From contig CP070233.1 in the NCBI GenBank assembly GCA_017355425.1, positions 3,699,501 through 3,763,500 of the forward strand: 64,000 nucleotides of DNA. The letters are read 5' to 3'. The DNA comes from Dolichospermum sp. DET69. GTDB taxonomy: Bacteria; Cyanobacteriota; Cyanobacteriia; Cyanobacteriales; Nostocaceae. Every line of letters begins with the position of its first letter. Positions within the stretch are counted from its first letter, which is position 1. Below, piece by piece: positions 1 to 64,000 of the stretch. Both the position numbers and the translations under genes were made by a program. Below the pieces are notes generated by a model. That model made no database searches, was not told the origin of the DNA, and was given only the letters and a program-made list of their open reading frames with translations.

Positions 1-321
1 GTAATAAAACGTAGTTATTCACTCCCCCCCCTCTAAAATTATCGAAACCCTTGATCTCTCGTTAAAGATAAGGGGGGGTGTGAACAGTTACAATAAAACA
101 ACCCATAGACCGAGTATTTTGTGGATAAAATCCTCCTTGTCTACTATCCTTCCTTGTCATCAGTTGGTCTTGCCTTTACAGAAAATATTAAAAACCTACA
201 CCTGTCAGGGCATCCTGCCTGCCCATATTATATTTAATTGTCCCTATCTACTATGGTCAAATCACAAACCAAAAATTGTGAATTAAATTAAAATACAACC
301 CAAGTCCCAGACCCTGGGACA
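1..321. other. intergenic region, no gene seen
   Basis: No convincing coding sequence. An imperfect inverted repeat of a C-tract and a G-tract (18-31 against 71-84, ends TTCACTCCCC and GGGTGTGAA) looks like the edges of a small palindromic repeat. The rest is AT-rich and carries nothing I recognise. Confidence 0.5.
304..320 (-). terminator. hairpin after the min genes
   Basis: A perfect 7-bp stem (GTCCCAG/CTGGGAC) with a 3-nt loop lies just past the minE stop codon. It is followed on the minus strand by T-rich but not pure-T sequence. It could end the min transcript. The weak U-tract keeps confidence low. Confidence 0.35.
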
Positions 322-627
322 TTACAGTAAAATATCACTGTTTTCTAATACTGTTTCATCTAAGCTTTCCTTGACCCTACGGATTGGTAAATTAGCTATT
401 AAAGCCGTTGTCCGTTGGCTGCTTTCTAGGGAAAACTCCAAACCATCTGTTTCTATTTCGACATAGCGACAAACGATTTCCAGGATTTCCTGACGCATTT
501 TTTCTAAGGTTTGGGGGTCTAAGTCTGTACGGTCATGGGAGATTACCACTTGCAGACGACGTTTAACATCATCGCGGCTGTTATCGGGACTACGAGCAAA
601 AAATTTTTCTAAAATTTCAAGAATCAT
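322..627 (-). CDS. minE: cell division topological specificity factor MinE
   Basis: MinE binds MinD at the membrane, stimulates its ATPase and keeps the MinCD division inhibitor away from mid-cell. The product is 101 residues from the start chosen here ([14 protein letters not shown]), close to the usual cyanobacterial length. An N-terminal amphipathic/MinD-binding segment is followed by the topological specificity domain ([33 protein letters not shown]). The open frame extends upstream to 672, overlapping the end of minD, but the extra 15 residues do not look like MinE. The gene follows minD by 37 bp, so minC, minD and minE are probably one unit. Family assignment is firm; the start is inferred. 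Confidence 0.93.
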
Positions 628-664
628 TGCGGGTATGTGTAAGGCAGAAACACTGGTAAGTAAA

Positions 665-1471
665 TTAAACAATCTTTGACCACAACATCTTTCTCAAGCG
701 GGAGAAGATATTTTTATTAGATGAGTCAAGCTCAAGAAATTCTACAGTTTCCCCTTCCAATCTCCGAGCAATATTCTCAAAAGCTGTGGCAGCTAAAGAG
801 GGAGTGTCTGATAATACTAAAGGTTCGCCACGGTTGGTAGAGACAATCACCCGCTCATCGTCGGGGATCACTCCAATTATGGGGATAGCGAGAAGTTCCT
901 GAACGTCCTGTACAGACATCATATCATTTGCCTGTACCATTGCTGGTCTAATCCTGTTAACTATTAAGTTAATCTTTTTTACACCTTGGGCTTCAAGTAA
1001 TCCCACTACTCGGTCGGCATCACGGACTGCGGAAATTTCGGGAGTGGTGACAATCAAGGCTTCTTTTGCTGGTGCAGTCGCATTTTTAAACCCCATTTCA
1101 ATCCCTGCCGGGCAGTCAATCATCACATACTCATACTTTTGTGCCAGTGCATTTACTAGTAACTTCATTTGGTCAGGTGTAACTGATTCTTTGTTACGGT
1201 GTTGGGTAGCTGGGAGCAGTACCAAATTCGGTTGCCGCTTATCTCTAACTAAAGCTTGTTCTAAACGACACTCTCTAGCCAAGACTTCCACCGCTGTATA
1301 AACAATGCGATTTTCTAGTCCCAGGAGTAAATCTAAATTTCGCAGCCCAAAATCTGCGTCAATTAAGGCCACTTGCTTGCCTATTTTGGCTAAAGCCATC
1401 CCTAAATTAGCTGAAACTGTGGTTTTACCCACTCCCCCTTTACCGGAGGTAATGACAATAATGCGAGTCAT
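665..1471 (-). CDS. minD: septum site-determining ATPase MinD
   Basis: MinD is a ParA/MinD-type deviant Walker ATPase that binds the membrane in its ATP form and recruits MinC and MinE. The 268-residue product starts [18 protein letters not shown], with the deviant Walker A motif at residues 10-18. DCPAGIE supplies the switch region. The C-terminal tail ([11 protein letters not shown]) is the expected amphipathic membrane-targeting helix. An in-frame ATG 30 bp upstream (1501) would add ten residues unlike MinD, so 1471 is preferred. minC lies 128 bp upstream and minE 37 bp downstream on the same strand. Confidence 0.95.
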
Positions 1472-1599
1472 GATAATGCTGTATGAAAGTTCAGGGAACA
1501 ACTATAAAATATTTAAAGCTATTGATTAATTCTAATTACCTTTTGTCAGTTGTCATTAGTTATTAGTCATTAGTTATTGGTAAAACTATTGCCTATTAC

Positions 1600-2775
1600 C
1601 TAAATATTTTGTGGAACTAATTGCGTTCGACTACTTAATTGACTACGGGAAAAATCAGCGGCTTTAACAATGCGAATTCCTTCAGGTGTAATATGTGCAA
1701 CTTCAGGAAAGAAGCTGCTTAGGGTTTTTTCTGGCGCTCTAGCGACAGCATCAGCAATTCGCAATTGGGTTGGTTCCATTTGCAAGGCCATGATCAGAGA
1801 TTCCCGATTACCACCGGCACCAGCATGGGCAACCCCCCGCAAGCGCCCCCAAATCAGAATATCCCCATCTGCAATGACAATACCACTAGGATTGATATCT
1901 CCCAAGATAATTACCGTACCGGGATGACGAATTTCTACGCCTGATCTAACTGTCATTTGCAGATAAAGTGCATCTGCTAGGGCGGTGGGAGTTGGTTGAA
2001 TATCGGACGCGAGGGATGTTTGGAGTTGGATTTGTTCTACAGAATAACCCAGGGTACAAGCAGCGATCGCCGTTTGTCTCCGACTGGTGGCTACGGATTT
2101 TAGTTGTAGTTGGTATGTATTTAAAGTTTCTGCCAAATCTTGCAGTTGTCTGTTATCTAACAACCGATCTTTCGCTACTAGATGCACGGATGTATTTGGC
2201 TTGCGTAAGCGATCGCCTGCATTGAGACGCTGTTTCATTTGTTGCCAAATTTCCCACCAATTGAATTCTGATGGTAATATTTGAGACTCAGTGGGCAAAA
2301 TTAATAATAGTCGCTCTCCTTCGGTTTTTAACTGAACTTGAATATTATGATCTACCTTCTGCTGGTTGTCATTTAAATCAGTATTTGGTAAATCAGATAA
2401 AATAGAACTAGATTCCCCATGATTAGGAATATTAGATTCTGGATTTTCAGCAGCAGAATTACCGTTTAAATAGGCAATTACAGAATTTAACTCTGAATTA
2501 GGAATAATAGGATCAGATTCTACTTTATTATCAGCAAAATCTGTATTTATCTCGCCAGAGTTAGAATCATTTACCTCTTGATCAACCTGATGAGAAATTG
2601 GTTCTGACTTAGGAACTTCAGGCTTTATTTCATCAGGTTTAGCAGTATCAGTAGCATCTACATTTTCTGGGACAGAATGAGAATTATTTACCTCTTGATC
2701 AACCTGATGAGGAATTGATTCTGACTTAGGAAATTCAGACTTTATTTCATCAGGTTTGGTAGAATCAGAATTCAT
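1600..2775 (-). CDS. minC: septum site-determining protein MinC, long N-terminal extension
   Basis: MinC inhibits FtsZ polymerisation and is positioned by MinD/MinE. The C-terminal third (about residues 275-375) is the MinC beta-helix domain: VEIRHPGTVIILGDINPSG, then GDILIWGRLRGVAHAGA and the RIAD motif. An N-domain-like section with KTEGERLLLILP lies before it. The first 150 residues are acidic, low-complexity and probably disordered. They contain a direct duplication of about 28 residues with a 40-residue period (KPDEIK..PKSE..HQVDQEVN at about 7-34 and 47-74). The 391-residue length is well above the roughly 230-270 of most MinC proteins because of this extension. It is first in the minC-minD-minE series. 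Confidence 0.93.
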   Translation of the reverse strand: MNSDSTKPDEIKSEFPKSESIPHQVDQEVNNSHSVPENVDATDTAKPDEIKPEVPKSEPISHQVDQEVNDSNSGEINTDFADNKVESDPIIPNSELNSVIAYLNGNSAAENPESNIPNHGESSSILSDLPNTDLNDNQQKVDHNIQVQLKTEGERLLLILPTESQILPSEFNWWEIWQQMKQRLNAGDRLRKPNTSVHLVAKDRLLDNRQLQDLAETLNTYQLQLKSVATSRRQTAIAACTLGYSVEQIQLQTSLASDIQPTPTALADALYLQMTVRSGVEIRHPGTVIILGDINPSGIVIADGDILIWGRLRGVAHAGAGGNRESLIMALQMEPTQLRIADAVARAPEKTLSSFFPEVAHITPEGIRIVKAADFSRSQLSSRTQLVPQNI

Positions 2776-2913
2776 GCAGCACTAGCCAAAATACACCAAC
2801 ATTTGAAATCTTCATAAAAATAGAGAAATTTGGTAATGGGTAATTGCGGATAAAATCCCTGTTTTCATCCTATTTATCCTTTCATCAGTGGATATATTGA
2901 TTCTGACAGTTTC

Positions 2914-2945
2914 TCCAATTACCAATTACCAATTACCAATTACCT
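2914..2945. repeat. short tandem heptamer repeat (TTACCAA)
   Basis: Several tandem copies of the heptamer ATTACCA are visible. The array runs into the 3' end of the neighbouring kinase gene and supplies its last codons. Short tandem heptamers are common in heterocystous cyanobacteria; a similar array lies at 52620-52645. Confidence 0.7.
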
Positions 2946-4258
2946 ATCAATGTTTGATAAACTATCCCCAAAGCATCAGCATTACCGACATTACCGGGGA
3001 ACAATACCACTGGCAAATTCGGAAACAGGGGATGATCAGATGGTGTGATTACCATTGAACACCCTGCTAAAATTTGACCAAGTAATCGGGCTGAAGTTAA
3101 AGCCAGTCCCGTACTCAAGACATCGTTAGAAGTAATACCCCCCTTACTGATTAGGAATCCTATATCAGATGGCAAACCTTGGACAATATCCATGAGTAAA
3201 GCTGAAACTGTAGTGCCAAAATCTAACCTAGTTTTGACATCTTTAAAAGCCAATTCCTGACGGCTAGTATAAATTACTGGCGTTTTACCAGCATTATGCA
3301 CTACTTTGACATTTTCTAGAATCTCGGTTAGCAGTTTAGCAGATTCATTTACCCCATTCTCAACTAATCTGCCCACATTAACTTCTATGCCTACCGTTCC
3401 CTCAACTTGTAATAATGATTCTAACTGTTGAGTTGTCTTTTTCACGTGAGAACCAACAATAATTGCACCAGGTTTACCACCGCGCACATATTCTGTCATA
3501 TTTTCAGCAGCAATGGGTTGGGGTGGTAAGGCCGCCAAAGCTGTTAAAATACTAGCAGCAGAACGGAATAAAAAACGTTTTCCCTGACTTGCGGCTGTTA
3601 ATACATCTACAGCAAAGGTATTCAGATCCTCCTGATTTTCCCCGTCTATGACACCACATTGATTATTCTCAAGTTTTAATAAGCTTTCTAAACTACCAGC
3701 ACGGATATCTGCGAGTAAAAATCTAGTAACAGTATCTTCTTTAATTCGTCCTTTGGTTTTTTCTTCGACATATTTAGGAAGATAGCTGTAATTGTAGCCA
3801 AAGACAGAATCACGGGCAAATTCTGTTTCATGTACGGGAGTAGGAACACCATCAATGATTAGATAGTGAATACTGTCGCGGGTAATTCTTCCCCCTTCAA
3901 AAAACGCAGGTACGAGAAAATGAGCATCAAATGGACCAAGTTCTTCAGCAATGACATCTGTTTCTATGGGATAATGTCCGCGCAAGGTGGAGTCTGAACG
4001 ACTGACTACGAGAAAATCATCTATTTTTTCCTCTGCTAGTGCGAGTTTGAGGTTATGACAAACTTCTCTGGTGACATTAGCGGCTGATTCTGGTGTCAGA
4101 GCGCGAGTATTGGTTAAAATAAAGAAGATAGGAGCATTATCTTTTAATCCTAACCGTAAGGTTTCCACGTCCCAGTGCATGAGTAATAAGCAACTGTGGA
4201 CGGTTTGCGAACCAGTAGGATCATCATCGAGGACAATTATTTTGGGTTGGTTATTCAT
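2933..4258 (-). CDS. four-carbon acid sugar kinase family protein (DUF1537)
   Basis: Members phosphorylate four-carbon sugar acids such as threonate or erythronate, or are uncharacterised relatives. The N-terminus shows the family signature IIVLDDDPTGSQT. The C-terminal nucleotide-binding domain contains the glycine-rich ISKGGITSNDV, ITPSDHP and VLFPGNVGNADALG. At 441 residues it is full length. The last residues (IGNW) are encoded by the start of a heptamer repeat array, so the C-terminus may have been replaced. The substrate cannot be read from the sequence, and no partner aldolase or dehydrogenase is adjacent, so the pathway is unknown. Confidence 0.85.
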   Translation of the reverse strand: MNNQPKIIVLDDDPTGSQTVHSCLLLMHWDVETLRLGLKDNAPIFFILTNTRALTPESAANVTREVCHNLKLALAEEKIDDFLVVSRSDSTLRGHYPIETDVIAEELGPFDAHFLVPAFFEGGRITRDSIHYLIIDGVPTPVHETEFARDSVFGYNYSYLPKYVEEKTKGRIKEDTVTRFLLADIRAGSLESLLKLENNQCGVIDGENQEDLNTFAVDVLTAASQGKRFLFRSAASILTALAALPPQPIAAENMTEYVRGGKPGAIIVGSHVKKTTQQLESLLQVEGTVGIEVNVGRLVENGVNESAKLLTEILENVKVVHNAGKTPVIYTSRQELAFKDVKTRLDFGTTVSALLMDIVQGLPSDIGFLISKGGITSNDVLSTGLALTSARLLGQILAGCSMVITPSDHPLFPNLPVVLFPGNVGNADALGIVYQTLIGNW

Positions 4259-4270
4259 AGGTTATTTTGT

Positions 4271-4488
4271 TTATACTTTTGTGAGGTTTCTAAGTTCTGC
4301 TTGTACGTCCAAGGCAATCTGTCATGATTGATTGAGAAGTTGAGTATATTCAATCGCTTGACGACTAACTTCTAAGTTTTGGAGATTGGCTAAATCATTT
4401 ACCACTAAATCTTGGTTATTAGCAAGCGGTTTTTTATTATCGCGCAAAATCTGTTCACTTTTTCAAGCGCGAACTAAATCTTCTCTAT
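4271..4488 (-). pseudogene. decayed partial copy of the coiled-coil membrane gene at 6012-6701
   Basis: About 215 bp align closely, without gaps, to the 3' end of the gene at 6012-6701, including the position of the terminal stop (4271-4273). Two in-frame TGA stops (4322-4324 and 4463-4465) replace Leu codons of the intact copy, and no start is left. The translated remnant still reads YEIAQRSVELNQLNALD-like residues. This is a truncated paralogue in decay, lying directly behind the sugar kinase gene. Confidence 0.85.
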
Positions 4489-4521
4489 AAGGAAGGATAA
4501 GTTAAATTGGTATATTAGTAC

Positions 4522-4578
4522 GGTGCGTCAGACCGCATAAATACTGACAATAAAGAGATTCTCAATATCTGACGCACC
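4522..4578. repeat. short inverted-repeat element
   Basis: Perfect 11-bp arms (GGTGCGTCAGA at 4522-4532, its complement at 4568-4578) enclose about 35 bp of AT-rich sequence. It sits next to a MITE at 4585 and could be an independent small palindromic element. Confidence 0.6.
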
Positions 4579-4584
4579 CTATAA

Positions 4585-4773
4585 CCTATCTTCCGCACCC
4601 TCAACTGTCACAATCGGTTTTTACTGTTTTTTATGATGAAATGAGGATGTATTATATACCGAATCTCAATGAATTAACGGATACATGATGCCGACAAGGC
4701 ATAATTTGTATCCAAAAATCAAGAGAAAATCAAGTGATAATACTATGTGACACCCCAGGGTGCGGAATGTGGG
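4585..4773. mobile_element. MITE family a, copy 1 (189 bp)
   Basis: Imperfect terminal inverted repeats of about 25 bp (left CTTCCGCACCCTCAACTGTC, right GGGTGCGGAATGTGGG) bound AT-rich DNA without coding potential. The hexamer CTATAA flanks both sides (4579-4584 and 4774-4779), consistent with a target duplication. A second copy with the same ends but a different interior is at 9103-9269. No transposase with these ends is in the window. Confidence 0.65.
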
Positions 4774-4824
4774 CTATAAGAGATATTCAATGTGATAATT
4801 GGGTAAGTTAAGTATTGATATATT

Positions 4825-5043
4825 TTAGTCGGCTTTATCGTGATGATTGCAGTTATTTTCAGGAAACCAATTTTCATCTAGGATTTGCTCTAAAGAACCA
4901 ATGAGTACAAGAGGGAATTTGTCAATAGTAAGTTGAGAACGATCCGAAACTTCTTTTCTTGCTTCTTGATAAGATTCAAAAATGAATATGGTGCAAATAT
5001 TGAAAACATTAAAATTTTCCAGCTTCTTTAAGTGCGAAATCAA
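4825..5043 (-). CDS. small hypothetical protein, possibly a gene remnant
   Basis: A 72-residue frame overlaps the 3' end of the PIN-domain gene by 35 bp in another frame. The segment from about residue 14 onward (YQEARKEVSDRSQL, FPLVLIGSLEQILDENW) has a natural amino-acid composition and looks like the C-terminal part of a real protein. The first residues are antisense-like overlap. I do not recognise the family. It may be a truncated gene whose 5' end was lost when the toxin-antitoxin pair arrived. Confidence 0.35.
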   Translation of the reverse strand: MISHLKKLENFNVFNICTIFIFESYQEARKEVSDRSQLTIDKFPLVLIGSLEQILDENWFPENNCNHHDKAD

Positions 5044-5506
5044 TCACTCGTTGACTTAAACGAATATTGTGATTGAGCATTTTTTCAATCGCAGTTTTGA
5101 TAGATAGGGGATATCCTTCTTTTTTAGCACGTAGCAAAATTCCAATTGAACCCGTAACTGCAAGACCACTTAATCTAGCTATTCTTCTTCCTACCGCTTC
5201 ATCTATACAGACTGTAGAAATATTTTTATTTAATGCTAATTGAATTACAGAAGCTTCTCCTACATCTAAAGAATTCAGAAGTATAGGAGAAATATTTACA
5301 GGAACAGTTTGCTTTTGTAGCCAAAAATCAGCTTTAAATTCAGTTACACCCAAACCTGTTGTACCACCAATGATTATTTCTTGAGAAACTTCAAAGGGAA
5401 CAATAACAGTTGTATATAAAGATTGTAAAACATTAAAGTACCCGATAGCAGCAACAATAGCAATTAAAGGAGAAGTATTAATAACAATTTCACTGGTGTT
5501 AGGCAT
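5009..5506 (-). CDS. PIN-like domain protein (DUF3368 type), putative toxin
   Basis: 165 residues with the PIN/VapC-like pattern. The N-terminal INTSPLIAI supplies the first acidic-site region, GEASVIQLA the central helix and VCIDEAVGRRIARLSGL the distal acidic site. DUF3368 members are predicted Mg-dependent RNases and are usually paired with UPF0175 antitoxins. Exactly that gene lies upstream with an 8-bp overlap, so the two are translationally coupled. The role as an RNase toxin is inferred from family and context. Confidence 0.8.
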   Translation of the reverse strand: MPNTSEIVINTSPLIAIVAAIGYFNVLQSLYTTVIVPFEVSQEIIIGGTTGLGVTEFKADFWLQKQTVPVNISPILLNSLDVGEASVIQLALNKNISTVCIDEAVGRRIARLSGLAVTGSIGILLRAKKEGYPLSIKTAIEKMLNHNIRLSQRVIDFALKEAGKF

Positions 5507-5753
5507 TTTCTATATCTGATAATAATTCCTCTGCACTTAAATCAATTAATGGCACTCCATAATCATTTAATTTAAGGATAAAAGTTACTCTCTCTACTCC
5601 TAATAAAGCCGCAGCCATACCAGAAGAAAGACGTTTCATTTCATATAGTTTAACTGCCATTGCCCATTTTGCTTCTTGTTCAAACTGTTCTCTAGTTTTA
5701 CCAACAGCATCAGGTAAAGTTTCGGGATAGTTAATTTGGAGTTGCAAAGACAT
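5499..5753 (-). CDS. UPF0175 family protein, putative antitoxin
   Basis: 84 residues with a typical UPF0175 layout: KTREQFEQEAKWAMAVKLYE, then a small helix-turn-helix-like region (LSSGMAAALLGVERVTFILKL) and an acidic C-terminus (SAEELLSDIENA). Such proteins act as antitoxins and DNA-binding autoregulators for PIN-domain toxins. The gene overlaps the toxin gene start by 8 bp, as expected for a two-gene module. The complex and its autoregulation are inferred. Confidence 0.8.
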   Translation of the reverse strand: MSLQLQINYPETLPDAVGKTREQFEQEAKWAMAVKLYEMKRLSSGMAAALLGVERVTFILKLNDYGVPLIDLSAEELLSDIENA

Positions 5754-6011
5754 AATTTATTGTACAGCAAAGGTTATTGATATTATCGAATTATAACAAA
5801 TAAAGTTGAGTATCTGCGTGATCAACCATATAAGCAACTCACTTTTCTATTTTTGTTTTTATTACCTTCCCTTTATTTATGGATGTAAAAACGCAAGTTA
5901 TGACCTTTTCAAGTATAACGTGTTGTATATATCGCTCTCTGAAATCAACTCAATATCTACCGATGGTTATGCGATCGCTTAATATTAAAGCATAGTTGAA
6001 TTAATTGATGA

Positions 6012-6701
6012 TTACACTTTTGTCAGTTTTCTAAGTTCCGTTTGTACATCCAACGCAATCTGCAATGATTGATTCAGCAGTTGAGCATATTCACTAGCTT
6101 GATTACTAACTTCTAAACTTTGCAGATTGGCTAAATTATTTACCACTAAATCTTGATTATTAGCCAGTAGTCTTTTATTATCGCGCAAAATCCGTTCACT
6201 TTTCAAAGCGCGAACTAAATCTTCCCTAATTAGCTCAAGTGCGGATATAACTTTTTCTCTGTCGCTAATGCTACTTTGGGAGTTACCAGAGTTGGTAAGT
6301 TGATCATTAATATCTATCGCTTGGACGACTTCGTGATATTTTTCAACTTCGTCTAAAAGGATTGTGAGTGCATGGGGACAGGTTTTTTTTCGCCAGAGCG
6401 AGCGCCCCACAACTACCGCAACAGGTACAATAATCAGTAACATTACCCCCAATTGATTAGAAGATCCCAGCGTGGGTAAAACTATAAAAGCGTAAATACC
6501 ACCAACTATAATCGGTGTTAGCACCAAAGCGACTAAAGCTTCATTAAGAAAAAAGCTAGTCCGCCTGTCCTTGTCTGCCATAATTGAGGGACGGAAAACG
6601 TCTTCTGAATCGAATCCAGTTAAGCGTCTAAGTTCCCCTTTGCTAATTTCTAAACCTACTAAATCTGGCTGCACTGCTAAACACTCCTTTGAGTTAAGCA
6701 T
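6012..6701 (-). CDS. hypothetical membrane protein with C-terminal coiled coil
   Basis: 229 residues. The N-terminal 45 residues are soluble. Two hydrophobic segments follow (about 52-74, FLNEALVALVLTPIIVGG; about 80-100, GVMLLIIVPVAVVVG), then a basic stretch RKK. The remaining 120 residues are a long, Gln/Leu/Asn-rich helical region likely to form a coiled coil (LRDNKRLLANNQDL). I do not recognise the family. A broken copy of its last 72 codons lies at 4271-4488, so the locus was once duplicated. It seems monocistronic. Confidence 0.65.
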   Translation of the reverse strand: MLNSKECLAVQPDLVGLEISKGELRRLTGFDSEDVFRPSIMADKDRRTSFFLNEALVALVLTPIIVGGIYAFIVLPTLGSSNQLGVMLLIIVPVAVVVGRSLWRKKTCPHALTILLDEVEKYHEVVQAIDINDQLTNSGNSQSSISDREKVISALELIREDLVRALKSERILRDNKRLLANNQDLVVNNLANLQSLEVSNQASEYAQLLNQSLQIALDVQTELRKLTKV

Positions 6702-7212
6702 CTATTTTAAAGTGTAGAGCGATATCTTGAAGGATATTGAGAACTCCCTTGTCCGTTGTTATAGTGGTAAAAATCAGCCAACTTATGTAGGAGCAGTTTG
6801 AAAATCTAAAATAATTTTTGTAACAAGCACCACATTTTTTTAAATTTGCCCTGAAAGTGAATTAATCGAGTTGATGGTAAATTTATGTTGCGTAAATAAC
6901 TAATAAAACTTTAATTATCTATTGATAGAAATCACCGCTACTAAGCTGAGAAAGTGCTATCGTAGAAAAGATAATTAAGCATTTACAAAAGATACTCATC
7001 TCAGTGTCTTCTGTTTGTCTGTGTTGTTCTGTAAAAAAACTGATTAAGTCCAACTATATTTGTTAACCAACAAATAAAATATCTGGCTAATCACTAACAA
7101 AAGTCCAAAAGATGGATAAAGCATCCAGGTTATTAGGATAAAAAAGACTAGAAAACATCAGAAAATTCTGATTGATAAACTGTCGAAAACACAACTATTT
7201 CAGCTAATATAC
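6702..7212. other. intergenic region upstream of ctpA
   Basis: About 510 bp of AT-rich DNA with no gene. It probably holds the original ctpA promoter, now separated from the ctpA start codon by the 443-bp RNA element at 7213-7655. The 16 nt directly before that element (7197-7212, ATTTCAGCTAATATAC) would be the guide segment if the element is an IscB omega RNA. Confidence 0.5.
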
Positions 7213-7655
7213 GTCAGTAACCCAGCCCTAAAGGGACTGAGCTTGCAAAAGAAATTAAACAAGCTGTACTGACCAGACCACCCTGAGCATAGTCTCAGGG
7301 TAGCCGTTATTTGAGTCACGACACCCACCGAATGCGAAGCTAGTTCCCTGCTCTGTCGCTTGTGATTAAACAGTTCTAAGGTCACTGGAACAGTGTTGCA
7401 AGTCTAACAAGCTCTAATAACTGGTCGAAGCTAACATTACCCCAGAAATGGGAGGCTCTTTGGAGCAAAACATTATGCGTACAGAGTTGAGAAATTTGAA
7501 TCGGTAATTGTCCCGTTGAAAGTACATCACAAAAGTACCCCGAATTTCCCAACTCCAAGGCGGTAATGAAACAAGATTTAAAGCGTTTAAAAACGCCCGA
7601 TTTGCTTCCCTCTCAGGTCTAAAGACACTGAGTTTCCCACTTACCGCGATGTCTT
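7213..7655 (+). ncRNA. HEARO-like / IscB omega-RNA element, copy A
   Basis: A 443-bp element nearly identical to the minus-strand copy at 44757-45199. Structure cues: a perfect 7-bp closing pair (GTCAGTA 7213-7219 with TACTGAC 7267-7273), a 7-bp hairpin at 7281-7300 (CCCTGAG/CTCAGGG), and two hairpins near the 3' end that covary between copies. Those are GCGUU/AACGC here against GCGGU/ACCGC in the other copy, and GUCU/AGAC against GGCU/AGCC. The element ends exactly at ATGA. HEARO RNAs, the omega RNAs of IscB nucleases, are known to end before ATGA or GTGA. No IscB gene is in the window, so this would be a solo, non-autonomous copy. The family name is from recall; the structure and repeat are seen directly. 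Confidence 0.75.
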
Positions 7656-8972
7656 ATGAACCAATCTGCGAAACGTTACTCACCGCTCCAAGCTGCCTTG
7701 ATTGGTGGAGCGATCGCCACAACTGCTACTATATCTGTATTCGGTCAGGCTTGGACACGCTCAGTTCATGCTGCTTTACAAGATAGTCCTAAAGCATTAG
7801 TTGACCAAGTTTGGCAGTTGGTGAATCGTGAATATGTTGATGAAAAATTTAATCAGCAAGATTGGCAAGCAATCAGGCAAAGCCTATTAAGTAAAGATTA
7901 TACTTCTAAAGATGAAGCTTATGTAGCCATCCGTGAAGCTTTGCAAAAGCTAGGTGATCCCTACACACGGTTTATGAACCCCAAACAATACGAATCCCTA
8001 ACCAACCAAACATCTGGGGAAGTATCCGGGATTGGTATTCGGATGCAAATCAACGAAAAAACCAAGCGTCTAACGGTAATAGAAGCTATAGAAAATTCTC
8101 CAGCCCTCAAAGCCGGACTCAAATCAGGTGATGAGATTTTAGCAATTGATGGTAAATCTACCCTGAAAATGACGGTAGAAGATGCTTCAAAATTGATTCG
8201 TGGTCGGATAGGTACTTCTGTGAGATTGGACTTAGAAAGACCAAGTAACAAATTTAACGTTAAATTAACGAGAGCAACAATAGAAGTTCCCACAGTCCGG
8301 TATACCCTGAAACAAGAAACTGGTCGGCGAGTTGGGTATATTAAATTACAAGAATTTAGCTCTCACGCTGCGGATCAAATGCGTGTAGCCATTCGCAAGT
8401 TGAACGACCAAAAAGTTGATTCCTACGTTTTAGATTTACGAGGTAATCCTGGTGGTCTATTAAATGCGAGTATAGAAATTGCCAGAATGTGGCTAGATGA
8501 CGGACATATCGTCAAAACCGTGGACCGCAAAGGATCAAGTTCTCAAACAACAGCTAACCGTACAGCTATTACCAAACTCCCCTTAGCAATTTTAGTTGAT
8601 GGTAATTCCGCTAGTGCTAGTGAAATCCTCACCGGCGCACTTAAAGATAATAAACGCGCTGTGGTTGTTGGTAGTCAAACCTTCGGTAAAGCTTTAGTAC
8701 AGTCAGTCCATGAATTAGGGGATGGTTCAGGTCTAGCTGTCACCATTGCCCATTACTATACACCGAATGGTACAGATATCAATCATAAAGGGATTGCACC
8801 AGATATTAAGCTCGACTTGACACAAACCCAAGAACGTGAATTAGCTTCTAATCCAAATTTAGTTGGTACAAATAGCGATCCCCAATATAGCCGCGCTATT
8901 GCTGTTCTTTCTAATGGCAAATTAGCACAATCACAGTCTATGAATGTCAGTGCTAAAGACCTGAAATTTTAG
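7656..8972 (+). CDS. ctpA: carboxyl-terminal processing serine protease CtpA
   Basis: Family S41 protease that trims the C-terminus of the photosystem II D1 precursor or related exported substrates. 438 residues: an N-terminal signal/anchor (about 12-40, AALIGGAIATTATISVFG), a PDZ domain (about 120-200, SGIGIRM, SPALKAGLKSGDEILAIDG) and the catalytic domain with the Ser/Lys dyad at Ser320 (NSASASEI) and Lys345 (QTFGKALVQ). Its start codon is the ATGA that terminates the HEARO-like RNA element, so the whole native leader has been replaced by that element. Expression may depend on read-through from upstream or on a promoter inside the element. Confidence 0.92.
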   Translation: MNQSAKRYSPLQAALIGGAIATTATISVFGQAWTRSVHAALQDSPKALVDQVWQLVNREYVDEKFNQQDWQAIRQSLLSKDYTSKDEAYVAIREALQKLGDPYTRFMNPKQYESLTNQTSGEVSGIGIRMQINEKTKRLTVIEAIENSPALKAGLKSGDEILAIDGKSTLKMTVEDASKLIRGRIGTSVRLDLERPSNKFNVKLTRATIEVPTVRYTLKQETGRRVGYIKLQEFSSHAADQMRVAIRKLNDQKVDSYVLDLRGNPGGLLNASIEIARMWLDDGHIVKTVDRKGSSSQTTANRTAITKLPLAILVDGNSASASEILTGALKDNKRAVVVGSQTFGKALVQSVHELGDGSGLAVTIAHYYTPNGTDINHKGIAPDIKLDLTQTQERELASNPNLVGTNSDPQYSRAIAVLSNGKLAQSQSMNVSAKDLKF

Positions 8973-8986
8973 AATTTGAGGTATGA

Positions 8987-9085
8987 TTGTTTACCCCCCT
9001 TAGTCCCCCCTTTCCAAGGGGGGATAACAGAAAATCAAGTCCCCTCCCCTTAGAAAGGGGAGGGTTAGGGAGGGGTAAAACAATA
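8987..9085. repeat. C/G-rich inverted-repeat element
   Basis: Ends ATTGTTTACCCC and GGGGTAAAACAAT are complementary. Inside are two hairpins made of C-runs and G-runs (CCCCCCTTTCCAAGGGGGG, and CCCTCCCCTTAGAAAGGGGAGGG-like arms). It lies 14 bp after the ctpA stop and may also act as a transcription barrier. Palindromic repeats of this kind are common between cyanobacterial genes. Confidence 0.6.
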
Positions 9086-9102
9086 TTTGATACACTATAA
9101 AA

Positions 9103-9269
9103 CCCACCTTCCGCACCCTAAACTGTCACACAACGAAAAATGGTCATTTGGGGATTTGAGATTGGCGATCGTTACCTAAAATTTAGACCATTTTGTATCA
9201 AAATTATCCTCACAGGTCTTCAAAAATCCGAAATTACCGATTGTGACACTGGGGGGTGCGGAATGTGGG
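9103..9269. mobile_element. MITE family a, copy 2 (167 bp)
   Basis: Left end CCCACCTTCCGCACCCTAAA and right end GGGGTGCGGAATGTGGG are imperfect inverted repeats matching the ends of the element at 4585-4773. ATAAAA flanks both sides (9097-9102, 9270-9275). The interior is unrelated to copy 1 and contains one GCGATCG-type motif. There is no coding potential. Confidence 0.65.
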
Positions 9270-9560
9270 ATAAAAGACTGTAAATTCGAGAGCTAATAGC
9301 CCAATTCTTCTCTTCCTTCTTCCTTCGTAACCTTCACTCCTATATCCCTCCGGTCCCGTCAGGGATACGTGGTTCAGTAGGGGCGTATTGCTATACGTCC
9401 CTACTGATTCCTGTAGGGGCGTATTGCAATACGCCCCTACTAGCCTTCACGAAAAGACTTTTATGGCTTACGCTACGCTATCAGCAAGCCCTACCCAAAT
9501 AGAGAATTATAGGTAGGGTACTGTTATAAACCCCCTATGCTAACAGTGTAAAATCCGTTC
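9270..9560. repeat. cluster of palindromic repeats between ctpA and tnpB
   Basis: Polypyrimidine CTTC repeats lie near 9308-9330. Two adjacent palindromes of the GTAGGGGCGTATTG type follow; the second (9413-9440) is a perfect 28-bp palindrome. Near 9460-9485 lies one copy of the small palindromic motif GGCTTACGCTACGCTATC, which recurs in the window. No gene is seen. Confidence 0.6.
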
Positions 9561-9732
9561 TATAAAACTTACCCAAAATTACCAAAGTCTAGACACATCT
9601 GGACAGCGATAATCTTAGTGTTTATTTCCTGCTTCATCGCGGTCTTAGAATGACTTCTAATCTTGTTTGCCCGCTCCACAGACAATCTCGGTAGAACTTA
9701 CCGTTTCTGACCGTAGTTCCTAAAAAGAACCG
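9560..9732 (-). ncRNA. probable 3' end of the IS605-type element / TnpB guide RNA region
   Basis: TnpB guide (omega) RNAs derive from the 3' end of tnpB and the element right end. This stretch is non-coding on the minus strand and holds hairpin-prone sequence, including GAAACGGTAAGTTCTACCG-like arms. The exact right end and guide cannot be set without related copies. Confidence 0.3.
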
Positions 9733-10851
9733 CTACGCTACAGGGATAAAAATATCCACAAACCATCGGTCAATATTCTTAGCTGCGTTGAGGTCACGAT
9801 CCTCTGTATGTCCACAATCAGGACAAACATAAACGCGGCTTTTTAATGGCATTTTATGACGATGATTACCGCAGTTAGAGCATATTTGCGAACTAGGAAA
9901 GAATCTATCTACAAGGATTAATTCACTGCCAAACTTCTCAGTTTTGTACTCTAATTGCCTTTTAAATTCATACATCCCACAATCTGCAATTGCACCTGCT
10001 AATTTGTGGTTCTTCAAAAATGCCTTAACGTGCAAATCTTCTATCTTAATTATGCTGTGGTTTTTAGCTAGATAGTAGGTTAATTTGTGAATAGAATCCT
10101 TGCGAATATTAGAAACTTTGGCGTGTAATTTAGCTAATTTTCTCACAGCTTTTTTACGGTTATTAGAGCCTTTAATTTTCCTGCTCACATTACGCTGTAA
10201 ACGTTTCATGCGTTTACTCATGCGGCGGTAGGCTTTAGGATTATCGAATACTTCACCATTACTGCAAACTGCTAATTCTTTGATACCGATGTCAACGCCA
10301 ATGGTCGGTCGGTCTGCAAGTATAGGAGGTTTTTCAACTTCGTATTTAACAGAAATAAACCATTTATCAGCCTGTCTAGAAATCACGCAATTATGAGTTG
10401 CTATAATCGGTAAAGGTTCTGCTAAACGTACCCAGCCAATTGACGGTAATTTAATTCTTTTACCATCATTTTTAATCGCTGGTTTCGCCTTAGTTCCTGA
10501 TTCTAAATAGAAAGAATCGTGTTGTCCTTTTTTCTTGAATCGTGGTTGTTTTGATGTTTTGGAAAAACACCTATCCCAAGCCTGGCGTAAATCAGCTAAC
10601 GCCTTCTGAGGAACATTTTTATTAACTTCGTAATACCAAATATGCTCAGATTTTACCTCAGCAATTAATCGCTTATGCAAGTCTATTGCTGAGGGTAATT
10701 TAAGTTTTTCGCCTTCTTTTTGAGCAGCTAAAATATCCTTGATTTGAGCATTTGCCCAGTTATAGGCGTGTCTAGCTACTCCAGATGCTTTACGAAAAGC
10801 TGTAACCTGTCCGTTATTTGGAATTAACGCGGTTTTGAAACACAGAAGCAT
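9733..10851 (-). CDS. tnpB: IS200/IS605-family RNA-guided nuclease TnpB
   Basis: TnpB is the RNA-guided RuvC nuclease of IS605-type elements and the ancestor of Cas12. In this 372-residue protein the catalytic residues are present: Asp187 (GVDIGIKEL), Glu271 (IKIEDLHV) and Asp353 (TEDRDLNAAKN). The zinc finger Cys324/Cys327-Cys343/Cys346 is complete and a basic N-terminal domain precedes. No TnpA (Y1 transposase) is adjacent, so it is a solo copy. The C-terminus (DIFIPVA) ends at a small GTAGCGTAGCGG-type repeat, just where relatives usually continue, so the tail may be altered. The guide RNA would lie over and beyond the 3' end, toward 9560-9733. Confidence 0.9.
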   Translation of the reverse strand: MLLCFKTALIPNNGQVTAFRKASGVARHAYNWANAQIKDILAAQKEGEKLKLPSAIDLHKRLIAEVKSEHIWYYEVNKNVPQKALADLRQAWDRCFSKTSKQPRFKKKGQHDSFYLESGTKAKPAIKNDGKRIKLPSIGWVRLAEPLPIIATHNCVISRQADKWFISVKYEVEKPPILADRPTIGVDIGIKELAVCSNGEVFDNPKAYRRMSKRMKRLQRNVSRKIKGSNNRKKAVRKLAKLHAKVSNIRKDSIHKLTYYLAKNHSIIKIEDLHVKAFLKNHKLAGAIADCGMYEFKRQLEYKTEKFGSELILVDRFFPSSQICSNCGNHRHKMPLKSRVYVCPDCGHTEDRDLNAAKNIDRWFVDIFIPVA

Positions 10852-10980
10852 TGTTTTCGACCTGACAATGTTTATTGATACTTCTCTAGTATATGCCCAT
10901 ATCTACCTACTATCAACTGTTTTGGATAGATTCTTGGACATTAGCAGCATCACCTATTGAAATAGTCACTTGTTGGTTTT

Positions 10981-11022
10981 CCATATAATTAACTCCGTTA
11001 CTTGACTAAGTTAATTATATGG
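10981..11022. repeat. 13-bp inverted repeat
   Basis: Perfect arms CCATATAATTAAC (10981-10993) and GTTAATTATATGG (11010-11022) with a 16-nt loop. It lies upstream of tnpB and may belong to the element's left end or to an operator of a lost gene. On the minus strand it precedes a 20-odd-codon remnant starting MENQQVTISIG (ATG at about 10982). Confidence 0.5.
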
Positions 11023-11181
11023 ATGTTCCGTAAAATATGGCTAGTTATGGGTAGAAATTGCCGAACAGTTTAAAACCCCCGCAGTCAAAGTTGTCGTTAA
11101 AAATTATTGTTCCCCCAATGTTGGGGGTTAGGGGGCGATTCCATCACTTATGCGTACACGGAGTATCAAAGCCCGAATTTA

Positions 11182-12057
11182 TTATCTTCTTCTACTACCG
11201 AAACCGGAAGAACGACGACTAGAAGAACGGCCACCACTACCAAAACTATTATTAGAATTGCGACGGGTAGAGCTAGAGTTACCAGAAGGTTTAAGGGTAC
11301 TACTACCAAAACCAGAACCGGACGCTCTTCCACCTGTTGTAGTCCGGGTTGCACTTCCTGAAGAAGAGTTTCTGATGTTTCCTGTGGTGCGGAAAGTAGT
11401 GCGATTTCTCACTGCTGCGGGTGGTTCATTGTACCGAGAACGGTAACTAGAAACTGCTGAATCATAGTTAGAACCATAGCCACCATAACCATTCATGATC
11501 CCACCTGGCTGATATACGGGGGGAACATAATATTGAGGTCTAAATAACATACTACCAATAGCTTGACCAGCAACATTACCAACTAAAGCACCTGCAAAAG
11601 GCGCCCAAAAACTACTTTGCTGACGAACAATTACAGTTTCCGGTTGTCCAGTTTGGGGATTGTTTTTGGTTTCTGTGACGTTATGGATGTACTCAAGTTT
11701 AAAGTCTTCAGTCATATATAAGACTGGCTGACTATTTTCTACTTTCAAGTAAGTTTTCTTACCTGCTTTGATTTCTTCATCAGTCAATCGTGCCATTTGT
11801 AGCTTTTCTGTGGCAAAGCTGGGGGGGGTGTTATTAAGTAAAAACAGGGTATACTCACCATTAACATCGTTGTATGTACCTTGTTGTACTTCATACTGAC
11901 CATCATTTAATTTGGTGGGAGTAGCAGTTTGGCTAACGTTCTTTGTTGAAGAATTAACTTGGTTTCCTCCCCCACAAGCAACAGTTGTTAAGCACAAAGT
12001 CAAGGCTAAAAAAACAACTGTAAATTGACGCAGTACGGTGATTATCATTGTGTTCAT
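11182..12057 (-). CDS. putative lipoprotein with glycine zipper and Ser/Arg-rich tail
   Basis: 291 residues. A signal peptide (FTVVFLALTLCLTTVACGGG) ends in a lipobox-like VAC, so the mature N-terminal Cys is probably lipidated. Residues about 40-150 form a folded region. A short glycine-zipper-like hydrophobic segment (APFAGALVGNVAGQAIGSML) follows, and then about 90 residues of Ser/Gly/Arg/Asn low complexity that are likely disordered. The gene lies 37 bp after the DUF1517-like gene on the same strand, so the two are probably co-transcribed. Other families with such tails are surface or cell-envelope proteins. The function is unknown. Confidence 0.7.
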   Translation of the reverse strand: MNTMIITVLRQFTVVFLALTLCLTTVACGGGNQVNSSTKNVSQTATPTKLNDGQYEVQQGTYNDVNGEYTLFLLNNTPPSFATEKLQMARLTDEEIKAGKKTYLKVENSQPVLYMTEDFKLEYIHNVTETKNNPQTGQPETVIVRQQSSFWAPFAGALVGNVAGQAIGSMLFRPQYYVPPVYQPGGIMNGYGGYGSNYDSAVSSYRSRYNEPPAAVRNRTTFRTTGNIRNSSSGSATRTTTGGRASGSGFGSSTLKPSGNSSSTRRNSNNSFGSGGRSSSRRSSGFGSRRR

Positions 12058-12094
12058 GTTTTGTGCTGGTACTAATTACAGATCCATAAATAAT

Positions 12095-12676
12095 TTACAA
12101 TGGAATCAATTCAGGGTAATACTCTAATAATTGATCACTAGAAAGTTCATCACCTAATTGAGCGGGAGAAAAATGGACTTGGATAGCGCGGAGTTTATGT
12201 TTGTAGTGTAAATTAATTAGGGCTTTTAAAGCTGCTTTTAAGGCTGGAATATTCGCCAAATCAGTTTCTAACTCGGGAACTTCTCCTTCAGCCGCAACTG
12301 TAATCATGATAATGATGTTACGGGTGACAGGGAGTGATAAGGGCTGATTTGAGGAATTGGCATTAAAATCAAGATTAGCCCCATATCTTTGGGCTGAGTC
12401 TGTGAATAATTCATTAACGTAATCTCCTGTTTCCCCTTCATTCCACAAAACATCACCTTCATTAGCAGCAGAGAACCAATATTCGTCATATTGCAGGAAA
12501 GTTTGGCACAGTTGCACCAATTCTTCTCCTGAGACTTCTAGATCACCATCAGCATCAATTGCTGTTCGAGCGCTACGATTGAGGACACCTAGTATCGGGG
12601 CTACGTCTGATCCTTGTAAATGCAAAAATAAACGACAGACAACATAGCGAGTTTTACCCATCATGCGATTAAACAT
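12095..12676 (-). CDS. DUF1517-like protein with an EF-hand-like loop
   Basis: 193 residues. The C-terminal half (VTRNIIIMITVAAEGEVPEL, then LKALINLHYKHKL and SSDQLLEYYPELIPL) resembles the cyanobacterial/plastid DUF1517 domain. Near residue 41 is DADGDLEVSGEE. It has acidic or hydroxyl residues at positions 1, 3, 5, 7, 9 and 12 as in EF-hand loops, but the Gly sits at position 4 instead of 6. No membrane segment is seen. The next gene in the unit encodes a lipoprotein, suggesting an envelope-linked role. The family call is from recall. Confidence 0.65.
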   Translation of the reverse strand: MFNRMMGKTRYVVCRLFLHLQGSDVAPILGVLNRSARTAIDADGDLEVSGEELVQLCQTFLQYDEYWFSAANEGDVLWNEGETGDYVNELFTDSAQRYGANLDFNANSSNQPLSLPVTRNIIIMITVAAEGEVPELETDLANIPALKAALKALINLHYKHKLRAIQVHFSPAQLGDELSSDQLLEYYPELIPL

Positions 12677-12797
12677 TTTTTGTCTCCTGTAATGTCAGTG
12701 GATAATTAAATACTATACAAATTTATAGTGGCAAACCAAAACTGATAATTAATCAGGTTCTTCGGTACTTATTATGCTAAAACAACAATTTGAGAGG

Positions 12798-12880
12798 AGG
12801 GAACAGGGAACAGGGACCAGGGAACAGGGGAACAGGGGAACAGGGGAACAGGGGAACAGGGGAACAGGGGAACAGGGGAA
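12798..12880. repeat. tandem octamer array (GGGGAACA)
   Basis: About ten head-to-tail copies of an 8-nt unit with variants at the left edge. The complementary array (CTGTTCCC units) lies at 13035-13074, so together they form a large inverted repeat around about 150 bp of unique AT-rich sequence. Confidence 0.85.
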
Positions 12881-13034
12881 AAATTTTAATTTTCTAGTTT
12901 TTTAATCAGACTAATAATCATTCTGCTTTCCTATTCATAATAAGTTAAGAATCATTTCTATATCTTTTTCTGAGCATAATCCAACTCGCTTCGATAAAAT
13001 TAGGTGAGTTTCTAATTCTTAATATCTGACATTC

Positions 13035-13074
13035 TTCCTGTTCCCTGTTCCCTGTTCCCTATTCCCTGTTCCCT
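13035..13074. repeat. tandem CTGTTCC array, inverted relative to 12798-12880
   Basis: Five to six tandem copies of a 7-8 nt unit, the reverse complement of the array at 12798. The two could pair as a long hairpin. No repeat-spacer organisation is present, so it is not a CRISPR array. Confidence 0.8.
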
Positions 13075-13091
13075 TTCAGGTCCCCTAATCA

Positions 13092-13250
13092 TCAAGGACG
13101 GGCAGGATGCCCATCCCACAAAATTGGGTAATTTATTTTTTGGTGTTCCCTAAGATTAATGCTACTAAAATTCGATTCTGTGAGGTTAAGACCACTAAAG
13201 TCTAAAACCCCCTCTGCATATTTTGCGATTAATTCTGCTTCTAAATTCAT
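13092..13250 (-). pseudogene. truncated pentapeptide-repeat gene
   Basis: A 52-codon frame begins MNLEAELIAKYAEGVLDFSG and shows two or three pentapeptide-type repeats (LNLTE, SNFSS, INLRE). It then runs into non-homologous repeat sequence (INYPILWDGHPARP), which also occurs near 16760-16790. The genuine protein would be longer. This is the 5' remnant of a pentapeptide-repeat protein gene cut by a repeat insertion or deletion. Confidence 0.6.
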
Positions 13251-13330
13251 GAATCTACCCTGTTATTGCCAACTTTGAGAGTTGGACTTGGTAAAGTATC
13301 GAGAGAACAAGTAAAAATTAAATTTTCAAA

Positions 13331-14176
13331 ATGACGATGAAAATTGGTATTCTAGGATTAGGGCTGATTGGTGGTTGTTTAGGTTTCGATTTACGTTCGC
13401 AAGGACACTATGTTTTAGGTGTGAGCCGTCGTGAATCAACCTGTGAAAAAGCTATTAACCTTGGTAGTGTTGATCAAGCGTCCTTGGATTTGAGTTTGTT
13501 GGCATCAGCCGAAGTTGTATTTATTTGTACTCCTATAGGATTGATAGTGCCTCAAGTGAAAGAGTTAATAACTCATTTACCAAAAACTACTATTATCACT
13601 GATGTTGGTTCAGTTAAAACACCTATAGTTGAGGGAATTTCTCCTTTGTGGGAGAATTTTATCGGTGGTCATCCGATGGCAGGAAAAACAGATGTCGGTA
13701 TAGAAGCAGCACAGCGGAACTTGTTTTTCAATCGGCCGTATGTATTGACACCAACAGGGATAACACCTAGTAATGTTGTGATAATTGTAGAAGAAATTGT
13801 GCGATCGCTCGGTTCTATTATTTATCATTGTCAACCAGAACAACATGACCGGGCTGTAAGTTGGATTTCTCATTTACCTGTCATGGTTAGTGCTTCTTTA
13901 ATAGCAGCTTGTTTAAGTGAAACAGATCCAGAAATCGCCGCATTAGCCCAAAATTTTGCCAGTTCAGGGTTTCGGGATACTAGTAGAGTCGGAGGAGGAA
14001 ATCCCGAATTAGGAGTAATGATGGCACAATATAATCGTCAGGCATTGTTACATTCTCTAAATCAATACCGCGAAAATTTAGACGAATTTATTCAGATAAT
14101 TGAGCAGGAAAAGTGGGAATTATTGGCAGAAAAGTTTAAATTCAATCAACAAGCGCGTCCTGATTTTGTAGAATAA
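13331..14176 (+). CDS. tyrA: prephenate/arogenate dehydrogenase TyrA
   Basis: Oxidatively decarboxylates arogenate (usual in cyanobacteria, with NADP) or prephenate in tyrosine synthesis. 281 residues: an N-terminal Rossmann fold (KIGILGLGLIGGCLGFDL), FICTPIGLI, DVGSVKTPI, the conserved FIGGHPMAGKTDVGIEAA, and the helical C-terminal dimerisation domain with QHDRAVSWISHLPVM. A start at the second Met (MKIGILG, 6 bp later) is equally possible. The gene is monocistronic. Family assignment is firm; arogenate preference is inferred from the lineage. Confidence 0.92.
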   Translation: MTMKIGILGLGLIGGCLGFDLRSQGHYVLGVSRRESTCEKAINLGSVDQASLDLSLLASAEVVFICTPIGLIVPQVKELITHLPKTTIITDVGSVKTPIVEGISPLWENFIGGHPMAGKTDVGIEAAQRNLFFNRPYVLTPTGITPSNVVIIVEEIVRSLGSIIYHCQPEQHDRAVSWISHLPVMVSASLIAACLSETDPEIAALAQNFASSGFRDTSRVGGGNPELGVMMAQYNRQALLHSLNQYRENLDEFIQIIEQEKWELLAEKFKFNQQARPDFVE

Positions 14177-14365
14177 GTTACTGGTTCGTTAAATAGGTTG
14201 GTGTAAATAATTATCATCGTAATAAGGCAGAGGAGCAGGGATCTCTGTCTCAGGGGGGTTTGCTGGTTCCCGGGATTATATCCACTCAAAAATCAGTATT
14301 TAAATACCACAGTGAATAAATTCACTCGTGTCGTTTCCCGCTGTCCCCTAAAATTTGTATTAATT

Positions 14366-14761
14366 CTAGTTTGAATCCAAAAACTTAATCATAGGATAAG
14401 CCAAAATTGCTCGATCTTCAGTCACCATAATTAAATCATGTTGTAAAGCTTGAGATATTAACAAACGGTCAAATGGATCTCGATGAAGTGATGGCAGATT
14501 AATCAATTGAGCAATGCTATTTTCATCAACCACAAGACTTTTAATTAAGTGCTTTCTTCTTTGCTCAGGAAGATATATTTCAGGAGAATTAGGAAAAGAA
14601 AGTTTTCCTTGTTGATATTTAATGACGCATTCCCAAATTGAGGCAACGCTCAAAAATCTTTCATTATTGGGATTTTTGAGTTCTTGGCAAAAGTAATCTG
14701 ACAACCGCCCATCATTGTCAATCAACCAGAGAAAAATATGAGTATCTAACAATAGTTTCAT
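14366..14761 (-). CDS. PIN-domain ribonuclease toxin (VapC-like)
   Basis: 131 residues with the PIN-domain pattern: first Asp in LLLDTHIFLWLIDND, Glu in SVASIWECVIKYQQGKL, and the distal acidic cluster in HRDPFDRLLISQA and VTEDRAI. This subgroup (LLLDTHIFLW ... DPFDRLLI) is a Mg-dependent RNase usually inhibited by a co-transcribed antitoxin. It starts inside the antitoxin stop (ATGA overlap of 4 bp), a sign of coupled translation. The substrate is unknown. Confidence 0.85.
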   Translation of the reverse strand: MKLLLDTHIFLWLIDNDGRLSDYFCQELKNPNNERFLSVASIWECVIKYQQGKLSFPNSPEIYLPEQRRKHLIKSLVVDENSIAQLINLPSLHRDPFDRLLISQALQHDLIMVTEDRAILAYPMIKFLDSN

Positions 14762-15069
14762 TGGGGGTAAAATAAATCTAAAATTTCATCTGGTAATGGG
14801 TCATTAAAATCATCAGGAACAACAAATTCGCCTTTTGCAAGTCCAATAGGTAGCAATTTATTTTGCTGACGATAAGATTCAACGATTCTGTCAATTTCTT
14901 CATTGGTGGTCGGAGTTTCTGTTTCAATAGGAGTTTGTTGATATTCTAAAAACCCAACAAATTGCCACAAGTAATTAAGCTGCTCGGTAGCTAATTGATC
15001 TAGCTTTTGATGTAAACGTTCTCGTAAACTTTCCTTTTGAGAATAATCATGGGTTGCTCTAGCATTCAT
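14758..15069 (-). CDS. antitoxin of the PIN pair (DUF2281-like)
   Basis: 103 residues from the start chosen (MNARATHDYSQKESL); a longer frame to 15084 adds five residues. An N-terminal helical DNA-binding-like or dimerisation region (LRERLHQKLDQLATEQLNYL) is followed by a C-terminal toxin-wrapping tail rich in Pro/Asp (VVPDDFNDPLPDEILDLFY), typical of DUF2281/VapB-like antitoxins. It overlaps the PIN gene by 4 bp. Neutralisation of the PIN toxin and autoregulation are inferred. Confidence 0.75.
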   Translation of the reverse strand: MNARATHDYSQKESLRERLHQKLDQLATEQLNYLWQFVGFLEYQQTPIETETPTTNEEIDRIVESYRQQNKLLPIGLAKGEFVVPDDFNDPLPDEILDLFYPQ

Positions 15070-15315
15070 ATTTACTCCTTCCAATAATAATATTTTGGCA
15101 GAATAGTATTCTCATCATTGTGGAACAGGTATCTTGCCTTACCAAATATACCATAAATAGCTATTAATATAATAAATTCAGTAGAGCGTACCGCTAATGA
15201 TATGACTTTTTTTGCGAATTGGAAAAGCTAGTACGAGTTCCTATAAAACATCAAGTATAATAGCACAATAGGTATAAGGTGCGTTAGCCACAGGATAACG
15301 CACTTGATTTATTTA

Positions 15316-16407
15316 CTACACATTAAATCGAAATAATAACACATCGCCTTCTTGGACAATATACTCTTTCCCTTCACTTCTGACCAAGCCTTTTTCCTTG
15401 GCTGCATTCATTGAACCGTGCGTAACTAAATCATTATAAGCCACAGTTTCTGCGCGAATAAATCCCCGTTCAAAATCAGAGTGAATTACTCCTGCGGCTT
15501 GAGGTGCAGACATTCCCGCATTAATTGTCCAAGCACGAGTTTCTTTGGGACCACAGGTAAAATAAGTCCGCAAACCTAAGAGGGTGTAAGTTGCCCGAAT
15601 CAAGGATTTTAAACCACCTTCTTTTACACCCAAAGATTCCAGAAAATCAGCTTTATCTGCTTCTGGTAATTCCACTAATTCTGCTTCTACTTGGGCAGAA
15701 ACTATGACAACTTGAGCATTTTCGACCGCAGCAACAACGCGCACTTTTTCGACAAAATCATTACCTGTTGCTAAGTCTTCTTCAGAAACATTAGCAGCGT
15801 AAATAATTGGTTTATTGGTAAGTAGTCCTAAACCTTTAATAATTTCGGCTTCTTCGGCATTTAAACTGACTTGACGGACAGATTTACCTTCATTTAAAGC
15901 AGCGGCTAATTTTTCTAGAATTGTTACTTCAAACTGGGCATCTTTGCTAGTGCGGGCAAGTTTGCGAGTTCTCTCAATGCGTTTTTCAATTTGAAATAAA
16001 TCAGATAAACCCAGTTCTAAATTAATGATTTCAATATCTCTGGCTGGGTCTACAGAACCAGCTACGTGAATAATATCATCATTTTCAAAACAACGGACAA
16101 CATGAACTATGGCATCAACTTCCCGAATGTGGGATAAAAATTGATTCCCTAGTCCTTCTCCTTGACTTGCACCTTTGACTAAACCAGCAATATCCACAAA
16201 TTCGACACGAGCGGGGACTATTTGGACTGAGGTGGCAATCTGGGACAGAACGTTTAATCGGTCATCTGGGACTGATACCATACCAACATTTGGTTCAATG
16301 GTGCAAAATGGGAAATTAGCGGCTTCAGCTTTAGCATTAGCAACTACAGCGTTAAATAAGGTTGATTTTCCGACGTTGGGAAGTCCGACAATTCCGGCTC
16401 TTAGCAT
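15316..16407 (-). CDS. ychF: redox-regulated ATPase YchF (Obg-like)
   Basis: YchF is a universally conserved Obg-type P-loop protein that prefers ATP and acts in ribosome or stress-related functions. 363 residues: G1 GLPNVGKST, G3 DIAGLVKGASQGEGLG, the altered G4 NVSEED (in place of NKxD, the basis for ATP preference), and the C-terminal TGS domain ending in KEYIVQEGDVLLFRFNV. Full length. It lies alone on the minus strand. Confidence 0.95.
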   Translation of the reverse strand: MLRAGIVGLPNVGKSTLFNAVVANAKAEAANFPFCTIEPNVGMVSVPDDRLNVLSQIATSVQIVPARVEFVDIAGLVKGASQGEGLGNQFLSHIREVDAIVHVVRCFENDDIIHVAGSVDPARDIEIINLELGLSDLFQIEKRIERTRKLARTSKDAQFEVTILEKLAAALNEGKSVRQVSLNAEEAEIIKGLGLLTNKPIIYAANVSEEDLATGNDFVEKVRVVAAVENAQVVIVSAQVEAELVELPEADKADFLESLGVKEGGLKSLIRATYTLLGLRTYFTCGPKETRAWTINAGMSAPQAAGVIHSDFERGFIRAETVAYNDLVTHGSMNAAKEKGLVRSEGKEYIVQEGDVLLFRFNV

Positions 16408-16452
16408 TTTAGATTTTAAATTTGGGGATGAACTATCTACTATAAAGATAAT

Positions 16453-16656
16453 TCAAACAGGTTGAGGTATGGTTTGGGGAATTGAACCGGGTACTGTTTG
16501 GGGAATTGGTGCTGGTACTGTTTCTGGGACTGGTTCCGGGAAAGGTGGGGGAATGCTTGGCTCTTTTGGTGTAGGTTGAGGACGTGGTGGGAGGGGGTTT
16601 GGTTCAGGAGTGGGAATTTGGGGTTCGGGGATGGAAATCAATGCGGGGTTAATCAT
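16453..16656 (-). CDS. short proline-rich ORF, doubtful
   Basis: A frame from MINPALISIPEPQIPTPEP gives 67 residues made almost only of Pro, Gln, Pro-Glu and Pro-Ile repeats. The frame can be opened further to 16779, but that part is repeat DNA. It could be a small cell-wall or periplasmic spacer protein or simply low-complexity DNA. There is no clear ribosome binding site. Confidence 0.3.
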   Translation of the reverse strand: MINPALISIPEPQIPTPEPNPLPPRPQPTPKEPSIPPPFPEPVPETVPAPIPQTVPGSIPQTIPQPV

Positions 16657-16734
16657 TTTTGGTATTTGGGGTTTTGATTTTGGTGTGTTAGAGACTTCCA
16701 AGGAAAAAAATATCCCAAAATTTTTTGTAGTGCG

Positions 16735-16800
16735 GGCATCTTGCCCGCTAATAATACAAGGAGGGAACCAGATGCCCATCCCACAAGATTGGATAATCTT
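16735..16800. repeat. small repeat shared with 13095-13150
   Basis: GCGGGCATCTTGCCCGC forms a hairpin, followed by GATGCCCATCCCACAA-type sequence that also occurs at 13100-13125, where it truncates the pentapeptide gene. This is a dispersed palindromic repeat. Confidence 0.6.
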
Positions 16801-16818
16801 TTTTGTGGAGTTCTCTAG

Positions 16819-16846
16819 GGAAAAAGCCTCTCCACTGAGAGGCTTC
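16819..16846 (-). terminator. Rho-independent terminator
   Basis: Reading the minus strand, AAGCCTCTC and GAGAGGCTT form a 9-bp stem with a 4-nt loop followed by TTTTT. It lies 28 bp past the stop of the repeat protein gene and is the clearest intrinsic terminator in the window. Confidence 0.85.
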
Positions 16847-16873
16847 AGGTATAAATTTCAGATTCTCGAAATT

Positions 16874-19271
16874 TTAAACAAAGAGATTCGGAGTAATCAC
16901 AGCTAAAACTCCACCTACTGCGGACGCAACTAAGGAAACAAAAGCGGCGTTAAATAGCCACCATGCGGCATCTGCAAGGGCTTTTTTACTATCAATTGCT
17001 TGTTGTTTAGCTTGTTCTTTAATTACTTGGAGTCTTCTTTGGGTTTCTTGCTGGATGCGTTCAGCTTGGTGTAATACCCTATCCCGTGCTGATTCAATTC
17101 GATTGATAAGCTGATTAGCTTGTTCTGTGGAGATATCTGGACGAGAACTCAGGAGAGCAACTAGGGTATCTCGGTCAAATTGACTTAAGCGATCGCGCAA
17201 TGCTTCAAATCCTGCTTGGGGATCATCGAAGATTTTGGCAAAATCATGCTGAATGCCTTCATAACTGAGTTCGGGACGGTCGAGGGAGTTGAGATAGTCG
17301 CGGACTCTGCCAAAAACACTATCAACTAGCGATCGCATTTTTTGCTGAATTTGCTCGAATTGCTCAACTATGGAGTTACGTACAGATTCAATTTGGTCAA
17401 CAATTTTGTTTGCTTCGGCTTCGGAAATATCCTCACGTTGAGAAAGCAAAGCTACTAATGTGGAACGGTCAAATTTAGAAATGCGATCGCTTAAACTACC
17501 AAAACTTTCCCGGGGTGAAGATAGTAACAATTGCAAATCGCGTTTTATCCCTTCCGGATTCAGTTCTTCTTTGTTGGTGTTACGCAGGTAATTTTCTAAA
17601 TTGGCTTCAAAATCTAGCACTTGTTTAGTCGTGCGTTGGGCTAAACGTTGGGGGGCTTTAATAATATTAGCGATCGCTTGTTGTACAGAATCAATGATTT
17701 GATTAACTTGCTCTTCACTCAAATCATCGCGTCCAGCCAGCAATTTAACTAATGTTTCCCGGTCAAATTGTGATAAGCGATTACCTAATGCTAAAGCACC
17801 TTCTTTGGGGTCATGCAACAACTGTTGCAAATCTCGCTGAATCCCTTCAGGGTTGAGTTCTGCCAAATTAGTATTCCGCAGATATTCAGCTATAGCTGTT
17901 GTCGTTTGTGCATACTGTTCTTGTGCTTTTTCAGTAACTTGCTGTGGCGCTTGCAGAATATTATCTTTGACTTTTTCCAAAGAATCTAGAGTTTGATTAA
18001 TTTCTGACTCACTTAAATCTTGACGCTGACTTAATAATTGCACCAAGGTATCTCTATCAAATTGGGATAAGCGAGAGCGCAAAAGATTTATTCCGGCTTG
18101 CGGGTCTGCTAACAGCACTTGAAAATCGCGCTTAATACTTTCAGGATTGAGTTCTTCCTTGTGAGTATTCCGCAGATAATCTTCTACCCTTCCCCGCAAT
18201 TCATTAGCTTTCTGTCCGGCTTGTTCTTGCGATTGTCTAGCTTGGTCAATAATCTGATCACGACTGCTTTCGAGTTGACCAATAATATTATTAACTTCCT
18301 GTTCGCTAATATCGTGACGTTCCTGGAGTAAGGGGAAAAATGTATCCCGATTAAATTTACTCAACCGTTCTTGTAACTCTTCAAAACCCACTTCTGAATC
18401 TTCCAGCATCATGCTGAAATTGCGCTCAACTCCTTCTGGATTGAGTTCTTCTTTGTTAGCATTCCGTAAATAATCTTCTATTTGACTACGAAGTTGTTGT
18501 GATTTTTCCTGTTTTTCCGCTTGTTGCACAATTGGTAAAACTTCTTGACGAATAGTTTCTAATTGTTGCGAAATTTCTCTCACCCTGTTTTCACTAAGAT
18601 CACCCCGTTGGTTGAGTAAATTAGTCAAGTAATCTTGATTGATTGCTTCTAAATTATGGCGGAGATTACCGGGATTAGCATTAGAATCATAAATGACTTC
18701 TCTAAATTCTTCTTCAACTGTAATGCAGTTGAAATGCCAAGGGAAGGAATTGAGAATATAATCTTCTACATCTAACTTGATAGTATTCTCAGGTTGTTTT
18801 GATAATTTCTCAGAAACTTGAGTACCAAGATTACTGGCTTGCTCACTGGTTTTGCTAATGACCTGTTTCACTTGCTCAATAATTTTATTGACATCTATAT
18901 CTTGAGCTTTACTGCCAATTTTATTGAGTTCATTTGTGATTTCTTGAACATTAATGTCAGAAACATTAACTCTATCTAATACTGCTGTTCCTGCTGCACC
19001 CAAGCCATATTGAATAGCTTGATTCAGGAAACCATTGGTTTGTTTGCCATTTCCTCCACCAACAGTTATTAATTGTTGCAATTTTTCACCCAATTTTTCC
19101 GATTTCAATTCTTCTGGACTAGCAGACTTGATTAAATCAATTACTTTTCCTGTTGGATTTTGACGATTTAAAACTTGCTTCCAAGCAGCTTCCAGTTGGT
19201 CAGCAATTTTATTGATATCTGCCTGAGAAAAATCTGTCCGACTACTGATTAAATCTACAAAAGTCTGACGA
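16874..19271 (-). pseudogene. 3' part of an IS-split repeat/membrane protein gene
   Basis: Encodes about 798 residues of a protein whose 5' part is at 20800-21575. The listed long frame starts at 19108 (MKSEKLGEKLQQL), but coding sequence continues upstream without a stop to the ISH3 junction. Six repeats of about 90 residues follow. Each starts (V/L)xDYLRNTxKEELNPEGIxRD, passes through RLSQFDRDTLVxLLSQR and ends in DISExEANxIIDQIES. They are probably helical. The last 30 residues (WWLFNAAFVSLVASAVGGV) are a membrane segment. Exact removal of the IS and one 5-bp duplication restores one frame of 1057 residues. The family is not recognised and it is apparently confined to cyanobacteria. The fragment might still be translated from 19108. 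Confidence 0.85.
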
Positions 19272-19276
19272 TTGAT
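19272..19276. repeat. 5-bp target duplication, left
   Basis: TTGAT, repeated at 20800-20804, flanks the ISH3-family insertion. Confidence 0.85.
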
Positions 19277-20799
19277 CAGTAAACCAAAAAGTTTTTTCCT
19301 GAAGGGAGATCGCCAAATACTGTGTAGTATAAAATACTTTTTTATTCCCGATACTCTAATCAGCAGACATAGTATAGATAATAATTACTTATGATTAGCT
19401 GGTTAATAATTTCTTGACGCTAACCGGATGGAATATAAATGCTTTCAACGACTTGATATTTCTTCTGTAGGGCTTGAGATAAAAAGGCTAACATCTGTTT
19501 GAGTGTAAAAAGTGTGCGATAAATTAATCTACTACCTTTCCTTTTACGACTGATTTTGAGCCATAGTAGATTCACCCAGATGTTAATTAGAAGAAAGGAT
19601 ATTCCAATGAATAGTAATCTCAAGACTGGATTTTTGTTATTCGTCTTAATTCGACAAATATTTTTCAGACGATAACTGGTTTCAATGCCAAATCTTTTTC
19701 GATAATCTTGATAGATATAATTTAAATTTGTTTTGACCTTATAAGCAACATAAACAAAGTATTGAACCCCATGCTTTTTATGCTTTCCCTTTCTATATTT
19801 ACAGACGATCCATAAATCAAATGTGACAAAATCATCTTTGTCTCTTGTAATAGTATAGGTAGTTTTATAACTTTTTTTACCCTTGAGGAATTGTTTGATT
19901 CCTCCTTTTTTTCCAGTCTTGATAGCAGGCATAAGAAAGGGAATATCTAATGCCTGTAACCATCTAATTACAGGAGTATTAAAAAATCCCCTATCCAAAT
20001 AGAGTTTTTTTACATTTATTTTTAGGGATTCAAGTTCTGCTAATAAATAAGTAATTAAAGCCACACTAGTATCTAATTGGCGAACACCTCTTATTGCTAG
20101 AGTTACACGCTTATTATTACTAATAACATATAAAGTGGCATAGGCATAAAATGAATTAGTACCAGATTTAGCTTCACTTCGATATATGTAGGGTAATTCT
20201 GACGATGTTGGTTGACCATAATAACAAATTAAATTTAAATCAATCGCTATTTTCAAACACCCTTTTTTTAATCCTAAAGGAATTCGACTTTTTAATGCTT
20301 GATTTATTTGCGCTTCTAATTCCTCAAAATTGTTAATTTTATTGAGATGATATCTAATATCATTAGCTGTCGGAATATTTTTTAACAATTTAGCTGTGTT
20401 TTCAATACTGTCTCCAGTGCTGGCTGCTTTAACCAGAATCTCGAATAAAGTTTGTTGGTCACAGGCTCCTTGCGTTTCAATCGAAAAATTTTCTACTAAA
20501 CACTGAATAACCTCATCAAGAGTTTCTGAGTCGGTTAAAACGAGTTCTTCTGTAGACTCGCCCCGCGTGGCTTTTGTTAGAGATGAAACAGTCAATTTTT
20601 TCAGCCAATATGCTACACACTACTTTCATCATTTCATATTTTGATCCAGTGCAAATTATGATAACTATTTCTTATATATTTGGTATTCTATAGTACATGA
20701 GTATCTGTCGTATTTTGTTAGTGATGCCTGCTGCGTCTGTAGCAATAGCGTCAGCACTCCGTAAAAATCACTCTTTGGGAAAAACTTTTTGGTTTACTG
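19277..20799 (-). mobile_element. ISH3-family insertion sequence (1523 bp)
   Basis: Terminal inverted repeats of at least 21 bp (CAGTAAACCAAAAAGTTTTT at the left end and its complement at the right) and TTGAT target duplications set both boundaries to the base. One transposase gene fills the element. It splits a 1057-residue protein gene between Ile-Asn codons, and the reading frame is seamless after excision, so the insertion is recent and simple. Confidence 0.92.
19420..20595 (-). CDS. ISH3-family DDE transposase
   Basis: 391 residues, full length. The DDE triad candidates are Asp in KIAIDLNLICYYG, Asp in KKLYLDRGFF and Glu in KRFGIETSYRLKN. The last stretch (Y-R-K-R-F-G-I-E-T-S-Y-R) is the Y-(2)-R-(3)-E-(6)-like signature of IS4-superfamily transposases, and the conserved RSEAKSGTNSFYAYATLYVI region is typical of the ISH3 group. 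The frame is intact, so the element may still be active. The family name rests on remembered similarity. Confidence 0.9.
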   Translation of the reverse strand: MTVSSLTKATRGESTEELVLTDSETLDEVIQCLVENFSIETQGACDQQTLFEILVKAASTGDSIENTAKLLKNIPTANDIRYHLNKINNFEELEAQINQALKSRIPLGLKKGCLKIAIDLNLICYYGQPTSSELPYIYRSEAKSGTNSFYAYATLYVISNNKRVTLAIRGVRQLDTSVALITYLLAELESLKINVKKLYLDRGFFNTPVIRWLQALDIPFLMPAIKTGKKGGIKQFLKGKKSYKTTYTITRDKDDFVTFDLWIVCKYRKGKHKKHGVQYFVYVAYKVKTNLNYIYQDYRKRFGIETSYRLKNICRIKTNNKNPVLRLLFIGISFLLINIWVNLLWLKISRKRKGSRLIYRTLFTLKQMLAFLSQALQKKYQVVESIYIPSG

Positions 20800-21575
20800 T
20801 TGATATTTTCCAATAATTTACTATCACCGATATCTCGCAAATCTACATCTTTTAACAATTGGTCAAATTGATTTCTAATTTCTTTGATATCTAGTTGTGG
20901 TAACTTTAGAGAACTCAAAGAAGTTTGCAAAGTATTTCTAATACTATCAGCATCAAAACCAGAAGTTAATTCTCGACGGACTGCGGCAGTAATTTCTTCA
21001 GCGGTAGAAACCATCTGTTTCTGAGCAACATTCGCACCAATAGCAGTCGTGGCTGTACCCAGCAAACCTTGAATACCCGAAGTGACAGTGCTAACAAAAG
21101 AACCAACTATAGAACCTAGGGCATTAGAACCCAACCACATGATCACTGTGAAGTAGGTTGACCAAATAACTACACCGATTATTGCTCCTAAAAATGTACT
21201 TTGAATTAAACTCAGTTTAACCGCTAGAAAACAAGCAATAAATAATGCAATACTAGAAGAAAAAATTGCCCAAGTCCCAATCTTAGCTTCTACTTTGCGA
21301 ATACTTCCACCTAATGTTTGAGTATCATCAACATCAGAATATACACCAGTTCCTAAAGCTGAAATTCCCGAAGCTACAGAGAGATTTGTGAACAATAATT
21401 GAAAAGCAAACGCCATGAGAACACCACATAGCAATGCGACCAAAAATTTAGGACTAGAAAAAATAAATGGTGTTTGGGCTGAAGGAGTTAACACTTCACC
21501 TGTTATTCTTATAGGCGCTAATCCTAAATCTAAATAGCTCAATTGTAAATTCATTACCAAATTTGAAAACATCAT
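20800..21575 (-). pseudogene. 5' part of the IS-split repeat/membrane protein gene
   Basis: Encodes about 258 genuine residues; the frame then reads 15-16 codons into the IS end and stops at 20751. Hydrophobic segments at about residues 43-65, 96-120 and 122-150 (FLVALLCGVLMAFAFQLLF; FLGAIIGVVIWSTYFTVIMW) indicate a membrane-anchored N-terminus. A helical region with the first degenerate repeat follows (LKLPQLDIKEIRNQFDQLLK). Joined to 16874-19271 it gives the complete 1057-residue protein, with membrane segments at both ends and seven soluble repeats between. Confidence 0.85.
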
Positions 21576-21823
21576 GCTTTTCTCCTTTAATTACGAACGA
21601 TACTTACTGTTTACTTCGCTTTTCAAGTGAATAAAATCTGGTTTTATTTGAAATATGCAAATCAAATGTTATATAGGACTAATATTTGATTTTTGAAATA
21701 TACGTAGGGTGGGCATTACCCACCCTACTTAAAATTTTTTAAATATCATTTATGATTCCTATAGACAAATATTAGCTTCATTTTTTCGCTCAAGTCTTCT
21801 GCCATTCGACACATTACGCCTTA

Positions 21824-21987
21824 GAGGTTGTTTGAAAAGTATTAGATGAAACCGATAATCTCCAAAAACCTAACCCCCCTGCCCCCCTTCCCTAGGAGGG
21901 AAGGGGGGTTTCAAAGCCTCTCCCCGCTTCGGGGAGAGGTTTACAAGAGGGGTTAATTTATACCTTGAAAACTTTTAAAACATCCTC
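21824..21987. mobile_element. MITE family b, copy 1 (164 bp)
   Basis: Ends GAGGTTGTTTGAAAAGTATT and ACTTTTAAAACATCCTC are imperfect inverted repeats. TTA flanks both sides (21821-21823, 21988-21990). Inside are two strong hairpins, CCCTTCCCTAGGAGGGAAGGG and CTCTCCCCGCTTCGGGGAGAG type. Other copies are at 25307, 38503 and 63659. A 3-bp TWA duplication resembles that of some IS5-group elements. No coding potential. Confidence 0.85.
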
Positions 21988-22032
21988 TTATGAGTTTTCT
22001 GAGAAAAGTCCCCCACTTTTAAACCAGTAACA

Positions 22033-23247
22033 TTATCTAATTAACTCAGCAACTCGAATTGCCGAAGTGATAGCACCTTCATGTAAACCATCACCTAAGT
22101 AAGCTCCTGCATGGTAGGTATTGTTATCACCATTTGTCATCATAATTTCGTTTCTGTAACGGAAAGATTCAACGGTGTAAAGAGGCGTGTGGTGTTCTTG
22201 AATATGGATAATTTTTTCTTCAGCTATCAAGTGATCTAATTTAAAAGCCAGGCTGTATGCAGGTGATAATGATATGGCACAAAGCCGATTCAGATAAGCA
22301 TTATATCCCCAGCCTTTGTGAGTTTGAAAAAAATCAAATTCTGAATATTCTTTAATGCCATATCTGGCATACATTGAACTATCGGTATGAATCACTGTTT
22401 TAGCCTGGTTTTTTTGCCATGCAGAAAACCATTTAATTTCATCTTTTGTTGAGTCAGATAATAACTGGATTACCTGGTCGGGTGGCGTTGCAAAAACTAC
22501 TTTATCAAACAGATAGTTTGCATCATCTGATAGCCTAATTTGAACAGAATCAGATTGTCTATAAATTTCTGCAATATCAACATTCAGCAAGATTTCACCT
22601 TGAAAACGTTCTCGGATTTTTTCAATATAGGAATACACTCCTCCTTTAATTCTCAACCACTTAACAAATACATAATCTTGTAAAACAGGAATTACCAGTT
22701 CCGCAGGCACATTATCAATGAATTCAAAGGGGATTGAGTAACAGTACATTGTCAGTAATTTTATCCAGTCGTTACGGATAGACTGGCAGTTTAAATATTG
22801 AGATAATGATTGATTATACAGGTCTTGTCTTTGAGAAAAATGTGATCTCACCCATAGTGCAGCAGAACTAGCATAGAGAGTATTTAGCTTCAACTGTTCA
22901 ATTACTCGCTGAATTCCTGTAAAGTTATTTTGAATCATTAAACCGGAAAATAAATGATGACCATTTTGCCAGAAAATTGCTGAACCAACTTCTACTGGTT
23001 CTAATTCCACATCCAATTCTTTCATCAATTCTCGGAAATTATAAAAATTATCAGGAAATTCCAGAACACCAGCTTCTAAAAATTGGTTAGGGTCAACTTT
23101 ATTGGATTTAACATTTTTATTTAATGTCCGAATATGACCACCTAATATTGGCTGTTTTTCAAAAACTGTCACATTATGACCTTTTTTATTGAGCAGATAT
23201 GCCGTTACCATTCCGCTTGCACCACCACCAATAATTGCTATTTTCAT
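22033..23247 (-). CDS. FAD-dependent amine oxidase-like oxidoreductase
   Basis: 404 residues. The N-terminal dinucleotide-binding motif KIAIIGGGASGMVTAYLLNK continues into the FAD signature VFEKQPILGGHIRTL. ATPPDQV is the typical substrate/FAD domain junction, and the C-terminal FAD-contact region is HAGAYLGDGLHEGAITSA. It resembles NAD(P)-binding proteins of the protoporphyrinogen oxidase/desaturase superfamily. The neighbouring upstream gene, 270 bp away on the same strand, is another FAD flavoprotein, so they may act in one pathway such as lipid or isoprenoid desaturation. The substrate is unknown. Confidence 0.8.
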   Translation of the reverse strand: MKIAIIGGGASGMVTAYLLNKKGHNVTVFEKQPILGGHIRTLNKNVKSNKVDPNQFLEAGVLEFPDNFYNFRELMKELDVELEPVEVGSAIFWQNGHHLFSGLMIQNNFTGIQRVIEQLKLNTLYASSAALWVRSHFSQRQDLYNQSLSQYLNCQSIRNDWIKLLTMYCYSIPFEFIDNVPAELVIPVLQDYVFVKWLRIKGGVYSYIEKIRERFQGEILLNVDIAEIYRQSDSVQIRLSDDANYLFDKVVFATPPDQVIQLLSDSTKDEIKWFSAWQKNQAKTVIHTDSSMYARYGIKEYSEFDFFQTHKGWGYNAYLNRLCAISLSPAYSLAFKLDHLIAEEKIIHIQEHHTPLYTVESFRYRNEIMMTNGDNNTYHAGAYLGDGLHEGAITSAIRVAELIR

Positions 23248-23519
23248 ATATCATCTAGTAGGAGTCACCGAGTCAGGAGTCAGGAAGAAGGAAGAAGGAG
23301 TTAATGAACCACGTTCGCGGAGCGTCCCGGAGGGATATAGGGACGAAGGACACGAAGGAAGAAGGAAGAAGACTGTGTTTTTGAAGAAGTTTAATCATTC
23401 ATTACTTGATTTTCTAGTCTCTTTGTCTGTTGTTATATTAAAAATGAGTTCTCCTATCCATATAGGATTAAATTCTACTTGGTAAAAAAATCTACGAATT
23501 TTGTATTTTCTGATATTTA
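23248..23519. other. low-complexity spacer between two flavoprotein genes
   Basis: Contains GAAGGAAGAAGG-type purine repeats and a palindromic CACGTTCGCGGAGCGTCCC segment related to the repeats near 9330 and 34420. No gene is seen. Confidence 0.5.
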
Positions 23520-25055
23520 TTAAAGTGATAAAATCAAATCCCCTGATAATCTTTGATAAAGACTTGCCCCAGTCCAAAATGTCGGAGCAAAACCGGGATA
23601 ACCAGATGAAGCATTACAAAAATAGAAATTATTTAAAGATGTTTGATGATTTAGTCTGCCAATTCCCATATTGCCAGGAGTGAGATTGGAACCATAGGAA
23701 TTACCTTGGGGACACCAACAAAATCGCTCATTTGTTGTCGGACTACCAGTCATTTTTAAAACTAGATGTTTTCTCAGATTGGGAATATAGTTTTTTTCAA
23801 CCACATCAAGAATGAAATCTAAGATTTCTTCTTTTTTAGCTCTGTAAGCCTTTTTATCTGTTTCTTTCAAGTTTTTGAAGTAATCATAATTAGCAACGGT
23901 TAAAAATTCAATGATTTGATGTCCTTCTGGACAGTCGCCCTGATTTTCTGTTATTAATGTAGGTGTGGTAATGGCAAAACTGGGATTAGAAAAATCATGG
24001 TTTTCATACATTTGATAAAATGCGGCATTTAAATCTTGATGACCTGTATGAAAGGTATTCCATTTGCCAAAACCATAGTCTCGCAGATCAATATCTTTAA
24101 CAACGCAATAAGCCATATAATTAGATGGGGAATACTCATAATTAAGCTTGTTGCGGACTGTCTGAGAGAAGTGTTCTAATCCAATCATCTGGGCAGCTTT
24201 TTGAGGATCAATATTACAGATGATTGTTTCAGCAGTAAATTCACGAATTTGATGGGTAATTCTATCAATTGTCTCAACCCCAGTTATTGTTTTATTTATT
24301 AATTTAAAATCAGTTACTTCTTGATTGAGTAATACCTCACCACCATTTTCTTCAATCACTTTAACTAAGGAATTAATTACATACTCAAAATGTTGGGTCG
24401 GGTAAAAAGCTCCTTGTTGATATCCAGTAAACAAAATCACCCAAGCAAAAAAGGAAACTTGATCTGGGGGTAATAAAAAATCAGGCCATTGCAATGCTAA
24501 TAAAGTTTGTGCTTCTTTGGGGAGGTTGAATTTGTCGAACACATCCTGAAGCGTACTTTTAAGATACATCACGGCACAGGAAACTTCACTGAAATGTTTG
24601 AATAATTCAACCGGATTTATGGGAGGTGATAATTTTTTTACTCCCGCGCTGGTTTTTTCGACTTCCAAAATAAATTTACAAATGCTTTCGCTATCTTCGG
24701 GAAAAAGATAAGATAGCCGTCGAATTAATTCTGATGATGATGAGGGTATCTCCAGTGAATATCCTGGCATTTTCATGTGGTCAAAACCATCAGGATTGTA
24801 TCTTTCAAAGGTGACTTTTTGATCTAAATTTAGTTGCTTGAGAACCCGATTGACAGTGTATCCTTCACCGCAATCCCAAACGTAATGTAGTTGGGCATTA
24901 AATTTATATTTATTCGCAATTGTAAATGTGTGACCAAAGCCTCCTGGATGTTCATGAGCTTCCAGTATTTGCACTTTCTTCCCGGATTTTGCCATTAAAG
25001 ACCCAAATACTAATGCTGACAAGCCACTGCCGACAATTAGGTAATCCGTTTTCAT
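23520..25055 (-). CDS. phytoene desaturase/carotene isomerase-like FAD oxidoreductase
   Basis: 511 residues of the CrtI/CrtISO/retinol saturase superfamily: N-terminal MKTDYLIVGSGLSALVFGSL, the FAD loop EAHEHPGGFGHTF, and the C-terminal motif near GYPGFAPTFWTGASLYQRL. Compared with genuine CrtISO the middle is divergent, so all-trans-retinol saturase-like or other polyene/lipid chemistry is possible. The start codon is the ATGA that ends a divergent HEARO-like RNA element (25056 onward), so the native leader is displaced as at ctpA. A second flavoprotein gene follows on the same strand. Confidence 0.82.
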   Translation of the reverse strand: MKTDYLIVGSGLSALVFGSLMAKSGKKVQILEAHEHPGGFGHTFTIANKYKFNAQLHYVWDCGEGYTVNRVLKQLNLDQKVTFERYNPDGFDHMKMPGYSLEIPSSSSELIRRLSYLFPEDSESICKFILEVEKTSAGVKKLSPPINPVELFKHFSEVSCAVMYLKSTLQDVFDKFNLPKEAQTLLALQWPDFLLPPDQVSFFAWVILFTGYQQGAFYPTQHFEYVINSLVKVIEENGGEVLLNQEVTDFKLINKTITGVETIDRITHQIREFTAETIICNIDPQKAAQMIGLEHFSQTVRNKLNYEYSPSNYMAYCVVKDIDLRDYGFGKWNTFHTGHQDLNAAFYQMYENHDFSNPSFAITTPTLITENQGDCPEGHQIIEFLTVANYDYFKNLKETDKKAYRAKKEEILDFILDVVEKNYIPNLRKHLVLKMTGSPTTNERFCWCPQGNSYGSNLTPGNMGIGRLNHQTSLNNFYFCNASSGYPGFAPTFWTGASLYQRLSGDLILSL

Positions 25056-25190
25056 AAGACCTCGCGGGATAGGTGGAAATCCAGCAGAATGTGGCTGACG
25101 CGCTGTAGATACATCAGTTGAAAGCTTTACGGTCGGCGCTTTTTGCCAAAAACCAAAAGTAATAAGTTAAGTGTGCATCAAGTGAATCTA
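25056..25190 (-). ncRNA. divergent HEARO-like 3' end, copy B
   Basis: On the minus strand the sequence just before the flavoprotein start ends CCGCGAGGTCTT-ATGA, identical in its last 12 nt to the 3' end of the element at 44757. The preceding GCCAC...TTTCC-AC-TA pattern also aligns to copies A and C. Upstream of this the sequence is unrelated to them, although GCGCC/GGCGC-type pairing is possible. The 5' boundary is not visible; 25190 is arbitrary. It is either a different subfamily or a truncated copy. Confidence 0.5.
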
Positions 25191-25306
25191 ATTTTTCATG
25201 AATCCTGAGAGGTATTTAATCATCCTGAAGATAGAATTATCATTCTCAATGGCAAACCAGAATAATGGGGAAAACAATAGTTATTGCGGAAATATGCTTT
25301 GATTAA

Positions 25307-25491
25307 GAGGATGTTTTAAAAGTTTTCAAGGTATAAATTAACCCCTCTTGTAAACCTCTCCCCGAAGCGGGGTGAGGCTTTGAAACCCCCCTTCCCAGCC
25401 TTCGGCACGCTGCGCTAACGTAGGGAAGGGGGGTAGGGGGGTTAGGTTTTTGGAGATTATTGGTTTTATTTAATACTTTTCAAACACCCTC
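25307..25491. mobile_element. MITE family b, copy 2 (185 bp), inverted
   Basis: Same element as at 21824 in reverse orientation, flanked by TAA (25304-25306 and 25492-25494). The loop between its G/C hairpin arms carries an extra segment CCTTCGGCACGCTGCGCTAA, a variant of the small palindromic repeat that occurs elsewhere in the window. No coding potential. Confidence 0.85.
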
Positions 25492-25518
25492 TAAGGTAGT
25501 CAACCACAACTATGCACT

Positions 25519-25707
25519 ATGTTTATAAAAGTTCATCTAGTTGTCATTATTAATAATAATACCTTATTGGTATTTTATACGGAATCGGATTGCTGGGAGT
25601 TTCGGTTAATTAGTGCCGGTGGTCAAGTGTTTGGTGAACAGAGAATTTACTATAGTCCAGAAGCAGCAGAAAAGGCAGGACGGGAGTGGATTTATCAGGG
25701 ATACTAA
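25519..25707 (+). CDS. small cyanobacterial hypothetical protein
   Basis: A 62-residue frame. After a hydrophobic start the sequence reads YTESDCWEFRLISAGGQVFG, then RIYYSPEAAEKAGREWI. This resembles small cyanobacterial proteins of unknown function in which a Trp-Glu-Phe core precedes an EAAEKAGREWI helix. The N-terminal part (VVIINNNTLLVF) may be altered. It lies 24 bp after a MITE, so its original promoter may be lost. No function assigned. Confidence 0.5.
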   Translation: MFIKVHLVVIINNNTLLVFYTESDCWEFRLISAGGQVFGEQRIYYSPEAAEKAGREWIYQGY

Positions 25708-25896
25708 TGATGGTGGTAAATCTGTATCATTAACAATTTATGAATTAAAGTCCTAAAATTTATAGGTTACTTATTCTATGAACTGTGGCATACTTTAAGA
25801 TAGAATAAAACTCAAACCCCACAATAATAAAATATTGGTATTATCAATTTTTATACCCAGTTGAGATTAATTATTTCCTGAAAATAGAGGTGTAAC

Positions 25897-26262
25897 ATGA
25901 CAATTACCCTTAATCACACTATAGTACCTGCACACGATAAGGAAGCATCTGCACAGTTTTTTGCCCAGATTTTCGGTTTAATGGTAGAGCCTCCTCTGGC
26001 TCACTTTGCTGTTGTCCGTGTCAATGATCAATTGACCTTTGATTTTGATAACAGAGAGAATTTCGAGTCACATCATTATGCTTTTCATGTTAATGATGAA
26101 GAATTTGATCTAATTTTTGCACGGGTTAAAGAAATGGGTTTGGAATACAGTAGCGACCCTATGCACCAACATCAAGGTGAAATAAATCATAGAGCTAGTG
26201 GTCGAGGTTTTTATTTTTATGATCCCAATGGTCATAATTTGGAATTGCTGACCCGTGAATAA
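25897..26262 (+). CDS. VOC-family (glyoxalase/bleomycin-resistance fold) protein
   Basis: 121 residues forming one paired beta-alpha-beta-beta-beta VOC module: LNHTIVPAHDKEASAQFFAQ, the strand LTFDFDN, then HYAFHVNDEEFDLIFARVKE and the C-terminal FYFYDPNGHNLELLTRE. Metal-ligand candidates are His7 and the C-terminal Glu of NLELLT. Members include glyoxalase I and ring-cleavage dioxygenases, but the substrate of this type is unknown. A GAGGTG-like ribosome binding site precedes the ATG. It stands alone. Confidence 0.85.
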   Translation: MTITLNHTIVPAHDKEASAQFFAQIFGLMVEPPLAHFAVVRVNDQLTFDFDNRENFESHHYAFHVNDEEFDLIFARVKEMGLEYSSDPMHQHQGEINHRASGRGFYFYDPNGHNLELLTRE

Positions 26263-26377
26263 TACTAGTCCTATTAACATTAAATCGGCGGTTAGAAACC
26301 GCAACTACACAAGCAAAACCCACCTCCGTGGGTTGGGAAGGTAAAAGACAAATTACGTCTGGGAAATTTGAGCCAAT

Positions 26378-26542
26378 AAAATTATCAAAACACTCTATCA
26401 ATCTATTCAAACAGGTCAGCCTGTGCGTGTAAACAATTTTGATCGTGATCAACGCCCGACATCGGCTCAAACTCTTGAACTTCCTGCTACTGAACAGAAA
26501 CCAGAATTAATTCATGCTACTCCAGTTGGTGGTAAAGCTTAA
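26378..26542 (+). pseudogene. 3' remnant of a Gfo/Idh/MocA-like oxidoreductase gene
   Basis: An open frame without a start reads KIIKTLYQSIQTGQPVRV, then FDRDQRPTSAQTLELP and ends ELIHATPVGGKA. This pattern matches, from recall, the extreme C-terminus of cyanobacterial Gfo/Idh/MocA dehydrogenases. The remainder of the gene is absent. Upstream sequence is a hairpin repeat (ACCCACCTCCGTGGGT, about 26318-26333), suggesting the deletion or insertion point. Confidence 0.55.
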
Positions 26543-26576
26543 AGCAAAGTTGGTTTAAAGGGGAAAGAAAAAATCT

Positions 26577-26912
26577 TTAATCTTTTCCCTTTAACTCTTT
26601 CCCTTGATCATTGTCAAACAATTCTAATAAACCAACTGTACCGACAAAAAATGTATAAACTCCATATTTGATTGCTGGTTGATTTTTACTTGGTGCGTAA
26701 ATACTAGCAATTATTGCTTCGACAAAATGAGCAGATAAGGCGATATGGGCAAGTATTAAAGCCGGGTTTAATATATTAGCAACTGGTAATTCCTGGTTAG
26801 TTGTGATTGTTTGAATGTTCCATAATTCTAAGGCGATCGCACTAGGAATGAGAATACTAGAAATAATTTTGATGATGGAAAATAATTTTTCTTTTACAGA
26901 TTTTAAATTCAT
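26577..26912 (-). CDS. hypothetical small membrane protein
   Basis: 111 residues with three hydrophobic segments at about 11-30 (IIKIISSILIPSAIALEL), 46-70 (ILNPALILAHIALSAHFVEA) and 83-98 (YGVYTFFVGTVGLLEL). The C-terminus is charged. I do not recognise the family, although the layout resembles small proteins annotated as unknown in Nostocales. The next gene upstream begins 5 bp away on the same strand, so the two may be co-transcribed. Confidence 0.6.
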   Translation of the reverse strand: MNLKSVKEKLFSIIKIISSILIPSAIALELWNIQTITTNQELPVANILNPALILAHIALSAHFVEAIIASIYAPSKNQPAIKYGVYTFFVGTVGLLELFDNDQGKELKGKD

Positions 26913-26917
26913 GTTAT

Positions 26918-27109
26918 TTAGAAAATGTTTTGTACCTGAATAATTTTAGTCCGCTTTTGTTTATCGGGAAAATGACAGTGAACAGCATCAGAAATCATTA
27001 TTCGTAGTGTTTCGATATCATCAGCTTGAGTAAAAATTGATTGGCCTAATGCTGTGGCTGTATAACCACCATCTGGATCATCTTCAACGAGAAATACAAT
27101 TTTAATCAT
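26918..27109 (-). CDS. HicB-like small protein
   Basis: 63 residues. The fold-defining pattern IVFLVEDDPDGGYTATALG, then SIFTQADDIETL and DAVHCHF matches the partial RNase H-like fold of HicB-type proteins. This orphan subgroup is often mis-annotated as a dehydrogenase subunit. No HicA lies directly next to it (the hicA at 27211 pairs with the next hicB), so it could be an orphan antitoxin or a former partner of a lost toxin. Confidence 0.7.
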   Translation of the reverse strand: MIKIVFLVEDDPDGGYTATALGQSIFTQADDIETLRIMISDAVHCHFPDKQKRTKIIQVQNIF

Positions 27110-27210
27110 AGGGATATTTTTTGAGGATGAGATTATTTTATAGCAGAAATAGCGATCGCATGATTTACCTTTGAAAATTCAAAATTGCTTTGATTACTTC
27201 TCAGTACAAG

Positions 27211-27435
27211 TTAACCTCTCCATTCAGACTCAGGAATTTTTGCTCCTTGAACAATGCTTAATAATGTGCCAATAGGTAAAGTCCGTCCTTTATGTTCAGG
27301 AACAATTACTTGTAACCCTAACTCTTCATTTCTCCATTTGCGATGACTACCTTTTTGAGAAATAAGTTCAAATCCATATTGTCTCAGGATATTTTCAACC
27401 TGTCTCGCAGTCATGCGACGAACTCGCTCACTCAT
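27211..27435 (-). CDS. hicA: HicA-family mRNA interferase toxin
   Basis: 74 residues of the HicA double-stranded-RNA-binding-like fold. The catalytic His lies in SQKGSHRKWRNEELG and the C-terminal strand in LQVIVPEHKGRTLPIGTLLSIV. HicA cleaves mRNA and is inhibited by HicB. The start overlaps the stop of the upstream hicB by one base. Starts at MSERV and at MTARQ (seven codons later) are both possible. Confidence 0.85.
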   Translation of the reverse strand: MSERVRRMTARQVENILRQYGFELISQKGSHRKWRNEELGLQVIVPEHKGRTLPIGTLLSIVQGAKIPESEWRG

Positions 27436-27635
27436 TAGACAGTGATCTCCCTTGCAATTGCACCAGGAGATAACTTAATTAAATCTGGCTGTAAATATAG
27501 TTGAATAGCTTCTTTAATATTTTCTAAAGCTTCTTCTTCAGTTTCACCGGCTGAAGTACAACCTGGTAATTCTGGACACCATATAGCCCAATCTCCTGTT
27601 TCTATATCTGATTCAAGAATCACACGCCATTTCAT
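27435..27635 (-). CDS. hicB: HicB-family antitoxin
   Basis: 66 residues with the HicB partial RNase H-like fold (WRVILESDIETGDWAIWCPE, LPGCTSAGETEEEALENIKEAIQLYL). No DNA-binding tail is visible, so autoregulation may be weak or need another factor. The order hicB-hicA with a 1-bp overlap is the alternative arrangement seen in many cyanobacterial loci. Neutralisation of the HicA at 27211 is inferred. Confidence 0.85.
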   Translation of the reverse strand: MKWRVILESDIETGDWAIWCPELPGCTSAGETEEEALENIKEAIQLYLQPDLIKLSPGAIAREITV

Positions 27636-27685
27636 AAATTAGTCCTTTTAGAGCTTGTTCAGAAATTAAATAGGAGTCCTATATA

Positions 27686-28387
27686 TTAATTACTAACATA
27701 TTGATTTATTGGTTTCCTTTCCAACTCTTGTTTTCTCGTTTCAATATTACGATTTTTTGTTTTATCAATATATTCTTCTAAAGCAGTTAGATTTATCCAA
27801 TAATTATTATGAAACCCCTTATTGGGAGATTGAACCAAATCTCTGATTATCAAACCTAAAAATTTATGAACTTCAAACTGCTGAATAAGTTTCTCTGAAT
27901 CCAAATTAGCTAATTTCTGCGTTAATTCTTTGCTTTCAGCCGTATTTTTGCTATTTAAAGCATAAAACCATTGTCCGTGAGCTATCTTATTTCTGATTTC
28001 GCTAGGCTCTTTTATATATTTGGTAATAATATTATGCAAATTTTTTTTTCTATTATGTAAATCAGAATTTTTGTCCCAACTTCCTACCTTCGCTATGGCT
28101 AAATTAATCATTTTTTCCCATTTACCAAAAATTGTGTTTATACTTTTTATATGAGATATCTCTGATTGAGAAAATGCTGATGGTGTATAGACTATTTGTG
28201 TAAATTGAGCCTCAGACCATGCACAATATAGCAAAGCCAGGAGTTTTGTTTTTATTTCCACTTGAAAATCATCTGATTTTCTTAAATGAAAGTTAATATC
28301 CTTAATTAGGTTCCTTTTCACTTGTTCAAGTTTTCTTACATTCTGGCTTTGTAGCTTATATAGCTCAAAAATTTCTTCATTAGTCAT
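27686..28387 (-). CDS. HEPN-like hypothetical protein
   Basis: 233 mostly helical residues. Near residue 130 is EIRNKIAHGQW, where Arg132-x4-His137 fits the Rx4-6H motif of HEPN RNases, preceded by a long helix with a conserved-looking NKIAHG context. The N-terminal region (LLALLYCAWSEAQFTQIVY) could be the first HEPN helices. HEPN proteins serve as toxins or defence RNases. There is no MNT nucleotidyltransferase partner here; the neighbours are hicAB and a tRNA-like locus 20 bp upstream. The domain call is motif-based. Confidence 0.5.
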   Translation of the reverse strand: MTNEEIFELYKLQSQNVRKLEQVKRNLIKDINFHLRKSDDFQVEIKTKLLALLYCAWSEAQFTQIVYTPSAFSQSEISHIKSINTIFGKWEKMINLAIAKVGSWDKNSDLHNRKKNLHNIITKYIKEPSEIRNKIAHGQWFYALNSKNTAESKELTQKLANLDSEKLIQQFEVHKFLGLIIRDLVQSPNKGFHNNYWINLTALEEYIDKTKNRNIETRKQELERKPINQYVSN

Positions 28388-28407
28388 AGCCGCTGTAATG
28401 TTTTAGT

Positions 28408-28479
28408 GGGGGGGATGGGAATCGAACCCATATACTCACTGTTACAGTGAGTTGCATTAGGCCACATTATGCTACCCCC
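28408..28479 (-). tRNA. tRNA-like gene with an abnormal anticodon arm
   Basis: The minus strand gives a 72-nt cloverleaf. The T arm is canonical (AUGGG-UUCGAUU-CCCAU) and the D arm is GCAU/AUGC with a GG-containing loop. The acceptor stem is GGGGG against CCCCC with mismatches at positions 6 and 7. The anticodon arm is a perfect 8-bp hairpin (ACUCACUG/CAGUGAGU) closing on UAA. In a 5-bp/7-nt reading the loop is UGUAACA: position 33 is G instead of the invariant U and the anticodon would be UAA. The variable loop is short, unlike tRNA-Leu. It is either a degenerate tRNA or a tRNA-derived RNA. Confidence 0.5.
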
Positions 28480-28538
28480 ATGTTGTCTAATCAATTATAG
28501 CAATAAAGACAGTATTTTTCACTTAATTTAGCACAAAA

Positions 28539-29984
28539 ATGCCAAATCAAAACCAAACCCCCCTGATAGATGCCTTAAAAGCCTGTACAACCCGACCTCA
28601 TTCACCGTTTTACACCCCAGGACATAAACGCGGTATGGGCATTTCCCCAATTTTAACCGATTTATTAGGTAAAGAAGTTTTCCGCGCTGACTTAACAGAA
28701 TTAGCAGAATTGGATAATTTATTCACACCCCAAAGTGTAATTCTCGCAGCGCAAGAACTAGCAGCAGAGGCTTTTGGGGCTGAAAAAACATGGTTTTTAG
28801 TTAATGGTTCTACCTGCGGAATTGAAGCCGCAATTCTTGCTACTTGCAGAACGGGAGATAAAATTATTCTCCCACGAAATGTCCATTCTTCCGTAATTTC
28901 TGGATTAATTCTTTCTGGGGCAATTCCTATTTTTATTTATCCTGCATACAACTCAGATTTAGATATTGCTCATAGTATTACACCAGAATCTTTAAAAACA
29001 GCATTAGCAAAACATCCAGATGCCAAAGCCGTGCTGATAGTTTATCCTACTTATAATGGTGTTTGTGGAGATTTGCCAGCGATCGCACACCTTACCCATC
29101 AATATAATATCCCTCTCATTGTAGATGAAGCACATGGCGCACATTTCCATTTTCATCCTGATTTACCTACCTCAGCTTTAACCGCAGGTGCAGATTTAAC
29201 AGTCCAATCAATTCATAAAACATTGGGGGCAATGACACAAGCATCAATGTTACATATTCAAGGAAATAGAATTGATATTGATAGAGTTAATAAAGCTTTG
29301 CAATTAGTTCAATCTACCAGTCCTAGTTTTATTCTTTTAGCATCTTTAGATGCTGCACGTCAACAAATGGCAATAGATGGAAAAAAACTGCTTTCCCAAA
29401 CATTGGAACTGGCAAATAAAGCCAGAAATGAAATTAATCAAATTCCTGGTTTATCAATTTTACAATCTTCCAATTTTTTAAAATTAGATCAAACTCGCTT
29501 AACAGTGAATGTTTCTCAACTAGGGATTACCGGATTTACCGCTGAAGACTTAATTAATGAAATGGGTGTAACTCCTGAATTTTCATCTTTAGAAAATCTC
29601 ATTTTTATTATTAGTATCGGTAACACAGAAAGCGATATTCAACATCTAATTCAAGCATTGTTTAATCTTACCCAAGTCAAACCATTGATATCTGAGTGTC
29701 AACCGTGTAAGAATAGAAACAATGATATGATTGCTCATTTTATGTGCATTTCTCCTCGTGAGGCTTTTTTTGCTGATAGTGAAACCCTCCCTATAGAGAA
29801 AACCCCAGAACGGATTTGTGCAGAAATTATTTGTCCCTATCCTCCAGGAATTCCGGTATTAATGCCAGGAGAACTAATTACAAAAACAGCTTTAGAATAT
29901 TTGCAAGAAATACAGAAAATTGGTGGTTTTATTACAGGTTGTGCAGATGAAACTTTGCAAACTATAAAAGTTGTGAAAGTATAG
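28539..29984 (+). CDS. Orn/Lys/Arg decarboxylase-type fold-I PLP enzyme
   Basis: 481 residues of the short bacterial group of ornithine/lysine/arginine decarboxylases. Landmarks: HSPFYTPGHKRGMGISP near the N-terminus, NGSTCGIEAAILA (PLP phosphate binding), DEAHGAHFHFHP, and the PLP lysine in QSIHKTLGAMTQ. The C-terminal domain holds CPYPPGIPVLMPGE. Such enzymes make agmatine, putrescine or cadaverine in polyamine synthesis. Substrate choice cannot be read from the sequence; arginine decarboxylase is plausible in cyanobacteria. It appears monocistronic. Confidence 0.87.
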   Translation: MPNQNQTPLIDALKACTTRPHSPFYTPGHKRGMGISPILTDLLGKEVFRADLTELAELDNLFTPQSVILAAQELAAEAFGAEKTWFLVNGSTCGIEAAILATCRTGDKIILPRNVHSSVISGLILSGAIPIFIYPAYNSDLDIAHSITPESLKTALAKHPDAKAVLIVYPTYNGVCGDLPAIAHLTHQYNIPLIVDEAHGAHFHFHPDLPTSALTAGADLTVQSIHKTLGAMTQASMLHIQGNRIDIDRVNKALQLVQSTSPSFILLASLDAARQQMAIDGKKLLSQTLELANKARNEINQIPGLSILQSSNFLKLDQTRLTVNVSQLGITGFTAEDLINEMGVTPEFSSLENLIFIISIGNTESDIQHLIQALFNLTQVKPLISECQPCKNRNNDMIAHFMCISPREAFFADSETLPIEKTPERICAEIICPYPPGIPVLMPGELITKTALEYLQEIQKIGGFITGCADETLQTIKVVKV

Positions 29985-30059
29985 CTTGATGTCATCTCGT
30001 TTTTTTGTCCCTTATTAACAGAGAATAGTTTTGAAGACCTGCTTTAAGGAGAGACTTTC

Positions 30060-30566
30060 ATGACTATTTCTATGTATCAAGCCTTAGTGCCACCAATCAT
30101 TCGCGCTCTCAATAATCTCATGGCCATTCTGGAAAAGGGTGCTGCACACGCAGAAGCTAAGAAAATAGAGCCGTCAATACTGATCACTAGCCGACTCTAT
30201 CCTGATATGTTGCCGTTAGTGCGACAAGTGCAAATTGCTTCTGATATTGCTAGAAGAGGTGCAGCTAGACTGGCCGAATTGGAAGCCCCCCAAATGGAAG
30301 ACACTGAAACTACCTTTCCTGAGCTTATCGCTCGTCTTCAAAAAACCGTCGCTTATCTGGAAACATTAACACCAGAGCAAATTGATGGTACAGAGGAAAA
30401 GTCAATTTCTCTAGCAATAGGTAAAGAAACCATGAATTTTGAGGGATTACCCTATGTACTTTACTTTATTCTGCCTAATGTCTATTTTCATGTTACTACT
30501 GCTTATAACATTCTCAGACATTGTGGTGTAGAAATTGGTAAGCGGGATTTCCTTGGTAATCCTTAA
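30060..30566 (+). CDS. DUF1993 family protein
   Basis: 168 residues. DUF1993 proteins are helical DinB-like four-helix bundles of unknown function. The start MTISMYQALVPPIIRALNNL, then PSILITSRLYPDMLPLVRQVQIASD and the C-terminal FILPNVYFHVTTAYNILRHCGVEIGKRDFLG match this family well. An AAGGAGAG ribosome binding site precedes the ATG by about 7 nt. The only nearby gene on this strand is the decarboxylase 75 bp upstream. No enzymatic role is known. Confidence 0.88.
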   Translation: MTISMYQALVPPIIRALNNLMAILEKGAAHAEAKKIEPSILITSRLYPDMLPLVRQVQIASDIARRGAARLAELEAPQMEDTETTFPELIARLQKTVAYLETLTPEQIDGTEEKSISLAIGKETMNFEGLPYVLYFILPNVYFHVTTAYNILRHCGVEIGKRDFLGNP

Positions 30567-31656
30567 CTATCAATAGTTTCAGAAAGGGATACAGCCGGAA
30601 TGCTTGCAAGTACGATTCTGAAGCGGCTGAAACTTAGATATAGCGACAGTTTTCAGATCACTTGCCGATTTGCAAGGGTATCCCGACTGTATCCCAAATT
30701 GGGTAGTCTGCCACGTTATCTGGAGATAAGCTCGGAACCAAGAAGTAAAGTTGTTGCGGTGATTGGTTTTTAGGTTTTATCAATAACATTTTAAAAAATA
30801 GGCAATTTGGCAACCAATATTTTACTATTAACGGTTTAATAGAAATATCAACAGGGATGACGGGATGAAACAGAACTTCAATGATAATTTCCCCGCTCCC
30901 TTGCCAGTTGTTGATAGAGTGCTTTAGCATACCCCCCCCTAAAAAGCTAATTATAAACACTCTTTCACCGCTTCAATTACAACTGGCTAGAATTACAAAA
31001 AATAAAATAGGACAGATTAGAATTTTTATTTTTAACATGAAATAAAAACGAGTTTACTTTAACAAGATAAGCAAAAATTAGCTAATAATTAATACTTGTT
31101 TATGTGTTTGATATAAGAGTAGAGAATTTCACGTTCACTTTGAGGAGAGACAATACAGCACTTCCTGCTGTTATGAAGTACATCATAGCCCTCTCTCGAA
31201 TAGCGGGGAGTGGGTTGGGGGTGGGGTTCATGTACCTCATTCAATCAATAACCGCTAGATTCATTCATTTCACCTAGAAATTAAGACGGGGGATTTAATC
31301 TAAGACTGATACTTTTAACCGAGACATTCCCCGACATCTGAGATATCGTGAATATCTAGTATAACATCACCAACTGAGTTAGTGAAGGTGGTATCCCACA
31401 TTGCCCACAGAACATAATTCTAAGGCTCTTGATTGTCTATCAACGAGTTCAATACCCAAATTTTCTCTAGAACTACCAAGTTTTCTAAGGAAAGGTTTAT
31501 TTTCTTTGTAGCCATTCAAGTCTATTCGGAACCATTACAGTTACTCAAAATATTTATTGACTTTAAATTAACTACAAAACTCTCGTATATATTTAATATT
31601 ATGAACCTATTGTCGGAAAATGTCAATAGATGTCCAAAGATTTGATGTCCTATTCT
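30567..31656. other. 1.1-kb intergenic region
   Basis: A 100-codon frame on the minus strand (30658-30960) reads SPQQLYFLVPSLSPDNVADY and could be a gene remnant, but no start signal or family is clear. A degenerate inverted repeat (about 31154-31252) has edges GCACTTCCTGCTGTTATGAA and TTCAATCAATAACCGC. The rest is AT-rich and uninformative. Confidence 0.45.
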
Positions 31657-33579
31657 TTACTCCATTTCCGCTAATTCTAACCAGCGTTCTGTAGCTGAAT
31701 CAATATTTTTCTTCAGAGTTTCTACCTCTTCATATAGCTTTTGAACTTGGCTAAAATTTCCAGCCACAGTTGCTAATTTTTTTTCTGCTGCTGTTTTGTT
31801 TGCTTCTAACTTAGCAATTTTTTCTTCCAATTCTTCCAATTCCCGTCTTTCCCAATTGGATAACCTGCGGACTTTTTTAGTCTCGATAACTGGAGATATA
31901 ACTTTTTCTACAATTACAGTTTTTTGCGTTTCCTGTTGTATGGCTACGCCACGCAGGCTATGGGATTCTTCAGCTTTTTTATAATCTAAATAAATGGAAT
32001 AATTCCCCGGATATTGACGTAAACCTCCACCTTCTTCTAAAGCAAAAATTCTATCTACTGTTCTATCTAAGAAGTAACGATCATGAGAAACTACAATCAC
32101 ACAACCATTAAAATCCTCTAAATAGTCTTCTAATACCGCTAATGTCTGCACATCTAAATCATTAGTTGGTTCATCTAAAATCAAAACATTGGGCGCACTA
32201 ATGAGAATACGCAATAAATATAAACGGCGTTTTTCTCCCCCAGAAAGTTTATTAATGGGTGCATATTGTTGATTTCCTGGAAACAAAAATCTTTCCAACA
32301 TTTGGGAAGCAGTGATTTTTGTACCGTCGGATATTTGAATAAATTCCCCTTCTTCCTTAATATAATCAATCACTCGCTGATCTTCATTTACCGCTGTCAA
32401 TAATTCTTCTGAATGTTGGTTAAAATAACCAATATGAATTGTAGTCCCAATTTCTACAGTCCCAGAATCTGGTTTAATTCTGGCAGTCATAATATCCATT
32501 AAAGTAGATTTTCCTGCACCATTGCCGCCAATAATGCCAATTCGATCTTCTGGACTAAATTCATAGGTAAAATCATGAATTAAAGTCCGGTTATTGTATC
32601 CCTTACTAACATTTTTGAGATCAATAACCTTCTTACCAATCCGACGGCCAACAGTAGAAATATCTACCTTACCATTAATGTCTTTAAACTCAGTGTCTCT
32701 TAGAGCATGAGCGCGATCAATTCTGGCTTTTTGCTTTGTACTTCTAGCTTTAGGGCCTTTTTTCAACCATTCTAATTCCTTTCGTAAAAGCCCTTGATGT
32801 TTACGTTGAGTGCTGACAGCCGATTCTTCAGCTAAAGCTTTCTTTTCTAGATAATAGGAATAATTACCCGTATAATTGTAAATATCACCTCGATCAATTT
32901 CAATAATTCTATTAGTAACTTTATCTAAAAAATACCGATCATGAGTAATTAATAAAAGTGCGCCACGATAGCGATTTAAATAACTTTGTAGCCATTCCAC
33001 AGACAAAGCATCAAGATGGTTTGTTGGTTCATCCATTAACAATAAATCAGGTTCTGATATCAAGGCTGCTGCTAAAGCAATCCGCTTGCGATATCCTCCT
33101 GATAATGTGCCAACTTTCACATCAAAATCAACAATTCCTAATTTTGTTAAAATGATTTTGGCATTGGTTTCTACTTCCCATGCCCCAGTCGCATCCATGC
33201 GCTCCATCACAGTAGAAAGACGGGACATCAATTGACCATCATCAGGATAATGTGCCAATTTATCAGATAATTCTTCATACTCTTTGACGAGGTTCATTTG
33301 TTCACCACTGTCAGCAAATACCTGTTCTAAAACAGTGTGATTTTCGTCCATATCTGGCTGTTGAGGCAAGTAAACAATTTTTGCCCCAGAATTAACTAAA
33401 ATTTGCCCACTATCAATTGATTCTAGTCTAGCAATCATTTTTAATAAAGTTGATTTACCAGAACCATTAGTGCCAATTAAACCAACTTTATCATTAGGAT
33501 CAAGACTAAAACTAGCATCTTTTAAAAGTTCTTTAATGCCAAAATCTTTTTTGACTGATTGAAGTGTAACAATGCTCAT
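31657..33579 (-). CDS. ABC-F family ATPase (Uup-like)
   Basis: 640 residues with two ABC ATPase domains and no membrane segment. Domain 1 has GLIGTNGSGKST, signature LSGGYRKRIAL and Walker B LLLMDEPTNHLD. Domain 2 has GIIGGNGAGKST, LSGGEKRRLYL and VLILDEPTNDLD. A linker of about 80 residues joins them and a C-terminal coiled coil (RRELEELEEKIAKLEAN) suggests the Uup type. ABC-F proteins act on ribosomes. A short palindromic repeat (31939-31964) is inserted in frame between domain 2 and the coiled coil, encoding SLRGVAI. Confidence 0.92.
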   Translation of the reverse strand: MSIVTLQSVKKDFGIKELLKDASFSLDPNDKVGLIGTNGSGKSTLLKMIARLESIDSGQILVNSGAKIVYLPQQPDMDENHTVLEQVFADSGEQMNLVKEYEELSDKLAHYPDDGQLMSRLSTVMERMDATGAWEVETNAKIILTKLGIVDFDVKVGTLSGGYRKRIALAAALISEPDLLLMDEPTNHLDALSVEWLQSYLNRYRGALLLITHDRYFLDKVTNRIIEIDRGDIYNYTGNYSYYLEKKALAEESAVSTQRKHQGLLRKELEWLKKGPKARSTKQKARIDRAHALRDTEFKDINGKVDISTVGRRIGKKVIDLKNVSKGYNNRTLIHDFTYEFSPEDRIGIIGGNGAGKSTLMDIMTARIKPDSGTVEIGTTIHIGYFNQHSEELLTAVNEDQRVIDYIKEEGEFIQISDGTKITASQMLERFLFPGNQQYAPINKLSGGEKRRLYLLRILISAPNVLILDEPTNDLDVQTLAVLEDYLEDFNGCVIVVSHDRYFLDRTVDRIFALEEGGGLRQYPGNYSIYLDYKKAEESHSLRGVAIQQETQKTVIVEKVISPVIETKKVRRLSNWERRELEELEEKIAKLEANKTAAEKKLATVAGNFSQVQKLYEEVETLKKNIDSATERWLELAEME

Positions 33580-33649
33580 ATTATGCAGTAATTAGTGAGT
33601 AATAAAGAGGTGGGCAATGCCCACCCTACAGATGATTGTCAATGCAATT

Positions 33650-34066
33650 CTAGACAAATAAATCGAGGGGTAAATGTCCATACATTTCGTTAACTCCTCC
33701 CTCTTGATAGCACTGGCAAGATACTAACACTCCCCGATGATGTCCAGCATAGGAATCGAGATAACACAAACCATTTTTGCCATTTAACTTAATGTAAACA
33801 GGTCCGTCTGGTTCTGGTAAATCAGTTGGTGCTTGATAACCCAAAGCGCGAGAATAGGTTTTCATGGCTAAAATTCCTTCTGCGGCTGTATCAGCACAAA
33901 TACCTAAAATTTGGTAATCAGTCAGGCTGGTGAGAAAAATTAATGCCTCACTGGTAACAACTTTTTCTGACGGTTTGAGAATGGGAGCAATATCCAGACA
34001 GTTAAATTTGTTGAGTATTTTTTTGGCTTCTTGGAGTGTGAGTTGCTGGTGATTGGGAGTAGACAT
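33650..34066 (-). CDS. DUF1824 family protein
   Basis: 138 residues, full length for this cyanobacteria/plant-plastid family. The N-terminal LQEAKKILNKFNCLD precedes the conserved CADTAAEGILAMKTYSRALGY, PDGPVYIKLNGKNGLCYLDSY and YAGHHRGVLVSCQ. Its function is unknown. It lies 70 bp upstream of the ABC-F gene on the same strand, separated by a small GTGGGCAATGCCCAC palindrome. Confidence 0.88.
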   Translation of the reverse strand: MSTPNHQQLTLQEAKKILNKFNCLDIAPILKPSEKVVTSEALIFLTSLTDYQILGICADTAAEGILAMKTYSRALGYQAPTDLPEPDGPVYIKLNGKNGLCYLDSYAGHHRGVLVSCQCYQEGGVNEMYGHLPLDLFV

Positions 34067-34586
34067 AATATTGATTTGTCTAGTTTTACGGCTGGTTTTA
34101 GTTTAGGGAGTGAGATTTGCTCACATTACTAGCATTTTTGAACAAAATCAAGATTGATATGGCATATTCTTGCAGTTTTAGCAGGAATATTGCTGTATTG
34201 GTCGTCTTCACTGAAAATTAGCACATCTGATTTATTGATACGGTTATTATACCCTGCTGTTTGAGGCTGGGAACAATAATTTTAGCGCCAATATTTTCTA
34301 ATATAATTCCCAAAACAGAAGTTTGCCAAATTACCAGTTACTTCCTTACCCATATAAGATTACCTACCTTCTTCCTTCTTCCTTCTTCCTTCTTCTTTCT
34401 TCCTTCGCGTTCTTCGTCCCTTCGTGGTTCATTTAATCCATATTCCTTTCATGGGAAGGGAGTACCAATTTTTCAAAATAATCTTTTCTGTTCCCAAAGG
34501 AAGATAAATGTATCTATTGCTTCAATATTGATCACAAATCAACTCAATTATGTGGTAATATTAGCTGCAAGTAATTATCAACTAAT
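34067..34586. other. intergenic region with CTTC low-complexity repeats
   Basis: Between divergent genes. A run of CTTCCTT units at about 34369-34410 is followed by TTCGTCCCTTCGTGGTTCATT, the same repeat type as near 9320 and, inverted, 23310-23370. No convincing gene; a 158-codon frame here is low-complexity read-through. Confidence 0.5.
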
Positions 34587-36395
34587 GTGGCTATGCCATT
34601 TACATATCCCCGATTATCAAAAAGGCGTAAACATTCTGTTCGTCCCCTCCAGCGTTTGTTTAAATATGGACATCAGTATATTAAACAAATTCGTTTGGCC
34701 ATTGGTGCTTCTATTCTCAATAAAGTTTTTGATTTAGCACCACCAGTATTAATTGGGATTGCGGTAGATGTGGTAGTTAAGCAACAAGATTCTATCATTG
34801 CCCGATTAGGCGTAAAAGATATTTATGGGCAATTTCTGATTCTATCCTTGTTGACGGTGATTACTTGGGTATTAGAGTCGTTGTTTGAATATGCCCTTAA
34901 ATTACTATGGCGCAATTTGGGACAGAATATTCAACATAATTTACGACTAGACGCATATAAACATTTACAAGAATTAGAATTAGCTTATTTTGAAGAACGC
35001 AGTACAGGTGGTTTAATGTCTATCCTCAGTGATGATATTAACCAATTAGAGCGATTTTTAGATGTAGGCGCAAATGATATTACCCAAGTAGTTACAACTA
35101 TTATTGTTGTTGGGACTGCATTTTTTATTTTAGCACCTAGTGTGGCAGGGATGGCAATTTTGCCCATGCCATTTATTTTGGCTGGTTCGGTAGTTTTTCA
35201 GAAATTTCTTGCTCCTCGCTATGCTGAAGTTCGGGAAAAGGTAGGTTTATTAAATGGGAGATTATCTAATAATTTAAGTGGAATTATCACTATTAAAAGT
35301 TTTACATCAGAAGCTTATGAAGCCACTCGTGTAGAATCTGATAGTAATGCTTATCGCCAAAGTAATGCCAAAGCGATCGCTTTATCTGCGGGTTATGTTC
35401 CCATTATTAGGATGTTCATTTTAATAGCTTTTACAATATTGCTAGTATTTGGGGGTATGGCAGCAGTAGAAGGCAGATTGGCGGTAGGTGCTTACAGTTC
35501 TTTGGTATTTTTAGTTCAGCTTTTACTATGGCCATTAACCAGATTAGGAGATACTTTTGATTTATATCAAAGGGCAATGGCTTCTACTAATCGAGTCATG
35601 GACTTATTAGATACTCCCATTGCGATTCATCCCGGAAATATTGATTTACCTGTAGATATGATTCGGGGGGCTTTGGAATTTCAAAATGTCACCTTTGCTT
35701 ATCAAAATAGAACCCCAGTTATTGACAATTTATCTTTAGAAATTCCGGCAGGAAATACAATTGCGATTGTGGGTTCAACAGGTTCTGGAAAAAGCACCTT
35801 GGTTAAACTATTGTTGCGTTTTTATGAAGTGCAAAATGGTAAAATTACTCTGGATGGGATTGATTTACAACAGTTAAATCTGCGAGATCTACGGCGCTCG
35901 ATTGGTTTGGTGAGTCAGGATGTATTTTTATTTCATGGTACAGTGGGGGAAAATATAGCTTATGGGACTTTTACTGCTACCAATGAAAATATCATCATGG
36001 CAGCGAAAATAGCCGAGGCACATGATTTTATTATGAGTTTGCCCCAAGGTTATGGGACAATTGTCGGCGAACGGGGACAAAAGTTATCTGGAGGACAAAG
36101 ACAACGGATTGCTATAGCTCGCGCAGTGTTGAAAGATCCACCAATTTTAATCTTAGATGAAGCTACCTCAGCAGTAGATAATGAAACCGAAGCCGCAATT
36201 CAGCGTTCTCTAGAGCGAATTACCGTTAATAGAACCACAATAGCGATCGCTCACCGTCTTTCCACAATTCGTAATGCTGATTGCATTTATGTCATGGAAT
36301 ATGGCAAATTAGTAGAAGCCGGAACTCATGAACAACTGTTAGAGAAAAACGGCATTTACACCAGTTTATGGCGTGTGCAATCTGGGTTAAAATAG
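34587..36395 (+). CDS. ABC-type multidrug/lipid exporter, fused permease-ATPase
   Basis: 602 residues. Six membrane segments fill about residues 35-330 ([37 protein letters not shown]). The C-terminal ABC domain has Walker [19 protein letters not shown]-loop [13 protein letters not shown], signature [15 protein letters not shown], Walker [13 protein letters not shown] and H-loop [10 protein letters not shown]. The type is an MsbA/BmrA-like half transporter that works as a homodimer. The start could also be the Met two codons later (MPFTYPRL). A small gene follows after 27 bp and shares the terminator at 36889. The substrate is unknown. Confidence 0.9.
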
Positions 36396-36422
36396 CAAAA
36401 ATAAAATTACAAATTAATTATC

Positions 36423-36851
36423 ATGTTTAGTATTCCCCAACCCGAAACAGCAGAGAATCAATGGCGAGGACAATTAGATAGATTTGTCAAAAACAATCAG
36501 TCAGAACTAGCCGCACTTTTTTGGGGATTGTGGTTAGAAAATGGTAATATTCAGGGAACTATTGGGATTGATTTACAACCAACGCCCCATTTTGTGTATT
36601 GTCCCCAAGCCGAAATAGAAAAACTAAATGATCGCGTGGAAAATCGTCTTCAAGAAATTTTAGGAATTATTGATAATCATAAACCAGAAACAGAAGTAGT
36701 CATGATTGGAATTGGTAAAGGGGAAATTAAGTTAATTCAATTTGCACCCAAATCATCACCAGAAATCTGTTTTCAAGAAGTAGGAAAAGATATCAATGAG
36801 TTATTGGATTTACTAGAACAGCGACTAAGTGAGCAAATCAAGATTGTTTAA
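36423..36851 (+). CDS. conserved cyanobacterial hypothetical protein
   Basis: 142 residues, soluble, with an alpha/beta appearance: LAALFWGLWLENGNIQGTIGIDL, TPHFVYCPQAEIEKL, VVMIGIGKGEIKLIQF and an acidic C-terminal helix (INELLDLLEQRLSEQI). No known domain recognised. It starts 27 bp after the ABC exporter gene and is followed by an intrinsic terminator, so it is very probably in an operon with the exporter. Confidence 0.7.
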   Translation: MFSIPQPETAENQWRGQLDRFVKNNQSELAALFWGLWLENGNIQGTIGIDLQPTPHFVYCPQAEIEKLNDRVENRLQEILGIIDNHKPETEVVMIGIGKGEIKLIQFAPKSSPEICFQEVGKDINELLDLLEQRLSEQIKIV

Positions 36852-36888
36852 GAAGATGTTTTAAAATTAGGTAGAGTAACATAAATTC

Positions 36889-36914
36889 AACCCACGCAGG
36901 TGGGTTTTGTTTGT
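36889..36914 (+). terminator. Rho-independent terminator
   Basis: A 7-bp stem AACCCAC/GTGGGTT with loop GCAG is followed by TTGTTTGTG. It lies 38 bp after the hypothetical gene that follows the ABC exporter. The same hairpin type recurs at 26318 and 49092. Confidence 0.65.
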
Positions 36915-37011
36915 GTAGCAGTGACTTATAGTCACCCAGCGTGTAATCCTCAGAATTAGACAAAGATGGTAACAACTTGGTTTAATTAAGAAAAGTGGTA
37001 TCACCAGAAAA

Positions 37012-38238
37012 ATGATGATTTTGGCTCAAAGCTTAACTATTGATGCAGTTTTAGTAAACAACTGTATCCAGTTCACAACCTGGGGATTTTCTTCCCTCTT
37101 ACTCGCAGAAATTGTCAGAGACGTTTATCATGCTTTGTGCCATCAAGTAACATGGTTAGCGAAATGGCATAATAAACATCATGCTGTATACCGTCGGGAT
37201 TTAACTCTATTTTCCCAAAAAGCTTATGTAGATTCCCAGTTGTATCACGATATCGTCGAATCAGCGATACTGGTAGTCGTCTTAACAATAATTGCCTTAC
37301 TAGCTCATCAATGGGGGTTATGGTTGGGAGTTGCTTATGCTGTTACTTTTTTATACGGTGCATCTTTGCGATATTTTCAAGGAACAATAGACACAGACTA
37401 CAATCATTTACCCGGACCGTTAGACACAATTCCTTCTTTTTGGTGGGTAAATAGAACCTATCATTGGCGACATCATTTTGATGATGTTAATGCTTACTAT
37501 AGTGGTGTTTTTCCCCTAGTAGATAAAATTTTGGGAACAGGACTTTCTCTTAAAGGTAAAACCGTAGCTTTAACTGGTGCAACAGGTGCATTAGGACAAG
37601 CATTAGCCGCAGAATTATTAAAGCATAATGCCAAAGTTGTGGCATTAACCACTAATCCTGAAAAAATCGCAGTTCAAGAGCGAGTCAAAGTTGTCAAATG
37701 GGAATTGGGTAATGAAACTCAACTACAAGAAACTTTAAAGAAAGTTGATATTCTCATTATCAATCATGGCGTAAATGTGTATGGAGATCGGACTTCTGCC
37801 GCCATTAACAATTCCTATCAAGTTAACACTTTTTCCGCTTTAGAATTGATAGATATTTTTTCTGCAACTGTCACAGGAGCGCAAGACAAAGCCACTAAAG
37901 AAATTTGGGTAAATACTTCGGAAGCGGAAGTTTCCCCAGCTTTAAGTCCCTTGTATGAACTGAGTAAAAGAGCATTAGGGGATATCGTCACTCTGAAACG
38001 ATTAGATCAAGTTTGTGTAATTCGCAAATTAATTTTAGGGCCTTTCAAAAGTCAATTAAATCCCTACGGTGTCATGTCAGCTTTGCAAGTAGCACGGGGG
38101 ATTTTGTTTTTTGCTAAACGGGATGTCAGAAATATTATTGTCACGGTAAATCCTTTGACTTATTTACTATTTCCTATCAAAGAATTTAGCACCTGGTTGT
38201 ACTATCGTCTTTTTAGTAAAGATGTGAAAAGCGAATAA
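37012..38238 (+). CDS. fusion of fatty acid hydroxylase/sterol desaturase and short-chain dehydrogenase
   Basis: 408 residues. The N-terminal half is a membrane di-iron hydroxylase: segments at about 20-37, 82-115 and His clusters HALCH, HNKHHAV and HWRHHF. The C-terminal half (from about 183) is an SDR: VALTGATGALGQALAAELLK with GxxGxxG, then LIINHGVNVYGD, and a catalytic YxxxK in LYELSKRA. This fused pair is known in cyanobacteria as bifunctional sterol desaturase/short-chain dehydrogenase. The real substrate is unknown; a membrane lipid or carotenoid is plausible. MMILAQ and MILAQ are alternative starts. Confidence 0.88.
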   Translation: MMILAQSLTIDAVLVNNCIQFTTWGFSSLLLAEIVRDVYHALCHQVTWLAKWHNKHHAVYRRDLTLFSQKAYVDSQLYHDIVESAILVVVLTIIALLAHQWGLWLGVAYAVTFLYGASLRYFQGTIDTDYNHLPGPLDTIPSFWWVNRTYHWRHHFDDVNAYYSGVFPLVDKILGTGLSLKGKTVALTGATGALGQALAAELLKHNAKVVALTTNPEKIAVQERVKVVKWELGNETQLQETLKKVDILIINHGVNVYGDRTSAAINNSYQVNTFSALELIDIFSATVTGAQDKATKEIWVNTSEAEVSPALSPLYELSKRALGDIVTLKRLDQVCVIRKLILGPFKSQLNPYGVMSALQVARGILFFAKRDVRNIIVTVNPLTYLLFPIKEFSTWLYYRLFSKDVKSE

Positions 38239-38372
38239 TTACAAAGATAGCGTTGCTAAATCATGATCATTTTTGAAAATGCTATTAGCAATGTTATCTA
38301 TGATATTGGAAAATAATAAATATACGATATTTTTATGCCTATTTGAAGATTTTTCGTTGTGGTTGTCAGAAT

Positions 38373-38730
38373 CAGGATTTCCAGGATTTTAGGATGTCCA
38401 CCGATTGCAGTTTGTAGATTTTCTGTGAATATTTAATGATTATAAATTCTGCTTCAGAGAAAAATATATTTTCTATCATTCACAAAAACCTATATTTACT
38501 AAAAGGATGTTTGATAGCGAAGCGTGGCGTTAGCCATAAAGTATTAGATGAAACCGATAATCTCCAAAAACCTAACCCCCCTGCCCCCCTTCCCTAGGAG
38601 GGAAGGGGGGTTTCAAAGCCTCTCCCTGCTTCGGGGAGAGGTTTGGAGAGGGGTTTGTTTATACATTAAAAACTTTTCAAACACCCTCTAAAAAACATCC
38701 TGTTAACCCTTTAATCGGTGGATATCCTGA
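38373..38730. repeat. dispersed repeat X, copy 1, interrupted by a MITE
   Basis: After removing the MITE at 38503-38688 plus one TAA, about 169 bp align to 39706-39875: TCAGGA...CCACCGATTGCAGTTTGTAG, then TTTCTGTGAATATTTAATGA and CATCCTGTTAA. Repeat ends read AGGAT and ATCCT in inverted orientation. A related fragment lies at 2868-2908. It lies between the fusion gene and the toxin gene. Confidence 0.8.
38503..38688. mobile_element. MITE family b, copy 3 (186 bp), nested
   Basis: Same element as at 21824, inserted into repeat X. TAA flanks both sides (38500-38502 and 38689-38691), and the second copy of repeat X preserves the equivalent uninterrupted site. A 24-bp palindromic segment (38515-38538, TAGCGAAGCGTGGCGTTAGC) is itself inserted near the MITE left end. 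That makes three levels of nesting. Confidence 0.88.
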
Positions 38731-38812
38731 TTCTGACAATTTAATTATTGCCTAGCTTCCTTTATAATCAAAATACTAAACAATAGAAATAACCAAACAG
38801 GAGTAAAAAACT

Positions 38813-39211
38813 ATTAATAATCAACCTCAACTAATTCCAGGAGAAGGAAGAGTCGGTACTTATGGAGACTTAATCAAAGCTGGACGTAGGGGAGATAATT
38901 TGACACCTCATCATATACCTGCGGATGCTTTTATGAAAGCCAAAGTTCCACTTAATTATACAACAGATCAAGGATATGCCATTATGATGGAACATTTATC
39001 ACCAGGAAAAGGAGGTCGTCATCGGCAAACAATGTCTTACGGTAAACGCCCTAATTTAAACCTATCACCCAGAGAAGCATTAGCACAAGAAATTTGGGAT
39101 GTACGTTGTATTTATCTTCATCAAGGTTTGTATAATAGAGAAATCAAGGAAAGTTTGCAAACATTAATCAGACGGAATAAACGTACTTGGCCATGGATTT
39201 TTGAGAAATAA
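38813..39211 (+). CDS. HNH/AHH-like nuclease toxin domain, non-ATG start
   Basis: Coding sequence is open from 38807. A Shine-Dalgarno AGGAG (38799-38803) is placed 9 nt before ATT (38813), where homologous starts would be ATG. So either ATT is used or the start was lost; the next in-frame candidate is TTG at 38900. The 132-residue product reads LIPGEGRVGTYGDLIKAGRRG, then NLTPHHIPADAFMKAKVPLN and PGKGGRHRQTMSYG. This resembles the C-terminal nuclease domain of polymorphic toxins, with TPHHIPAD and GGRHR as likely catalytic segments. It lacks any delivery domain. A putative immunity gene follows after 11 bp. Confidence 0.7.
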   Translation: MNNQPQLIPGEGRVGTYGDLIKAGRRGDNLTPHHIPADAFMKAKVPLNYTTDQGYAIMMEHLSPGKGGRHRQTMSYGKRPNLNLSPREALAQEIWDVRCIYLHQGLYNREIKESLQTLIRRNKRTWPWIFEK

Positions 39212-39222
39212 GGGACAAAACA

Positions 39223-39681
39223 ATGAGTCAAAATAATTTATTGGCAACCTTGCAAGAAAATCGCTTAATGCAAACAGAAGAACAAGTTACAAATTTTGAA
39301 AATGCTTTAGCTGAAATAGCTGAAAATCCTGATGAAAATAAATTATCTGCCTATCATCTAATTTTAGATGATCAATGTCAACAGCCAGAAGTGATGTTTA
39401 GCTTAATTCATTTTCTGGAATCTTTTGATATGGAAAAACAAATTACAGCATTTATTCATGTTGTCCCTCAATTAATGATAACAGCACCAGAATGGACGAG
39501 AATTATTCACAACCGGATTTTAAATGATGTCTCAGCGTGTGAAGTTTATTGTCACGGTCTAGAATTAATAAATCGTAAAAACCTTCATCATTTTATCTAT
39601 GATCTGTTAGAAGAAAGTGTTATTAATCATACAGGAGTATCTCGTGGTATTTTAGTAGGAGAACTAGCAAAAATAGTCTGA
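39223..39681 (+). CDS. putative immunity protein of the nuclease toxin
   Basis: 152 residues, acidic and helical (NFENALAEIAENPDENKLSA, FLESFDMEKQITAFIHVVPQ, VYCHGLELINRKNLHHFIYD). It is not similar to an enzyme. Position directly behind a toxin nuclease domain, with an 11-bp gap and the ribosome binding sequence GGGAC, suggests an immunity protein. The last codons (KIV, stop TGA 39679-39681) lie inside the left 41-bp arm of the repeat at 39671, so the natural C-terminus may have been altered. Confidence 0.65.
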   Translation: MSQNNLLATLQENRLMQTEEQVTNFENALAEIAENPDENKLSAYHLILDDQCQQPEVMFSLIHFLESFDMEKQITAFIHVVPQLMITAPEWTRIIHNRILNDVSACEVYCHGLELINRKNLHHFIYDLLEESVINHTGVSRGILVGELAKIV

Positions 39682-39910
39682 TAGCGTAGCGTGGCGAAAG
39701 CCATATCAGGATGTCCAAAATTTAAGGATGTACACCGATTACAGTTTGTAGATTTTCTGTGAATATTTAATGATTATAAATTATGATTTAGAAAAACATA
39801 TATTCTCTATCATTCACAAAAATCTATATTTCATCAAAAAACATCCTGTTAATCCTTAAATCCTGACCATCCTGATATGGCTTTCGCCACGCTACGCTAT
39901 CAGACTATTT
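39671..39910. mobile_element. palindrome-ended repeat X copy 2 (41-bp perfect inverted ends)
   Basis: Positions 39671-39711 and 39870-39910 are exact reverse complements over 41 bp. The arms contain the recurrent motif TAGCGTAGCGTGGCGAAAGC. Between them lies repeat X (39706-39875), uninterrupted. The transcript would form a very long hairpin between the convergent immunity and ggt genes, so it might also stop transcription in both directions. Confidence 0.85.
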
Positions 39911-39929
39911 ACTTATTCCCTGGCTTCTT

Positions 39930-41678
39930 TTAATACCCTCTCGGAGAACCATCACCACGAGGATCTGCTGCTCCTTCTAGATTACCATCTTCTGTGACTG
40001 CGATGCCTTCGGCGAGCGTAGCTATCGCATTGGCATTACCCCAAGGTTTACTTTCCTTAATAGTGTGTCCCCGACGGCGTAAATCTGCCAAAGTTAAAGC
40101 ATCAAAACCCCATGCTTCCACTCGCAGTTCATCAGGTAGCCACTGATGATGTATGCGTGGTACAGAAACTGCTGCACCCACATCCATTTTATATTCCAAA
40201 ACATTCAAAATGATTTGTAATACTTGGGTGATAATGGTACTACCACCAGGCGCACCAACAGCCATTCGCAAGCGATTGTTTTCAGTAATAATGGTGGGTG
40301 TCATACTAGAAAGAGGCGTTTTTCTAGGAGCGATACTATTAGCTTCATCACCCACTAATCCAAAGGCATTTGGTACTCCTGGAGCAGTGGCAAAATCATC
40401 CATTTCATTATTTAAAACTATTCCTGTTCCTGGTGTAACAATCCCCGCACCAAAGCCGAGATTAATTGTGAAAGTTAAACTAACGGCGTTTCTATCTGCG
40501 TCAACTACATTTAAATGACTCGTTTCTGTTGATTCATGAGATTTTAATGTTTTCAGTCCAGGTTTTATTTCTGTTGATGGTGTCGTCTTATCCATGTTAA
40601 TTTCTTGGCGACGTTTTTGGGCATAAGCTGGACTAATTAATTGAGAAACGGGGACTTTGACAAAATCAGGATCACCTAAATATTTTGCGCGATCGCTATA
40701 AGCAATTCTCATAGCTTCTACCATTAAATGTATAGCATCGGGATGATGCCATCCTAAAGATTGTAAATCTGTATCACCAATAATATTTAAAATCTGCAAT
40801 AAGTGAACCCCTCCTGATGATGGTGGTGGCATAGAACAGATTTTATCTTTGCGAAAGTTTCCACATACAGGAGTTCGCCAAATTGGTTTATAAGCCTTTA
40901 AATCTTCGAGAGTAATTAAACCGCCATTTTTTGCCATATCTGAGGCGATAATTTCCGCAGTTTTTCCAGTGTAAAAACTTTGGGGATTTTGAGAAATGGC
41001 TTCTAAAGTATTACCTAAATCACTTTGAATTAATTTTTCTCCTGGTTGATAATATTCTCCATTGCGAGTGAAGATTTTACTTGCTGCTGGGTTATTGAGA
41101 AGTTTAGGTTTACGGTTTTGGGAAGCAGAGAAAGAACGCCAAGAAACTCTATCACTAATCATAAAACCATCTTTAGCCAGAGCAATACTTGGTTTAACAA
41201 CTTCTCTCCAAGGTAACTTACCATAAAGACGATGTACTTCATACATACCCGCCACAGTTCCTGGTGTTGCTACTGCTAAATAACCATCTGTACTCGCCCC
41301 TGGAATCACTTTTCCATTAGCATCTAAATACATATTTCTAGTAGCTTTCATGGGTGCGCGTTCTCGAAAATCTAAAGCTTTGATTTCCCCTGTTTTTTCC
41401 GAATGGAATAGTAAGAAACCACCCCCACCAATACCCGCAGAAAAAGGTTCAACTACGGAAATAGCAAAGGTTGTAGCTACTGCTGCATCTACGGCATTTC
41501 CGCCTTTTCTTAACATTAAAAGTCCAGCTTCACTGGCTAAGGGATTGGCGGAAACAACCATCCCTTTTTTAGTGCGAAGGGGTACTGTGATAGTGGCCGA
41601 TACTGCTTGGGTGGTAAGGATAGCAGTCAGGGAGATAAAAGAGAAGATGAGGCGTTGGGTTTTAGTGATTATGGGCAT
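39930..41678 (-). CDS. ggt: gamma-glutamyltransferase
   Basis: N-terminal nucleophile hydrolase that cleaves or transfers gamma-glutamyl groups of glutathione in the periplasm. 582 residues: a signal peptide (about 1-28, FSFISLTAILTTQAVSA), large subunit with RAPM and GGGGFLLFH, and autoprocessing/catalytic Thr386 in STETSHLNVVDADRNAVS. Lid and substrate regions are MPPPSSGGVHL and GAPGGSTIITQ. The C-terminus contains an in-frame palindromic repeat (about 40000-40028) encoding AIATLAEGIAV before the conserved GAADPRGDG. The catalytic core is intact, so activity is expected. Confidence 0.92.
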   Translation of the reverse strand: MPIITKTQRLIFSFISLTAILTTQAVSATITVPLRTKKGMVVSANPLASEAGLLMLRKGGNAVDAAVATTFAISVVEPFSAGIGGGGFLLFHSEKTGEIKALDFRERAPMKATRNMYLDANGKVIPGASTDGYLAVATPGTVAGMYEVHRLYGKLPWREVVKPSIALAKDGFMISDRVSWRSFSASQNRKPKLLNNPAASKIFTRNGEYYQPGEKLIQSDLGNTLEAISQNPQSFYTGKTAEIIASDMAKNGGLITLEDLKAYKPIWRTPVCGNFRKDKICSMPPPSSGGVHLLQILNIIGDTDLQSLGWHHPDAIHLMVEAMRIAYSDRAKYLGDPDFVKVPVSQLISPAYAQKRRQEINMDKTTPSTEIKPGLKTLKSHESTETSHLNVVDADRNAVSLTFTINLGFGAGIVTPGTGIVLNNEMDDFATAPGVPNAFGLVGDEANSIAPRKTPLSSMTPTIITENNRLRMAVGAPGGSTIITQVLQIILNVLEYKMDVGAAVSVPRIHHQWLPDELRVEAWGFDALTLADLRRRGHTIKESKPWGNANAIATLAEGIAVTEDGNLEGAADPRGDGSPRGY

Positions 41679-41740
41679 TTTAAATTGTATTTTCAGTTAA
41701 AATAATCATAAAATACATTTTCATTGTTTAATCTCAACCC

Positions 41741-42004
41741 ATGCAATTAATTCTCTACAGCAAACCCGGTTGTCATCTTTGTGAAGGTTTACAGGAAAAA
41801 CTAGCACAAATCAAAAATCTCAGTTTTGAGTTAGAAATTCGAGATATTACTACCCGTGATGATTGGTTTGCAGCATATCAATATGAAATCCCGGTACTGC
41901 ATTTACTCACGAGTAACGGTAAAGAAAAACTGATACCTCGTCCTTCTCCTCGTCTCAGTGTGGAACGTCTGGAAAAAATGTTAGGTGATTATGTAAAAAG
42001 CTAA
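41741..42004 (+). CDS. glutaredoxin-like protein
   Basis: 87 residues with a thioredoxin fold of the DUF836/glutaredoxin type. The N-terminal LILYSKPGCHLCEGLQEKL carries a CxxC active site (Cys10-His-Leu-Cys13), then a strand FELEIRDIT and the cis-Pro loop EIPVLHLL. It probably acts in thiol-disulphide exchange in the cytosol. It stands alone, 60 bp from the divergently transcribed ggt gene, so a functional link through glutathione metabolism is possible but unproven. Confidence 0.85.
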   Translation: MQLILYSKPGCHLCEGLQEKLAQIKNLSFELEIRDITTRDDWFAAYQYEIPVLHLLTSNGKEKLIPRPSPRLSVERLEKMLGDYVKS

Positions 42005-42196
42005 GATGGGCGGTTAGAAACCGCCTGATGCTTTTTCAATAATCTCTTAAACTAATAAATTTGCGATTATCTCTATTTATTCAAGGTTTTTTGGCAAAAA
42101 TAAAGGCTTTTGAGTTCTCTTTCTCAACTTAAGCTACTGTACATGGTGCATATTATTCTATTCTAGATAAAGTGCGTTTAATTAAAAATTACACCT

Positions 42197-42580
42197 ATGA
42201 CCGACATATCCAATATCAAAATTACCATTGCTTTCACTGATACAGACTTAGATGACGAAGACAAGAATCAGGAAGTGCAGAAGCTACTGAATCAAATGCA
42301 AAAGCTAGATGAGGTAGACGACGTTAACCGCGTTATTGACCCCAACCCCCCAGAACTAAACAAAGCTGGAGGAGGTTTTTTACCTGGACTGCTAACGGCG
42401 CAAGTGAACCCAGCTAACTTTTTGAAGTTGTTTGGATTTTTAAAAGAACGCTTGGGTAACAAACCAATTAAACTTAATGTTAAAGCTCCAGATGGTCGGG
42501 AAATCAACGTCGAAGCCAGCAGTAAAGAAGAATTTGAATTTGCTTGGCAAAAAGCACAAGATTTTATTAACAACAAATAA
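42197..42580 (+). CDS. EACC1-like partner of the caspase
   Basis: 127 residues. A beta-strand start (NIKITIAFTDTDLDDEDKNQ) is followed by LLNQMQKLDEVDDVNRVIDP, a glycine-containing linker (GGGFLPGLL) and a second alpha/beta part (IKLNVKAPDGREINVEASS, EFEFAWQKAQDFI). This matches the effector-associated constant component (EACC1) type of small protein described beside caspases and other effectors in cyanobacterial conflict systems. The caspase gene follows 9 bp later. The family name rests on recall and context. Confidence 0.7.
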   Translation: MTDISNIKITIAFTDTDLDDEDKNQEVQKLLNQMQKLDEVDDVNRVIDPNPPELNKAGGGFLPGLLTAQVNPANFLKLFGFLKERLGNKPIKLNVKAPDGREINVEASSKEEFEFAWQKAQDFINNK

Positions 42581-42589
42581 GGCTGGACA

Positions 42590-43477
42590 ATGGCGAGAAT
42601 TGCACTACTGATAGGGGTAAGTGAATATCAACCAGGCTTAAATAAACTGGCTGGGGCTGTAAAAGATATCGAAGCAATGCGGCGAGTTTTACAGCATCCA
42701 GAAATGGGCGATTTTGCTGAAAGTGAAATTATAATCATGCCAAATCCTCAAAGACAGGATATGGAAAATGCGATTGAAAAGCTTTTTGATAACCGTAAAA
42801 AAGATGATTTATTATTGTTTTATTTCTCTGGTCATGGAATTACCGATGATACTGGTAAGTTATATCTAACTAATAGCCAAACTCGCAAATATGATAATGG
42901 TAATTTGGTCAAAACTACAGCTACTCCTGCCAGCTTAATACATGAATTCATGGAAAATAGTCGTTCTCAGCGACAGGTAATTATTCTGGATGCTTGTTTT
43001 AGTGGTGCTTTTGCCGAAGGGATGAAAGCAAAAGATGATAGTAGTGTAGATATTAATCAGCAATTGGGAGGAAAAGGTAGGGCGGTTTTGACTTCTTCCT
43101 CTTCTAGTCAATATTCTTTTGAACAAACAGGAGAAGAATTATCAGTTTATACTCGTTACATTGTTAATGGTATTGAAACTGGGGCGGCTGACATTGATAA
43201 CGATGGCGTGATTTCTGTTAATGAATTGCATGAATATGCCTCTAAAAAAGTGCAGGAAGCAGCACCAGCAATGAGTCCTAAAATTTATGCTGTGGAAGAA
43301 GGTTATAAAATTAAGGTAGCAAACGCACCTGTTGGTAATCCAAAATTAAAATATCGCAAGGAAGTAGAAAAATATTTATGTGATGGTAAAATTTCAGTGG
43401 TTAATCGTCGAAGTTTAAAAATTCATCAAAATAAATTAGGTTTTTTATCATCACAATATGTTCCCGTTCTCGAATAA
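42590..43477 (+). CDS. caspase-family (metacaspase/C14) protease, C-terminus rearranged
   Basis: 295 residues. The peptidase C14 dyad is His82 (YFSGHGI) and Cys136 (ILDACFSGA). N-terminal ALLIGVSEY and the QPGLNKLAGAVKDI signature are typical. Residues 201-212 (DIDNDGVISVNE) form a canonical EF-hand calcium loop inside the caspase domain. After about 255 a small helical domain begins (YRKEVEKYLCDGKISVVNRR, as in effector-associated segments), but it ends abnormally. The last roughly ten codons run antisense into a truncated hicA (junction near 43437-43442). The catalytic part is complete; a C-terminal adaptor has probably been lost. Confidence 0.85.
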   Translation: MARIALLIGVSEYQPGLNKLAGAVKDIEAMRRVLQHPEMGDFAESEIIIMPNPQRQDMENAIEKLFDNRKKDDLLLFYFSGHGITDDTGKLYLTNSQTRKYDNGNLVKTTATPASLIHEFMENSRSQRQVIILDACFSGAFAEGMKAKDDSSVDINQQLGGKGRAVLTSSSSSQYSFEQTGEELSVYTRYIVNGIETGAADIDNDGVISVNELHEYASKKVQEAAPAMSPKIYAVEEGYKIKVANAPVGNPKLKYRKEVEKYLCDGKISVVNRRSLKIHQNKLGFLSSQYVPVLE

Positions 43478-43547
43478 TACTAAATCCGAGTAACTCTAAT
43501 GTTTTAATAACTTTTGCTTTTGGTGCATCTACGGGAAATTTAGGCAT
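43401..43547 (-). pseudogene. truncated hicA
   Basis: Starts one base inside the stop of the hicB-like gene upstream (TAATG). The first 35 codons read MPKFPVDAPKAKVIKTLELL, then FSIIREREHIVMIKN, which is the N-terminal half of a HicA toxin with its catalytic His in REREH. The remaining residues (LIYFDEFLNFDD) are antisense caspase sequence. A deletion or rearrangement fused the two genes tail to tail. The toxin is almost certainly inactive. Confidence 0.8.
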
Positions 43548-43780
43548 TAAATCATCACCTCAGCTTCCGCTACAAAAGCCTCTAAAATTGGTGATTCATC
43601 TTCTAAAACTTCTTTACCAAATACTTCTATATGACATTTAATAGCTGATTTGACATCAGATAAGGCTTCTTCATAACTGTCACCTTCACCAACTATAACT
43701 CCTTGAATACCAAGGGGGTAAGCAATATAACCATCAAAGTGTTTTTCGACAATAATTTTAATTTGTTTCATATAGTTCAT
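43547..43780 (-). CDS. HicB-family antitoxin, partner truncated
   Basis: 77 residues (74 from the Met at position 4). HicB-like partial RNase H fold: IKIIVEKHFDGYIAYPLGIQ, VIVGEGDSYEEALSDVKSAI, then an acidic tail with EDESPILEAFVAEAEV. It is followed by the truncated hicA (1-bp overlap), so the antitoxin has survived its toxin. It could still counter another HicA. Confidence 0.82.
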   Translation of the reverse strand: MNYMKQIKIIVEKHFDGYIAYPLGIQGVIVGEGDSYEEALSDVKSAIKCHIEVFGKEVLEDESPILEAFVAEAEVMI

Positions 43781-43794
43781 TTTGGAGGATCTAA

Positions 43795-44133
43795 TTATTT
43801 GTTAGGTTTTTCTGGAAGTTGGTTTAAAGTATATCTAGCTCTAGTTTTGAGAATATTCAATTGATCAACCTGTGCCAGTAATTTGTCTAAAGTTTCAAAT
43901 TCCTCATTTGACAATTGATTTTCAGAATTTTTCATTAATAACTTATCTAATTGAGTCTGAGTTTTGGGAGATAATACACTTTCTACCAAAGCTTGTAATT
44001 CATCTAAACTTAACCCAATCAATAATTCAGTATCTGCTGATAAGTTGGTTAGTTGTTGGTAAGTTTCCAGATTTAACAATACACCAGCTTTTTCTCCCTG
44101 GGCATTAGTTATATGCTGCACTGATTCAGACAT
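43795..44133 (-). CDS. putative antitoxin-like hypothetical protein
   Basis: 112 residues from MSESVQHITNAQGEKAGVLL; the frame is open to 44202. The N-terminal segment (HITNAQGEKAGVLLNLETYQ) resembles Phd/YefM-like or RelB-like starts found next to toxins in cyanobacteria. The C-terminal part (TQLDKLLMKNSENQLSNEEF) resembles the C-terminal helical segment of the gene at 44244-44758. No toxin is adjacent except the truncated hicA beyond hicB. The function is inferred only weakly. Confidence 0.5.
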   Translation of the reverse strand: MSESVQHITNAQGEKAGVLLNLETYQQLTNLSADTELLIGLSLDELQALVESVLSPKTQTQLDKLLMKNSENQLSNEEFETLDKLLAQVDQLNILKTRARYTLNQLPEKPNK

Positions 44134-44243
44134 GGTTTGGATTTTGTATGACTGGTTATATTGTAACTTTTTATCAAAATAAAGGTTTATAAGACATAAC
44201 AAATATTTATAATCAATAACATACAGGAAAACTATCTAAAAAT

Positions 44244-44758
44244 ATGAGTAACCAAATCACAATTACTCTACCAGATGACGTTTATCAAAAAGCTGAACAC
44301 TTTGCACGTCTAGCAAATCGGGATTTAGCCAGCGTCTTAGTTGATACCATTCAATTTTCTATTCCACCTATTAGCTTAGAAGCAACAAACTTTGAACCTG
44401 TATCAGCACTTTCTGATCAACAAGTTTTAGCTTTGACAGAATTACAAATGGAATCTGAAGAAGATAGTCGTTTAAGTAGGTGAACATAAAAAATTAAAGG
44501 TATGTAAAGAAAAGTAAAATCTCCCAAAACCTCTTCATTCTTGCCTCTTGCCTTTTGCCTCTTGCCTTGCCATAACGACAATTTTCAATGCTAACCTACT
44601 TAAGTGAGTTACTGGATAAACAACAAGCTGGTATGCTTACAGAATCAGAATATTCTGAATTGCAAACACTAATGCAAATTTATCAGGAAGGACTATTGCG
44701 AAAAGCCACCGCATTGAGTGAAGCTGTCAACCGTGGATTAATAAAAGACATATCATAA
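44244..44758 (+). pseudogene. 128-residue helical protein gene split by a 122-bp insert
   Basis: The first 78 codons (MSNQITITLPDDVYQKAEHF, ending EDSRLS) begin with a ribbon-helix-helix-like segment. Removing the insert 44478-44599 and one TTAAGT copy joins them in frame to ELLDKQQAGMLTESEYSELQ and continues to the end GLIKDIS. The restored gene has 128 residues, typical of a cyanobacterial family of unknown function. Its stop lies exactly at the edge of the HEARO-like element; without that element the stop would be TAG at the same codon. As it stands, two partial frames remain (44244-44483 and 44588-44758), either of which might be translated. Confidence 0.85.
44478..44599. mobile_element. 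MITE family c (122 bp) inside a gene
   Basis: Flanked by TTAAGT (44472-44477 and 44600-44605). The ends AGGT and ACCT, together with the duplicated target, form the inverted repeat TTAAGTAGGT/ACCTACTTAA. The interior contains CTTGCCTCTTGCC tandem repeats (about 44540-44570). No coding potential. It interrupts codon 78 of the host gene. Confidence 0.8.
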
Positions 44759-45199
44759 GACCTCGCGGTAAGTGGGAAACTCAGTGGCTAAAGCCGGTGA
44801 GAGGGAAACGACACGAGCGGTTTTAACCGCCTTGAATATTTCTTCATTACCGCCTTGGAGTTGGAAAATTCGGGGTACTTTTGTGATGTACTTTCAACGG
44901 GACAATTACCGATTCAAATTTTCCAACTCTGTACGCATAATGTTTTGCTCCAAAGAGCCTCCCATTTCTGGGGTAATGTTAGCTTCGACCTGTTATAAGA
45001 GCTTGTTAAGCTTGCAACACTGTTCCAGTGACCTTGGAACTGTTTAATCACAAGCGACAGGGCAAGGAACTAGCTACGCATTCCGGGGTGTCTTGACTCA
45101 AATAACGGCTACCCTGAGACTATGCTCAGGGTGGTCTGGTCAGTACAGCTTGCTTGATTACTCTTGCAAGCTCAGTCCTTTTAGGGCTGGGTTACTGAC
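44757..45199 (-). ncRNA. HEARO-like / IscB omega-RNA element, copy C
   Basis: A 443-bp copy of the element at 7213-7655, on the opposite strand and of equal length. It starts (minus strand) GTCAGTAACCCAGCCCTA and ends CCGCGAGGTCTT directly before ATGA (44756-44753). The hairpins near the 3' end, at 44786-44795 and 44817-44830, carry compensatory changes against copy A. The 16 nt upstream (reverse complement of 45200-45215, ACAGGCAGTTAATCCT) would be the guide. There is no IscB gene. Short frames inside are non-conserved translations of RNA sequence. It sits between a broken small gene and murE. Confidence 0.75.
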
Positions 45200-45399
45200 A
45201 GGATTAACTGCCTGTGGTCGTGTTACAGTTTTAGCTTTATAACTTAATAATAATCTACGCAGTGACTGTGAGACAAGCCTGGGTTTCTGCTGGTTGGCAT
45301 CCACCTGAAGATGGTTTCTAAATTCTGTGGTATTTCTGTCAATAGATAAAAAATAATGTTTAAATAAGCGCAAGACAAGCTTGTGGCGAGGTTCACCAG

Positions 45400-46890
45400 A
45401 TGAAATTACGGGAATTACTAGCGGCTGTAGATGGGATTGAGTTTGTAAATATACCAGATATTGATATTCAAGGACTGAAAACTAATTCTCATGCTTGTAC
45501 TGCGGGAGATTTGTTTATTGGGATGCCAGGAAGTAGAGTAGATGGTGGGGAATTTTGGGCAAGCGCTTTAGCGGCTGGTGCAGTAGCAGCAATTATTTCC
45601 ACAGAAGCCATGCAGAAAAATCCGCCTACATCAAAATCTGTGGTCATTAGTGCCGATAATATGACTACAGCTTGCGCCCAAATAGCCGCAGCTTTTTATG
45701 GTTATCCTGGACAAAAACTGAAAATGCTGGGTGTGACAGGGACAAATGGTAAAACTACCACCACTCATTTAATTGAACATTTCCTAACTCAAGCTAGTTT
45801 ACCGACAGCGTTGATAGGTACACTTTACACCCGCTGGCCTGGTTTTGCCGAAACTGCCGTTAATACCACCCCTTTTGCTGTGGATTTGCAACAGCAATTA
45901 GCAAAAGCCATCAATGCTGGTTGTGAAACTGGGGTAATGGAAGTTAGTTCTCACGCTTTGGCACAGGGAAGAGTGTTGAATTGTACTTTTGAAGTAGCGG
46001 TATTTACCAATCTTACCCAAGATCATTTGGACTATCACAAAGATATGGAGGACTATTTTGCCGCGAAAGCGTTGTTATTTAGTCCTGATTATCTCCAAGA
46101 ACGGGCAATTATCAACTCTGATGATGCCTATGGTAAACGGATAATTGCATCTTTGCATCAGGAACAGGTTTGGAGTTATAGCGTTAATGATCATACCGCT
46201 GATTTTTGGATGAGTGATTTAAGTTATCAGCCAAATGGAGTAAGTGGAATTTTACATACTCCCAATGGAAATGTAGATTTTAATTCTCCTTTAGTTGGTC
46301 AATTTAACTTAGAAAATCTTTTGGCTGCGGTGGGTGCTGTTATCCATTTGGGGTTAGATTTGCAATTGGTAGCCCATGCTATTCCGTCATTTCCCGGTGT
46401 TCCTGGACGCATGGAACGGGTGCAAATTAACTCACAGCAAGATATTAGTGTGATTGTGGATTATGCCCATACTCCCGACAGTTTAGAGAATTTGCTCAAA
46501 GCTGCCCGGCCGTTTATTCCTGGTAAAATGATTTGTGTATTTGGTTGTGGAGGCGATCGCGATCGCACTAAACGTCCGAAAATGGGTAAAATAGCTGCTG
46601 ATCTTGCGGATATAGCTGTGGTGACTTCAGATAATCCCCGCACTGAAGACCCAGAAAAGATACTACAGGACGTATTAGCAGGTATTCCTGATATGGTACA
46701 ACCAATGGTAATTAGCGATCGCGCCACTGCCATTCATACAGCTATTTTACAAGCACAACCCGGAGACGGTGTATTATTGGCTGGTAAAGGTCACGAAGAC
46801 TATCAAATTCTTGGTACTGAAAAAATCCACTTTGACGACAGAGAACAAGCGCGAGCAGCCTTACAGCAAAGAATAAACAGCAAAAATTAG
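45400..46890 (+). CDS. murE: UDP-MurNAc-tripeptide ligase MurE
   Basis: Adds meso-diaminopimelate to UDP-MurNAc-L-Ala-D-Glu in peptidoglycan synthesis in the cytosol. 496 residues: the N-terminal UDP-binding domain (LKTNSHACTAGDLFIGMPG), ATP-binding GVTGTNGKTTTTH at about 109-121, VMEVSSHALAQGRV, and the C-terminal domain with SDNPRTEDPEKI, whose DNPR motif specifies diaminopimelate over lysine. A ribosome binding site (GCGAGG) precedes the ATG. Full length. It lies 200 bp after the RNA element on the other strand and appears monocistronic. Confidence 0.95.
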   Translation: MKLRELLAAVDGIEFVNIPDIDIQGLKTNSHACTAGDLFIGMPGSRVDGGEFWASALAAGAVAAIISTEAMQKNPPTSKSVVISADNMTTACAQIAAAFYGYPGQKLKMLGVTGTNGKTTTTHLIEHFLTQASLPTALIGTLYTRWPGFAETAVNTTPFAVDLQQQLAKAINAGCETGVMEVSSHALAQGRVLNCTFEVAVFTNLTQDHLDYHKDMEDYFAAKALLFSPDYLQERAIINSDDAYGKRIIASLHQEQVWSYSVNDHTADFWMSDLSYQPNGVSGILHTPNGNVDFNSPLVGQFNLENLLAAVGAVIHLGLDLQLVAHAIPSFPGVPGRMERVQINSQQDISVIVDYAHTPDSLENLLKAARPFIPGKMICVFGCGGDRDRTKRPKMGKIAADLADIAVVTSDNPRTEDPEKILQDVLAGIPDMVQPMVISDRATAIHTAILQAQPGDGVLLAGKGHEDYQILGTEKIHFDDREQARAALQQRINSKN

Positions 46891-46898
46891 ATCATTAG

Positions 46899-46985
46899 AC
46901 ATCTGGTAAAAATTAAATGTGCGGTTTCTAAAACCCTTGTAGAGACGTTCCATGGAACGTCTCTACATTATTTTCTGGAGATGTT
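46899..46985. repeat. dispersed repeat with perfect 28-bp palindrome
   Basis: Begins AGACATCTGGTAAAAATTAA as does the sequence at 63200-63225. The 28-bp palindrome at 46939-46966 (arms GTAGAGACGTTCCA) follows the murE stop and may stop transcription. Confidence 0.7.
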
Positions 46986-47293
46986 TATTAAATTTGTATC
47001 GCTTATTTGAAGTTTCCCTCAAAAAAATGTTGGTGATTATGTAGGTACGGAAGAAAAAATCAAGGGTTTGAGTCATTGAAATAGTTGAATTTTATGATTT
47101 TTTGGCAATTTCCTCTATCTAAAGTTGGAAAAAGGCTGTTCAAAATTAACTTGGAGTGATAATATTTTTTTATTGCTATGTACATTTGGTACTATGTATA
47201 CATAAACTTATTTATACATATCAGTAATAGAGACGACCTAAAAAAGATTTCATGTAGCTTGGGTTTTGAGGGAATTTAACAAGTGATATTCTT
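46986..47293. other. intergenic region, nothing recognised
   Basis: About 300 bp of AT-rich sequence between the murE-side repeat and the small membrane protein gene. No gene, hairpin or known motif stands out. Confidence 0.5.
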
Positions 47294-47545
47294 ATGGATG
47301 ATATATCTACCAAACTCCTAGCGATTTTCCAGAATGTCAATGATTGGCTGAAGTTTGCAGAAGCTAAAAATGGCGTTTTATTGGCTTTTTCTGGTGCTGC
47401 TATTACTGCAACTGTAACTCTTTTAGCCACAGCAGAAAAATTTCCTAATTCATTAAGAATTGGTTTATTGATCACAACAATTCTTTTATGTATTTGCTCT
47501 TTAATTTGTTCCCTTTCTTTGACTAATAACCAAAGTAAACTTTAG
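47294..47545 (+). CDS. small membrane protein, Pycsar TM effector-like fragment
   Basis: 83 residues. The start (LLAIFQNVNDWLKFAEAKNG) leads into two hydrophobic segments (about 28-47, VLLAFSGAAITATVTLLATA, and 54-74, IGLLITTILLCICSLICSLS). The WLKFAExKNGVLLAF context resembles the first part of DUF5706/Pycsar transmembrane effectors, which depolarise the membrane upon cyclic nucleotide signals. Those proteins are usually about twice as long, and no cyclase is adjacent. So this is a shortened or partial member, or an unrelated two-helix protein. Confidence 0.5.
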   Translation: MDDISTKLLAIFQNVNDWLKFAEAKNGVLLAFSGAAITATVTLLATAEKFPNSLRIGLLITTILLCICSLICSLSLTNNQSKL

Positions 47546-47765
47546 GTTACTAAAGATATTTAGTCATCTTTAGATGACTTTAGCTATTAGACTTGGGAAT
47601 TCATTCCCAGACGGGCTATGGATTTTACGTTAAGTTGACACCAATGATCACTGCTAAACCCCTACGATAAATGTGGTTTTTACAGCAACACATATTTGAT
47701 GTTTTTTCTCAATGCGTAGGTTCTACAAATAATAGATGTAATTATAAATAAAAAAATTAATACCC
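47546..47765. other. intergenic hairpins
   Basis: TAGTCATCTTTAGATGACTT (about 47559-47580) forms a hairpin after the small membrane protein gene and may end its transcript. GGGAATTCATTCCC (about 47596-47609) is a second one. Nothing else seen. Confidence 0.5.
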
Positions 47766-48232
47766 ATGTCATCCAGTCAATTTACTCTTGAACAAATTAA
47801 ATCAGAATTTGGAATTACTCTTGCTGAAAAAGTAGGATTTTTTGCTGCAATTCCAGAACAAAACTATAGTCAATGGTTAGCGGAAACACTTGAATATAAT
47901 ATAGCGGTATGTACTTGAATGAGATACAGTGATTAAATTTCAAAACCCGTAGGGGCGGGGTTTCCCCGCCCTCAATTGTATTGCATCCCAACAATAACCG
48001 CTATATACCCTTAGCTTTGTCTATTAACTCCGAAAAAGCTCGTTCACAAATGATAGTTACACCTATTTTAATTAAAATTAAAAAGCAATTAAATAATCCA
48101 GTAAGTTTATTTTGAGGTAAGGATTTCAATGTAGATCCTCAAAGAGTAAGATGTTACAATTCCCCCAGAACAGACAATTGGACAGATTATTGAATTTAGG
48201 AAACAGCCATTAAATACTGGAGCTAGTTAATC
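47766..48232 (+). pseudogene. broken cyanobacterial hypothetical gene, cut by a TA-duplicating MITE
   Basis: Reads MSSSQFTLEQIKSEFGITLA, then a continuous frame to EYNI, where a 102-bp insert begins. After it the frame resumes PLALSINSEKARSQMIVTPI and KIKKQLNNPVSLF. A TGA then replaces a sense codon before GKDFNVDPQ, and the rest is degenerate. The restored text matches, from recall, the N-terminus of a family of about 200 residues common in cyanobacteria. A terminal piece (PPEQTIGQIIEFRKQPLNTG, about 48158-48228) may be another gene's tail. No function known. Confidence 0.8.
47902..48003. mobile_element. MITE family d (102 bp), TA target
   Basis: Ends TAGCGGTATGTACTTGAATG and AATAACCGCTA are inverted repeats. 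TA flanks both sides (47900-47901, 48004-48005). A central palindrome GGGGCGGGGTTTCCCCGCCC is present. TA duplication points to mobilisation by an IS630/Tc1-mariner-type transposase, which is not in the window. Excision restores the host frame. Confidence 0.8.
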
Positions 48233-49030
48233 ATGTATCAAAGCGATGTGAATATCAAACCGAGCTATGAGCCGCTACCTCCTCAAGAAACGTTGCCAAC
48301 AATGTATGATTTACCTAGCGAAAATCCGGAGGAACCAGGTTTGCCCGATGAATTTCACCTATTACAACCAGAACTACTACGTAGTACCTTCAGTCCACCG
48401 GGGTATAGCGATGATAGAGTATTTACAGCCAGCGATCTAAACTTATATTATGACTCCTTGCATCCCCAATGGTATAAACGCCCAGATTGGTTTGCAGTTT
48501 TAGGAGTATCGCGCTTTTATCAGGAAACAGAATTGCGCTTAAGTTATGTAACATGGCAAGAAGGAACAAATCCTTTTGTGGCTATAGAATTAATATCACC
48601 AGGTACAGAAAATGAAGACTTGGGAAAAAATCTCCGGGAAGTGAACCAACCTCCTAATAAGTGGTCAGTATATGAACAAATTCTCAGGATACCCTATTAT
48701 TTTGTTTATAACCGTTATACAAATGAGTTTCATTGTTTCGGCTTAATGCTCAATCGCTATCAACTTCTACCGATAAATGGACTAGGAGTATGGTTAGAAG
48801 AGGTTGAATTAGGTTTAGGACTGTGGGAGGGAGAATATCAAGGATTAACTAGGTTGTGGTTACGTTGGTATGATAGAGATAATAATTGGCTACCTACCTC
48901 CACAGAACAGGAAAAACAACGGGCTGAACAAGAAAAACAACGGGCTGAACAGGAAAAACAACGGGCTGATTCTGCTGAATTAGAAATTGCTAGGTTACGA
49001 CAATTATTACGGGAAAAAGAGATTAGTTAA
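48233..49030 (+). CDS. Uma2 family protein (PD-(D/E)XK nuclease fold, DUF820)
   Basis: 265 residues. Uma2 proteins are abundant in cyanobacteria and have a restriction-endonuclease-like fold. Visible core: VFTASDLNLYYD, RPDWFAVLGVSRF (acidic residue), NPFVAIELISPGTENEDLG (ExL/D motif) and RIPYYFVYNRYTNEFHCF. The C-terminus has an exact heptad duplication QEKQRAE repeated three times, followed by a coiled coil (ELEIARLRQLLREKE). Biological role unknown. It starts just after the tail of a broken gene. Confidence 0.85.
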   Translation: MYQSDVNIKPSYEPLPPQETLPTMYDLPSENPEEPGLPDEFHLLQPELLRSTFSPPGYSDDRVFTASDLNLYYDSLHPQWYKRPDWFAVLGVSRFYQETELRLSYVTWQEGTNPFVAIELISPGTENEDLGKNLREVNQPPNKWSVYEQILRIPYYFVYNRYTNEFHCFGLMLNRYQLLPINGLGVWLEEVELGLGLWEGEYQGLTRLWLRWYDRDNNWLPTSTEQEKQRAEQEKQRAEQEKQRADSAELEIARLRQLLREKEIS

Positions 49031-49091
49031 CCTAACTACCCATAGAACGTCTTTACACGGTTTCCAGGTTACACTATTGCTAACACAGCTT

Positions 49092-49117
49092 ACCCATCTA
49101 TACGGATGGGTTTTGTT
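49092..49117 (+). terminator. Rho-independent terminator
   Basis: Stem ACCCATC/GATGGGT (7 bp) with loop TATACG, followed by TTTGTTTGT. It lies 62 bp after the Uma2 gene. Confidence 0.65.
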
Positions 49118-49269
49118 TGTATAAATGAAATTTATAATTGCTTAAACAATCTTTAACAAATTGGTGATCTAAAAATTCCAATTTGGAAAATTCCTTAGTT
49201 CACAAAGCGTGGACTTGAGCTATTAGACAGGGAATTTATTCCCTGTCGGGTGTGGGATTTACCTACCTT

Positions 49270-50712
49270 TCACACTTGTTGAGTAACTTCCAAAGGTAAG
49301 AAAATTGTCAAAACCTCCCCATATTGAGGACGTTGACGGACAATCAACTTTCCACCAATTGCTTGAAATAAATGCTTAGTTGCCGCCATATTTAAACTAA
49401 TTGCCCCAGTTTCCGGCTGAAACATTAATAATTGACCTAAAGATTTCCGAATTGGTGGCGTTGTTTTGTAGTTTTTATCTTGACAATCAAACTGAGGTGA
49501 TAACTGCAATTTTAGTTGATCACCCGCAGGAATTACTTGCACCTGAATACAACTACCAGGAGGTAAACTGCGGGTAAAATTCTCAATTAAACCAGTGAGT
49601 ACCCGGTCTAGCATAGCAGGATTACTAACCACAGTAGGTAATTGCTTAGGTAATACCACATTTAAAGTTAAATTACGACGAGTTGCTGCTTGTTGCCAAC
49701 GAGGAATACTTTGCTGTAAAACTTCATCTAAACACATAGGTGTAAGTTGAGAATGAGCAAATTTTGAAGGTTGTGATAAATTCTCTAATTCTGCCGCTTT
49801 AAATAATAACTCCATTCGGTCAATTTGCTCAGTACATTCATGATCAATAACCTCTAAACGACTGATCACATTCACAGGTAAATCTTGACGTTTTAATAAT
49901 AACCGTGTCATCATCCGAATTGTTGTCAACGGAGTGCGAACCTCATGGGCAAAGGCTTGGAGTAATTCAATATCAGAACGAGAAGGAGATTTAGGCGGTG
50001 GAGTCGGTGAAGAACAATGTGATGAAGTATGAGTAACTGGATTATTTTCTGTAATAGTTAATTCCTGAAGCAATAACTGACTAAATTGAATTATAGTGTG
50101 ATAATCTGGTGCAACTAAAGGATAATTTTGCACCTTAATATCTAAATCAGCAAACAGTTCTGGATTAGTTAAAACTACCCTAGCACCTAAAGACTGCCAA
50201 GCTTTTTGTACAACCTCTGGTTCAAAAGAAAACAAAAACTCTTTTTTACCATGTTCATATTCCGCCAAAACCAGAACTAATCTAAATTTATCTGTGAATA
50301 TCAAACAAAACTGCTCCGCGCCCAGAGGATCAGCCGGTAATAAAGGTAAAATAGATTCTTGAAAGCTAGGATTATGAGAAGTATTTGTTTCTATATTATT
50401 TATATTGGGTGCCATTTCTGATGGCATAATAAATGGCATCAACGCCAAAGGGTTAAAAGGTCTAGTTGTGAAAGTTACCGTTTGTAACTGCTGTGTTAGT
50501 TGTGGGTGACTAAATAAGGGTGCGGGTGCAGTTAATACCAAACCTTGAGTAGTATCAGATAAAGTTGTAGCTAAAGTTTTCAACAGCAGGTTTTCCGTAG
50601 CTGCAAGACTAACACGCCATTGCTGTTCTGCTTTAGCCGTAGAACATTTAGGGATATGAGATTGATTTTCAGATAAAACTTCCTTGAGACTTGGCAAAAT
50701 CCATTCGTACAC
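49270..50712 (-). CDS. sensor histidine kinase with divergent ATPase domain
   Basis: 480 residues and no clear membrane segment. An N-terminal sensor region (about 1-220; begins MYEWILPSLKEVL) is followed by the dimerisation/phosphoacceptor helix with His256 in FAHEVRTPLTTIRMMTRLLL. An N-box is present (MLDRVLTGLIENFTR). The usual DxGxG G1 box is not recognisable, although MAATKHLFQAIGGKLIV and YGEVLTIFLPL give the final ATPase strands. Such divergent HATPase domains occur in cyanobacterial kinases. No response regulator is adjacent, so partner and signal are unknown. Confidence 0.85.
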   Translation of the reverse strand: MYEWILPSLKEVLSENQSHIPKCSTAKAEQQWRVSLAATENLLLKTLATTLSDTTQGLVLTAPAPLFSHPQLTQQLQTVTFTTRPFNPLALMPFIMPSEMAPNINNIETNTSHNPSFQESILPLLPADPLGAEQFCLIFTDKFRLVLVLAEYEHGKKEFLFSFEPEVVQKAWQSLGARVVLTNPELFADLDIKVQNYPLVAPDYHTIIQFSQLLLQELTITENNPVTHTSSHCSSPTPPPKSPSRSDIELLQAFAHEVRTPLTTIRMMTRLLLKRQDLPVNVISRLEVIDHECTEQIDRMELLFKAAELENLSQPSKFAHSQLTPMCLDEVLQQSIPRWQQAATRRNLTLNVVLPKQLPTVVSNPAMLDRVLTGLIENFTRSLPPGSCIQVQVIPAGDQLKLQLSPQFDCQDKNYKTTPPIRKSLGQLLMFQPETGAISLNMAATKHLFQAIGGKLIVRQRPQYGEVLTIFLPLEVTQQV

Positions 50713-51234
50713 AGGTTTTCACCTCTTGATTGCTTCAGCAGCTAATGGTGGCTATTTCAGACATTGCACTCTACATCCACGAGATTATCGTCATTAGGGT
50801 GAATACAGAAAGTGGTATAACCGAACATTTAAGGTGCAATATCCTCTCTTGGTCGGATATTTTGAAGAGTCACCGAGTCACCGAGTCAGGAGAAAGAAGA
50901 AGAAGAAGAAGAATCAAGAAATTACCAATTCTTCCACTGACAACTGACCAATCCCCGAAAAGATGCGGCTGAGTCTCTATAATAGAGAATATAGAAATAG
51001 TGGCTACTCCTGAGCATCAAATCGTCAATCACTATAGCCATGAGTACAATCAAATTGGCTCTTTTCAATAAAAGCGTTTTAATTTAGTTATGGGAAAGTT
51101 GTCAAATCGTCAGTTATCTGGATGTTTGGTTTATAACTTTTGGGTGTAGCAATTTAATTCTTTTTTAAGATTTGCTCCTCGGCATCACGCACAGTAAAAT
51201 CCCTCACTTCAAGTATTCAATTTTGGAAATCAAC
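50713..51234. other. intergenic region between histidine kinase and BON lipoprotein
   Basis: Contains a direct repeat GTCACCGA (about 50872-50889) and GAAGAA low complexity at 50895-50915. A small 80-codon frame shows no natural composition. The promoter of the lipoprotein gene must lie here, but no clear -10/-35 is seen. Confidence 0.45.
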
Positions 51235-51693
51235 ATGAAAAAGCTCATTCCTTTTCTAGTTAGTGGCATTTTGGTAGCTGGTATGGTTGGTTGTCAAGAA
51301 GCACCAAAAACAGGTTCAGAAACTACTGGTACGGGTACGACTACAACCCCCGTTGTTCCAGCAAAACCTGCTTCTGATACTACGCCGATGATAGACAATT
51401 CTACTACAACTCCAACCGCAACTCCCACTACAACTTCCACCGCAAGCCCCACTCCAACTTCTAAATCTACAACTAAATCTACAACTGACTTAAAAACCGA
51501 AATTAGCAAAAAGCTGAAAGCAGGTTTACCTGAGAACAAGTTGGAAGTAGTTAACAAAAATGGTGAAATTACTCTCACAGGAACAGCAACTTCTCAGAAA
51601 GAAATCACACAGGCTGAAACTTTAATTAAGGAAGTAGCTGGTGTGAAAAGTGTCAAGGTAGAAGCTAAAGTGAAGGCTGAGAAAAAACCCTAG
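51235..51693 (+). CDS. BON-domain lipoprotein
   Basis: 152 residues from MKKLIPFLVSGILVAGMVGCQE. The signal peptide ends in a lipobox VGC, so the mature protein is probably lipid-anchored. Residues 28-90 are a Thr/Pro/Ser linker. The C-terminal BON domain (about 85-150; LKTEISKKLKAGLPENKLEV, NGEITLTGTATSQKEITQAE, VAGVKSVKVEAKVKAE) is of the type that binds phospholipid in envelope stress proteins. The longer frame to 51172 is not needed. Confidence 0.85.
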   Translation: MKKLIPFLVSGILVAGMVGCQEAPKTGSETTGTGTTTTPVVPAKPASDTTPMIDNSTTTPTATPTTTSTASPTPTSKSTTKSTTDLKTEISKKLKAGLPENKLEVVNKNGEITLTGTATSQKEITQAETLIKEVAGVKSVKVEAKVKAEKKP

Positions 51694-51781
51694 TTATTCT
51701 ATTTTATACCATTTGGGATTTTGAATTGGTTTTACAATCATTTATTTGTCAAATTGGTATAACTTGAGATTAGAATTTATC

Positions 51782-51815
51782 AGGGCTTACTTTAGTTAGT
51801 AAGTCCTGTTTTTTA
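51782..51815 (+). terminator. Rho-independent terminator
   Basis: Nearly perfect stem AGGGCTTACT / AGTAAGTCCT around TTAGTT, followed by GTTTTTT. It is placed between the BON gene and the hydrolase gene. Confidence 0.75.
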
Positions 51816-51834
51816 CTGATTGAAAGAAATAATA

Positions 51835-52605
51835 ATGAATCTACCCACTCGGAAACTAGGATTTGCACCCAATAACTGGGACGTAAATCAGTCATTTGCA
51901 GATATTACCCGTCCTGAAAAGACTCCACAAGCAGTTATTTTAGCCACAGAAACTAAAACTCTTCGTTGCGACTTATCCAAAGCTGCTATCATTGTTATTG
52001 ATATGCAAAATGATTTTTGTCATCCTGACGGTTGGTTGTCACACATTGGTGTAGATGTCACTCCTGCTCGTCAACCGATTGCACCTTTGCAACAATTATT
52101 ACCACAATTTCGGGCGGCTGGTGTACCTGTAATTTGGTTAAATTGGGCAAATCGTCCCGATTTACTCAATATTAGTGCTGGGTTAATGCACGTGTATAAT
52201 CCCACAGGGGAAGGTGTCGGATTAGGTGATTCCTTGCCCAGTAACGGTTCTAAGGTACTTATAAAGGGCAGTTGGGCTGCTGCGGTGGTAGAAGAACTAG
52301 AACAGCTACCAGAGGACATCCAGGTTGATAAATATCGCATGAGTGGATTTTGGGATACACATTTAGATAGTATTTTACGGAATTTGGGTATAACTACAAT
52401 ATTTTTTACTGGTGTAAATGCTGATCAATGTGTTTTATCAACTTTGTGTGATGCTAATTTTTTAGGATATGATTGTATTTTAGTCAAAGATTGTACTGCA
52501 ACAACTTCACCAGAATATTGTTGGTTAGCAACTTTATATAATGTGCAACAATGTTTCGGTTTTGTGACAGATTTGTCAGCAATTTTAACTGCAATTAATA
52601 ATTAA
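51835..52605 (+). CDS. isochorismatase-like cysteine hydrolase
   Basis: 256 residues. Catalytic triad: Asp in IVIDMQNDFCHPDG, Lys in VLIKGSWAAAVVEEL, Cys in TGVNADQCVLSTLC. The arrangement and length resemble the RutB/ureidoacrylate-type and N-carbamoyl-amide hydrolases rather than true isochorismatase. A TTG start 15 bp upstream is possible, but the ATG is preferred. The cupin gene starts 45 bp downstream, so one transcript and a shared small-molecule pathway are likely; the substrate is unknown. Confidence 0.85.
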   Translation: MNLPTRKLGFAPNNWDVNQSFADITRPEKTPQAVILATETKTLRCDLSKAAIIVIDMQNDFCHPDGWLSHIGVDVTPARQPIAPLQQLLPQFRAAGVPVIWLNWANRPDLLNISAGLMHVYNPTGEGVGLGDSLPSNGSKVLIKGSWAAAVVEELEQLPEDIQVDKYRMSGFWDTHLDSILRNLGITTIFFTGVNADQCVLSTLCDANFLGYDCILVKDCTATTSPEYCWLATLYNVQQCFGFVTDLSAILTAINN

Positions 52606-52650
52606 TTTAAATTGGTAGAGAATACCAATTACCAATTACCAATTAAGAAT

Positions 52651-53106
52651 ATGTACGATACTTGTTGTGTAATTCCCATTATCAAATCCCCCAAAGATTA
52701 TCAAGCATATCGAATTAGTCCCCATGACTCTAACCGATTAGCAATTATCTTTGATTCCACAAATGCTAATACTTCCTTAACTTGTTGTCTAGAAATATTT
52801 GATGTTGGTGGACAAACACCAGCAAATCGCCATCAATTCGCTGTAGAAATGTTTTTTATTCTCAAAGGAGAAGGCATAGCAATTTGTGATGGTAAGACAG
52901 TAAATATCAAAGCTGGAGATAGTTTGTTAGTGCCACCGACAGGTACACATTTGATTAGAAATACTGGTAAAGATCGTCTTTACGCATTAACAATTATGGT
53001 TCCTAATGAGGATTTTTCGGAATTAATTCGTCGTGGTGTTCCTGTAGAATTAGATGCTGAAGATATGACTGTTTTAGAAAGATTAGATTCTTTAAAGTTT
53101 TTTTAG
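52651..53106 (+). CDS. cupin-domain protein
   Basis: 151 residues from MYDTCCVIPIIKS. The cupin metal motifs are recognisable: motif 1 is GGQTPANRHQFAVEMFFILKG (His, Glu; the first His of the usual HxH is replaced) and motif 2 is PPTGTHLIRNTG (His). Possible roles are a small-molecule isomerase, dioxygenase or storage protein. The upstream part of the open frame is encoded by TACCAAT heptamer repeats, so the later Met is preferred. It is probably co-transcribed with the hydrolase. Confidence 0.82.
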   Translation: MYDTCCVIPIIKSPKDYQAYRISPHDSNRLAIIFDSTNANTSLTCCLEIFDVGGQTPANRHQFAVEMFFILKGEGIAICDGKTVNIKAGDSLLVPPTGTHLIRNTGKDRLYALTIMVPNEDFSELIRRGVPVELDAEDMTVLERLDSLKFF

Positions 53107-53179
53107 ATGATATCTATTTGAGAACGGGAATCAAGTAATCACGATATTTACGAGAAATCCAAGTTCTACACCTGAATGG

Positions 53180-54262
53180 TCAATATTCTTTTAATATTTC
53201 TTCTTTGATAAATTGATTCATTAATTTATCAAAGAGTTCTTTTGTCATTGGAGAAATTTTTGTCCCGATTCTTTGGATTTCTTCTTGTTTCCAAAGTGGT
53301 TCTTGTATCTGCATATAAGGATGATATATTTCAGTATATCTATATGCTATTTTTTCTGATTTTGATGCTTTTAATGATTCCTTTGTGGCGGTTGAATCAT
53401 GATACATTCCTCTTACTTTGAAATTTTTTTGAATTATTTCTGTGATTTCTCCAACTGAAATATTTTTCGGATTTACTAAATTGTAAGTTTTTCCCAGACA
53501 ACAACTTTTTTTTATATCTACACAGGCATTAATTACTTCATTTATGGGGATTAAATTTTTAGTTATTTCTGGAGAACCAATAAGCCTTATATTTAATTCA
53601 AGTTCTGTCTCTGAATATTTCAAGTGCTTTAAAAATTTTTCTTGTGAACCAAATTGAGATATTATAACTTTCATTAAGGTTAAAGCATATCCATAAACCA
53701 TTCTTGTTTGTTTTTTTGCTGTATAAGTTTTTGAATCTCCCATGATGATACTTGGCCTAATAATAGTTATAGGCAATTTAGATTCATAGACTATTTTTTC
53801 AGAAAGATTTTTTGTTTCTTCATAAGGGTTGTTGAATCCTTCTGTAGGTTCAAATCTATTTTCTGGAACTTCTTCTAGGGTTTTTCCGGAAATATACGCA
53901 GTACTCATATAAAAAAAGTTTTTTAAGTGAGGTATTTTGTTGGCAAAATTAATTATATTTTCAGTTCCTAGTGTGTTTGTTTCTTTTGTTTGATCATATT
54001 TTGAGTCTTGAAAACTTGTAGAAGCTGCCAAATGCCAAATTTGATCTATATCTATGTGACTTTTTATTCCTAAATTTGGCAGAGTAATATCTCCTTCTAC
54101 ATAAGTAATTCTTTCTTGGTTAAGGTCTTTGAAAATTTCTTTAGCATTGTCTATATTTCTTACTAACAAATAAAATTTATCTTCTGGAAAAATTTTATAA
54201 AATTCTTTAATTAAGTCTGTTCCTAAGAATCCTGTTGAACCTGTAATAAATAGAGTTGTCAT
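53180..54262 (-). CDS. extended SDR, thioester-reductase/male-sterility type
   Basis: 360 residues. The N-terminal Rossmann fold TLFITGSTGFLGTDLIKEF (TGxxGxxG) is followed by IWHLAASTSF, a catalytic-type YxxxK in NPYEETKNLSEK, and IIRPSIIMGDSK. This matches the NAD(P)-dependent SDR_e group of fatty acyl/thioester reductases. It lies divergently 260 bp from a sulfotransferase and cysC, suggesting a reductive step on a lipid or polyketide that is also sulfated. The substrate is unknown. Confidence 0.82.
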   Translation of the reverse strand: MTTLFITGSTGFLGTDLIKEFYKIFPEDKFYLLVRNIDNAKEIFKDLNQERITYVEGDITLPNLGIKSHIDIDQIWHLAASTSFQDSKYDQTKETNTLGTENIINFANKIPHLKNFFYMSTAYISGKTLEEVPENRFEPTEGFNNPYEETKNLSEKIVYESKLPITIIRPSIIMGDSKTYTAKKQTRMVYGYALTLMKVIISQFGSQEKFLKHLKYSETELELNIRLIGSPEITKNLIPINEVINACVDIKKSCCLGKTYNLVNPKNISVGEITEIIQKNFKVRGMYHDSTATKESLKASKSEKIAYRYTEIYHPYMQIQEPLWKQEEIQRIGTKISPMTKELFDKLMNQFIKEEILKEY

Positions 54263-54520
54263 TTTTACTTCTAGTATTTATAGATTTTCTATAGAAGACA
54301 AGCATTGCAATTTTCCGCTTTATACGTAAAATTACAGTTATTCATTCATTACAGGTATACCGTACCACATTTATCACCAAAGATCAATACTCCTAGTTGT
54401 AAAATAAATTTTTTCAATCATCTGCTTCGTATGTTTAAGCATACACAATGTGCTAAAGTTGCAGAACCGTTCAAACAATCAATTTCTTACATACAAATAT
54501 TCAACCGTTGAAAAATTTTT

Positions 54521-55744
54521 ATGAATAAATCAGTTGGTTTTGACCTCAAACCGTTACCTTTTTGGTTAAAAGTTCCAACTGTTCTTGCAAAAGAACTTGG
54601 AATCGCTTTTCCCCGTTTAACTCCTGAAAATTTGATTAAAGCAGCATCTCGCAATGCCTCTTTACCAGCTTGTTTACCTGCAAATGTTGAAGAAGCTCTG
54701 GAAGTTCTGTGTCGCTCTTTGACTGATGATGCTCAATTGCATTGGTTTGGGAAAATGAATTATTGGAACATGATTGTCACTGGATTATCTGGACTTCTAG
54801 AGGTTGAACAGGCTTTTGTAGATGATCCTTCACTGATTAATACAAAACTAATTAATCCATTAATTGTTGTTGGTTTACCCCGAAGTGGAACAACCTTTTT
54901 GCATCGTCTTTTAAGTTGTCCAGAAAATGCAAAAGGCATTGAGTTATATAGACATTTGTATCCTGTAGCAAAACAGCCGGATCTTCGCAAATTATATGCT
55001 TTTGCCATATTTGAACCTTTTACCATTGCTAGTAGTGTATATAACATGGATGCAATTCATTATATGCGTCCTAATCTACCAGAGGAATGTATTTTTAGTC
55101 TGCGTTTGAGCATTCAGTCTACGCTTTTTTGGTCTATAGCCCCTACCTATAGTTATCTTTCTTGGTTACTAGATCAAGATTTACGAGAAACCTATGAATT
55201 TTATCGTAAAGTATTGATTCTTTATCAAAAACAGCTACCAGGGAAATGCTTAACTCTTAAGTGTCCTGATCATGTTGCTTGGCTACCATCTCTTGTAGAG
55301 GCACTTCCAGAAGCCCATATTGTCCAAACTCATCGAGATCCATTAGAAACTCTGGCCAGCGATTGCAAACTAACTTTATCATTACATGGCTTGGCTACAG
55401 ATTCACTTGACTGGCGTAAAATAGTTAATCACGTTTATTTAAAAGAACGTACTTATGCACAAAGGTCTGTAGATTTTGCAAATTCAACCCAAGGACAAAA
55501 AGTTTTTCATGTAGACTATCGTAACCTGGTAAAAGATCCAGAAAATGTTGTTCATCAGATATATGAAAACACAGGTATTCCTTTCTCTGATCATGATTTA
55601 GAAACTGTAAAACAATACGTTTTAAGTAATAAAAAACATAAACACGGGCGTAATTCTTATAGTCTAGAACAGTTTGAGTTATCTCCTCAACAGGTCATGG
55701 ATACATTTAAGGATTATACAGATAGATTTATCAATAATCCTTAA
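54521..55744 (+). CDS. sulfotransferase
   Basis: 407 residues. It transfers sulfate from PAPS to a hydroxyl or amine acceptor. The 5'-phosphosulfate loop is VGLPRSGTTFLHRLL (PRSGTT at 120-125) and the 3'-phosphate segment is IVQTHRDPLETLASDCKL. The C-terminal domain is VFHVDYRNLVKDPENVVHQI. An N-terminal region of about 110 residues precedes the fold, as in the bacterial sulfotransferase group 3 type. An APS kinase gene follows 57 bp downstream and would provide PAPS, so the pair forms a dedicated sulfation unit. The acceptor is unknown. Confidence 0.88.
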   Translation: MNKSVGFDLKPLPFWLKVPTVLAKELGIAFPRLTPENLIKAASRNASLPACLPANVEEALEVLCRSLTDDAQLHWFGKMNYWNMIVTGLSGLLEVEQAFVDDPSLINTKLINPLIVVGLPRSGTTFLHRLLSCPENAKGIELYRHLYPVAKQPDLRKLYAFAIFEPFTIASSVYNMDAIHYMRPNLPEECIFSLRLSIQSTLFWSIAPTYSYLSWLLDQDLRETYEFYRKVLILYQKQLPGKCLTLKCPDHVAWLPSLVEALPEAHIVQTHRDPLETLASDCKLTLSLHGLATDSLDWRKIVNHVYLKERTYAQRSVDFANSTQGQKVFHVDYRNLVKDPENVVHQIYENTGIPFSDHDLETVKQYVLSNKKHKHGRNSYSLEQFELSPQQVMDTFKDYTDRFINNP

Positions 55745-55801
55745 GTTTAATACATTGTCGGTATAAACACTTGAAAAAGCAGATTTACGGATGAGGAAAA
55801 A

Positions 55802-56329
55802 ATGAAAAAATATGGTTTCATTTTATGGCTGACAGGACTGAGTGGTGCAGGTAAAACCACACTCACTCAAGGACTAGAATGCGAACTGAGGAAACGTGGT
55901 TGTCTGATTGAGATTCTAGATGGTGATGTTGTGAGAACAAATCTTTCCCACGGTTTAGGTTATAGCAAAGAAGACCGTAACACCAATATTCGTCGGATTG
56001 GTTTTGTCGCTAATCTACTTAGTCGAAATGGGATTGGGGTCATTGTTGCAGTAATTAGTCCCTATCGGGAAGTGAGAGATGAACTTCGGGAAACAACTAA
56101 TAACTTTATAGAGGTTTATGTTAATGCACCTCTTGCAGTTTGTGAGATGCGTGATGTCAAGGGATTATATGCTAAGGCAAGATCAGGAGAAATCAAAGGT
56201 TTGACAGGTATTGATGACCCTTATGAAGAACCGATAAATCCTGATATTGTTTGCTATTCTTCGCAAGAAACTATTGTTGAAAGTATTACTAAAGTAACCA
56301 CTTTTTTGGAGCAAGAGAATTATATTTGA
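55802..56329 (+). CDS. cysC: adenylylsulfate (APS) kinase
   Basis: 175 residues. Phosphorylates APS to PAPS. P-loop GLSGAGKTT at 12-20, substrate motif LDGDVVRTNLSHGLGYSKED, then IGFVANLLSRNG, the lid region GLYAKARSGEIKGLTGID and PYEEP. All segments of a functional CysC are present and the length is normal. A GATGAGG ribosome binding site precedes the ATG. It sits directly behind the sulfotransferase, so it may serve that enzyme rather than general sulfate assimilation. Confidence 0.93.
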   Translation: MKKYGFILWLTGLSGAGKTTLTQGLECELRKRGCLIEILDGDVVRTNLSHGLGYSKEDRNTNIRRIGFVANLLSRNGIGVIVAVISPYREVRDELRETTNNFIEVYVNAPLAVCEMRDVKGLYAKARSGEIKGLTGIDDPYEEPINPDIVCYSSQETIVESITKVTTFLEQENYI

Positions 56330-56368
56330 AACATATGTTGGGTGGGAAATTCCCACCAAAACCTTCCT

Positions 56369-57634
56369 CTATTTTTCAACAATGCCACCATTATCTATGG
56401 CACTATAAGTATCATTATTGACTAAACCCAACCAAGGATCAGAACTAGGAGTTAAAAACAATTCAGCATAAACTTTTTCATTCAATTGATTGACATCTGA
56501 TGTTTTATTTTCTTCTAAAAACCATTGATGAATTTGTCTGTGTAGCATATATTCGTTTTTGACTGTATCTAATGCCATAACAGTTTCAAAGTTACGAATT
56601 ACTTGAGATAAATTATTTTGATTTGTGGTATTTGGTAATTTTTTATCCTCAATTAAATTTATACTATTTTTATCAAGTTTAGCATCATTTCCATACAGTT
56701 TAGCTAAGTTATTCCAAGTTGCTTGGTCAAGAATTTCTGAAGTAGCTGCTGATGTTTCTGGTTGAATAGAATTAAGAATTGGTCTTTCAACTACTGATTT
56801 GGAAACTGCTAAAGAACCTGCTAATCTAGCGCTGGGAAGTGATCTAGAATTATTTACGCGGACTAAACGAGGTGGAGATTGAATACCTAATTTAGATAAA
56901 TCTGCTCTCCATTGGTTTTGAATATCATCAAGACGGCGGAGATGATATTGTTGTAATAATAAATTGTATCTTTCACCATTTTGGTTACTCAAATTTCTGG
57001 CTATTACTTCCGCTTGCTGGAGTTGTTTAAGAAAAGCTTTTGGTCCATAAAGTCCAGGAATGGCATCAATAGGACGACCAGAACTATCTAAAATGTAATG
57101 AATACTATTACCGGTGATTGTTCTTTCTAATTTGCGTCCGTCACCAAAATCAATTGTGACCTTAGGAACAGGACGAACTGTTTGCCAATGTAAGATAAAG
57201 TTATTTCTTAATTCTTGGGAAATTTCGGCATTTGGATATAATGCTACTCTGAAAAAACGGCTATTTGCACAACTGAGGTCTGTATCTAATCTTCCTAGTA
57301 ATCGTAAAGAAAGTATTGGTTTACCACTAATTTTAGCAACAGCTTTTGCTTGTTCTAAATCGGTATACCAATATAATTTGGAAGCATAACAATCTCGTTG
57401 TTGACACAATTGATCTAAAGCTGTTTTGATTTGTGGTTCAGGTGGAGATTTTAGGTTATTAATATGGGATTTGAGGAATGTTTGTAATCCTGTCTCTCCT
57501 TGTGTCCGTAATTTTGTCACTTCTTCAGATAGTTTAGATCTGTTTAATTCGATATTTTGAGGATAACCTGCTGGTGAAAAAATTAAACTGGCAAGAATGA
57601 AAACAAAGGGAATTTGCAAATTAGTCAGTTTCAT
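56369..57634 (-). CDS. secreted protein with thioredoxin-like domain
   Basis: 421 residues from MKLTNLQIPFVFILASLIFS, a signal peptide cleaved near AGYPQN. The middle region (YTDLEQAKAVAKISGKPILS, FRVALYPNAEISQELRNNFI, DSSGRPIDAIPGLYGPKAFL) looks like a thioredoxin-fold domain of the DUF255 type, but the usual CxxC is missing. The C-terminal half has no recognisable domain. The open frame begins upstream at 57679, overlapping the next gene; the internal Met starts 17 bp past that gene's stop. It is likely in an operon with the SDR gene upstream. Function unknown. Confidence 0.65.
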   Translation of the reverse strand: MKLTNLQIPFVFILASLIFSPAGYPQNIELNRSKLSEEVTKLRTQGETGLQTFLKSHINNLKSPPEPQIKTALDQLCQQRDCYASKLYWYTDLEQAKAVAKISGKPILSLRLLGRLDTDLSCANSRFFRVALYPNAEISQELRNNFILHWQTVRPVPKVTIDFGDGRKLERTITGNSIHYILDSSGRPIDAIPGLYGPKAFLKQLQQAEVIARNLSNQNGERYNLLLQQYHLRRLDDIQNQWRADLSKLGIQSPPRLVRVNNSRSLPSARLAGSLAVSKSVVERPILNSIQPETSAATSEILDQATWNNLAKLYGNDAKLDKNSINLIEDKKLPNTTNQNNLSQVIRNFETVMALDTVKNEYMLHRQIHQWFLEENKTSDVNQLNEKVYAELFLTPSSDPWLGLVNNDTYSAIDNGGIVEK

Positions 57635-57651
57635 ATTTTTTGCTCTCTTTT

Positions 57652-58458
57652 TTATAATTGTGAAAAAAGATTTTGCCAATCAATAATAGTTGGTCTATCT
57701 CCTTGATTTACCATTTCAAAAACTTTATTAGTGGAACTTTGATAAGATAAACTTTCTACACAAGCTGCGGCTACATCAATCCGGCTGGTATCCCCTGAAA
57801 GTGTGTCTCCTGTTCCGAAAACGACGTTTAATTTACCTTCACTTGTGGCTTTGAGTAAGGTATTGAGATCATAGGATGTATAGGGTCCATCAGTTAAACG
57901 TCCTGGACGAATGATAGTATAAGATATTCCTGAATTAATAATAGCTTGTTCGCCTTTTTCTTTAGCATCAAGCACACCAAAAAGATTGAGAATACTAAAA
58001 GGAAATTGATGTTTGCGAAGAATACCGCAAGAAGAAACAAACACGAAGCGGTTTAAGTTTTTTGGTGCTGCTGAGATCAGATTAATTACACCTTGAGTAT
58101 CAACTTTAGTGGGGGTATTTTTCGCTTTATCTTCTAGGAATTGGGGATTAAATACACTGATTCCTAATTCGATAATGTTGGGAGTTTGGTTAAATTCCCA
58201 TCTTGCAGAAGGAAAAGCGGTAGTTCCTGTACAACAAATAATAGAGGTGATATTTGCCATTGTGGCTGTGAGAGCGCTGGGTTGACAAATATCACCAATA
58301 ACAATTTCTACTTTGTCGTTAAACATTTTTGTGGCTTTTTCTGCATTCCTGGTAAGAATCCGCACTGGTAAGCCTTTTTCTAATAGTTTACCAACTACAA
58401 GTTGTCCAACTCCACCGGTAGAACCGACAACCAAGATGAGATTTTCACTAGTATTCAT
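57652..58458 (-). CDS. atypical SDR, NAD(P)-binding protein
   Basis: 268 residues with the atypical-SDR pattern: ILVVGSTGGVGQLVVGKLLE (GxxGxxG), RILTRNAEKA, VIGDICQP, FVFVSSCGILRKHQFP, YTIIRPGRLTDGPY. Relatives act as plastid/cyanobacterial assembly factors or reductases. No canonical YxxxK is seen. The downstream gene (secreted protein) follows within 20 bp, and a hypothetical gene lies 29 bp upstream on the same strand, so three genes probably form one unit. Confidence 0.82.
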   Translation of the reverse strand: MNTSENLILVVGSTGGVGQLVVGKLLEKGLPVRILTRNAEKATKMFNDKVEIVIGDICQPSALTATMANITSIICCTGTTAFPSARWEFNQTPNIIELGISVFNPQFLEDKAKNTPTKVDTQGVINLISAAPKNLNRFVFVSSCGILRKHQFPFSILNLFGVLDAKEKGEQAIINSGISYTIIRPGRLTDGPYTSYDLNTLLKATSEGKLNVVFGTGDTLSGDTSRIDVAAACVESLSYQSSTNKVFEMVNQGDRPTIIDWQNLFSQL

Positions 58459-58487
58459 AAATGGAAACTTTTTTGTATAGGGTATAT

Positions 58488-58949
58488 TTAATCTACAACA
58501 ATTTTGGTTTTACCTTTATGTCCATGAATTAATTGAATTTGTTCCCATCCTTCACTATACCAGGCTGTTGATTTAGGTGCTTTTAACCATTGCATAACGG
58601 CAATATTAGCAGAATTGGGACTAAAATCTGGATGATAAAGTTGAAAGTAACATCCTATAGCAACTATCCCAATGCCGCTGATACCTGTCACATCTTTATC
58701 TCTTATTAGTTTAAAACTTTGGAGATGATAACCATCTAGCGAGGTTTCTGCAAATACTAATTTTCTGCCTCTTTTATTTTGCAATTGTTGAAAAGAGGGA
58801 AAACATGGGAAAGTGGCATGACTGGAATGTGGTAATCTTCTAGCGATCGCTACTTGTCCATCTGGTAAAATAAAACCACCACCGATAATCTGTTGTAATG
58901 GTTTTGCTTCAGGTTCAATTAACCAAAATGTTTGCTGTTTTAGTTCCAT
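58488..58949 (-). CDS. conserved hypothetical protein
   Basis: 153 residues, soluble: IGGGFILPDGQVAIARRLPH, RKLVFAETSLDGYHLQSFKL, ISGIGIVAIGCYFQLYHPD and WEQIQLIHGHKGKTKIVVD. The last segment could bind nucleic acid or simply be a basic strand. I recognise no domain. It is first in the three-gene minus-strand unit with the SDR and the secreted protein. Confidence 0.65.
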   Translation of the reverse strand: MELKQQTFWLIEPEAKPLQQIIGGGFILPDGQVAIARRLPHSSHATFPCFPSFQQLQNKRGRKLVFAETSLDGYHLQSFKLIRDKDVTGISGIGIVAIGCYFQLYHPDFSPNSANIAVMQWLKAPKSTAWYSEGWEQIQLIHGHKGKTKIVVD

Positions 58950-59032
58950 AAAGATATTTTTTTAATCGCTATTTTTATTTTATCAGTAATGCGTTAAAAT
59001 TTTAATTACTCATTTCTATCGGTTAAAAATTT

Positions 59033-60184
59033 ATGGTTAAGAAAATTCGCCGTTTACCAAGTTTGAGAAAGAAGTCACACGGTAAGAAATTTTATCATGA
59101 ACCAGGAACTGCACCAGGAACAATTATTGTTGATGAGAATGCGGAACAACCAATTATTTTTTTAATTGACTATAACCAAACTGAACTCATTCAAAAGCAA
59201 ATCAGTTACCCGGAAGAATGTCTTAACTATTTGGATACAGAATCTGTTTCTTGGGTAGATGTTCAAGGTTTAGGAAATCAAGATATTTTACACCGTTTAG
59301 GTCAATCTTTTGATTTACATCCTCTGGTTTTAGAAGATATTGTCAACATGGTAGAACGGCCAAAAATTGAGGATTATGAAGATCAACTAGTGATTATTGC
59401 CCACATGGTTGTACCTAATAATAATACTGGCAGTTTTTACAGTGAGCAAGTAAGTTTAGTTTTAGGAAAATATTATGTATTGACAGTTCAAGAAGAACCG
59501 GAACATGATTGTTTTGATGGAGTTAGGACGAGAATTCATAAAAATAAAGGTATTATCCGCAGACAGGGAAGTGATTATTTAGCTTATTCTTTATTAGATG
59601 CAATTATTGATGGATTTTTCCCGGTTTTAGAACTTTATGGGGAACGGATTGATGAGTTAGAAGAGGAAGTAATTATTAATCCTAGTCAACAAACATTACA
59701 AAAAATATATCAAATTAGGCGGGAATTATTGCAACTACGTCGGGCAATTTGGCCACAAAGAGATGCAATTAATTCTTTGATTAGAGATGGGAGTGAATTA
59801 ATTAGTGATGATGTGAGAATTTATCTACGAGACTGCTATGATCATGCAGTGCAAGTGATGGATATAGTGGAAACTTATCGAGAATTAGTTGCTGGGTTAA
59901 TGGATGTGTATTTATCGGCAGTTAGCAATAAAATGAATGAGATTATGAAACTGCTAACGGTGGTTTCTTCTATTTTTATTCCTTTGACTTTCATTGCTGG
60001 AGTGTATGGGATGAATTTCAATACCGAAAAATCACCGCACAATATGCCCGAATTAAGTTGGTATTGGGGCTACCCCCTATGTTTAGGAGCAATGGCGTTA
60101 ATTGCGATGAGTCTGCTATACTTTTTTTGGCGGCGGGGTTGGCTGACTAATGCTGTTAATTTCCAAAAAGATTCTCACCGCTAA
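59033..60184 (+). CDS. corA: magnesium/cobalt transporter CorA
   Basis: 383 residues of the 2-TM GxN family. A large cytosolic N-terminal domain (about 1-310) contains the long helices (ELYGERIDELEEEVIINPSQ). The C-terminal pore region has ISSIFIPLTFIAGVYGMNFN with the YGMN selectivity signature, and the second membrane segment LCLGAMALIAMSLLYFFW. The protein works as a pentamer in the inner membrane. The stop codon lies inside the first unit of a tandem repeat (60181 onward). Length and motifs are normal. Confidence 0.94.
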   Translation: MVKKIRRLPSLRKKSHGKKFYHEPGTAPGTIIVDENAEQPIIFLIDYNQTELIQKQISYPEECLNYLDTESVSWVDVQGLGNQDILHRLGQSFDLHPLVLEDIVNMVERPKIEDYEDQLVIIAHMVVPNNNTGSFYSEQVSLVLGKYYVLTVQEEPEHDCFDGVRTRIHKNKGIIRRQGSDYLAYSLLDAIIDGFFPVLELYGERIDELEEEVIINPSQQTLQKIYQIRRELLQLRRAIWPQRDAINSLIRDGSELISDDVRIYLRDCYDHAVQVMDIVETYRELVAGLMDVYLSAVSNKMNEIMKLLTVVSSIFIPLTFIAGVYGMNFNTEKSPHNMPELSWYWGYPLCLGAMALIAMSLLYFFWRRGWLTNAVNFQKDSHR

Positions 60185-60419
60185 AATCTATAAAATCACA
60201 GTTGAGACAATTTAATCAGTCTGAACTATGATTCTTGTGATCAAGATGATTTTGATGATTTATTTAAGAACAAGTTCTCATCATCTTCATCGCTAAAATC
60301 TATAAAATAGAGACGTTAATCAGTCTGAACTATGATGCTTGTGATCAAGATGATTTTGATGATTTATTTAAGAACAAGTTCTCATCATCTTCATCGCTAA
60401 AATCTATAAAATAGAGACG
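60181..60419 (+). repeat. tandem duplication behind corA
   Basis: Units starting CTAAAATCTATAAAAT at 60181, 60293 and 60397 (periods 112 and 104 bp; the third is partial). Each unit ends in a hairpin-prone stretch with AGAACAAGTTCT and flanking GATGAT/ATCATC arms, possibly a duplicated terminator-like structure. Confidence 0.85.
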
Positions 60420-60451
60420 TTTACTTAAACATCTCTAGGTGGTGAATGCAA

Positions 60452-60568
60452 TTAAATAACAGGAGCAGCTGTAAATATAAACCACAGCAATAATGCTAAA
60501 GCCAAGACACCTATTTTCACAAGCAAATAGGTATAAGCATGAGGGATAAGCAAATTTTGGGTTGTCAT
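60452..60568 (-). CDS. 38-residue single-span membrane protein
   Basis: A short gene: MTTQNLLIPHAYTYLLVKIG followed by a strongly hydrophobic segment (VLALALLLWFIFTAAPVI). A good ribosome binding site (AGAGG, 6 nt before the ATG) supports translation. Size and topology are those of the small subunits of photosystem, cytochrome b6f or NDH-1 complexes, but I cannot match it to one with certainty. It lies between corA and hemE, antisense to both. Confidence 0.6.
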   Translation of the reverse strand: MTTQNLLIPHAYTYLLVKIGVLALALLLWFIFTAAPVI

Positions 60569-60999
60569 ATTCTACCTCTACTTACTAGCAATTAACTAGT
60601 TATTTAACGGAAGGAGTCTTTTTTAATCTTTATTTTCCTATACTTCTATTATTGCTTAAAAATGAGTGATATAGATGATGGGAAAAGTTTTGTTAATATT
60701 TCTTAGCTTGATTTAGCATTTTGTCAGATTCTGAAAAATCAGCCGAAAAACTGCTATAAATCTCAATTTTTCCCAATGTGCTGAACCAAATAACAAAAAG
60801 TTGTTTGATCTGTGTTTAGGAGTATTAATCATGAAATTTAGTGACTCCTGACTGGGCGCAGGCCCTGCGCCCCTACTATTACGTTTTATTAAGTTAAATC
60901 AAGCAACCTTAAAACATAGATAGGTAGACAGATCAACGGTAATCTGAGGATGGTAAGCTAAAGAGTGAAATATAAAAGTGACTTAGGACCAAGTGTTAA
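60569..60999. other. intergenic region upstream of hemE
   Basis: Holds the hemE promoter region. A 19-bp G+C palindrome GGGCGCAGGCCCTGCGCCC (60854-60872) stands out in AT-rich surroundings and is flanked by CCTACTATTA. No clear operator or riboswitch. Confidence 0.5.
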
Positions 61000-62052
61000 A
61001 TGGGTGTTTCCTCAACGGCTCCTCTCCTGCTTCGGGCTGCTCGTGGTGAACAAGTAGATCGTCCCCCTGTATGGATGATGCGACAAGCGGGACGCTATAT
61101 GCAAGCTTACCGAGATTTGCGGGAAAAATATCCTTCATTCCGCGATCGCTCGGAAATTCCCGAAGTAGCAATAGAAGTTTCCCTCCAACCCTGGAGAGCT
61201 TTCCAACCCGACGGAGTGATTTTATTTTCCGATATTGTCACCCCCTTACCAGGAATGGGGATTGACATGGATATTGCGGAAGGGAAGGGACCGATTATTT
61301 ATTCGCCCATACGCACTCAAGCACAAATTGAAAAACTGCGTCCCCTAGATCCAGAAACAGCCCTACCGTTTATCAAGACTATCTTACAGGCATTGCGCTC
61401 TGAAGTAGGTAATCAATCAACGGTATTGGGCTTTGTGGGCGCACCTTGGACATTAGCAGCTTATGCGGTGGAAGGTAAAGGTTCTAAAACCTATTCCATC
61501 ATCAAAAACATGGCCTTCTCAGATCCGACTATTCTGCATCAGCTATTAACTAAATTAGCTGATTCAATAGCTGATTATGTGCGTTATCAAATTGACTGCG
61601 GCGCTCAAGTGGTGCAAATGTTTGATTCTTGGGCGGGACAATTAAGTCCTCAAGATTATGATACCTTTGCTCTACCTTATCAGAAAATGGTGTTCGAGAA
61701 AGTCAAAGCAACTCATCCTGACACACCATTAATTTTGTTGGTGACAGGTAGCGCCGGACTTTTAGAAAGAATGGCTACCTCTGGTGCGGATATTATTACT
61801 ATAGACTGGACAGTAGATATGGCAGATGCCAGAGCCAGATTAGGTAAGCACGTAAAAGTACAGGGTAATCTTGATCCGGGTGTGTTATTTGGTTCTAAGG
61901 AATTTATCCGCGATCGCGTTTTGGACACTGTTCGCAAAGCCGGTAACTGGGGACACATCCTCAATCTCGGCCATGGTGTACTTCCAGAAACACCAGAAGA
62001 AAATGTGGCCTTCTTCTTTGAAACTGCCAAAAACCTCAACGCTTTGGTATAA
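61000..62052 (+). CDS. hemE: uroporphyrinogen decarboxylase
   Basis: Converts uroporphyrinogen III to coproporphyrinogen III in haem and chlorophyll synthesis. 350 residues, full length. Signature 1: [20 protein letters not shown], where the two conserved Arg residues bind substrate carboxylates. The catalytic Asp is in [14 protein letters not shown]. Signature 2: [20 protein letters not shown]. The C-terminal [18 protein letters not shown] is also conserved. The only gene on this strand nearby is an SDR 150 bp downstream, after a hairpin at 62060. Confidence 0.96.
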
Positions 62053-62059
62053 TCTGTAG

Positions 62060-62084
62060 GGTGGGCAATGCCCACCTGATTTTT
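62060..62084 (+). terminator. hairpin after hemE
   Basis: GGTGGGC/GCCCACC stem (7 bp) with a 3-nt loop, then TGATTTTT. It is the same palindrome type as at 33608 and 56340, so it may be a dispersed repeat that also serves as terminator. Confidence 0.6.
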
Positions 62085-62200
62085 AATGAAACGCAGATAA
62101 ACGCAGATGATGAAATATCTTATAATTAATTTGTGAAACCCGTTATTGAACTTTTTTGAATTACATTAATCATTAAATAACAACTAAAACCTTAAATTTC

Positions 62201-63157
62201 ATGACTAAAAAACGTATTTTAATCACGGGTGCAAGTGGCTGTATTGGTCACTATATCAGCGAAGCCTTAATTCAAAATACTAACCACGAATTGTATTTAC
62301 TGGTTAGAAACCCAAACAAACTACAAGTTGATACTACAGCCCGTCCCGGTATCACTGTTCTCCAGGGTGATATGCAGGAAATTGGTAAATTCTCTAATTT
62401 ACTCAAAACCATTGATATTGCCGTATTAACAGCCACTTCTTGGGGTGGTGAGGGCATTTTTGATATCAATGTCTTCAAAACCCTGGAATTAATGAATCTG
62501 TTAAATCCAGAAAAATGTGAGCAAGTAATTTATTTTTCCACTGCGAGTGTTTTGAACAACGATAATAAACCACTTAAAGAAGCGGGAGAAATCGGTACAG
62601 ATTATATCCGTTCTAAATATGATTGTTTGCATCAAATCGAAAAATTAGCTATTTTTCCGAAAATTACCACGGTTTTTCCTACTTTAGTTTTAGGTGGTGA
62701 TGACAAAAAACCTTATTCTCATCTCACATCTGGTATTCCTGAAGTTACTAACTATATTGATATCATTCGTTTTTTACAAGCAGATAGCAGTTTTCACTTT
62801 ATTCATGGGCGAGATATTGCTACAGTTATCCAATATTTAATTGATTATCCACCACAACAGGGAGATCCCCGTCGATTTGTTTTAGGACAATCTTCTTTAA
62901 CTGCTAATCAAGCTATTGAAGAAGTTTGTGCTTATTTAAATAAAAAGATTTACTTCCGCATTCCTCTATCTATAGGGTTAGCTAATGTAATTATTGTTTT
63001 ATTCCGGATTCAAATGGCAGCTTGGGATAGATTCTGTATGGATTATCGTCATTTTAGCTATGCTAACGCCATTAATCCTAGCAGTTTCAATTTGCCTAAT
63101 TACTGTGCAACTATGGCTGATGTTTTGAAAATTAGCGGTGTTAACAGTCCGCGGTGA
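62201..63157 (+). CDS. NAD(P)-dependent extended SDR / epimerase-like protein
   Basis: 318 residues. N-terminal RILITGASGCIGHYISEALI (TGxxGxxG) and the motif VIYFSTASVLNNDNKPLKEA, followed by YIRSKYDCLHQIEK with YxxSK-like residues at the expected SDR catalytic position. VFPTLVLGGDDKKPY and a C-terminal hydrophobic helix (IGLANVIIVLFRIQ) complete the protein. It resembles cyanobacterial NAD-dependent epimerase/dehydratase proteins of unknown substrate. It stands alone. Confidence 0.82.
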   Translation: MTKKRILITGASGCIGHYISEALIQNTNHELYLLVRNPNKLQVDTTARPGITVLQGDMQEIGKFSNLLKTIDIAVLTATSWGGEGIFDINVFKTLELMNLLNPEKCEQVIYFSTASVLNNDNKPLKEAGEIGTDYIRSKYDCLHQIEKLAIFPKITTVFPTLVLGGDDKKPYSHLTSGIPEVTNYIDIIRFLQADSSFHFIHGRDIATVIQYLIDYPPQQGDPRRFVLGQSSLTANQAIEEVCAYLNKKIYFRIPLSIGLANVIIVLFRIQMAAWDRFCMDYRHFSYANAINPSSFNLPNYCATMADVLKISGVNSPR

Positions 63158-63196
63158 GCAATTTATTCAAACTAATCCTTGCTTTCTAGCAATTCT

Positions 63197-63300
63197 TTAG
63201 ACATCTGGTAACAATTAAATATGCGTTTTCTAGAACCTTTGTAGAGCCAAAATCCCTGCGAACATCTCTACAATCTTTTTTACCAGATGTCTTTTAGTTA
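63197..63300. repeat. dispersed repeat with TTTAGACATCTGGTAA ends
   Basis: Inverted ends AGACATCTGGTAA (about 63200) and TTACCAGATGTCT (about 63281-63293) bound about 90 bp. The left part also occurs after murE at 46899. Possibly another small non-autonomous element. Confidence 0.65.
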
Positions 63301-63335
63301 AAGAATTTAGTAAAAGGTAAAAAAATCCTGCCCTT

Positions 63336-64000
63336 TTATATTGGCTCAAATTTAGCTATAGCATTGATAGCCTTTTGTAGGCTTGGAGAACATAACTTAG
63401 CCACTTCCATTTGCCAGTAGTTATTAACAAAGTGAATCAACTGTCCATTATAGTCTCTACCTACCTTTGCCGTGCTGTTGGACTGTGGAACTATAGCCTC
63501 ATGCAATTCACGTTTTTTAGATTTTCTCGCAATATTAATCAATGTTTGTTTCGGATCACTAATTTCGTCTACATTTTGAGGAATCAATATTTGTGAAACT
63601 GCCAAGAATTTGGCAAAGCTTTCTCTATCAGCTAAAATCCATGCTTCTACTTCCCTAAGAGGTTGTTTGAAAAGTATTAGATGAAACCGATAATCTCCAA
63701 AAACCTAACCCCCCTGCCCCCCTTCCCTACGAGGGAAGGGGGGTTTCAAAGCCTCTCCCCGCTTCGGGGAGAGGTTTGGAGAGGGGTTTATTTATACATT
63801 AAAAACTTTTCAAACATCCTCTAACAGCGATACGAAACAATAGATTAGGATGTTTTGGATATGGTAGCCATTCTTGAATTAGTTCCTGCGGACACTCTGC
63901 TGTGTCAAGGTCTGTTAAAACTATATAAGGCGTTCCTTTGGCAGCATTATTAAATCCTTTTATATTCTTTTTAAGATAGCCGAAACCGTTTTTAGAATAA
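63336..64000 (-). pseudogene. MITE-disrupted gene, DUF4276-like, continues past the window
   Basis: Minus-strand frame. From the window edge: YSKNGFGYLKKNIKGF, GTPYIVLTDLDTAECPQELI, PNLLFRIA. Then comes a 163-bp MITE; after its removal with one TAA the frame continues VREVEAWILADRESFAKFLA and SKKRELHEAIVPQSNSTAKVG to the stop at 63336. The acidic LTDLD and EVEAW residues resemble a TOPRIM-like fold as in DUF4276/RloB-type proteins that accompany AAA ATPases, but this is weak recall. The 5' end lies beyond position 64000. A short frame from TTG 63605 might be translated alone. Confidence 0.8.
63659..63821. mobile_element. MITE family b, copy 4 (163 bp), within a gene
   Basis: Same element and orientation as at 21824. 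TAA flanks both sides (63656-63658 and 63822-63824). Excision restores the coding frame of the host gene, proving both the boundaries and the 3-bp duplication. Confidence 0.92.

Follow-up and report, generated by a model that had tools for sequence, protein, structure and literature searches.

The two 443-nt copies that lie in opposite orientations in the window (the whole stretch of 64,000 nt analysed here) are probably, each of them, a non-autonomous element of the IS200/IS605 type (ISC) that carries a guide RNA and no protein, is moved by TnpA and guides IscB in trans. The ends, the target, the precise empty sites, the conserved RNA folds and the iscB and tnpA genes elsewhere in the genome can be read directly from the sequence. 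On the same reading, each copy is a 228-nt omega RNA, followed by a 130-nt structured RNA domain (the 3' domain) and then by an 87-bp IS200/IS605-type DNA end, and the first hairpin of the omega RNA doubles as a transposon end. The initial annotation had taken the pair for candidate solo IscB omega RNAs, structured over all 443 bp. Its observation of the two copies is confirmed and its interpretation is partly supported: both have a HEARO match, but this covers only the first ~228 of the 443 nt, and the structured RNA domain of 130 nt that separates omega RNA from DNA end had not been singled out. The parts of the two copies, 7213-7655 (+) and 44757-45199 (-), are as follows.

7197..7212, + strand: presumed guide of copy 1 (host DNA), the 16 nt immediately 5' of the element, which abut ATGA in the empty sites
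7213..7440, + strand: HEARO / omega RNA scaffold of copy 1; Rfam HEARO RF02033, 130.2 bits, E 1e-26 (cut-off 83); paired columns covary over the copies
7213..7245, + strand: transposon right end of copy 1 (read on the - strand); GTCA is the complement of the cleavage site TGAC
7213..7245, + strand: hairpin of that right end, CCAGCCC..GGGACTGAG; CTTG is the complement of the guide tetranucleotide CAAG; taken from the sequence, and fitting the IS608 pairing logic
7439..7568, + strand: 3' RNA domain of copy 1; covariance model R1; outside Rfam 15
7569..7655, + strand: transposon left end of copy 1 (read on the - strand), the same end as at tnpA loci L059-L061 and in the iscB element L073; second hairpin 7583-7596, palindrome 7612-7632, TTTC at 7633-7636 the complement of the guide tetranucleotide GAAA
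7656..7659, + strand: ATGA host target and presumed target-adjacent motif (TAM) of copy 1, serving the next gene as start codon as well; found in the empty site of 15/15 congeners
7656..8972, + strand: host gene for a CtpB-type carboxyl-terminal processing protease; NCBIfam NF045589, 725.8 bits (cut-off 633)
45200..45215, - strand: presumed guide of copy 2, the 16 nt 5' of the element, joined to ATGATATGT in G002, G005 and G009
44973..45199, - strand: HEARO / omega RNA scaffold of copy 2; RF02033, 140.5 bits, E 3e-29 (cut-off 83)
44845..44974, - strand: 3' RNA domain of copy 2; model R1, 163.1 bits
44757..44844, - strand: transposon left end of copy 2, taken from the sequence; end-pattern match at 44753-44782
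44753..44756, - strand: ATGA target and presumed TAM of copy 2, from the sequence and the empty sites

In a gapped alignment the two copies are identical in 407 of 445 columns, with two gap positions each (omega RNA 212/228, middle part 125/128, last part 70/89). ATGA follows each of them directly and the DNA beyond is unrelated, so that the equal length, the inverted arrangement, the ATGA and the different surroundings all stand as they had been described. The same is true of the lack of a conserved protein frame, since no open stretch of 100 codons or more occurs in any frame of either copy, the longest being 79 and 91 codons. The base changes that had been quoted as keeping hairpins are real and do retain pairing, yet they are no evidence of an omega RNA: they fall beyond the HEARO match, within the transposon DNA end, where GCGTT/AACGC belongs to the second hairpin of the left end (7583-7596) and GTCT/AGAC to its palindrome (7612-7632). 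Not far from copy 2, positions 42590-43477 code for a protein with a caspase domain (Peptidase_C14).

The window pair proved to be two of many copies in the genome (6.04 Mb, two contigs), which holds 70 HEARO matches at E<=0.001, 53 of them over the cut-off, and 52 element-like blastn pieces. All 70 loci were read with their flanks. GTCAGT starts 47 of them, of which 42 are solo copies, 358-614 nt long, with both ends recognisable and no iscB between; the other five comprise two of iscB type (396132 and 669083) and three with no recognised end (4442829, 56227 and 3909074). The solo copies have sharp GTCA starts in unrelated flanks, and the elements have moved recently, because two identical 441-nt copies stand at different sites; 13 pairs of copies are at least 98% identical, and a Dolichospermum plasmid carries a 93% copy. 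As judged by covariation, the omega RNA fold is kept in the solo copies. When the Rfam structure was laid on 27 non-redundant copies of the 42, the pairs of the end hairpin being left out, 12 of 61 pairs changed on both sides (mean 6.9 and maximum 11 in 500 shuffles) and 86.5% of cells paired (shuffles at most 84.0%); the shuffles in this and the later covariation tests leave the relatedness of the copies in place.

ATGA/GTGA is the TAM of characterised IscB nucleases, and a position before ATGA/GTGA has long been known for HEARO. Here ATGA follows 41 of the 42 solo copies, the exception being an ATAA at C1:1485100 in this genome (G000). That site reads ATGA in G013, where it is occupied, and in G007 and G002, where it is empty, and therefore all 42 insertions fit ATGA; the ATAA might be a later change, one that could leave the copy immobile by destroying the TAM as well as the TnpA site. 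To find empty sites, the flanks of 15 copies were joined at ATGA and searched in 15 congeners. A contiguous match across the joint was found in at least one congener for 14 of the 15 junctions; at the remaining one (1779843) the flank matches but none of the 15 congeners has a contiguous empty site. The site of copy 1 is empty in 15/15 congeners, with a few base differences in some, inside the flanks only, and that of copy 2 in all three congeners that keep its left flank (G002, G005 and G009), where ATGATATGT follows directly. ATGA is present in every empty site compared for these two copies, neither has a target-site duplication, and nothing is lost or duplicated at the joint. Because the left flank is joined directly to ATGA in the empty sites, the ~16 nt upstream of an element fit its own empty site, as had been anticipated, while their role as a guide is inferred from the IscB literature, in which a 16-nt guide is reported to suffice (PMC9640706). 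On IsrB enzymes, PMC9581776 reports that DtIsrB cleaves at TTGA as well as at ATGA, and that NTG serves as the TAM of one from Dolichospermum. Two further observations concern insertion sites. Relative to G002, G005 and G009, G000 is missing ~315 nt at about window position 44744, beginning 9 nt past the ATGA start of copy 2. The start codon of a gene that by eye resembles hemA has been entered at the same base by two element subfamilies in two species (L183, G011:C55, and G000 C1:4324712), several congeners being empty there.

The IS608 rule of guide/cleavage pairing has a four-position form. Read on the - strand, one end of our elements has the order TCAT / ... GAAA-hairpin and the opposite end the order CAAG-hairpin ... 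TGAC /, and the guide/cleavage pairs CAAG/TGAC and GAAA/TCAT, with subterminal hairpins at both ends, fit the IS608 pattern, in which guide tetranucleotides 5' of the hairpin foot are described as recognising the cleavage tetranucleotides (PMC5934647). Among the matches listed, 86 of 89 family-like ends are concordant between guide tetranucleotide and target (68 TTTC/ATGA and 18 TTTT/ATAA, against two TTTC/ATAA and one TTTT/ATGA), with a P of 1e-15 that overstates the case because the copies are related. The end pattern had given 110 matches (35 for the reversed control pattern), of which 100 were used and 11 that are not family-like were dropped, leaving the 89. The genome has 16 Y1-transposase matches. 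Three of these loci, L059-L061, share the left end, their last ~75 bp being common also to the iscB element L073; L059 ends at ATGA, L060 and L061 at ATAA, and the TnpA of L059 is open over 133 aa (IS200/IS605 transposase, 147.1 bits, cut-off 55). The initial annotation had set a known IS family with a transposase against an omega RNA. Since the DNA end is shared with a tnpA element, that too was found, the last 87 bp being an IS200/IS605 TnpA end, and the two readings are compatible. L175 and L198 are minimal elements of ~50 bp, the hairpin of the right end passing straight into the left end, and perhaps arose by recombination between the two similar hairpins.

Within the 64,000-nt window there is no match to RRXRR (IscB), whereas the rest of the genome has 16, some of them fragments, in line with the earlier proposal that IscB would be supplied from elsewhere. 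At C1:396381 an IscB frame of 440-445 aa (440 aa from TTG) is open; the protein has RRXRR and HNH domains and matches the NCBIfam guided_IscB equivalog with 451.6 bits (cut-off 175); its closest counterpart among named genomes is the iscB of Dolichospermum sp. ST_sed8, and its relatives with solved structures include OgeuIscB. The element around it (L073, C1:396132) has the same start, HEARO, iscB, the same last ~75 bp and ATGA, in this order. An RRXRR protein is encoded in 33 of the 35 checked genomes that have the 3' domain, a proportion that covers genomes with the domain and not those of the family that do without it. G016 and G054 are the two of the 35 in which no RRXRR match was found, and G004 has six HEARO matches and no RRXRR match; IscB in trans is therefore not always available.

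Other RNA-bearing loci were seen as well. In 11 of them (L161, L164, L166, L169, L170, L174, L177, L232, L233, L234 and L238) an IsrB-type omega RNA signature stands just before the same TnpA end and ATGA, in a space too short for a protein, and to judge from their sequences they are apparently a second family of protein-less guide-RNA elements. Two IsrB-like loci of this genome, C1:4390351 (L137) and C2:68761 (L138), have a GTCAATAAC start, a weak HEARO match and an RRXRR protein, whose gene is separated from the omega RNA by a long stretch; this includes a 551-codon open stretch that, by eye, looks like a group II intron reverse transcriptase. C1:1614142, 707753 and 3694899, where only a gap of ~2.2 kb was seen, are perhaps similar, and the long stretch is missing at C1:3373432.

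Of the 42 solo copies, 30 contain the 130-nt 3' domain and 12 have another stretch in its place; some copies without it have also moved recently. Rfam 15, searched over 7180-7680 of the window with E up to 1, gave HEARO alone and no match for the domain, and at gathering scores it gave nothing in 29 loci but HEARO, which touches the first bases of the domain, so that a known RNA family was rejected. When 118 genomes sampled from the family were searched with the covariance model R1, at least 36 of them, from at least 20 of 56 genera, proved to have the domain, as did at least 22 of 291 sampled phylum-wide, all in three families of one order; these counts are lower bounds, as searches over more than 40 genomes filter more strictly and score some candidates only. 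The 29 loci are the best locus of each of 29 among the 36 genomes. HEARO lies directly before the domain in 27 of them (20/20 and 7/9), overlapping its first bases or at most 18 nt away, and neither iscB nor tnpA was matched in the sequence of up to 3.1 kb that represents each locus. From genus to genus the DNA end that follows the domain has another sequence, and yet the layout hairpin, TTTC (or CTTC), 11 to 24 nt, ATGA/GTGA recurs in 21/29 loci vs 21/948 control windows, by a strict script that for L299 chose another place than the comparison of the ends between genera had. Since omega RNA and 3' domain are kept together across genera while the DNA end differs, they behave, as far as these alignments go, as one unit that would be carried by different transposon ends. 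In 25 iscB-bearing sources (24 distinct, L193 and L239 being one contig to judge by its length) R1 found no convincing match; its four weak ones scored 18.6-20.2 bits (E 0.018-0.045), three being of 56-59 nt and one, of 134 nt, overlapping the iscB start. That the domain is the tail of an IsrB-type omega RNA was also rejected: R1, allowed an E of up to 1, matched none of the 23 sources from this genome that have RRXRR or weak HEARO loci.

The structure of the 3' domain was drawn by hand on the window copy, after viewing of the own-genome alignment, in which 5 of its 28 pairs changed on both sides, a number reached by 0/500 shuffles; one of the five measures of that test, further pair types, was reached by 279/500. 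Across genera, 15/28 pairs changed on both sides in an independent alignment that included 26 of the 29 loci (mean 7.9 over 500 shuffles, none of which reached 15; slid controls 5-9), and 19/28 in an alignment that had been fitted to the structure. The helix cells that are not Watson-Crick pairs on the RNA strand amount to 40 G-U, 18 A-C and 49 others. If two positions with poor pairing, which were dropped after inspection, are excluded, the numbers become 40 G-U, 5 A-C and 22 others. This excess of G-U is as expected of an RNA read from the omega RNA's own strand. A loop-loop contact inside the domain is suggested by UGU/ACA, which pairs in all 87 cells; two of its three pairs are invariant and the sole double change occurs in L311 and L312, from two genomes of one genus.

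It is unlikely, in our view, that the elements spread via their TnpA ends only, with omega RNA and 3' domain as inherited cargo that no longer guides IscB. The minimal elements L175 and L198 have both ends and no omega RNA, so that mobility does not need the RNA, and the left end is common to other elements. The choice of insertion site agrees with such a view. Solo copies end exactly at a plausible start codon in 18 of 42 cases, vs 34 of 627 ATGA sites in the window, or, with sites inside genes left out, in 18/37 vs 34/193 (P = 1.4e-4, for a background taken from the window only and genes defined as ORFs of at least 100 aa). ATGA-ended elements without a HEARO match do so in 14/32 (Fisher P = 1 vs 18/42), in a control set that is mixed, as 11 of 29 re-examined members have the IsrB-type omega signature and one has a 3'-domain tail; the remaining 17 control elements give 8/17. 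The idea that insertion at start codons is selected for transcription of guide and omega RNA from host promoters was rejected, given that HEARO-free elements do likewise, and because start codons are hit equally with and without HEARO, the insertion sites bear no signature of RNA function. Against mere cargo speak the covarying pairs that both RNA domains retain in the solo copies, the persistence of omega RNA plus 3' domain as a unit across many genera despite differing sequences of the transposon end that follows, and the RRXRR protein in 33/35 checked genomes, a count confined, as above, to genomes with the domain.

The frequent position at start codons, together with copy 1 at the start codon of the CtpB-type protease, could also mean that the unit has turned into a 5' leader controlling the downstream host gene. 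We give this reading the least weight of all, because HEARO-free ATGA-ended elements have the same bias (14/32) and the insert is missing in at least one congener at 14 of the 15 sites tested, which leaves no sign of long conservation at one gene. Hardly more probable is a 3' domain that acts as a single-stranded DNA structure used by TnpA rather than as RNA: the domain lies beside a DNA hairpin, the form that transposon ends take in this family, but G-U exceeds A-C on the RNA strand, whereas on the strand processed by TnpA G-U would read A-C, and 12 of the 42 solo copies as well as the iscB elements do without the domain. We return to the non-autonomous element that carries a guide RNA, with TnpA and IscB acting in trans.

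For such an element we envisage that a Y1 transposase (TnpA) encoded elsewhere would peel the - strand out as a single-stranded circle, to be pasted 3' of TCAT; on the RNA strand it would then stand immediately before ATGA, and no target sequence would be duplicated. The host flank would supply guide and promoter, so that the transcript would carry the last ~16 host nt as a guide in front of an RNA unit made up, by prediction, of the HEARO omega RNA and, in 30/42 solo copies, of the conserved 3' domain in the place of iscB. IscB in trans would recognise guide plus ATGA, that is, the exact empty allele, and cut it, and repair could then reinstate the element by copying (homing/retention), a scheme that has been put forward for TnpB at TTGAT (PMC8612924). 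An active role of the 3' domain is possible and is put forward tentatively: by stabilising, ending or processing the RNA, it might make the omega RNA independent of iscB translation, a proposal against which the 12/42 solo copies without the domain must be set. With equal reserve one may imagine that omega RNA and 3' domain together form an ancient non-coding RNA of two domains, mobile in its own right, in which the 3' domain has replaced the iscB gene and enables the guide RNA to parasitise IscB and TnpA in trans, for instance through self-processing (as a ribozyme of a new class) or through recruitment or stabilisation of IscB, with the loop-loop contact involved.

With HEARO RF02033, the IscB omega RNA, our elements share sequence and structure over all 211 model positions, the place before ATGA and a predicted guide in the 5' flank; they differ in that no iscB follows the solo copies and that a second structured RNA domain does, outside the Rfam model. 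Unlike the iscB-bearing ISC element L073, which has the same start, kind of omega RNA, end and ATGA, they have the 3' domain or a shorter stretch where that element has iscB (440 aa). IS608, ISDra2 and their MITEs are described as having a Y1 transposase, subterminal hairpins, guide tetranucleotide pairing and no target duplication (PMC5934647; PMC8612924). The hairpins, the guide/cleavage pairing and the lack of duplication recur here, whereas our elements have an RNA on the strand opposite to the one that TnpA would process, a TCAT target and no encoded protein. Standalone omega RNAs able to function with IscB have been found, as told by PMC9581776 in citing earlier work, and they resemble ours in having no linked iscB and an iscB elsewhere in the genome; as far as the citing paper tells, the ends, target code, empty sites and conserved 3' domain documented here set ours apart. 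Solo omega RNAs with IscB in trans are thus already published (PMC9581776), and it is the conserved 3' domain that, on its sequence, looks new. No description of it or of its exchange with iscB was found in the literature covered, which comprised open papers retrieved by searches aimed at other subjects than the domain, the founding HEARO, ISC and omega RNA papers being outside this scope.

IscB is considered the likely ancestor of Cas9, and how the guide RNA helps the transposon of IscB is still mostly inferred. In the present genome both ends could be defined for 42 solo omega RNAs, a congener preserves the natural target in its empty state for 14 of the 15 tested, and there are iscB and tnpA genes with open frames. 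Guides and targets that belong together in nature thus make homing by a guide RNA in trans open to experiment. What sits where the nuclease gene should be is a conserved RNA fold, the 3' domain, and its role would show how a guide RNA becomes a mobile element of its own.
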